A stretch of DNA of 33,552 nucleotides, taken from positions 1 to 33,552 of the forward strand of contig CANHDN010000012.1 in the NCBI GenBank assembly GCA_947459415.1, in the 5' to 3' direction. The notes beneath the pieces were generated by a model. The model was not told the origin of the DNA. It was given only the letters and a program-made list of their open reading frames with translations, and did no database searches. This DNA comes from Bacteroidota bacterium. Its GTDB lineage: Bacteria; Bacteroidota; Bacteroidia; UKL13-3. Made by a program: the position numbers and the translations under genes. This document shows, one piece after another, positions 1 through 33,552 of this stretch; position 1 is the stretch's first letter, and every line of letters begins with the position of its first letter.

Positions 1-2
1 TC

Positions 3-1148
3 AACCTTGCCTTATCGGCTGTATGGGTTAGTGTAATGGTAATGATTTTATCTATTTGTATTGTGAAGGGATATCAAAATCAAGTTCGAGAGAAATTAAC
101 CGGATTTCATGCACCGATTCAGCTTTCAACGGTAGATTTAAATAATAGTTTTGAAACCAAGCCGCTGGAACGCGATTCTCTGTTAGAAATGCTAGTTCCG
201 CAAAAGCCTGGTGTTAAATTTCTACAAACTTTCGCAACTAAAGCTGGAATCATTAAAACGGATGAATCTTTTGAAGGGATCGTATTAAAAGGAGTAGGGT
301 CAAATTATAATTGGGAATTCTTGCGTAACCATGTTGTTGCTGGAAAAATACCTAAATTGAATGATTCAGTAGCTTCGCAAGAGATATTGATATCAGCCAT
401 TACTGCTAACAGAATGAATTATCATTTGGGGGATCCGGTCTTGGTTTATTTTGTGCAGGATCCGCCAAGAGTAAGAAAATTTAACATTGTAGGAATTTTT
501 GATACAGGCATGGGTGAACTTGATGAACGCTATGCATTTGTAGATTTAAAACAAGTTCAAAAACTAAATAATTGGTCTAATTATGAGGTGAGTGGTTATG
601 AAATTGGTTTGAACCGATTTGATGACATGCAAGAGATGCAAATGAGTTTAACAGAGGTGGTTCCCTATAATATGTCAATCAATACGATTTCAGATTTGTA
701 TCCCGCTTTATTTGATTGGCTTAAGCTATTAGATTTAAATGCAATTATTATTCTATTATTGATGTTAGCAGTAGCTGCCATTAATATGATTACTGCTTTG
801 CTCATTTTAATATTGGAGCGAACGCACATGATCGGAGTGCTAAAAGCGCTAGGGGCACCCAATAATTTTATTGGAGAGGTTTTTTTATGGATGGCATCTC
901 AAATTATTTTTAAAGGATTGTTATTGGGTAATTTGTTTGGTTTGGGCTTGGCCTTCACCCAACAAAAATTTGGCTGGCTAAAATTGGATCAAAAGTCATA
1001 TTATTTAAATAGGGTTCCTATTGAGTTTGATTGGCAAATGATTTTGCTCATTAACCTGCTTAGTTTTATTTTATGTCTGCTTATTTTGTTCATTCCGGTT
1101 CGCATGGTTTCTCGCATAAATCCAGTGAAAACGATTCAATTTAAATAG
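3..1148 (+). CDS. ABC transporter permease, FtsX/LolC-LolE-like (5' truncated by window edge)
   Basis: Frame is open to the left edge (NLALSAVWVSVMVMILSICIVKGYQNQVREKL...). C-terminal TM helices and 'ILERTHMIGVLKALGAPNNFI' are typical of FtsX-like permeases. Confidence 0.85.
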   Translation, partial: NLALSAVWVSVMVMILSICIVKGYQNQVREKLTGFHAPIQLSTVDLNNSFETKPLERDSLLEMLVPQKPGVKFLQTFATKAGIIKTDESFEGIVLKGVGSNYNWEFLRNHVVAGKIPKLNDSVASQEILISAITANRMNYHLGDPVLVYFVQDPPRVRKFNIVGIFDTGMGELDERYAFVDLKQVQKLNNWSNYEVSGYEIGLNRFDDMQEMQMSLTEVVPYNMSINTISDLYPALFDWLKLLDLNAIIILLLMLAVAAINMITALLILILERTHMIGVLKALGAPNNFIGEVFLWMASQIIFKGLLLGNLFGLGLAFTQQKFGWLKLDQKSYYLNRVPIEFDWQMILLINLLSFILCLLILFIPVRMVSRINPVKTIQFK

Positions 1149-1149
1149 C

Positions 1150-1923
1150 ATGAAAAATTGGATACCAAACCATTTAAAATTTCCCTTTTGGTGGGTGTTT
1201 AAATCTCCCCAAAGAAGCCTTGGTTTTATTACATTATGGACTGATTTGAAAGGGATTGCTCATTTTATTTGGCGTAAATATTTTATTGCTGTACCACCAA
1301 AACCTTTGAGTATTTGTGTGGGGATTTATAATAGAAGTGAGCTGTTTCTTAACCACTTTATACCTTCCTTGGCCCAATGTGATCATCCTGAATTAATAGA
1401 ATTATCCATCTTTGATTGTGGTAGCAATGATACCTCAGTTTTGAAGGAGCAAATTCAAAAGCGTTTCAAAGGCTCCCTAAAATTTAGCTCAGAAATCATT
1501 CCATTTACAAGATCTATGAGCTTTAATAAAGCAGTTAAGCAGGCAAGTAATCAAGTTGTTTTTTTATGTGATGCCGATTTTTCACTGCCCAAAGATTTGG
1601 TTCAGAAATGTTCTAATTATACTGCTCCAAATACTTGTTGGTTTCCAATTGTATTTTATCTGTATAAAAATAAGCCGCAGTATTACCATCCAACTCATGG
1701 AGAATGGATGCAATGGGGAGGTAAGGGTATTGTTGCTTGTTACAAAAAAGATTTTGAAATGCTTGGTTGTTTAAATGAAGATTTTACAAGTTGGGGAGGT
1801 GAAGATGAAGAATTTTATTTACGCTGTTATGCCAATCATATGAAAGTTATCAGATACCGTGAAAAGGAATTATTACATCATTGGCATCCTAGCTTGAATC
1901 CGAAATATAAAAAATTAGAATAA
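1150..1923 (+). CDS. Glycosyltransferase family 2 protein with galactosyltransferase-like C-terminal motif
   Basis: ORF with 'ICVGIYNRSE', 'VVFLCDADFSLP' (DxD-like) and 'SWGGEDEEFYLRC'. Confidence 0.8.
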   Translation: MKNWIPNHLKFPFWWVFKSPQRSLGFITLWTDLKGIAHFIWRKYFIAVPPKPLSICVGIYNRSELFLNHFIPSLAQCDHPELIELSIFDCGSNDTSVLKEQIQKRFKGSLKFSSEIIPFTRSMSFNKAVKQASNQVVFLCDADFSLPKDLVQKCSNYTAPNTCWFPIVFYLYKNKPQYYHPTHGEWMQWGGKGIVACYKKDFEMLGCLNEDFTSWGGEDEEFYLRCYANHMKVIRYREKELLHHWHPSLNPKYKKLE

Positions 1924-1947
1924 AAGAGGAAAATATAATAGTTGTTG

Positions 1948-1955
1948 TATATTTG
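1948..1955 (+). promoter_or_regulatory. Putative Bacteroidota -7 box TATATTTG upstream of the 1964 glycosyltransferase
   Basis: TAnnTTTG match 8 bp before the ATG; no convincing -33 element seen. Confidence 0.4.
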
Positions 1956-1963
1956 CCTCAAGT

Positions 1964-2740
1964 ATGAATGAACCATTAGTAAGTATTATCACTCCGTCTT
2001 TTAACCAAGGAAAGTGGTTAGAAGATACCATACTGTCGGTTTTAAATCAAACCTATTCCCACATTGAATATATCATAATTGATGGTGGATCTACAGATCA
2101 ATCCAAGGAAATAATTGAAAAATACGCGGATAGATTAACTTATTGGCAAAGTAAGCCAGATGGAGGCCAAGCAGATGCATTAAACATTGGAATTAAAAAA
2201 GCCAAAGGAGATCTGATTGCTTATTTAAATGCAGATGACTTGTTAGAACCCAATGCGGTGGAAGGAATTATTCATGCATACGAGGTAAATCAAGAGTTTT
2301 CTATTTATTATGGTAAATGTAAAACAATTGATTCCCAGGGTAAATTGTTAGAAGAAGGAAATGGTAATCAGGTTTATTTTGAAACTTTAGCTAAAGATGG
2401 CATGCTACCCAATATGTATCAACCAGCATGTTTTTTTAATAGGGCATACCTTCGTAGAGACTCGTTTGTAGACAGTTCGCTCAAGTATGCTTTTGATTAC
2501 GAGTTGATTTTATTTTTAGCAAGTACCAAGTCTATTTTATTTTTGAATAGGGATGTAGCCAGTTACAGGGTGCATACAGAAAGTAAAAGTTACCTATTTA
2601 AAATAGATGCTTATAAAGAAAAATTAAGCCTACAAGAAAAGTATAATACCAAAAACTACCTGCTCATCAAATGGAAGCGAATTAAATTAGCGCTTGCAGA
2701 AAAAACAGGTAAAATAGCAAACGGCCATGCTGCCTTGTAA
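1964..2740 (+). CDS. Glycosyltransferase family 2 protein
   Basis: 'VSIITPSFNQGKWLEDTILSVLNQTYSHIEYIIIDGGSTDQS' and 'YLNADD' are classic GT-A/GT2 motifs. Confidence 0.92.
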   Translation: MNEPLVSIITPSFNQGKWLEDTILSVLNQTYSHIEYIIIDGGSTDQSKEIIEKYADRLTYWQSKPDGGQADALNIGIKKAKGDLIAYLNADDLLEPNAVEGIIHAYEVNQEFSIYYGKCKTIDSQGKLLEEGNGNQVYFETLAKDGMLPNMYQPACFFNRAYLRRDSFVDSSLKYAFDYELILFLASTKSILFLNRDVASYRVHTESKSYLFKIDAYKEKLSLQEKYNTKNYLLIKWKRIKLALAEKTGKIANGHAAL

Positions 2741-2747
2741 TTCAAAA

Positions 2748-3725
2748 CTAATTGTTTAGAATCCCTACCAAATTTAATAAATCTGGGTTCAGTGGTTTTT
2801 TCTTTGTAATTGCATCAATAAATGGGGTCAGGGTAATTTGATTATTTATTAATCCACACATTTTATTTTTTTCTCCAGCTAATAGTGCATTTACAGCGCC
2901 GTATCCAAGTTTTGATGCTAAAACCCTGTCATAAGTGGTTGGTGAACCGCCTCTTTGAATATGCCCCAAAATAACTACTCGAGATTCAAAACCAGGAATT
3001 TCTTTATTTAATATTGTTGAAATGGCACTCGCTCCGCCTTCAAAATTTCCTTCTGCAACCACTACAATAGAGAAAGATTTTTTTGTTTCAGATCTGCTTT
3101 TAAAAAAGTTTATGAGTTGAACATGATCATTTTTTACTTCTGGTAGCATCACCATTTCTGCACCACCTGCAATAGTAGCAGCAAGGGCTATAAATCCGGT
3201 ATCTCTTCCCATTACTTCGATAAAAAATATTCGACCATGACTTTCAGCCGTATCTCTAATTTTATCTATGGCCTGCACAGCAGTATTGATAGCAGTATCA
3301 AAGCCTATGGTTAAATCAGTTCCATATAAATCATTATCGATGGTTCCGGGCGCACCAATAGAAGGAATACCATATTCGTTATAAAAAATTTCTGCTCCCG
3401 TAAAAGTTCCATTTCCACCAATACAAATAATACCTTCTATCCCTTCCTTTTTTAAATTTTGATAGGCTATCTCCCTGCCTTCTTTTGTCATAAATTCTTT
3501 GCTTCTAGATGATTTTAGGATCGTTCCGCCACGCTGAATAATGTTACCTACAGAGCGAGAATTTAGTTCAATAAAATTTTCAGCACCTTTAATCATCCCA
3601 TTGTATCCTTGTAAAATTCCGCTTACTGCAACATTTTTTGAGATGGCAGTTCTAACTACAGCCCTAATACAAGCGTTCATTCCAGGCGAATCTCCACCAG
3701 AGGTAAATACAGCAATTTTTTTCAT
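2748..3725 (-). CDS. pfkA: 6-phosphofructokinase
   Basis: 'TSGGDSPGMNACIRAVVR', 'GAPGTIDNDL', 'VMGRDTGFIA', 'LGHIQRGGSPTTYDR'. Confidence 0.95.
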   Translation of the reverse strand: MKKIAVFTSGGDSPGMNACIRAVVRTAISKNVAVSGILQGYNGMIKGAENFIELNSRSVGNIIQRGGTILKSSRSKEFMTKEGREIAYQNLKKEGIEGIICIGGNGTFTGAEIFYNEYGIPSIGAPGTIDNDLYGTDLTIGFDTAINTAVQAIDKIRDTAESHGRIFFIEVMGRDTGFIALAATIAGGAEMVMLPEVKNDHVQLINFFKSRSETKKSFSIVVVAEGNFEGGASAISTILNKEIPGFESRVVILGHIQRGGSPTTYDRVLASKLGYGAVNALLAGEKNKMCGLINNQITLTPFIDAITKKKPLNPDLLNLVGILNN

Positions 3726-3736
3726 GTGGTAAATAT

Positions 3737-3773
3737 AAAAAAAAAGGTCGTTTCAATTGAAACGACCTTTTTT
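3737..3773 (-). terminator. Perfect palindromic terminator, potentially bidirectional, mainly for the 3791-4723 lipoprotein gene
   Basis: GGTCGTTTCAATTGAAACGACC (3746-3767) flanked by A9 and T6; lies 3' of the minus-strand gene ending at 3791. Confidence 0.85.
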
Positions 3774-3790
3774 ATACAATCAAATTATGA

Positions 3791-4723
3791 CTATAATTCT
3801 ACTTTTACAATTAATAAAATCTGACCAGTTGCACCAGCAGCCGGACTTCCAACTTTGATTAATCCTCTTTTTCCATCACTCTTTTTGAAAGCATATACTT
3901 GGTTTACGCTCATATTTGCAACTCTGTCTAACATACCAACTTCAAAATCTATGGTTTGTAATTCGGTCATAAATGTACCACCCACTAAGGCATCAAATTC
4001 TGAAGCATTGATAGAAGTTAATTTTAAAGAAGTTTTATTTTTTGTAGGCCAAGTAGATACTTCGCTAGCCCAACCTGTTCCAGCAGCAAAGTTGTAATCA
4101 GGAGAGTATAACGCATTTTGCACGTTTCCAGCAGTATTGTAGAAATAGATGAAATCAATTTTTGATGAATTGTCTTTTGCTAAATCAACACCAGTGGTTC
4201 CAGCGCGGTATCTTCTAAATCCATCTGCTACACCAAAGAAACGATATTCGTTAGTAGTATTACTTGGTGCTCCAATCAAAATTTGACCAGATGTAACCAT
4301 ACTTTCAATCGTTACAGTAAATGAAGTGGTAGTTGATTTACCTTTTGTATCTTCAACTTTCACAGTGTAAGTAATGATATCACCCTCGTCTATTACAACA
4401 TCTAGTGCATCTATGTAATTTTTAATTAAATCCTTACCAGTTAAAGTTTCTTCAGCAACTACAAAAGTACTCTGACCAACGATGGCACGGGTAATACTAA
4501 TTTTAGCTAATTTAACATCCGTATCTGCAGAAGCAACTACTTTTATTTCTACGGTATCTAAAGATAAAGATGAGCTAAATGATTTTACACCATCGTTCAC
4601 AGTTAGGGTAGGTGCTGCAAATACTTTTGCATCTCCATCTGGATCTTCTCCACCGCAAGAGCTAAATAATACAGTTGCTGAAAGTGCAGTAAGCACGAAC
4701 ATTGATTTAAATAATTTTTTCAT
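3791..4723 (-). CDS. Putative surface lipoprotein of unknown function, possible Ig-like N-terminal domain
   Basis: Signal peptide with lipobox 'LSATVLFSSC' followed by acidic GGEDPDGD; beta-rich sequence; own promoter and terminator. Confidence 0.8.
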   Translation of the reverse strand: MKKLFKSMFVLTALSATVLFSSCGGEDPDGDAKVFAAPTLTVNDGVKSFSSSLSLDTVEIKVVASADTDVKLAKISITRAIVGQSTFVVAEETLTGKDLIKNYIDALDVVIDEGDIITYTVKVEDTKGKSTTTSFTVTIESMVTSGQILIGAPSNTTNEYRFFGVADGFRRYRAGTTGVDLAKDNSSKIDFIYFYNTAGNVQNALYSPDYNFAAGTGWASEVSTWPTKNKTSLKLTSINASEFDALVGGTFMTELQTIDFEVGMLDRVANMSVNQVYAFKKSDGKRGLIKVGSPAAGATGQILLIVKVEL

Positions 4724-4745
4724 TTTTCAATTAATTTTGGTTTAG

Positions 4746-4774
4746 CAAATATAGGTTTAAGTTTTTAATTTCAA
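4746..4774 (-). promoter_or_regulatory. Bacteroidota-type promoter for the 3791-4723 lipoprotein gene
   Basis: On minus strand: TTG (4774-4772), 18 bp, TATATTTG (4753-4746), with the ATG at 4723. Confidence 0.6.
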
Positions 4775-5085
4775 TTCTCTTTTAATTCTCTTTCTTCGTT
4801 GGATTCATGCTTAAACTCATCAAAGTCGTAGTCTGGCATTAAATCAGTTTTTATATATTGAACTGTTTCGTTTAATGCCTCTACAAATTTGTTGAAATCT
4901 TCTTTGTACAAGAAAATTTTGTGTTTAACGTAGTTGCCATCTTCAAAGCTTTTTTTACTCTCTGTAATGGTTAAAAAGTAATCTTTTCCACGGGTAGATT
5001 TTACGTCGAAAAAATAAGTTCTCTTTCCAGCGCGAATTTTTTTAGAAAAAATTTCTTGGCTATCGTTTTTGTTGTATTCCTCCAT
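4771..5085 (-). CDS. DUF3276 / PUR-alpha-like nucleic-acid-binding protein
   Basis: 'IRAGKRTYFFDVKSTRGKDYFLTITESKK...HKIFLYKEDFNKFVEAL' matches the Bacteroidota PUR family. Preferred start is the internal Met MEEYNKND at 5085 rather than 5154. Confidence 0.85.
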   Translation of the reverse strand: MEEYNKNDSQEIFSKKIRAGKRTYFFDVKSTRGKDYFLTITESKKSFEDGNYVKHKIFLYKEDFNKFVEALNETVQYIKTDLMPDYDFDEFKHESNEERELKEN

Positions 5086-5152
5086 GAACTTGTTATATAG
5101 TGTAAACCTCGGCAAAATATGAGTTACAAGTTTGATTTCATAACATTTTTTC

Positions 5153-5187
5153 AACAGTTTACAATTTATTGAAATTGTAAAACTGTT
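5153..5187. repeat. Inverted repeat / hairpin between the ABC exporter and DUF3276 genes
   Basis: AACAGTTTACAATTT (5153-5167), loop ATTG, AAATTGTAAAACTGTT (5172-5187); 15 bp stem with one bulged A. Confidence 0.75.
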
Positions 5188-5193
5188 TTAGCT

Positions 5194-7011
5194 TTATTCA
5201 TCCTGAATTTGTTTATTGTAAATTTCAGAATATGAGCCTTTTAAATTTAATAACTCATCGTGTGTACCATCTTCAATAATTTTACCTTGGTGAAGGATCA
5301 AAATTCGGTCGGCATCTTTTACACTAGAAACTCGATGGCTAACAATGATGCTTGTTTTATCTTTTTTAATTTCTTTAATGTGATTTAAAATATCAGCCTC
5401 AGTTTGGGTATCTAAAGCACTAAGGCAATCATCAAAAATTAACAAATTTGCATCTTTAATAAAAGCACGAGCAATAGCAACTCGCTGTTTTTGTCCACCA
5501 GAAAGTGTTATTCCGCGTTCTCCAACTTTTGTTTTTATTCCTTCTTTAAATCCTGCAATGGTTTCTTTTAAGCTCGCTTGATGGCATGCCAGATCAAGTT
5601 TAGGCTTTATTTCTTTGTCTTCTTTTTTTAGTCCAAAGGTGATGTTTTGTTCAATGGTATCGCTAAATAAAAATACATCTTGAGGAACATAGCCAATCAG
5701 GTCTTTCCATTGATGCAGGTTTAAATCTGTTAAATTTTTGTGGTCAATATGAATGCTTCCTTTGCTTGGATCAAACACTCTTAACAAGAGTTGAATGAAG
5801 GTAGTTTTGCCAGATCCAGTGCTGCCTAAAATGGCTAATGTACTTCCTTTGGCAATTTTAATATTTATGTGCTCTAAGGCAGGAATCTCTTTACCCGGGT
5901 AGGTGTATGAAACATTGTTAAAATGAATGAATTCTTCAAATTCACAATTGGCCTCAGGGTTCGTATTCATGTTCGGCTTAGTTTCTAAAAACTCATTAAT
6001 TCTTGCCTGAGAAGCCGCTGCGCGTTGAATTAAACTGCTTGTATAACCCAAGCTAGTAACTGGCCAAATTAAAATATTCACATATATAACAAATTCTGCA
6101 ATATTACCCAAACTGGCTCTTCCAGCTATTACTTCTAAGCCACCTATATATATGGTAATGAGTGAACTAAGTCCAGTTAGAAATACCATTAGCGGAAAGA
6201 AAAAAGCATCAACTTTGGCCAGATTCATTTGCTTTTCTTTGTACACCTGCGTCTCTTCATTAAATTTAACAATGCTTGCCTTTTCTGCAGCAAATGCTTT
6301 AATAACCCTAATTCCAGAGAAGGCTTCCTGCACAAATGAGGTAAGCGCAGCTAATTGTACTTGAATGGCATCGCTGCGCGTATTGATTAAATTATTGATT
6401 TTGTAAATGGCAAAGGATAAGATAGGCAAGGGGGCAATTACCAACCAGGTTAATCTGGTATTAACTGTGAACATAACAATTAATACTAAAATGATTGTTA
6501 CGAGTAGGTTTATGGCATACATTAGCGCCGGGCCAACATACATTCTTACCCTGCTTACATCTTCGCTAATTCTCGACATTAAATCTCCAATTCGATGATT
6601 TCTGTAAAAGGTCTGATCCAATAATTGATAATGCGTAAAAACTTCATTTTTAAGGTCATACTCTATTTTTCTGCTCATTACAATAATGGTTTGACGCATA
6701 AAATACATGAATAAGCCTCTAATAATGGCAAAGGCAATGACCAATAAAGTAAAATATAGAATGGAGCTACCGAGACTGTTCGTCAGGCTTTCTGTGAGGG
6801 TTTGGTTATTTTTTGCTTGAACCAATTCATTCAAATGATCTTTTATTAAATCAATTGATTTTCTTACAAGTTGCGCCGGGAAAATGGCAAATAAGTTAGA
6901 AGCGGTAACAAATATTACACCCAATAAGAGCCTAATTTTGTATTTGATAAAATATTTATTGAGGTGTTTTAGCGCTTTCAAGCCCACAAATAAAAGGAAA
7001 ACACTGCACAA
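5194..7011 (-). CDS. ABC transporter, fused TM + ATPase half-transporter (MsbA-like exporter)
   Basis: TM domain, Walker A 'GSTGSGKTT', signature 'LSGGQKQR', Walker B 'LLIFDDCLSALD', H-loop 'IIVSHRVSSV'. The real start may be a few codons downstream. Confidence 0.93.
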   Translation of the reverse strand: MCSVFLLFVGLKALKHLNKYFIKYKIRLLLGVIFVTASNLFAIFPAQLVRKSIDLIKDHLNELVQAKNNQTLTESLTNSLGSSILYFTLLVIAFAIIRGLFMYFMRQTIIVMSRKIEYDLKNEVFTHYQLLDQTFYRNHRIGDLMSRISEDVSRVRMYVGPALMYAINLLVTIILVLIVMFTVNTRLTWLVIAPLPILSFAIYKINNLINTRSDAIQVQLAALTSFVQEAFSGIRVIKAFAAEKASIVKFNEETQVYKEKQMNLAKVDAFFFPLMVFLTGLSSLITIYIGGLEVIAGRASLGNIAEFVIYVNILIWPVTSLGYTSSLIQRAAASQARINEFLETKPNMNTNPEANCEFEEFIHFNNVSYTYPGKEIPALEHINIKIAKGSTLAILGSTGSGKTTFIQLLLRVFDPSKGSIHIDHKNLTDLNLHQWKDLIGYVPQDVFLFSDTIEQNITFGLKKEDKEIKPKLDLACHQASLKETIAGFKEGIKTKVGERGITLSGGQKQRVAIARAFIKDANLLIFDDCLSALDTQTEADILNHIKEIKKDKTSIIVSHRVSSVKDADRILILHQGKIIEDGTHDELLNLKGSYSEIYNKQIQDE

Positions 7012-7034
7012 ATTCTGTGGCTTTTTTTTTGCCC

Positions 7035-7063
7035 TTGAAAAATAAAAAATAAAACTACTTTTG
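7035..7063 (+). promoter_or_regulatory. Bacteroidota-type promoter of the Leu/Glu dehydrogenase gene
   Basis: TTG (7035-7037), 18 bp, TACTTTTG (7056-7063), then GC-rich CCCCCGAT. Confidence 0.65.
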
Positions 7064-7101
7064 CCCCCGATAAAAAATATTTTAAAACCCCTTATTTAAT
7101 T

Positions 7102-8175
7102 ATGGCAGAACAAGAAATTTTTACTCAGCTTGGCACGTATGATCATGAACAGATCGTTTTTTGCAACGACAATTCAACTGGTTTAAAAGCAATTATAGCA
7201 ATTCACAATACAGTTCTTGGACCAGGATTAGGTGGAACCCGTGTATGGAATTATAGCAATGAGGCTGAGGCAATAAATGATGTAATGCGCTTATCTCGCG
7301 GAATGACCTATAAAGCAGCTATTTCGGGTTTAAATCTAGGTGGCGCTAAGGCTGTAATTATTGGCGATGCTTCTAAAATTAAAACAGAAGCATTGATGCG
7401 TAAATTTGGTCGCTTCGTAGAAAATTTAAACGGTAAATATATTACAGCAGAAGATGTGAATACTACTACCCGCGACATGGAATATGTAAATATGGAAACT
7501 CAACATGTGGTTGGATTACCAGAAAGCATGGGTGGTGGCGGTGATCCAAGTCCTGTTACGGCATATGGTGTGTATATGGGAATGAAAGCAAGTGCAAAAA
7601 ATGTATTTGGTTCAGACAGCTTAAGTGGAAAGAAAATAGCCGTGCAAGGAGTTGGAAAAGTGGGCGGACATTTGTTAGAGTTTTTACACAAAGAAGGTGC
7701 AAGCCTGTTTATCAGTGATATTAATCAAGATACATTAAAACATTATGCATCAACTTTGGGCGCAAATGTGGTAAATGGTGACGAAATATACGGTTTAGAT
7801 GTAGATGTTTTTGCTCCTTGTGCCTTAGGTGCAGTATTAAATGATGCCAATATTGCTCAATTAAAGTGCTCAATTATTGCTGGTGCAGCTAACAATCAAT
7901 TGGCAGAAGAGACCGTTCATGGTCCTGCTTTGATGAATAAAGGTATCACCTATGCACCAGATTTTTTAATAAATGCAGGCGGCTTAATTAATGTGTATCA
8001 AGAGCATATTGGTTATAACAAAGAAACAGCCTATCGCCAAGCTCAACATATCTATGATGTAACATTAGAAATATTAAAAGTCTCAGCATCAGAAAAAATT
8101 CATACCCAAAAAGTTGCTATGAATTTGGCTGAAAAGCGTATTAGTGATATTTCAAAATTAAAATCAACTTATTAA
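7102..8175 (+). CDS. Glu/Leu/Phe/Val dehydrogenase family protein (leucine dehydrogenase-like)
   Basis: 'GPGLGGTRVWNY', 'LSRGMTYKAAISGLNLGGAKAVI', 'GVGKVGGHLLEFLHKEGA'. Confidence 0.92.
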   Translation: MAEQEIFTQLGTYDHEQIVFCNDNSTGLKAIIAIHNTVLGPGLGGTRVWNYSNEAEAINDVMRLSRGMTYKAAISGLNLGGAKAVIIGDASKIKTEALMRKFGRFVENLNGKYITAEDVNTTTRDMEYVNMETQHVVGLPESMGGGGDPSPVTAYGVYMGMKASAKNVFGSDSLSGKKIAVQGVGKVGGHLLEFLHKEGASLFISDINQDTLKHYASTLGANVVNGDEIYGLDVDVFAPCALGAVLNDANIAQLKCSIIAGAANNQLAEETVHGPALMNKGITYAPDFLINAGGLINVYQEHIGYNKETAYRQAQHIYDVTLEILKVSASEKIHTQKVAMNLAEKRISDISKLKSTY

Positions 8176-8195
8176 TCAAATCCCTCAACTGTCTG

Positions 8196-8252
8196 AACAG
8201 GCAGCAAACGTTCTTTAAATTTTGTTTTGAAAGGCCAAGTTTGCTGCCTGTT
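8196..8252 (+). repeat. Long-loop inverted repeat between the dehydrogenase and nusB
   Basis: AACAGGCAGCAAAC (8196-8209) and GTTTGCTGCCTGTT (8239-8252), 14 bp perfect stem, 29 nt loop, then TTGATTT. Could be a terminator or a leader structure. Confidence 0.75.
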
Positions 8253-8267
8253 TTGATTTAAATATTT

Positions 8268-9209
8268 ATGTTAAACAGACGATTTTTACGTATCAAAGCG
8301 CTACAAGCCTTGTACAGCTTTGCTCAGGAAGAAAATCCAGATGCAGTGGCATATCGGAAAAGACTGCTTGCAGGTTTAGAAAAAACCTATGAATTATATC
8401 TATTCTTAATGGCCTTTCCAATTGAATTCAAGTCATTTATCTTAGATGAACTTGCACTTGAAAAGAATAAATATATTCCTTCTGATAAGCAGTCGCAAAT
8501 CCTTCAAATAATCATAGATAATAAAGCGATTGGTATTTTAGAAAATCATATTGGATTTCAAAACGAGCTTACTAAAAATAAGATCAGTTGGACGGGTCAT
8601 CAAGATTTAATGAGGAAAATATGGATGGATTTGAAGATTCATCCCTTATTTACTTCCTATATTGAAACATCCACACCAACGCTTAAATCAGACAAAACTT
8701 TTTTGATTCACTTAATGGAATGGCTTATTGCCGAATTTGAATTGTTTGAATCTTTTATGGAAGACAAATATTTGAATTGGGATGATGATCAAATTTTAAT
8801 TTTAAAAACGGTATCAAAAACCCTGCAAGGATTAAGTGAAAATGCCAAATCAATTTTGCCCGATAAACACAAAGATGAGGAGGAAGATATTAAATTTTTG
8901 AAAGATTTATTTGATTTGTGTGTGCAAAATCAACAAGAGCTCATGAATTTAATTGCAGTTAAGACCAAAAATTGGGATCAGGATAGAATTGCAGTAGTTG
9001 ATTTAATTTTGATGAAAATGGCGCTTTGTGAAGTATTGTATTTTCCCTTTATACCTGTAAAGGTTTCTATTAATGAATACTTGGAATTAGCAAAATTATA
9101 TAGTACTCCTAATAGTCATGGGTTTATCAATGGAATTTTAGATAAAGTACAATTAGATCTAAATAGGGATGGTAAAATCAATAAATTAGGTAGGGGTTTA
9201 GTAAATTAA
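8268..9209 (+). CDS. nusB: Transcription antitermination factor NusB (long Bacteroidota form)
   Basis: '[19 protein letters not shown]' N-terminus and C-terminal NusB core '[60 protein letters not shown]'. Confidence 0.93.
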
Positions 9210-9221
9210 ATTTTTTAAAAC

Positions 9222-9686
9222 ATGAAAAGTATATGTATTATTTTAATTAGTTTATTATTAATTACATCTTGTGATAATTCGCAACCAGAAAAAGCAAAAG
9301 GTAATTTGGTAGATAATCCATTGTCTGCAAGTAATCCGGATGCAGACCCAGCCCTGGAAGCGCCAGTTATGACTTTTACTGAAAATATTCATAATTTTGG
9401 GACGCTGGTAGATGGGGAAGTGGTAACCCATCAATTTAAATTTACCAATACGGGTAAAACAGCATTAATTATAAGTAGTGCAAGCGCCAGTTGTGGCTGC
9501 ACGGTTCCAAGTTACCCGAAAACACCAATTCAGCCCGGAGAGGAAGCTGCTATCGATGTAGAATTTAATAGTAGTGGCAAAGTAGGTGCATTTGATAAAA
9601 ATATTACCATCACTGCCAATACCGTTCCCACTCAAGTATATTTGGTAATACGCGGAGAAGTAAAACCAAATAACGCAATAAAATAA
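9222..9686 (+). CDS. DUF1573 domain lipoprotein
   Basis: Lipobox 'LLITSC'; 'HNFGTLVDGEVVTHQFKFTNTGKTALIISSASASCGCTVP' is the DUF1573 signature. Confidence 0.93.
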   Translation: MKSICIILISLLLITSCDNSQPEKAKGNLVDNPLSASNPDADPALEAPVMTFTENIHNFGTLVDGEVVTHQFKFTNTGKTALIISSASASCGCTVPSYPKTPIQPGEEAAIDVEFNSSGKVGAFDKNITITANTVPTQVYLVIRGEVKPNNAIK

Positions 9687-9701
9687 TAAATTAAAAATCA
9701 T

Positions 9702-10043
9702 ATGTTACAACACGTTTTATTAATGGCACCACCAGCAGCGGGTGCTCAAGGAGGAAATCCTATTATGCAGTTTTTACCATTAATTTTGATTTTTGTGGTA
9801 TTTTATTTCTTTATGATTTACCCACAAATCAAGAAAAATAAAGCGCAAAAGAAATTTCGTGAAGCCCTAGGAAAAGGAGATAAGATTATCACCATCGGTG
9901 GTGTTCATGCAAAAATTTTAGAAGCAACTGAGCACACCTTCTTAATTGAAAGTGAAGGAACAAAATTACGTATAGATCGCACTGCTGTTTCTATGGAAGC
10001 TTCTCAAGCCCTAAACCAGCCAGCCAAAGAAGAAAAGAAATAA
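9702..10043 (+). CDS. yajC: Preprotein translocase subunit YajC
   Basis: Single TM followed by 'YPQIKKNKAQKKFREALGKGDKIITIGGVHAKI'. Confidence 0.93.
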   Translation: MLQHVLLMAPPAAGAQGGNPIMQFLPLILIFVVFYFFMIYPQIKKNKAQKKFREALGKGDKIITIGGVHAKILEATEHTFLIESEGTKLRIDRTAVSMEASQALNQPAKEEKK

Positions 10044-10068
10044 TTTCTTTTAATTAAGGCTTAGCGGT

Positions 10069-10674
10069 ATGATTAAGGTAGGCATTACAGGCAATATTGG
10101 CAGTGGTAAATCTACCATTGCCAAATTGTTTGCCCTCTTGGGTATTCCTGTTTATGATGCAGACTCTCGCGCAAAAGCCATCATGGTTGAAGATATTGAG
10201 CTCAAAAATGAGCTTTTGAAAGTCTTTGGGGAAGACACTTATTTTGCAAACGGTCAACTCAATAGAACCAATCTTTCGAAACAAGTTTTTAATAACCCAG
10301 AGCAATTAAAAGCGCTCAATTCGATTGTTCACCCAGCCGTATTTAAAGATTTTAATTCCTGGCTGAACCTTCACAAGCATGCGCAAGTTCCTTATATTTT
10401 GAAAGAGGCTGCACTATTAGTAGAGAGTGGCTCCTATAAAGACTTAGATTATTTAATTTTGGTTCAGGCTCATGAAGATATAAGAATTAGAAGAACGTTA
10501 GCACGTGATTGTTCAGATTTGGAAAGCGTTAAATCACGCATAAACAATCAATTACCGGAACAAGAAAAACTGCCTTTTGCACAATTTTTCATTCAAAACA
10601 ATGATGATTTAATTATTCCTCAGGTACTCCAAATACACCAGAAACTATTGGAGATTAGCGATAAAAATGGATAA
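10069..10674 (+). CDS. coaE: Dephospho-CoA kinase
   Basis: 'MIKVGITGNIGSGKSTIAKLFALLGIPVYDADSRAK' P-loop and CoaE motifs. Confidence 0.95.
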   Translation: MIKVGITGNIGSGKSTIAKLFALLGIPVYDADSRAKAIMVEDIELKNELLKVFGEDTYFANGQLNRTNLSKQVFNNPEQLKALNSIVHPAVFKDFNSWLNLHKHAQVPYILKEAALLVESGSYKDLDYLILVQAHEDIRIRRTLARDCSDLESVKSRINNQLPEQEKLPFAQFFIQNNDDLIIPQVLQIHQKLLEISDKNG

Positions 10675-11488
10675 CCATATCCTGAAAATCGCCTTTGTTT
10701 TTATAGGTAGTTTTAATATTATATTCAAAACCACATTCTTCAAAATAAGCCATAAAACCTACTAACCTTGAAGGTTCACCATTAATTTTGTGGTGATATT
10801 CTAGGATAACATGTTGCACTTTTTCAAGTTTACCGGCATTAGCTTTTAAATCAGCTAGAATGAGCCATTCTGCACCTTCTACGTCAATTTTTAATAAGGC
10901 TACTGCTGTATCTAAATATTTACTTACCAAAGTTGTTTCAATTTCAATCGAAATATCTCCGCCTCTGTCGCTTCTTACCGATGATAATAAGGATCCCTTG
11001 TCTTCATTTACATAAAAATTAACAGGAACTTCATTATTAGATACTGCTTTTTGGATGCAGCTTACGTTTTTTAAATGATTTGCCTCTACATTTAGTTTTA
11101 AAAGTTCAAATGCGCTAGGATTTGGTTCAAAAGCAATAATCTCTGCTTGCGGATGAAAGTATTTATGAAAGAAAACAGACATTCCAATATTTGCTCCACA
11201 ATCTACAATACGATCCTTAGTTTGGTCTGAGCCAAAATAATAATCCTTGCTTAAAAAGATTTCTCTGAATAAAAATAATAGGGTGGTATAATCATATGCG
11301 TGTACCTTAAATCCAAAAATTTCTTGACTTATAATGGTATTCTTTTTACCATTTATCTCTTTATATCTTAATTGGAAAAGTACCCATAAAATATGTAGTT
11401 TTTCTTTAAAACTATATTTCGCATCATCTGCCTCTAGCCAGAGGCGAATTGCCGTTAGTGGGAGCCTTAAGTAAGCTAATATTTTCAT
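10655..11488 (-). CDS. FkbM family methyltransferase
   Basis: 'RIVDCGANIGMSVFFHKYFHPQAEIIAFEPNPSAFELLKLNVEAN' and 'ALLKIDVEGAEWLIL'. Confidence 0.9.
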   Translation of the reverse strand: MKILAYLRLPLTAIRLWLEADDAKYSFKEKLHILWVLFQLRYKEINGKKNTIISQEIFGFKVHAYDYTTLLFLFREIFLSKDYYFGSDQTKDRIVDCGANIGMSVFFHKYFHPQAEIIAFEPNPSAFELLKLNVEANHLKNVSCIQKAVSNNEVPVNFYVNEDKGSLLSSVRSDRGGDISIEIETTLVSKYLDTAVALLKIDVEGAEWLILADLKANAGKLEKVQHVILEYHHKINGEPSRLVGFMAYFEECGFEYNIKTTYKNKGDFQDMVIHFYR

Positions 11489-11497
11489 TTTTCAATA

Positions 11498-13798
11498 TTA
11501 GGATAAAATAATCTTAAGTTTGGCAAATTTTAATACTAATACTTTTTTACCTGCTTCACCAAAGGCTATGGTAGCCTTTCTATTATCGCCATTTCCTTCC
11601 ATTTGAAGCACCTCGCCTTTCCCAAAACGTTGATGTATTACCTGATTGCCAACCTGTAAATTACTGGTATCATCTGCTTCGAAATTAGGGTCATCTGGTT
11701 TAGCTGGTGTGGCACCTACTCTGGGCTGAGGGCGGTTTATGCTGAGTGTTTTTTTAGATAATCCACTGGAGGTACCACCTGACTTAAGTGCCGCTCCACT
11801 TTCTCTAAATTGTCCACCAGCGCTAAACATGTTTTCAAAATGTAAAAATTGTGGGTCTAATTCTGTTAAAAACCTACTCGGTTCAGAATTCACAATGGTG
11901 CCAAATTTAAATCTTGAACTAGCAAAACTGATGGTAAGCTTTTTCATGGCCCTTGTCAGTGCAACATAAAATAGCCTTCGTTCCTCTTCTAATTCTTGTC
12001 GGCTATTTAATGCCATTTGGCTTGGGAATAAATTTTCTTCTAAGCCTACAACATGCACATATTTAAATTCTAATCCTTTGGCTGAGTGAATGGTCATAAG
12101 ACTTACATGATCCTGATCTGGGTCTTTGTCTTTATCGTCATTTGTCATTAAGGCGACATCTGCCATGAAATCTGCGAGGGTGTTGTTATGCAAAACACCA
12201 TCCTCATCTGCATTGACACCAACGCTAAATTCCTTTATACCATTTAAAAGTTCTTCGGTATTTTCATATCGGGCAATTCCTTCTACTGTTTTGTCTTCAT
12301 ATAGTGCTTTTAAAACACCACTTTCCTTTGCAATGTGCATAGCAACATCATAGGCATTTCTGTCTAACATTACCCTAAAACTTTTAATCTTGGTAACGAA
12401 ATCTTCCACTGCACTCATGTTTTTAAAACCAATTTGGTTTACTTGTTCCATTACCTGCCACAAACTTACTTTGTGCTGGTCTGCTACCAATGCTATTTTT
12501 TCTAGGGTAGTTTTCCCTATGCCACGTGTTGGGTAGTTTATAACTCGTTTTAAGGCTTCTTCATCATTTGGATTTAAAACTAATCTGTAATAAGCTAATA
12601 AATCTTTCACCTCTTTTCGCTGGTAAAAAGAAAGGCCGCCATAAATTTTATAAGGAATATTTAATTTGCGTAATGCCTCCTCCATAGATCTACTCTGCAT
12701 ATTTGTTCTGTATAGGATAGCAAAGTCTTTATTATTGGCATGGCTGTTCATTTTGTCTTGGAAAATAGCAGAAGCTACCATTTTACCTTCTTCATTGTCT
12801 GTTAAAGATTTAAATACCCTAATTCTTTCCCCAATTTCATTATCTGTCCAAACCTTCTTTTTTATTTGATCTTTGTTTTTTTCTATGATACTTGAGGCAG
12901 CATCTACAATGGTTTTAGTACTTCTATAATTTTGCTCTAATTTAAAAGTTTTAACCTCTTGGAAATCTTTTTGAAAACCTAATATGTTTTTGATATTGGC
13001 CCCCCTAAATGCATAAATGCTCTGAGCATCATCGCCCACAACGGCAATATTTTCATTTACAGCAGCCAATTTTTTTATAATCATATACTGAGCATGGTTT
13101 GTGTCTTGAAACTCATCCACCATAATATACCTAAATTGGTGCTGATATTTATTCAGTACATCTAAATGATTGGCAAAAAGTTTATGAGTATTTACCAATA
13201 AGTCATCAAAATCCATGGCTCCAGCTCTAAAACACCGGTCTTGGTATAACTTGAATAAATGTCCAAATTTTGGCCTACCACTGCTGTTATCATTTTCAAA
13301 AAATTCGCTGTTTCCAAGATATTCTTCTGCAGAAATTAGTGCGTTTTTTGCAGCAGAAATGCGTGCTAACATATTGGATGGTTTATATAATTTATCATCC
13401 AATTTCATCTCTCCCAAAATGGTTTTTATCAAACTTTTACTATCATCAGAATCATAAATGGTAAAATTCCTTGGATATCCAATTTTGTCACTTTCAACTC
13501 GTAAAATCCGCGAAAAAATACTGTGAAAAGTACCCATCCAAATATTTCTTCCTTCACTGCCTACCGCTTCCATAACTCTGTGGCGCATTTCTTTGGCAGC
13601 TTTATTTGTAAAGGTGAGTGATAAAATTTGAAAAGGGTCTACCTCCTGGCGCAACATGTGAACAATTCTGTATGTTAACACACGCGTTTTTCCAGAACCT
13701 GCTCCTGCAATGATCATTACAGGTCCATCTATTTGCTCCACGGCAGCCCTTTGAGAAGGGTTTAAAGTTTCTAAGTAATCCACCTGCCAAAGGTACAT
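11498..13798 (-). CDS. pcrA: UvrD/PcrA-type ATP-dependent DNA helicase
   Basis: 'LNPSQRAAVEQIDGPVMIIAGAGSGKTRVLTYRI', 'VDEFQDTNHAQY', 'VGDDAQSIYAFRGA', 'LMTIHSAKGLEFKYV', 'RRLFYVALTRA'; C-terminal Tudor-like 'GNQVIHQRFGKGEVL'. Confidence 0.95.
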   Translation of the reverse strand: MYLWQVDYLETLNPSQRAAVEQIDGPVMIIAGAGSGKTRVLTYRIVHMLRQEVDPFQILSLTFTNKAAKEMRHRVMEAVGSEGRNIWMGTFHSIFSRILRVESDKIGYPRNFTIYDSDDSKSLIKTILGEMKLDDKLYKPSNMLARISAAKNALISAEEYLGNSEFFENDNSSGRPKFGHLFKLYQDRCFRAGAMDFDDLLVNTHKLFANHLDVLNKYQHQFRYIMVDEFQDTNHAQYMIIKKLAAVNENIAVVGDDAQSIYAFRGANIKNILGFQKDFQEVKTFKLEQNYRSTKTIVDAASSIIEKNKDQIKKKVWTDNEIGERIRVFKSLTDNEEGKMVASAIFQDKMNSHANNKDFAILYRTNMQSRSMEEALRKLNIPYKIYGGLSFYQRKEVKDLLAYYRLVLNPNDEEALKRVINYPTRGIGKTTLEKIALVADQHKVSLWQVMEQVNQIGFKNMSAVEDFVTKIKSFRVMLDRNAYDVAMHIAKESGVLKALYEDKTVEGIARYENTEELLNGIKEFSVGVNADEDGVLHNNTLADFMADVALMTNDDKDKDPDQDHVSLMTIHSAKGLEFKYVHVVGLEENLFPSQMALNSRQELEEERRLFYVALTRAMKKLTISFASSRFKFGTIVNSEPSRFLTELDPQFLHFENMFSAGGQFRESGAALKSGGTSSGLSKKTLSINRPQPRVGATPAKPDDPNFEADDTSNLQVGNQVIHQRFGKGEVLQMEGNGDNRKATIAFGEAGKKVLVLKFAKLKIILS

Positions 13799-13889
13799 GT
13801 AAATTGGTACTTAGTAAGCCTAAGATTTCAACAATTTACCTTACAATTATGAATAAAATTGGTTTCAAATTGCTTTAAGATACCCGATA

Positions 13890-14048
13890 TTATTCTTGTT
13901 CGAGTTCAGAAAATGTTATCGGGGGTGAAAGGGGCTCAAATATCTTATTAATTAATATAATTAATGCAAATGGACCTAGCAATAGATAATAAATAAAAAT
14001 AACCCAGAAGGTTTTGAATTTTTCTTCGTTGTTGCTGGTATATTTCAT
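13890..14048 (-). CDS. Small putative single-TM protein (~52 aa from internal Met)
   Basis: MKYTSNNEEKFKTFWVIFIYYLLLGPFALIILINKIFEPLSPPITFSELEQE: one hydrophobic helix with charged ends; the ORF also extends upstream to 14108. No homology evidence. Confidence 0.4.
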   Translation of the reverse strand: MKYTSNNEEKFKTFWVIFIYYLLLGPFALIILINKIFEPLSPPITFSELEQE

Positions 14049-14158
14049 TTCAACAAATTTATATTTAATGTGAGAGGAATGCTGAATGCTTCGTGTAAAA
14101 TTATTCACAAAACATGATATGCAATTAAATTAATAGACAGTCAATTCTTAAAAATTTG

Positions 14159-14166
14159 TACTTTTG
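14159..14166 (+). promoter_or_regulatory. Putative -7 box TACTTTTG upstream of the M20 peptidase
   Basis: TAnnTTTG match 24 bp before the ATG; -33 not clear. Confidence 0.45.
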
Positions 14167-14190
14167 ACTCTTTAACAAAAAGAATTAATC

Positions 14191-15582
14191 ATGACACAAG
14201 CCGCTTATTTATCTAATAATCAAGAAAAATTTTTAAATGAGTTACTCGAATTGCTTCGAATTCCATCCATTAGTGCAGATTCTGCTTACAAACAAGATGT
14301 GATCGCTGCTGCCAATTATATCAAAGATAAATTGATAGCCGCTGGAGCAGATCAGGTAGAATTATGCGAAACTGCAGGAAATCCTATCGTATATGGCGAA
14401 AAGATTATTGATCCGACATTGCCAACCGTGCTGGTTTATGGCCATTATGATGTTCAACCAGCTGTTCCATTAGAATTATGGGAAACACCACCATTTGAAC
14501 CTACAATTAGAAAAACAGAAATACATCCAAATGGGGCTATTTTTGCGCGTGGTGCCTGTGATGATAAGGGTCAGGTTTATATGCATGTAAAGGCCTTTGA
14601 AATGATGATGGCCGAAAAAAGTTTGCCTTGTAATGTGAAATTCATGATTGAGGGAGAAGAAGAAGTTGGGTCAACCCATTTAGGTCCTTTTTGTATAGCA
14701 AATAAAGATAGGTTGAAGGCAGATGTGGTGCTTATTTCAGATACTTCTATCCTTGCAAACGATACACCTAGTATAGATTGTGGTCTGCGCGGATTGAGTT
14801 ATGTGGAGGTTGAAGTTACAGGCCCGAACCGCGATTTACACAGTGGAGTTTATGGTGGCGCTATTGCCAATCCTATCAATATTTTGGCTAAAATGATTGC
14901 TAGTTTACATGATGAAAATAATCACATTACCATACCTGGTTTTTATGATTTGGTTCAAGATTTAACAGAAAAAGAAAGAACAGCATTAAATGAGGCTCCT
15001 TTTGATTTAGATGCCTATAAAAAAGATTTGGATGTGAGCGATGTTTGGGGTGAAACGGGATACAATGTATTGGAGAGAACCGGTATTAGACCAACCTTAG
15101 ATTGTAATGGTATTTGGGGTGGATATATAGGCGAGGGAGCCAAAACAGTGCTACCTTCCAAGGCTTTTGCAAAAATTAGTATGAGACTGGTGCCTCATCA
15201 AGATTCTGAAACCATTACTAAACTATTTAAAGAACATTTTGAGCGCATTGCGCCAAAGGGTGTAAAAGTTGAAGTGAGGCCTCATCATGGAGGAGAGCCA
15301 GTGGTAACACCGATAGATTCTAATGCCTACATGGCAGCTGAAAAAGCCATGGAGACTACCTTTGGTAAAAAGCCCATACCTACCAGAGGTGGAGGTTCTA
15401 TTCCCATTGTTGCCTTGTTTGAGCGTGAATTAGGATTAAAATCTGTATTGATGGGTTTTGGTTTAGATAGTGATGCCTTGCATTCACCTAATGAACATTA
15501 TGGCTTGTTTAACTATTATAAAGGGATAGAAACAATTCCATATTTCTTTAAATTTTTCTCTGAATTGGAGGCAAAAAAATAA
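14191..15582 (+). CDS. M20/M28-type dipeptidase
   Basis: 'VLVYGHYDVQPA', 'ARGACDDKGQVYMH', 'FMIEGEEEVGS', 'GLRGLSYVEVEVTGPNRDLHSGVYGG'. Confidence 0.95.
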   Translation: MTQAAYLSNNQEKFLNELLELLRIPSISADSAYKQDVIAAANYIKDKLIAAGADQVELCETAGNPIVYGEKIIDPTLPTVLVYGHYDVQPAVPLELWETPPFEPTIRKTEIHPNGAIFARGACDDKGQVYMHVKAFEMMMAEKSLPCNVKFMIEGEEEVGSTHLGPFCIANKDRLKADVVLISDTSILANDTPSIDCGLRGLSYVEVEVTGPNRDLHSGVYGGAIANPINILAKMIASLHDENNHITIPGFYDLVQDLTEKERTALNEAPFDLDAYKKDLDVSDVWGETGYNVLERTGIRPTLDCNGIWGGYIGEGAKTVLPSKAFAKISMRLVPHQDSETITKLFKEHFERIAPKGVKVEVRPHHGGEPVVTPIDSNAYMAAEKAMETTFGKKPIPTRGGGSIPIVALFERELGLKSVLMGFGLDSDALHSPNEHYGLFNYYKGIETIPYFFKFFSELEAKK

Positions 15583-15661
15583 ACTATTCCATAAAAATAG
15601 AGGCAATACAGCGCGTAAAAAATCGTTGAGCTAAAAAAATGATATTTGAATAAATAGATTT

Positions 15662-18600
15662 ATGCCGAACCAATCAAATAGAATCTACACGTTTTTAGTA
15701 GGCATTTTCATACTGCTCTATCCTAGGGTTTCGAGTGCCCAGCAGGTATACGGTTTTGAGTGGATAAGGCCTTATCAACCTTATGTAAAAATAAAGTTAA
15801 TACAAGAAGGAGTGTATCGCATTCAAGCCAGTGAATTAGCTGGTTTTTCATCCTATAACCCGCGCAAATTTCAGTTGTTTAAAAATGGTAAAGAACAAGC
15901 AATATATGTTTCAGGAGAATTAGACGGGGTTTTTGATCCGGGAGATTTTATTGAATTTTTTGGCAGCCCAAATGATGGAATGCTCGATCGCGAAATGTAT
16001 AGAACTCCTGCAGATCAAGCTCAAACCTTTAAAAGTATATTCTCTGATACTGCCTATTATTTTTTGAGTGTTTTGCCAGATTCAAGCAGTCATAATCCAA
16101 TTCGATTTCAAACTTATTCAGATGCAGATTATGCTAATTACACTGCTGAACCAAACCTTGAAATAGTTCAACAACTTGTACCACAAGAGGATTATTATTA
16201 TGGAGCTTTTATTCCGGCAGATCAGAAATATTATCTTTCAGAATATGCCGCCTCCGAAGGTATGATGAGCGCTTTAATTGGCCAATCGCAAGCCAAAGTT
16301 TATACCTTTCAAACTCCCAATAAGTCTAATAACCTCAATGCTTTTGTTGAAATAAAATTAATTGGTGCATCAGACTTTTTTCTTCCGAATCCAAATTCAC
16401 CTAATCACCATGTGCGAATTTCTATTTTGCCTGATGGGTTAAATGCTAGCATTCTTATTGATACAACTTTTAGGGGTTATGGAGAGCAAAAGTTTGTTAG
16501 AACAATTTCAGCAAATTTACTCGGAGAAACAACCCAATTTAGGGTAGAGGTTATTAATGATATTGCCGTAGGAAGTGACTTTGTTGGTGTTTCATATATC
16601 CAATTGCGCTACCCTAGAACCATTTCATCACTAGAAAATGCAGTTGTTTTTGAATTGCCCAAAACCCAATTAGGTAGTAAAACACTTTTTCAGCTTAATA
16701 ACTATACAGGGGTATCGCCTGTTTTATATGACCTAAGTCAAGGCATTCGCGTAATAGCTAATAAGAATGTGAATCAGATTCAAGCTTTAATACCTTTCAA
16801 TGCATCTAAAAGTAAACTTGTTTTGCATGATTTATCCAATGTTCTTACTCCAATAAGTGTGATGCCGCACCAATTTGTGGTACCAAATGTTTTGGCCAAT
16901 TATCAATATCTTATTGTTTCAAATAAGCAATTAAAAATGGGAGCAGAAGCCTATCAAACATACAGAAATATTAAATATAATACGTATTTGGCTTATGCAG
17001 AAGATTTATCAGATTACTATACCTACGGACATTTTCACCCCTTGGCTATACGAAAATTTTGCAAACATTTATTTGATAAACAAAATACAGCGCCACAATT
17101 TTTATTGCTTTTAGGTAGGGGATATCAAAACAATTTATTGAAATTAAACCGAGAAACCAACCAACTAAATTTGGTACCTGCATTTGGCGTGCCCTCATCT
17201 GATCATATGTTTACCAATGATTTTGTTGGTTTGAATGGTGCACCAAGCATAGCAACAGGCAGAATCCCTGCAAGTAACTTGCAAGAGCTAAATAATTATT
17301 TACAAAAATTAAAAGCACTCGAAATTAATGCAGATTCAATAAATGCTTGGCGTAAAGATTTTTTACATTTAAGCGGTGGTTCATATGAATCACAACAAAA
17401 TGAGTTTAAAAATCAATTGGCTGCTATGGGTAATATGGTGCTTGGCAAACCAATAGGAGCAAGAATCTTTCCATATTTTAAGAAAAGTTCAGCGCCAACC
17501 GATGGGGATTTAAAATCTATTCTATTAAAACATTTAAATAATGGCGTAAACATGATGACATTTTACGGTCATGGTTCACTTACCGTATTAGATATGGATT
17601 TTGGAGGCATTAATGATTTACAAGCAAACAATAAACCTGCCTTTTATTATTTTAATGGATGTAATATAGGTAATGCGAATGATGTGGATCCATTGGGAAC
17701 GGGTTTGGTATATGGTAAAGATTATATCTGTGCAGCTAACAAAGGCGCCATTGGTTGGTTGGCACACACCAATTTAACTTTTACCAACCAATTGAGCTTT
17801 CAGATGAATCAACTATATCAACAGTTAGGGCTGCTTAACTATTCTTTACCAATTGGCTTGCAGGTGAAAAGAGCGCTCGAAGTCACCTCCCAAAGTAATG
17901 AGCAATTTGCCCGGTCGCATGCACTTCAATTGCTTTTACAAGGTGATCCTGCTTTTGTGCTTTATGCGCCTGCTAAACCAGATTATCAGATAGAGAATTC
18001 TGATTTATTTGTTACACCAAGCAATGCAAGTGTGCAAAATGATTCACTCGCAATAGGCATTATTATTCATAACTTGGCAAAAGCTGTGACGGATACCTTA
18101 CACATTCAATTACAACGCAAGCTTCCAAACAATAGTGTTCAAACATTTGATTTAAATCAAGCTATTGCGCCCCTAAATGTAGATACATTTTTCGTCTGGG
18201 TAAAGCCCCTATTAAAACAAGATATTGGCGATAATGTATTTACCGTAAAAATTAATCCTACCCAAAAAGTCCAAGAAATTAAATATACCAATAACGAAGC
18301 TTCCATTAATTATTTTTTACCAGGTAGTGGTTTGCAAACCATTTATCCCAAACCATATGCAATCATAAATACTGATTCAGTAGAATTGCTCGTTCAAAAT
18401 AATAACCTGTTTACAGAACCTGCTACTTATATTTTTGAAATTGATACAACACCAAGCTTCAATAGCAATAGTATTTTTAATCAAAAAAGTGCTCCCATTA
18501 CAGCTACTCATTTAGCCAAGTGGAAGATATCATTGAGTTCACAAGATAGTTTGGTATACTTTTGGCGTGCCAAAATAAATTTGCCAGAAAATCAAGGCGG

Positions 18601-20689
18601 TATTTGGGTTCAACAGAGTTTTACTTTCATGAAAAATGCAAGCAAAGGTTGGCACCAACAGCGTTATGAGCAGTTAAAAAACGCAAGTGCAAAAACCTTT
18701 ATTCAATTCGAAGATACTACTAGGCGTTTGGTATTTAGTAATAATTCATTGGTATTGGGTATTGAAAATAGGAGGTGGGATCACCGCAGAATGGGCGTAG
18801 TAATACCTTACTTATTAAATGCGGGTGTTGGCTCTTGTATTTCGCAAGGTACAGTAGTGTTAGTGTTTGAACCTTATCAGGTTGATTTTCCTTATGAATT
18901 ACCAAATTATCCATTTAATTGTGCCTTTGTTCAAGCAAATAAATTTGATCAAAGTGTGCGTTATTATACTTTTAATACCAATTTTGCTCAGGGTCAGCAA
19001 GATTTGGCGCAATTCATCGATTCAATTCCTAATGGATATTATGTGGCTATGTTTTCTCGGTACAGCAGTGGCATTGAAAGTTGGCCTACTTCTGTGAAAT
19101 CTCAATTTGCAAAGATAGGTTCTGTGAAAGTTCCACAAATAACTAATCACCATACAGCATGGGCTATCATAGGTATGAAAGGTGAAGCGCCAGGTTTGGC
19201 AATTGAAGATACTGTTACCAATAATGACCTTAAAAACACCCCAAATCTTCCACCCGGACCAACAGATCCCCAAGATGAAATGTATCTGAGGATAAGAAGA
19301 GAAATAAGCTTAAAATGGTATACAGGAAATTTTACTAGCATGCCAATTGGCCCTGCTAGTAGTTATAAGCAACTTAATCTGTTATTAGAAGAAAAGGATC
19401 CTTTGCCCAAAGGGAGATGGTGGTTAGATGTAATTGGAATAAATACCTCAGGAAAAGATACTTTTATTTATAGAAATCAAACCCAAACACAGATAGATTT
19501 AAGTAGTATTGATGCCCAAAAATATCCATATATAAAGCTGCAGTTAGGATTTGTAGATAGCACCTATCGAACACCTCATCAGGTAAAATATTGGCAGGTT
19601 TTATACGAAGGAGGTCCAGAGCTCAGCATTGATGTAAATGCCCAATATAAGTTTTATGCGAGTGTTATAGAAAAAGGTGATAGTTTGCGTTTAGATTTAC
19701 CCATAGTGAACCTAGGAGAGAGTATTGCAGATTCTATAGAAACCCTTTTCGAAATTCTTGATGAATCTCGCAAAATACCTTATTCATATTGGCTAAAAGT
19801 GCCTCCAATTTCAGCCAATGAAAGCACTTTGGTTCGAACCCAAATACCTACCCAACTATTGTCTGGTAAAAATACGCTTCAAGTTAATATAAATGCCACT
19901 AAGAAAGTAAAGGAGCTTAATTATTTAAATAATTTTTTGAAGCAAGATTTTACGGTAAAAGGAGATCTTGAAAATCCTTATTTACAAGTTACTTTTGATG
20001 GCCAAAGAATCTTTAATAGAGATATTGTTTCTCCAAATCCTACCATAAGAATTAGTTCTACAGACAACAATTCTTATTTAATGCAAAAAGATACCAATAC
20101 CTTTGAATTTTATATCAGGAAGCCAGGTAGTTTTGAATTTGATCGTGTGTTTTTAAATAATCCAGATGTAATTTTTAGTCCGGCAACAGATAAAAATGAA
20201 GCATTTGTGTTATTCAATCCGAAAAATCTAAAGGATGGGGTATATGCATTAAAAGTTCAAGCTACAGATGCGAGTGGTAATAAAGCAGGTGCTAGGGAAT
20301 ATGAGATTGAATTTACAGTGATTAATAAAAGCACCATTACACATTTTTATCCTTATCCAAATCCATTTACCACGCAAATGCGATTTGTGTTTACGCTAAC
20401 AGGATCTAAGGTTCCAGATCAACTATTGATAAGAATTTTAACTCTGAATGGAAAGGTAGTTAAGGAAGTTCGGACGGAAGAGTTTGGAAACATAAGAATT
20501 GGAAATAATATCAGTGAATTTGCTTGGGATGGTACAGACCAATTCGGAGATAAACTGGCAAATGGTGTTTATTTATATCAGGTATACACCAAAATTAATG
20601 GAGATAATATTGAGCAGGCCAAAACCAAAGCTAGAGATGAATCAAGCTTTTTTGTGAACGGAACGGGTAAAATTTATTTAATGAGATAG
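15662..20689 (+). CDS. porU2: PorU2-like type IX secretion C25 (gingipain-family) protein
   Basis: Signal peptide; C25-type dyad regions 'MMTFYGHGSLTVLDMDFGG' (His) and 'FYYFNGCNIGNANDVD' (Cys); CARDB-like repeats; FlgD-like C-terminus 'FAWDGTDQFGDKLANGVYLYQV'. Confidence 0.85.
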   Translation: MPNQSNRIYTFLVGIFILLYPRVSSAQQVYGFEWIRPYQPYVKIKLIQEGVYRIQASELAGFSSYNPRKFQLFKNGKEQAIYVSGELDGVFDPGDFIEFFGSPNDGMLDREMYRTPADQAQTFKSIFSDTAYYFLSVLPDSSSHNPIRFQTYSDADYANYTAEPNLEIVQQLVPQEDYYYGAFIPADQKYYLSEYAASEGMMSALIGQSQAKVYTFQTPNKSNNLNAFVEIKLIGASDFFLPNPNSPNHHVRISILPDGLNASILIDTTFRGYGEQKFVRTISANLLGETTQFRVEVINDIAVGSDFVGVSYIQLRYPRTISSLENAVVFELPKTQLGSKTLFQLNNYTGVSPVLYDLSQGIRVIANKNVNQIQALIPFNASKSKLVLHDLSNVLTPISVMPHQFVVPNVLANYQYLIVSNKQLKMGAEAYQTYRNIKYNTYLAYAEDLSDYYTYGHFHPLAIRKFCKHLFDKQNTAPQFLLLLGRGYQNNLLKLNRETNQLNLVPAFGVPSSDHMFTNDFVGLNGAPSIATGRIPASNLQELNNYLQKLKALEINADSINAWRKDFLHLSGGSYESQQNEFKNQLAAMGNMVLGKPIGARIFPYFKKSSAPTDGDLKSILLKHLNNGVNMMTFYGHGSLTVLDMDFGGINDLQANNKPAFYYFNGCNIGNANDVDPLGTGLVYGKDYICAANKGAIGWLAHTNLTFTNQLSFQMNQLYQQLGLLNYSLPIGLQVKRALEVTSQSNEQFARSHALQLLLQGDPAFVLYAPAKPDYQIENSDLFVTPSNASVQNDSLAIGIIIHNLAKAVTDTLHIQLQRKLPNNSVQTFDLNQAIAPLNVDTFFVWVKPLLKQDIGDNVFTVKINPTQKVQEIKYTNNEASINYFLPGSGLQTIYPKPYAIINTDSVELLVQNNNLFTEPATYIFEIDTTPSFNSNSIFNQKSAPITATHLAKWKISLSSQDSLVYFWRAKINLPENQGGIWVQQSFTFMKNASKGWHQQRYEQLKNASAKTFIQFEDTTRRLVFSNNSLVLGIENRRWDHRRMGVVIPYLLNAGVGSCISQGTVVLVFEPYQVDFPYELPNYPFNCAFVQANKFDQSVRYYTFNTNFAQGQQDLAQFIDSIPNGYYVAMFSRYSSGIESWPTSVKSQFAKIGSVKVPQITNHHTAWAIIGMKGEAPGLAIEDTVTNNDLKNTPNLPPGPTDPQDEMYLRIRREISLKWYTGNFTSMPIGPASSYKQLNLLLEEKDPLPKGRWWLDVIGINTSGKDTFIYRNQTQTQIDLSSIDAQKYPYIKLQLGFVDSTYRTPHQVKYWQVLYEGGPELSIDVNAQYKFYASVIEKGDSLRLDLPIVNLGESIADSIETLFEILDESRKIPYSYWLKVPPISANESTLVRTQIPTQLLSGKNTLQVNINATKKVKELNYLNNFLKQDFTVKGDLENPYLQVTFDGQRIFNRDIVSPNPTIRISSTDNNSYLMQKDTNTFEFYIRKPGSFEFDRVFLNNPDVIFSPATDKNEAFVLFNPKNLKDGVYALKVQATDASGNKAGAREYEIEFTVINKSTITHFYPYPNPFTTQMRFVFTLTGSKVPDQLLIRILTLNGKVVKEVRTEEFGNIRIGNNISEFAWDGTDQFGDKLANGVYLYQVYTKINGDNIEQAKTKARDESSFFVNGTGKIYLMR

Positions 20690-20772
20690 CAAAAAATCTA
20701 AGTTTCAAAAAATTTCTTCCTTAGATGGTGGCTACTTTGAGTCATACTTGCAAAAAAATGACAGACAGCCTA

Positions 20773-20801
20773 TTGAAAATTAATAATTTGTATTAATTTT
20801 G
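20773..20801 (+). promoter_or_regulatory. Bacteroidota-type intergenic promoter
   Basis: TTG (20773-20775), 18 bp, TAATTTTG (20794-20801), then GC-rich CGCCCGAT; no downstream ORF on the + strand. Confidence 0.65.
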
Positions 20802-20806
20802 CGCCC

Positions 20807-21012
20807 GATTTAGGAATAGGGCCAGTTTTAGCGGAAACACAATAATAAAATAAAAAATTATTATTTTCTATAAAACTGCATGAATTTCAGAACTTGATTT
20901 TCATGATAATCAATAAAATCCTGATTATAAATCAATTAAAATAGAAAAAGTTTGGTGTTTGTTTATATTAAAGGCTGCAGAGAATTGAATCCCTAATTTT
21001 CTGCGGCTTTTT
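20807..21012 (+). ncRNA. Candidate structured non-coding RNA (~205 nt)
   Basis: Own promoter, nested stem CAGTTTTA/TAAAACTG (20823-20830/20871-20878) enclosing AATAATAA/TTATTATT, a 14 bp bulged hairpin at 20894-20935, terminator at 20974-21012, and no meaningful ORF. Confidence 0.6.
20974..21012 (+). terminator. Intrinsic terminator (+ strand)
   Basis: GCTGCAGAGAATT (20974-20986), loop GAATCCCT, AATTTTCTGCGGC (20995-21007), TTTTT. The two non-Watson-Crick pairs are G-U wobbles only in the + strand RNA. Confidence 0.8.
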
Positions 21013-21015
21013 AAT

Positions 21016-22674
21016 TTAGGGCTTTTTCTTTTTAAAATAGGTATCTAAGAATGAAACGTCTTGAGCATTCAAACACATTTCTTTTGTTAGGCCCCCTTTT
21101 CTGGCTACCTCTGTTCCAAAAAACATATCATAAAAGCCTTCTACTTCATGTGCATCTGGGTTAATGCTAATCATTACGCCTTTGTTTATAGCATAATCTA
21201 GGTATCGCCAGTCTATGTCTAAGCGGTATGGGTTTGCATTCAGTTCTAGAATTACTCCATTAGCAGCGCAGGCGTCGATGATTTTGTGATGGTTTATTGG
21301 GTAACCTTCACGCATTAATAATAACCTTCCTGTTGGATGACCTAGAATAGTGGTATAAGGGTTTTCTATGGCTTTTATGAGTCTACTCATTGCTTTGTCT
21401 TCAGTCATTTTAAGAACACTGTGCACTGAGGCAACTACATAATCAAATTCTTGAAGGATACTGTTATCGTAATCTAAATTTCCATCATATAATATATCCG
21501 ATTCTATTCCTGAGAATATCTTAAACTTACCCGCATATTTTTGGTTTAGCTTAGCAATCTCAACAAGTTGTTGAGCCACTCTTTCTTCAGATAAACCATT
21601 GGCATAAAATGCACTTTTACTGTGATCGGCCATGCCTAAATATTCGTACCCTTGTTTTACGCAAAAATCTGCCATGGTTTCTATGGTATGAATACCATCG
21701 CTGTAGGTAGAGTGATTATGAAGCGGTCCTTTTAAATCTGTATATTCAATTAAAACAGGTAATGCATGAGCAATGGCACGTTCAATTTCACCTCTGTCTT
21801 CTCGCATCTCTGGGTGCACATAAGACATATTTGCCGCTTCATAAATTTCTTTCTCATTCTCATAGTTCTTTCGGTCTGAACCTATTCTTTGCAGCACTTT
21901 TTCTGCATGCAATTGGCTCGACCCAAACTGAAACAAATGATAAGCAAACTCATTGGCATTACAAACCAATATCTTAAAGGTAAATTCTTCCATTTTGAAG
22001 CTATTTTCTGAATAAGGAAACTCAAAAAATGATTCAAATTCTTCTGCAAAAAACAGCGGATCCATCGTGCCTACTATCATTTCAACACAGCTAATGGTTT
22101 CCATTTTACGATAAAATTCCCCTGAAAAAGAGGCATGTTCTACAGATTCAAAGCGTTCTAGTTGGGTTAATAAATCGATGGCGCTTGGATAAATTTTGGC
22201 ATAATGAAATTGACCAGCACTGGCAAACATAAACTCAATTTGTTTAATGATTGCTTCCTGTGTTTTTAAACCAAATCCCTTGTATTGTGCTAATCTATTT
22301 TCTTTGCAAGCGTATAAAAGTTCTCCAATACTTTCAATTTGCATTTCTTTCCAAATAATGGCTACCTTTTTGGGTCCAATGCCTTTAATTCTCATGATTT
22401 GACGAACGCCTTCGGGTGTTGCTTCAATTAATTGTAGCAATTCTGGGAAAGTATTGGTTTCAAAAATTTGTACTAGTTTTAGTGCAATACTTTTACCAAT
22501 CCCCTCCACGTTTTCAAGTTCTTGCAGTGTTTTACCCTCCAGTGGGTCTGCTATTTTATCAATGCGAAATGAGGCATTTGCAAAAGATTTTATTTTAAAA
22601 GGATTTTCGCCATGTAATTCGCTTAAATCAGCATAGGCTTTAAATATATCTGCAATATCAGAATTGGTCATCAT
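21016..22674 (-). CDS. polX: PolX-family protein (HhH + degenerate Pol-beta-like domain + PHP domain)
   Basis: N-terminal HhH 'LENVEGIGKSIALKLV' and 'IMRIKGIGPKKVAIIW'; PHP motifs 'LHNHSTYSDG', 'MADHS', 'GIESDI', 'ASVHS', 'GHPTG', 'NPDAH'. Confidence 0.92.
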   Translation of the reverse strand: MMTNSDIADIFKAYADLSELHGENPFKIKSFANASFRIDKIADPLEGKTLQELENVEGIGKSIALKLVQIFETNTFPELLQLIEATPEGVRQIMRIKGIGPKKVAIIWKEMQIESIGELLYACKENRLAQYKGFGLKTQEAIIKQIEFMFASAGQFHYAKIYPSAIDLLTQLERFESVEHASFSGEFYRKMETISCVEMIVGTMDPLFFAEEFESFFEFPYSENSFKMEEFTFKILVCNANEFAYHLFQFGSSQLHAEKVLQRIGSDRKNYENEKEIYEAANMSYVHPEMREDRGEIERAIAHALPVLIEYTDLKGPLHNHSTYSDGIHTIETMADFCVKQGYEYLGMADHSKSAFYANGLSEERVAQQLVEIAKLNQKYAGKFKIFSGIESDILYDGNLDYDNSILQEFDYVVASVHSVLKMTEDKAMSRLIKAIENPYTTILGHPTGRLLLMREGYPINHHKIIDACAANGVILELNANPYRLDIDWRYLDYAINKGVMISINPDAHEVEGFYDMFFGTEVARKGGLTKEMCLNAQDVSFLDTYFKKKKP

Positions 22675-22714
22675 GTTGCTTGCTTAGAATCTAGATAAAT
22701 ACTTTAGTTTAAAA

Positions 22715-24139
22715 TTATAATTCAAACTCTTCTAAATAATTTGGTATGATTGCTTCGCAGAGCCCTTTGGTTTGAACCGATTCTTGCATAGCCATCAATT
22801 GAGGTTCTTCACCATGAACCAGGAAAACTTTTTGTAGTTTTTTACCTGCTTTATTACTGGCATGCACAGTGGATTCTATGTAGTTAAAAACTTCATCGTG
22901 ATCTGGATGTGAGCTAAAAACATCTGTTCTTGCAATTTGGGCAAATACTCGCTTTTCGCGGTTTTTAATTTGTATACTTGCTTGTCCTTGCAATAATCTA
23001 TGCCCCAGAGTACCTTCTGCACAGAAGCCAGCAATGAGAATGGTAGAGTAAGGGTTTTCTATGTTATTGCTTACATGTTCTTGTATTCTTCCGCCTTCTA
23101 CCATGCCAGCTGCCGATATAATAATACAAGGATCAAAATAATGCATAAGCTCCTCATGCTCGTCCATTCCTTCTAAGTAATGAATATTAGTAAAATGAAA
23201 CAAGCTGCCATGGTCTTGCATAAATTGTTGCGCTTCTTTGTTTAATAAATAAGCATGTCTTTCGTAAACGGGTGTACTTTTAATGGCAAGCGGACTATCT
23301 ACAAAAACTTTCAACCAATCTGGAATGAGTCCCTTTTTTTTGAGCTGGTTAATGGTGAATACAACAGCTTGGGTTCGGCCTACGCTAAAGGCAGGAATTA
23401 CCAATCTTCCCCTAAAATCGATACAGGTTTTTTGAATATAAGGCATTAATTCTTCCTCTGCATCACTGCCTGAAAAGTGTTTTCTGCCACCATAGGTAGA
23501 CTCTGTAATCAGGTAATCTACCTGGTTAAAAATTTCTCCATCGCGAACCAATTTACTATTAGATCTGCCTAAATCACCTGAAAATCCAAACCTAGTTTCT
23601 TGGCCATTTTCAAAAATCGTAATTTCTATGCTTGCAGCTCCAAGTAAATGTCCGGCTTCTATAAATTGAATGCTCAGTTCTGGATTTACTTGAAAAGGTT
23701 TATGGAAAGGTATGGTGAAAAATTGATCAACGGTTTGTTTAACACTTTTCTCTGTAAAAAGAGGTTTTGGTATTTGGTCTCGGCGGCTTTTTTTAGATCT
23801 CCCCAAACTCTTTCTGTATTGATTGAGTTGTATGTTGGCACTATCAAATAATAAATATGCACTCAATTCAGCTGTTGCAGGCGTGCACATAATATTTCCT
23901 TTAAATCCCTGCTGAACCAAGGCTGGCAAGTTTCCAGAATGGTCTATATGGGCATGAGTTAAAATTACTAAATCAATGGTAACTGGTTCAAACGGAAAAA
24001 TATTTGCTTGTGCAATTGGATTTTTTTTAAGTTCATAGTCCATCCCACAATCAATTAAAATGTTATAACCAGATTGTAACGTGAGCATAAACATACTCCC
24101 TGTAACTTGTTTGGCGGCACCTAAAAAACTTAATTTCAT
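22715..24139 (-). CDS. MBL-fold beta-CASP RNA metallo-hydrolase (CPSF/YSH1-like)
   Basis: 'MKLSFLGAAKQVTGS', 'LTHAHIDHSGNLPALV', 'EAGHLLGAASIEI', 'FSGDLGRSNSKL', 'IISAAGMVEGGRI', C-terminal 'VFLVHGEEPQ'. Confidence 0.94.
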   Translation of the reverse strand: MKLSFLGAAKQVTGSMFMLTLQSGYNILIDCGMDYELKKNPIAQANIFPFEPVTIDLVILTHAHIDHSGNLPALVQQGFKGNIMCTPATAELSAYLLFDSANIQLNQYRKSLGRSKKSRRDQIPKPLFTEKSVKQTVDQFFTIPFHKPFQVNPELSIQFIEAGHLLGAASIEITIFENGQETRFGFSGDLGRSNSKLVRDGEIFNQVDYLITESTYGGRKHFSGSDAEEELMPYIQKTCIDFRGRLVIPAFSVGRTQAVVFTINQLKKKGLIPDWLKVFVDSPLAIKSTPVYERHAYLLNKEAQQFMQDHGSLFHFTNIHYLEGMDEHEELMHYFDPCIIISAAGMVEGGRIQEHVSNNIENPYSTILIAGFCAEGTLGHRLLQGQASIQIKNREKRVFAQIARTDVFSSHPDHDEVFNYIESTVHASNKAGKKLQKVFLVHGEEPQLMAMQESVQTKGLCEAIIPNYLEEFEL

Positions 24140-24226
24140 GTATAATTCTTAACGGGTAGTATGTTTATTTTATCTCACAAATAAATGAATTTCTTCCACT
24201 TTGTATCATATAAAATTTTTATTTTC

Positions 24227-24667
24227 TTAGGATACATCAATAACAGCGTAGGTTGCATATCCTTTAGCAACTAAAACCTCACTACCATTATTATTTACAT
24301 AAATCTCTGCTTCTGCAAAATGTAGTTTTTGCCCAGCTTTAATGACATAACCTTTGCAAAAAGCGAGGTTCCCAACACCTGGATTTAAATAGGAGATTTT
24401 CATTTCAACGGTTACAACCGTTTGTTCAGCATTTACAAGGGTATAACTTGCAAATCCTGCAACCAAATCAGCTAATGTTGCTGTAACACCGCCGTGTAAA
24501 TAACCAATGTGTTGTCTGTGCGCTGCAGCTATTTCTAATGTTCCTTCAACATAGCCAGCTTCAATTTTTTTTATTTGAAAACCAAGGTGTTGCATAAAAT
24601 GATTTTCAAGCATTTTCTCTTTTACAAAGCTTACAAATTCTGGGTTTTTTGGTACAAAGTGATTCAC
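24227..24667 (-). CDS. PaaI-like hotdog-fold thioesterase
   Basis: 'AAAHRQHIGYLHGGVTATLADLVAGFASYTL'. Start uncertain: ATG 24715, or a GTG at 24667 that avoids crowding the divergent neighbour. Confidence 0.85.
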   Translation of the reverse strand: MNHFVPKNPEFVSFVKEKMLENHFMQHLGFQIKKIEAGYVEGTLEIAAAHRQHIGYLHGGVTATLADLVAGFASYTLVNAEQTVVTVEMKISYLNPGVGNLAFCKGYVIKAGQKLHFAEAEIYVNNNGSEVLVAKGYATYAVIDVS

Positions 24668-24720
24668 TTTTTTATTTTTTGATTTGGTTTTACTACTTTG
24701 CGAAGGTAAGAACAAGAATC

Positions 24721-25575
24721 GTGCAATCCATAACTAACAAAATCTATTCAGACAATTTATTTAATGAGTTGGCTACAAGCGAATACGAGCATACCGTATT
24801 TTTTGAGGCTAACCATATTAGTTCGGTAGTGTCTGATCCTTCCAATAATCAGATCTTACAATTATCAATTTTTACAGCGCCAGAAATTAATTTTTTAATG
24901 CTGAGCTATGATGAATACAAAGAAATAACACCCTTAATAGAATGTTTAAAGCCCAAATACAAAGAACGTAAAGTGGTTATTTCTTCCCATCAGGTTAGTT
25001 TGGTTCCCGAGTCATTATTAAATGTAATTGAAACTGAATCTTATTACGGCTTGAACCAAAAGATTATGCCACTCTCGCAAGTTTTATATTGTAAAATGCA
25101 TGTGCAACAAAGTTCAGCCTTATTTAATGTGAGAAATGAGTTAATGAAACTTATTCGTTTTGGCATGCCCATGGTAGATGTATACCATGGATCTCTTTTG
25201 TTCATTAAAGCAGTGGAATCCCAAGGTTTTGAAAATGCAGCCAATAAAATGCATATACAAATGCATGCAGATTACGTTGAAATACTAAATTTAGATCATC
25301 AAATTAAGTTTTACAATACATTTACTTTTGAATCTGAAACTGAAATTGTGTACTACTTATTGGCAGCTGCAGAGCATTTGCAAATTTCACATGCATGTGA
25401 TGTGGTTTTATATGGCAGTTCTTCACGTTTATCAGAATTACACGAGTTATTGCAGAAATACGTAAGGTCTGTTCAATATGGTATAAAGCCTAAAATGTAT
25501 ACCTACCCGCTTAGTTTTAAACAATTTGGAGAACATCAGTTTTTCAATGAATCTGCCTCTCTGTTGTGCGTATAA
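24721..25575 (+). CDS. DUF3822-like family protein
   Basis: ORF immediately upstream of rsmD and coaD. Likely GTG start at 24721 (VQSITNKIYSDN...) rather than 24649, which overlaps the divergent thioesterase ORF. Confidence 0.7.
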   Translation: MQSITNKIYSDNLFNELATSEYEHTVFFEANHISSVVSDPSNNQILQLSIFTAPEINFLMLSYDEYKEITPLIECLKPKYKERKVVISSHQVSLVPESLLNVIETESYYGLNQKIMPLSQVLYCKMHVQQSSALFNVRNELMKLIRFGMPMVDVYHGSLLFIKAVESQGFENAANKMHIQMHADYVEILNLDHQIKFYNTFTFESETEIVYYLLAAAEHLQISHACDVVLYGSSSRLSELHELLQKYVRSVQYGIKPKMYTYPLSFKQFGEHQFFNESASLLCV

Positions 25576-26099
25576 TTGGTGGCGAAAAGGGGGGTATTAT
25601 TATTCAAGCTCCTTCAAATTTACCTGTAAGGCCAACCACAGATAGGTCTAAGGAAAGTTTATTTAACATACTTCAAAATAGATTTGATATGGAAGCATTA
25701 AGTGTGTTAGATTTATTTTCTGGAACAGGTAATATTAGTTATGAATTTGCGAGCAGGGGATCAAGAAAAATTACGAGTGTAGATGAGAATGCTAATTGTG
25801 TTAAGTTTATTACCGCTACTTCTCAAAAGTTAAAATTAGATAAGATTTCAGTAGTTAAGCAAGATGTTTTTAAATTCCTCCAACAGTGTACAGAAAAATT
25901 TGATATTATTTTTGGAGATGCTCCCTACGCACTATCTAGAATGGGTGAAATCCCTCAAATTGTATTTGAAAAAGATTTGCTTCATCCATCGGGTATATTA
26001 ATATTAGAACATGCGAGTTCACTTACATTTAATCACCTCAGTCAGTTTAAAGAGGTGCGGGTTTATGGACAATCTTGCTTTTCTTTTTTTTATTTGTAA
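25566..26099 (+). CDS. rsmD: RsmD-family 16S rRNA methyltransferase
   Basis: GTG start; 'MRIIGGEKGGIII', 'RPTTDRSKESLFNIL', 'VLDLFSGTGNISYEFASRG', 'FGDAPYA' (canonical motif is DPPY). Confidence 0.92.
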   Translation: MRIIGGEKGGIIIQAPSNLPVRPTTDRSKESLFNILQNRFDMEALSVLDLFSGTGNISYEFASRGSRKITSVDENANCVKFITATSQKLKLDKISVVKQDVFKFLQQCTEKFDIIFGDAPYALSRMGEIPQIVFEKDLLHPSGILILEHASSLTFNHLSQFKEVRVYGQSCFSFFYL

Positions 26100-26118
26100 T
26101 TATACCTTTAAAAGTTCC

Positions 26119-26126
26119 TAATTTTG
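26119..26126 (+). promoter_or_regulatory. Putative -7 box TAATTTTG upstream of coaD
   Basis: TAnnTTTG match 11 bp before the ATG at 26138; possible TTTG at 26093-26096. Confidence 0.4.
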
Positions 26127-26137
26127 AATTTAATATC

Positions 26138-26596
26138 ATGAAAAAAATAGCACTTTTTCCGGGCACTTTTGATCCCATCACCATTGGTCATACCAATATT
26201 ATTGCAAGGGCCTTACCTTTATTCGATGAAATTGTTGTAGGTGTTGGACACAATATCAATAAATCAACCCTTTTCCCTTTAGAAAAAAGGGTGAATTGGA
26301 TCAATCAAATTTATAAAAATGAGCCCAAGGTTAGGGCAGATTATTACGAAGGTTTAACGGTAGATTTTTGTGCAAGCATTGATGCTCAATTTATTTTGAG
26401 AGGCATCAGAAATATGGCAGATTTTGACTATGAAAAAAATATTTCTCAAATGAATCGCATGATTTATCAAAAAGCAGAAACTATTTTTTTAATGTGTGAT
26501 CCAGAATATACTCCAATTAGTTCCTCCATCGTTAGAGATTTAATTCGAAATGGGGGTGATGCAAGCTCTTTTATACCAAAGGAAGTAGAGATTTAA
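26138..26596 (+). CDS. coaD: Pantetheine-phosphate adenylyltransferase
   Basis: 'KKIALFPGTFDPITIGHTNIIARAL', 'FILRGIRNMADFDYEKNISQMNR', 'YTPISSSIVRDL'. Preferred start 26138 rather than 26075. Confidence 0.95.
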   Translation: MKKIALFPGTFDPITIGHTNIIARALPLFDEIVVGVGHNINKSTLFPLEKRVNWINQIYKNEPKVRADYYEGLTVDFCASIDAQFILRGIRNMADFDYEKNISQMNRMIYQKAETIFLMCDPEYTPISSSIVRDLIRNGGDASSFIPKEVEI

Positions 26597-27204
26597 GGCT
26601 TCAATGCTTCAATTAAAATAGTACGAATAGACTCATAGGTATTCATGCCTTTTAGGTCTAATTCTCTCCAATTTGCCCATTTAACTTCTGTAATAGATTC
26701 CTCTATTTGCGGTACAAGTTCTCCAGTGAAGGGTGTACTCATTAAATACCAATGGGTTATTTTACAAAATCGGTGACCCTGTAGTTTATAGGAATGATAA
26801 GTATTTCCAAAGAATCTCAATACCTCAAGGGGATATATTCCGCATTCTTCTTCAACCTCTCTAATAGCCCCTTCTTCTTTTGTTTCACCTGGATCAATTT
26901 TTCCTTTGGGTAAATCCCATTTTCCCAATCTTTTTATTAAGAGTAGCTCATCTTTTTTGTTGAAAACAATTCCACCACCAGCATGTATACAGGTAAATTT
27001 TGACAATAACTTGGAAAAAACCTTTTCTGGGTCATCACAAACTAATACCAAACCTAAATCGCTGGAGTCTTCTATTTTCCTGACTAAATCCATTAATTTA
27101 GTATCTGTATCGTATTGTTTTATTGGTAATTGCATTTTTGCAATACCCTCATCTAGCTCCTTTGTAAGTAAAAGAGGCTTATCGTTAATGAAAAATTTAT
27201 ACAT
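26593..27204 (-). CDS. NUDIX hydrolase
   Basis: Complete Nudix box 'GKIDPGETKEEGAIREVEEECGI' plus an N-terminal extension 'MYKFFINDKPLLLTKE'. Confidence 0.93.
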   Translation of the reverse strand: MYKFFINDKPLLLTKELDEGIAKMQLPIKQYDTDTKLMDLVRKIEDSSDLGLVLVCDDPEKVFSKLLSKFTCIHAGGGIVFNKKDELLLIKRLGKWDLPKGKIDPGETKEEGAIREVEEECGIYPLEVLRFFGNTYHSYKLQGHRFCKITHWYLMSTPFTGELVPQIEESITEVKWANWRELDLKGMNTYESIRTILIEALKP

Positions 27205-27207
27205 TTG
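27200..27207 (+). promoter_or_regulatory. Putative -7 box TACATTTG for pyrE
   Basis: TAnnTTTG match 5 bp before the pyrE ATG (27213), overlapping the NUDIX start codon on the other strand. Confidence 0.5.
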
Positions 27208-27212
27208 TACAC

Positions 27213-27854
27213 ATGCAAATTAATGAATCCACAGCAGCAAAGATAGCAGAATATTTACTGCAGATAAAAGCAATTAAGTTACAACCGAATAATCCATTCA
27301 CATGGGCTTCTGGTTTAAAATCTCCAATTTATAGCGATAATAGACTTTCGCTCTCTCATCCGCTAATTCGGACATTTATTAAAGATTCTTTAGCACATGA
27401 AATAAAAAAAACCTACCCTCAAGTGGAGGCTATCATTGGTGTTGCAACTGCAGGTATCGCTCCGGGTGCTTTGGTAGCAGATGCACTTAATTTACCATTT
27501 GGTTATGTTAGGTCTGAACCCAAAAAGCACGGAATGGGCAAACAGGTAGAAGGTGACATTCATCCAGACATGGCTGTAGTGGTAATAGAAGATTTGGTTT
27601 CAACAGGTAAAAGTAGTTTACAGGCTGTAAGTACCCTTCGTGAGTTTGGTTCAGAGGTTTTAGGTTTGGCAAGTATATTTACCTATGGTTTGCAAATTGC
27701 AACAGATAATTTTGCCGCTGCCAACTGCGAACTTATTTCGCTCTGTAATTATGATGCATTAATTGAAACTGCGGTTGCAAAAGGTTATGTGAATGAATCT
27801 GATTTGATGGTTTTAAAATCTTGGCGAACAAATCCCGAGGCTTTCGGAAAATAA
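27213..27854 (+). CDS. pyrE: Orotate phosphoribosyltransferase
   Basis: 'FTWASGLKSPIYSDNRLSLSHP', 'GVATAGIAPGALVAD', 'VVVIEDLVSTGKSSLQAV'. Confidence 0.95.
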   Translation: MQINESTAAKIAEYLLQIKAIKLQPNNPFTWASGLKSPIYSDNRLSLSHPLIRTFIKDSLAHEIKKTYPQVEAIIGVATAGIAPGALVADALNLPFGYVRSEPKKHGMGKQVEGDIHPDMAVVVIEDLVSTGKSSLQAVSTLREFGSEVLGLASIFTYGLQIATDNFAAANCELISLCNYDALIETAVAKGYVNESDLMVLKSWRTNPEAFGK

Positions 27855-27860
27855 ATTTTT

Positions 27861-28607
27861 GTGGCATTAAAATTATCTAAACATCCGCTAAAAGCTGCTT
27901 ATGCCATTTATTTTGGCTTAACAACAGTGTTATGGTTCATTCTGTTATATCCCCTCATATATTTTGCGCTGAGTAATGCTAAACGCTATCGCTTTGGTCA
28001 TTTACTTAGGAAGTTTTGGGGGAAAATGTTGTTGCTATTTAATTTTGTAAAAGTTAAAACTACTTACGAAGAACCATTGGATACAAGCAGGTCATACATG
28101 ATTGTTCCTAATCATACTTCTCAAATAGATATCATTACACTCACTGTAAAATTGCCATTATTTTTTAATTTTATGGCAAAGGCAGAATTAGAGCGTGTGC
28201 CATTTTTTGGAATTTGGTTTAGAACCATTGATATTGCAGTAGACAGAAAAGATGCTAGAAAAGCGGCCTTAAGTTATAGAAAGGCCCTAAATTGGATCGA
28301 CCAAGGAAATAGTATGGTAATTTTTCCTGAGGGAACCATATCCAACCAGGTCCCTAAACTTATTAAATTTAAAGATGGTCCGTTTAGAATTGCCATAGAA
28401 AAACAAATTCCTCTTTTACCCATAACCATCATTGGAAACTGGGAAGTGCTACCAGATCAGGGTGTGTTTGAGGGAAGACCAGGGTTTGTAAGTCAATTCG
28501 TTCACAAGCCAATTGAAACAAAAGGGCTTACCTTAGCAGATATTGATCAATTAAAAGAACAAGTTTTTAATGTAATAAATCATAAATTGCAGGCGCATGG
28601 ATATTAA
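27861..28607 (+). CDS. 1-acyl-sn-glycerol-3-phosphate acyltransferase (PlsC-like)
   Basis: 'VPNHTSQIDIITL' (HX4D-type) and 'MVIFPEGTIS'; GTG start. Confidence 0.92.
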   Translation: MALKLSKHPLKAAYAIYFGLTTVLWFILLYPLIYFALSNAKRYRFGHLLRKFWGKMLLLFNFVKVKTTYEEPLDTSRSYMIVPNHTSQIDIITLTVKLPLFFNFMAKAELERVPFFGIWFRTIDIAVDRKDARKAALSYRKALNWIDQGNSMVIFPEGTISNQVPKLIKFKDGPFRIAIEKQIPLLPITIIGNWEVLPDQGVFEGRPGFVSQFVHKPIETKGLTLADIDQLKEQVFNVINHKLQAHGY

Positions 28608-28881
28608 TAATGAAACCATAAATCATTTAGCAGATTTAGCTAAATTAGATTTTACTGAGGCTGAAAAGGATGATTTAAAAACCAATTTAGGTAGAATTTT
28701 ATCATACTGCGAAAAGTTAAATGAGGTAAATACTGATGGGGTAGAACCATTAATTTTTATGAGTGAGCATGTAAATATGTTACGAGATGACGTAGCTGAT
28801 GTAACGCACTCAAAAAAAGATGCTTTATTAAATGCCCCAGCAAAAGATAGTGATTATTTCCGTGTTCCTAAATTTAGATAA
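28597..28881 (+). CDS. gatC: Asp-tRNA(Asn)/Glu-tRNA(Gln) amidotransferase subunit GatC
   Basis: '[45 protein letters not shown]...LRDDVA'. Confidence 0.95.
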
Positions 28882-28883
28882 TA

Positions 28884-29570
28884 ATGGAAGATTCCGTTAT
28901 TGAAATAAAAGGTATTGGTAAAACCTACCGAATTGGAGAGGTGGTTGTAAATGCATTACGTGAAGTAGATTTACAAATTAAAAAAGGGGAGTATGTGGCC
29001 CTCATGGGGCCATCAGGTTCTGGTAAATCTACCCTCATGAATGTCTTGGGTTGCCTAGATACACCCTCACGCGGTAAATACTTTTTAAATGGCACAGATG
29101 TTAGCAATATGACAGACAATGCCCTTGCCGAAATTAGAAATAAAGAGATAGGATTTATTTTTCAAACCTTTAATTTATTGGCAAGAAATACTTCTTTAGA
29201 TAATGTAGCATTGCCTCTGGTATATGCGGGTATCCCTAAAAAAGACAGGATTTTGAAAGCAGAAATTGCACTTAAAAGTGTGGGTTTAGGTGATCGAATG
29301 GATCATAAGCCTAATGAGCTTTCTGGCGGGCAAAGGCAGCGGGTTGCCATTGCGCGTGCCCTAGTAAATAACCCATCTATTATTTTGGCTGATGAACCAA
29401 CTGGTAATTTAGATTCTAAAACTTCTTATGAAATTATGGAGTTAATAGAGAAAATACATGAGGCCGGGAATACTGTCATTATAGTAACCCACGAAGAAGA
29501 TATTGCCAAAAGAGCTAAACGAATTGTGCGTTTACGTGATGGCTTAATAGAATCTGATCAAGCTAACTAA
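28884..29570 (+). CDS. ABC transporter ATP-binding protein (LolD/MacB-like)
   Basis: '[30 protein letters not shown]', '[35 protein letters not shown]'. Confidence 0.93.
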
Positions 29571-30406
29571 TTTAATTGACAGGAGAAGTAAAAGCATTTT
29601 TTAAATTCTTTTGCAAGGCTTGGTTTGTTTTCAAAAATACCAAATAGAGTAGATCCACTTCCGCTCATCGCCGAATAGATAGCTCCATATTCGTATAAGC
29701 TATTTTTAATATTTTCAAGTTCTGGGTACTTTGGAAATAAACTCATCTCAAAATCGTTTACTAGTTTCTCTTTCCAAGTTTCAATGGGTTGATCCAATAT
29801 GGAAGGTATTGCTAAATCTTCATACTCTGCCCAAGTATCTCTGGGTTTTATTTGCGAAAAAGCCTCTGCCGTATTTATATGAATAGGAGGGGTTACCAAT
29901 GCAATCCAATAGCCTTTTAGATTCAGTGGAATTGGATGTAGTACCTCACCTCTGCCAGACGCCACACAGGCCTGCTTATATAGAAAAAATGCACAATCAC
30001 TGCCCAATTGGGCCGCATAATGTAATTGTTTTTCTATCGGAATTTCAAGTTTAAAATATTCATTTATTAATTGTATGGCAAATGCGCCATCGCTAGAGCC
30101 GCCGCCCAAACCTGCTCCCATAGGAATGTTTTTAAAAAGGCAGAATGTAGCAGGTTTGAGGAGGTAATCTTTGGCAATAAGTTGGTAGGCTTTATAGATT
30201 AAATTTTGATCCAAATTCCCTTTTACTGGCAGGCCTTCTAAGCGTATTTGCACAGGTTCCGTTTGCTCTGAATTTCCTTCAATTATTTCAAGGGCATCGC
30301 AGAGTGGAATAGGGTAAAAAACCGTTTCTAGGTTATGAAAGCCATCTGCTCTTTTATGCAAGATATGAAGACCTAAATTTATTTTACAATGCGGAAATAC
30401 AATCAT
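29567..30406 (-). CDS. ispE: 4-(cytidine 5'-diphospho)-2-C-methyl-D-erythritol kinase
   Basis: '[26 protein letters not shown]', '[19 protein letters not shown]', '[13 protein letters not shown]'. Confidence 0.95.
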
Positions 30407-30418
30407 CTTTGAGTGTTT

Positions 30419-31456
30419 TTAAGTACTATACCAATCACAAATTGGAGCTATAAATTCTGGAGCTTTGTTATCATTGAATTGGTCTAAAAAAGGTCTATTG
30501 ATAGGAGCTTGAATCTGATTTAAAATGAGGTACATGGCATTTACTACAGTAGGAGGAGGCATTGTATTGTTGCCAAACTCCCTTGTTTTAAAATGTTCGA
30601 TTTGATTATTTATAGGTCTGCTTCCAATCATGAAGGCATTTGAACCACGCAATAAATCACCTAATCCACCTTTGTTAAATCCAATAACTTGCGTTCCAAC
30701 CAACAAGCTTTCATGTGCTATCCTATTCCAACCTTCTTCAATGGCAGGCATGGCAAGGGTGTATTCACTTTCTGCCATGTGTTGCAAATATTCATCGTGA
30801 TTATTAAAATAAATCACTTTATAATAGGCGCTCTCATATACTTTTTTGGGGTCATTTGTACTAAAATAACAGAAATACCCTCTTACAAATAATTGTTCTG
30901 CTAAATAGAATAATTCCGCACTATTTTTAAATGAAACCTGACCCAAATGTATTTGCTTCTTTTTAGATGAACCTATGAACTTTTCGTACAGATTGGGCTG
31001 GAATAAATTGGGGAAATAAAATACCTTTTTAAGTTTAAACTCCTTCTCAAAATAGCTTTTCCAATAGGGAGCCACAGCTATAAAGGCTAGCTTTTTACTT
31101 GGAATAAATAAAGAAATACGAATAAGAATTTGGTAATATGTTTTTAGAAATTTACTCTTTTTATCTTTCTCGTCAAAGTAATGCCAAACCACTAACGTTT
31201 TTCTGTTACTAAAAATATTTTTTAATATACTGGGTAAAGCCAATCTGCTAACGCAAATATTTAGTTCTGCATCAGACATTTTAAATGCCCAATGCAATAG
31301 CTTAACGTGGGCCTGTAGGTTTTCAAAATATTGCCATTGTCTTAATTCATGGAGTTCAATAGCTAAAGCTTTCGATAATTTTTCTGCCAGGTTTTTCTCA
31401 TGCAAATATCCGCCGGTAACTTGGGGGCCATGACTAATATAATTGAGTTTGATCAA
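30419..31456 (-). CDS. GT-B-type glycosyltransferase (GT4-like)
   Basis: 'HGPQVTGGYLHEKNLAEKL' N-terminus; C-terminal 'PAIEEGWNRIAHESLLVGTQVIGFNKGGLGDLL' donor-binding region. Confidence 0.75.
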   Translation of the reverse strand: MIKLNYISHGPQVTGGYLHEKNLAEKLSKALAIELHELRQWQYFENLQAHVKLLHWAFKMSDAELNICVSRLALPSILKNIFSNRKTLVVWHYFDEKDKKSKFLKTYYQILIRISLFIPSKKLAFIAVAPYWKSYFEKEFKLKKVFYFPNLFQPNLYEKFIGSSKKKQIHLGQVSFKNSAELFYLAEQLFVRGYFCYFSTNDPKKVYESAYYKVIYFNNHDEYLQHMAESEYTLAMPAIEEGWNRIAHESLLVGTQVIGFNKGGLGDLLRGSNAFMIGSRPINNQIEHFKTREFGNNTMPPPTVVNAMYLILNQIQAPINRPFLDQFNDNKAPEFIAPICDWYST

Positions 31457-31493
31457 AAGATTTTAACTTGATTGGTTTGCAAAATACAAAAAG

Positions 31494-32222
31494 CTACTCA
31501 TTTGTTTCTGGTTCTTTTTCATTGATCCATTTTGTATAAGGCATGAGGCCTTCTTTTTTTATTGCTGTAAAAGGAAACCAACCATTATTTTCTTGTTTAA
31601 TGAGAACCTCTACAGCATTTGGGTCTGGAAATAATTTATAATCAAATTTGAGGTTTTTTACCGCCAAGTATCCAGTGTAGTAATAGGTGAATTGATGAGC
31701 TTTAGCAAAGTCAATTTTCCGTAACATGAGATATTTACCTAGGCTATATTTTTTATAATCTGGGTCATAAAAGTTAAGGTTACCTGTTATACTGTTTCCT
31801 CCTACATCAAAATAACCTGCAGCAATAAGTTTTGTTTTATCTCTAATTTCAATGAGTCCGGAATTAAACCTGCAATGTTCTTCATCACCTACTAAAAAGT
31901 GTTCAATACTTTCATGGGCATCAAATTTCATGAAATTGCGGTAACGTACATATAATTCGTCTAATTCAATGCTATACTTAGCTAGTCCAATATACACACT
32001 AAAATTCTTATTTAATTTCCATATTTTATGGTCTCTTGGACTGTCTAATTTTTGGATAATTGTTCGAAGCCAAAACACATCAAACATGCATAAGGTATCT
32101 GTATCAAAATAATCGTCTGTGGTAAATAAATTCCGTTGCATTCGATAATATCCATTTTCTAAATAATGGTCGAATAAACCACCATACATGTCAATGGGTT
32201 TTTCTATTGCTTGTTGATTCAT
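31494..32222 (-). CDS. Divergent arginyl/leucyl-tRNA-protein transferase family protein (ATE/Bpt-like)
   Basis: C-terminal half 'KLIAAGYFDVGGNSITGNLNFYDPDYKKYSLGKYLMLRKIDFAKAHQFTYYYTGYLAVKNLKFDYK' matches the ATE core (LIAV..D....FYDPDY..SLG...L..I.F....YLGY......YK); N-terminal 'ENGYYRMQRNLF' resembles 'xxGFRRSGxxxY'. Confidence 0.75.
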   Translation of the reverse strand: MNQQAIEKPIDMYGGLFDHYLENGYYRMQRNLFTTDDYFDTDTLCMFDVFWLRTIIQKLDSPRDHKIWKLNKNFSVYIGLAKYSIELDELYVRYRNFMKFDAHESIEHFLVGDEEHCRFNSGLIEIRDKTKLIAAGYFDVGGNSITGNLNFYDPDYKKYSLGKYLMLRKIDFAKAHQFTYYYTGYLAVKNLKFDYKLFPDPNAVEVLIKQENNGWFPFTAIKKEGLMPYTKWINEKEPETNE

Positions 32223-32335
32223 ATTTTAATTACTTTACAATGTTAGTTAAAAAATGAATTGTATCCATATGCTTCCCTATTAATCTACCTCAATTTAGTT
32301 TATTATTGTGAACTTAATCGATGAGTCAAACCAGC

Positions 32336-33552
32336 ATGAAATTTAGTTGTAAACCATTATTTTTATTCTTACTTATTTTAGTTTCATTGAACACCCGTGC
32401 AACCCATGTAATCGGTTCAGAAATCACCTATTCATGCACTAATACACCGCAGGTTTATAGGGTTCAGTTTAAGATTTATAGGGATTGCTTTGGTATACAA
32501 ATGTGTGCTAATTGTCCCAATTCTTTGAGTCCGGCTTGTGCCATTAATCTTCAATTAACGGGCGCAGAGATTCCTGCTGGTTCTAATTTACCACCTAGTA
32601 CTTGTGTTGGACAAAATTTCGGAACGCAAGCAGTAACCGTGGTTACGGCAGTTAGCGGTTTTGATGTGGTGCAATTATGCGATTTGCAAAAAACAGTTTG
32701 CTCCAATTGCGGGACGCGTTCTCCGGGTACGTTTACCCCGGGAATTGAAGTATATGTTTTTGAAGGTAATATAAATTTAGCTAGCATTCCAAGCAGTTGT
32801 TGTTTGGTAAATATTGGTTATTCTAGTTGTTGCAGAAACAACGCAATCTCTACATTGGTTTCTCCAGGTGGTCTTAATTTTTATTCTCAGGTTACCATTA
32901 ATAGATGCACCACGCCATGTAATGGCGGACCCATATTCACAAACCCTCCCGTTTTTTTGGCATGTGCTTCGCAAGAATTTATGACAAATTTAGGGGCTAT
33001 AGACCCAGAAGGCGATTCATTGAGTTATTCATTTGGACGTTCATTAACGGCATCAAATACTCTGGCGCCATATATTTCGCCTTTCAGTCCAACTGTGCCT
33101 TTTCCTTATGCGGGTTATCCCAATCAATTTCCGCCAAATGATACCCAAGGGATTCATATTAACCCAGTAACAGGAGATATTAGGTTTAGACCAGTTGGTG
33201 AATTTGTAAGTAATTTAGTAATTGAGGTAAGGCAATGGAAAACGATTGCAGGTTTGCCAACGCTAATGGGAATTAGCACGCGAGATGCTCAGTTTTACAG
33301 CAGAAATTGTGCAAGCAATACTAGGCCTCAATTGCAAGTATTTACAGGTGATAATGCCATAAAAGACACTGCACATTTTGCCGTTTGTACTGGTAATAAA
33401 ATATGTTTTACCATTAGTGCCACAGATAGTTTAGCGGCTTGGGATACCACTAACTTAAGCTGGAACGCGCCACTGGCCATAACGGCAAAAGGTGCCACTT
33501 TTAAAAAGCTTTATGCAGATAGTTTGCGCGCTATAAGCGGACCAAAATACGA
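32336..33552 (+). CDS. Large Cys-rich secreted surface protein (T9SS/gliding-motility-associated type), 3' truncated by window edge
   Basis: ATG at 32336 (alternative in-frame ATG 32321); signal peptide 'MKFSCKPLFLFLLILVSLNTRA'; 'THVIGSEITYSCTNTPQVYRVQFKIYRDCFG' is typical of the N-terminus of giant Bacteroidota surface proteins; no stop through 33552. Not in the ORF track. Confidence 0.85.
   Translation, partial: MKFSCKPLFLFLLILVSLNTRATHVIGSEITYSCTNTPQVYRVQFKIYRDCFGIQMCANCPNSLSPACAINLQLTGAEIPAGSNLPPSTCVGQNFGTQAVTVVTAVSGFDVVQLCDLQKTVCSNCGTRSPGTFTPGIEVYVFEGNINLASIPSSCCLVNIGYSSCCRNNAISTLVSPGGLNFYSQVTINRCTTPCNGGPIFTNPPVFLACASQEFMTNLGAIDPEGDSLSYSFGRSLTASNTLAPYISPFSPTVPFPYAGYPNQFPPNDTQGIHINPVTGDIRFRPVGEFVSNLVIEVRQWKTIAGLPTLMGISTRDAQFYSRNCASNTRPQLQVFTGDNAIKDTAHFAVCTGNKICFTISATDSLAAWDTTNLSWNAPLAITAKGATFKKLYADSLRAISGPKY

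What the first reader, a model, noticed from the sequence alone, without database searches (positions are those of the whole stretch)
20773..21012. Stand-alone structured RNA candidate between porU2 and polX
A 326 bp gap carries a full transcription unit with no ORF. It has a -33 TTG, 18 bp, -7 TAATTTTG; a nested hairpin (20823-20878); a 14 bp hairpin TTGATTT-[TCATG]-ATAATCA / TGATTATAAATCAA with a 5-nt bulge (20894-20935); and a terminator whose two imperfect pairs are G-U wobbles only on the + strand. On the minus strand they become A-C mismatches, and the T tract is also on the + side, so the unit is directional and not simply the polX terminator. The length (~205 nt) is in the range of 6S RNA, but I cannot assign a family.
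Basis: partly seen in the sequence, partly recalled or inferred. Interest (0 to 1): 0.7.

Follow-up and report, generated by a model that had tools for sequence, protein, structure and literature searches.

The report
Orphan RNA left by lost gene
This stretch looks like a small stand-alone RNA gene: it is the start and the stop signal of a bioplastic-synthesis gene (phaE) joined after the gene itself was deleted, and both ends are still being preserved by evolution, which suggests the leftover RNA does a job of its own.

Summary
It could not see where the unit came from. In 11 of 19 genomes of the genus, the same promoter with its upstream box drives phaE (PHA synthase subunit E), and the same 3' block and terminator sit between phaE and phaC; the usual order is porU2-phaE-phaC-polX. 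The window's genome and its sister species (G014) lack phaE and phaC. They carry the two phaE untranslated regions joined by about 80 drifting bases. Trees nest the pair among phaEC carriers, so the unit is derived by deletion. Its ends are still constrained: the 3' block is 31/31 identical and the promoter 38/42, while fourfold sites in porU2 are 35% identical. That matches pairs that still have phaE. Five other members that lost phaEC kept nothing here. Best reading: a ~205-nt small RNA gene made when a coding sequence was removed from between its own UTRs, probably keeping a 3'UTR-derived regulatory activity. Transcription and targets are untested. Only two species carry it.

The parts
20690..21015 (+). 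Whole gap between porU2 (ends 20689) and polX (convergent, stop at 21016); holds the remnant transcription unit
   Evidence: about 80% identical to sister G014
20713..20741 (+). Conserved upstream box TTTCTTCCTTAGATRGTGGC...TTTGAG, probable regulator-binding site of the former phaE promoter
   Evidence: alignment; at this promoter in all six genomes searched, only copy in five of them
20773..20801 (+). Promoter: -33 TTG, 18-bp spacer, -7 TAATTTTG (primary sigma factor type of Bacteroidota)
   Evidence: near-invariant upstream of phaE in ten relatives and in G014
20802..20812 (+). Inferred transcription start region GCGCCCGATTT, near-invariant in all 12 aligned genomes
20806..20858 (+). 5' part of the RNA, former 5'UTR of phaE; ends where the phaE ATG stands in relatives
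20841..20865 (+). Hairpin AATAATAA/TTATTATT; the 5' arm is the old phaE leader, the 3' arm stands where the start codon was; identical in the sister species
20866..20943 (+). Drifting middle (about 54% identical to the sister, yet homologous); not recognisable as phaE
20948..20980 (+). Conserved 3' block AAGTTTGGTGTTTGTTTATATTAAAGGCTGCAG; in relatives it starts at or a few bases after the phaE stop codon
   Evidence: 31/31 identical to the sister from 20950
20970..21012 (+). Intrinsic terminator (12-bp lower stem, U tract), directional through two G-U pairs; in relatives it is the phaE-phaC intergenic terminator

Best explanation
The element is a stand-alone small RNA gene of about 205 nt, formed in the common ancestor of two related Bacteroidota species when the phaE coding sequence and phaC were deleted. 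The deletion left phaE's own promoter, upstream box and 5'UTR joined to phaE's 3' block and terminator. SHOWN by sequence comparison: homology of both ends to the phaE untranslated regions, loss of phaE and phaC from the locus, the direction of the change on the tree, and continued strong constraint on promoter and 3' block after the loss. INFERRED: the promoter still fires and makes a terminated ~205-nt RNA. INFERRED, less certain: the RNA works in trans through the conserved block AAGUUUGGUGUUUGUUUAUAUUA before the terminator, by base pairing or by binding a protein, an activity that the 3' end of phaE mRNA already had in the ancestor.
For: (1) Window 20709-20858 matches just upstream of phaE and 20947-21012 just after the phaE stop, about 1.3 kb apart in relatives. 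(2) PhaE and PhaC identified by Pfam, found in 11 of 19 genus genomes and absent from G000 and G014. (3) Synteny porU2-phaE-phaC-polX in G002, G003, G013, G015, G018. (4) Trees: G000 and G014 are sisters (polX 89/87; porU2 99/99), nested with phaEC carriers G001 and G006. (5) Single origin: the drifted middle segments of the two species are homologous (0 of 2000 shuffles). (6) Constraint after loss: fourfold sites 35% identical, promoter 38/42, 3' block 31/31, the same as in phaEC-bearing pairs of similar distance. (7) The RNA folds more stably than shuffles on + only, and the aligned pair does too (0 of 500).
Against: Only two genomes carry it, both draft assemblies. No transcript data. No conserved target: only one complementary site is shared by the two species, and it lies inside a coding region. 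The consensus structure of the 5' domain is weak (alifold -5.5, 22 of 500 shuffles as good). Five relatives lost everything at this locus, so the RNA is dispensable in the genus.
Confidence: 0.6

Rival explanations
1. Fossil only: promoter and terminator of a deleted gene that happen to survive, still transcribed or not, with no present function.
For: The deletion origin is clear. The middle is decaying. Other PHA-losing relatives kept nothing.
Against: Fourfold sites are near saturation (35% identity) while promoter and 3' block are 90-100% identical in the pair, and the homologous drifted middle indicates that the deletion predates their split. A fossil would have decayed throughout.
Confidence: 0.17
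2. Boundary element: the hairpin is kept as the terminator that separates the convergent genes porU2 and polX, and the rest is incidental.
For: It lies exactly between convergent genes and is a good + strand terminator.
Against: It does not explain conservation of the promoter, the upstream box and the 20 or so bases before the hairpin. The hairpin is weak on the polX side (-9.8 kcal/mol). Five relatives manage with porU2-polX gaps of about 20-80 nt without it.
Confidence: 0.13
3. Antisense control of polX: transcripts that read through the former phaE-phaC terminator run antisense into polX.
For: In the ancestor some transcription presumably passed this terminator to reach phaC; polX now lies convergent just behind it.
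Against: No evidence of read-through; the 3' block was conserved equally when polX was not next to it.
Confidence: 0.06
4. A 6S-like or other known housekeeping RNA.
For: Length about 205 nt only.
Against: No Rfam hit at gathering score and only chance-level hits below it; derived from phaE UTRs; ends in an intrinsic terminator hairpin rather than being one long rod.
Confidence: 0.01

Closest known systems
3'UTR-derived small RNAs (e.g. among the 21 UTR-derived candidates reported in Bacteroides thetaiotaomicron, PMC7366714)
   Same: The conserved block sits directly after a stop codon and ends in the mRNA's intrinsic terminator in the phaE-bearing relatives
   Different: Here the coding sequence is gone, so the 3' part is driven directly by the old mRNA promoter; no processing has been shown
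High-confidence intergenic sRNAs of Bacteroidota such as GibS (PMC7366714)
   Same: Own promoter of the -33 / TANNTTTG type, no ORF, intrinsic terminator, AT-rich
   Different: No sequence similarity was tested or found; the origin from a deleted gene is documented here
phaE-phaC operon leader and intergenic terminator in this family of Bacteroidota
   Same: Direct homologue of both ends
   Different: No phaE or phaC; the two untranslated regions are joined
6S RNA (RF00013)
   Same: Similar length
   Different: No model match, other architecture, other origin

Membership tests
Intergenic small RNA with own promoter and intrinsic terminator | Own promoter upstream | tested here: met
   TTG-N18-TAATTTTG at 20773-20801, near-invariant in 12 genomes
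Intergenic small RNA with own promoter and intrinsic terminator | Intrinsic terminator on the same strand | tested here: met
   the simple pattern scan did not list it
Intergenic small RNA with own promoter and intrinsic terminator | No conserved protein-coding frame | tested here: met
Intergenic small RNA with own promoter and intrinsic terminator | Detected transcript of the predicted length | not testable with these tools
   no RNA-seq held
3'UTR-derived small RNA (ancestral state) | Conserved 3'UTR block sharing the mRNA terminator | tested here: met
3'UTR-derived small RNA (ancestral state) | Processing site or internal start giving a separate short RNA | not testable with these tools
   needs RNA-seq
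3'UTR-derived small RNA (ancestral state) | Conserved base-pairing target | tested here: inconclusive
   one shared complementary site, inside a coding region; method weak
6S RNA (RF00013) | Match to the covariance model | tested here: not met
6S RNA (RF00013) | Long rod closed by 5' and 3' ends with a central bubble | tested here: not met
   separate 3' terminator hairpin and a multibranch 5' domain

The most novel reading that the evidence does not exclude
A route to new small RNA genes: deletion of a coding sequence from between its own untranslated regions releases a regulatory RNA that was already encoded in the mRNA's 3' end, and selection keeps this RNA, with the original promoter and its control, long after the metabolic pathway is gone.
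Probability: 0.42. Interest if true: 0.68.

Novelty: new variant of a known kind. Interest (0 to 1): 0.52.

Why it matters
How bacterial small RNA genes arise is poorly documented. Here the before state (phaE mRNA in 11 relatives), the after state (orphan RNA in two sister species) and the alternative outcome (complete loss in others) are all visible at one locus, with constraint measurable on each part. If the orphan RNA is functional, the phaE 3' end in the relatives should act as a regulatory RNA too, which is directly testable and would link carbon-storage mRNA to regulation in Bacteroidota.

Tried and rejected
Rfam at gathering and at relaxed threshold: nothing.

Other copies of the 3' module: the covariance-model hits below about 41 bits that I inspected are ordinary terminators or the G025 modules; the seed motif with one mismatch is no more frequent than its backwards control.

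Middle segment as a phaE or phaC remnant: no score above shuffles.

Target search with the complement of the 3' block in G000 and G014: chance-level counts, one shared site inside a coding region.

Small-protein reading: no conserved frame.

Two-sequence structure test of the 5' domain: each RNA folds well, but the shared structure is weak. A closing stem 20806-20812 with 20926-20932 plus a second helix has one double compensatory change, three single-sided changes that keep pairing, and four pairs formed only in the sister.

Literature: no paper found that describes this element; the searches were few and limited to open papers.

Full report
Observation. The 326-bp gap between porU2 (ends 20689) and the convergent polX (stop at 21016) carries a promoter of the Bacteroidota primary sigma type, TTG-N18-TAATTTTG at 20773-20801, no coding frame of 20 aa or more on the + strand within the RNA, and a terminator at 20970-21012. 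The terminator is strong on the + strand (-23.0 kcal/mol for its module) and weak on the - strand (-9.8), because two of its pairs are G-U. The RNA 20806-21014 folds below all 200 shuffles on + (z -4.4) and less clearly on - (z -1.6). Rfam has no match.

Origin. A DNA search of relatives gave the key result. In genus members the 5' part of the gap (20709-20858) and the 3' part (20947-21012) both match, but about 1.3 kb apart. The sequence between them is one long frame, phaE (PF09712, PHA synthase subunit E), followed by phaC. The 5' match ends at the phaE start codon and the 3' match begins at the phaE stop. The window's promoter is therefore the phaE promoter, and its terminator is the phaE-phaC intergenic terminator. 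PhaE and PhaC are found in 11 of 19 genus genomes and are absent from the window's genome G000 and from G014, both estimated over 96% complete. In G002, G003, G013, G015 and G018 phaEC stands between porU2 and polX. Trees of PolX and PorU2 place G000 and G014 as sisters among phaEC carriers G001 and G006. The orphan form is thus derived by loss.

One deletion, long ago. The segments between the two conserved ends are only about 54% identical in G000 and G014, yet are clearly homologous (0 of 2000 shuffles reach the global score). A single ancestral event is the simplest reading. The middle is not recognisable as phaE. Where the phaE start codon stood there is now an arm that pairs with the old leader (AATAATAA/TTATTATT).

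Constraint. Fourfold degenerate sites of porU2 are 35% identical between G000 and G014, near saturation. The promoter is 38/42 and the 3' block from GTTTGG to GCAG is 31/31 identical. Pairs that still have phaE at similar distance show the same figures: G001/G006 41/42 and 29/31, G003/G013 38/42 and 28/31. Loss of phaE and phaC has not visibly relaxed selection on these parts. The upstream box is at this promoter in all six genomes searched and is the only copy in five of them. Selection on promoter, box and 3' block together points to selection on a regulated transcript.

Function. The 3' block AAGTTTRGKGTTTGTTTATATTA stands between the phaE stop and the terminator in the genus, and T-rich stretches stand in the same place in other genera of the family (by eye). 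That position, and its survival without phaE, fit a 3'UTR-derived small RNA that has become a stand-alone gene. UTR-derived and intergenic small RNAs with such promoters and terminators are known in Bacteroides (PMC7366714). I could not find a target: complementary sites are at chance level and the only shared one lies in a coding region. A common 5' structure is not proven with two sequences, though a closing stem shows one double compensatory change.

Rivals. A pure fossil does not explain unequal decay. A boundary terminator does not explain the promoter, the box or the block before the hairpin, and five relatives live with porU2-polX gaps of about 20-80 nt. Antisense control of polX is possible but without support. 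6S RNA is excluded by the models and by the origin.

Verdict. A stand-alone RNA unit is supported. Its history as the joined untranslated regions of a deleted PHA gene is well supported (my estimate about 0.95). Its present function as a small RNA is likely but unproven (about 0.6).

Noticed in passing
phaE-phaC spacers, e.g. L038:2197-2263, L046:2118-2192, and after phaE in L250, L264, L266: A directional intrinsic terminator between phaE and phaC is present throughout the genus and in several other genera of the family, which suggests built-in higher expression of phaE than of phaC.
   Followed up: partly
19 genomes of the genus: Members without phaE and phaC have genomes of at most 2.8 Mb, while carriers have 3.2-5.5 Mb (one carrier, 84% complete, has 2.8 Mb): loss of carbon storage goes with small genomes.
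   Followed up: no
L165:1124-1210 and L165:1277-1410 (G025:C34): Two tandem RNA-like modules in another genus, the first right after a tryptophanase-like gene: hairpin GCTRCAGGAGTAAGYAGC, then AAAGTTTAGGTTTAGTTTAG, then a strong terminator. The second stands alone; the block resembles the one studied here.
   Followed up: partly
L050:682-717, L052:1716-1775, and phaE promoters in L248-L269: The start-site sequence TANNTTTGCGCCCG(A)TTT recurs at unrelated promoters, e.g. before rpsM in another family; it may be a general feature of strong promoters in this class.
   Followed up: no
L204 (CAMDHZ010000023.1): A MAG of this genus is labelled Chitinophaga pinensis in the public record, which looks like a misnomer.
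   Followed up: no
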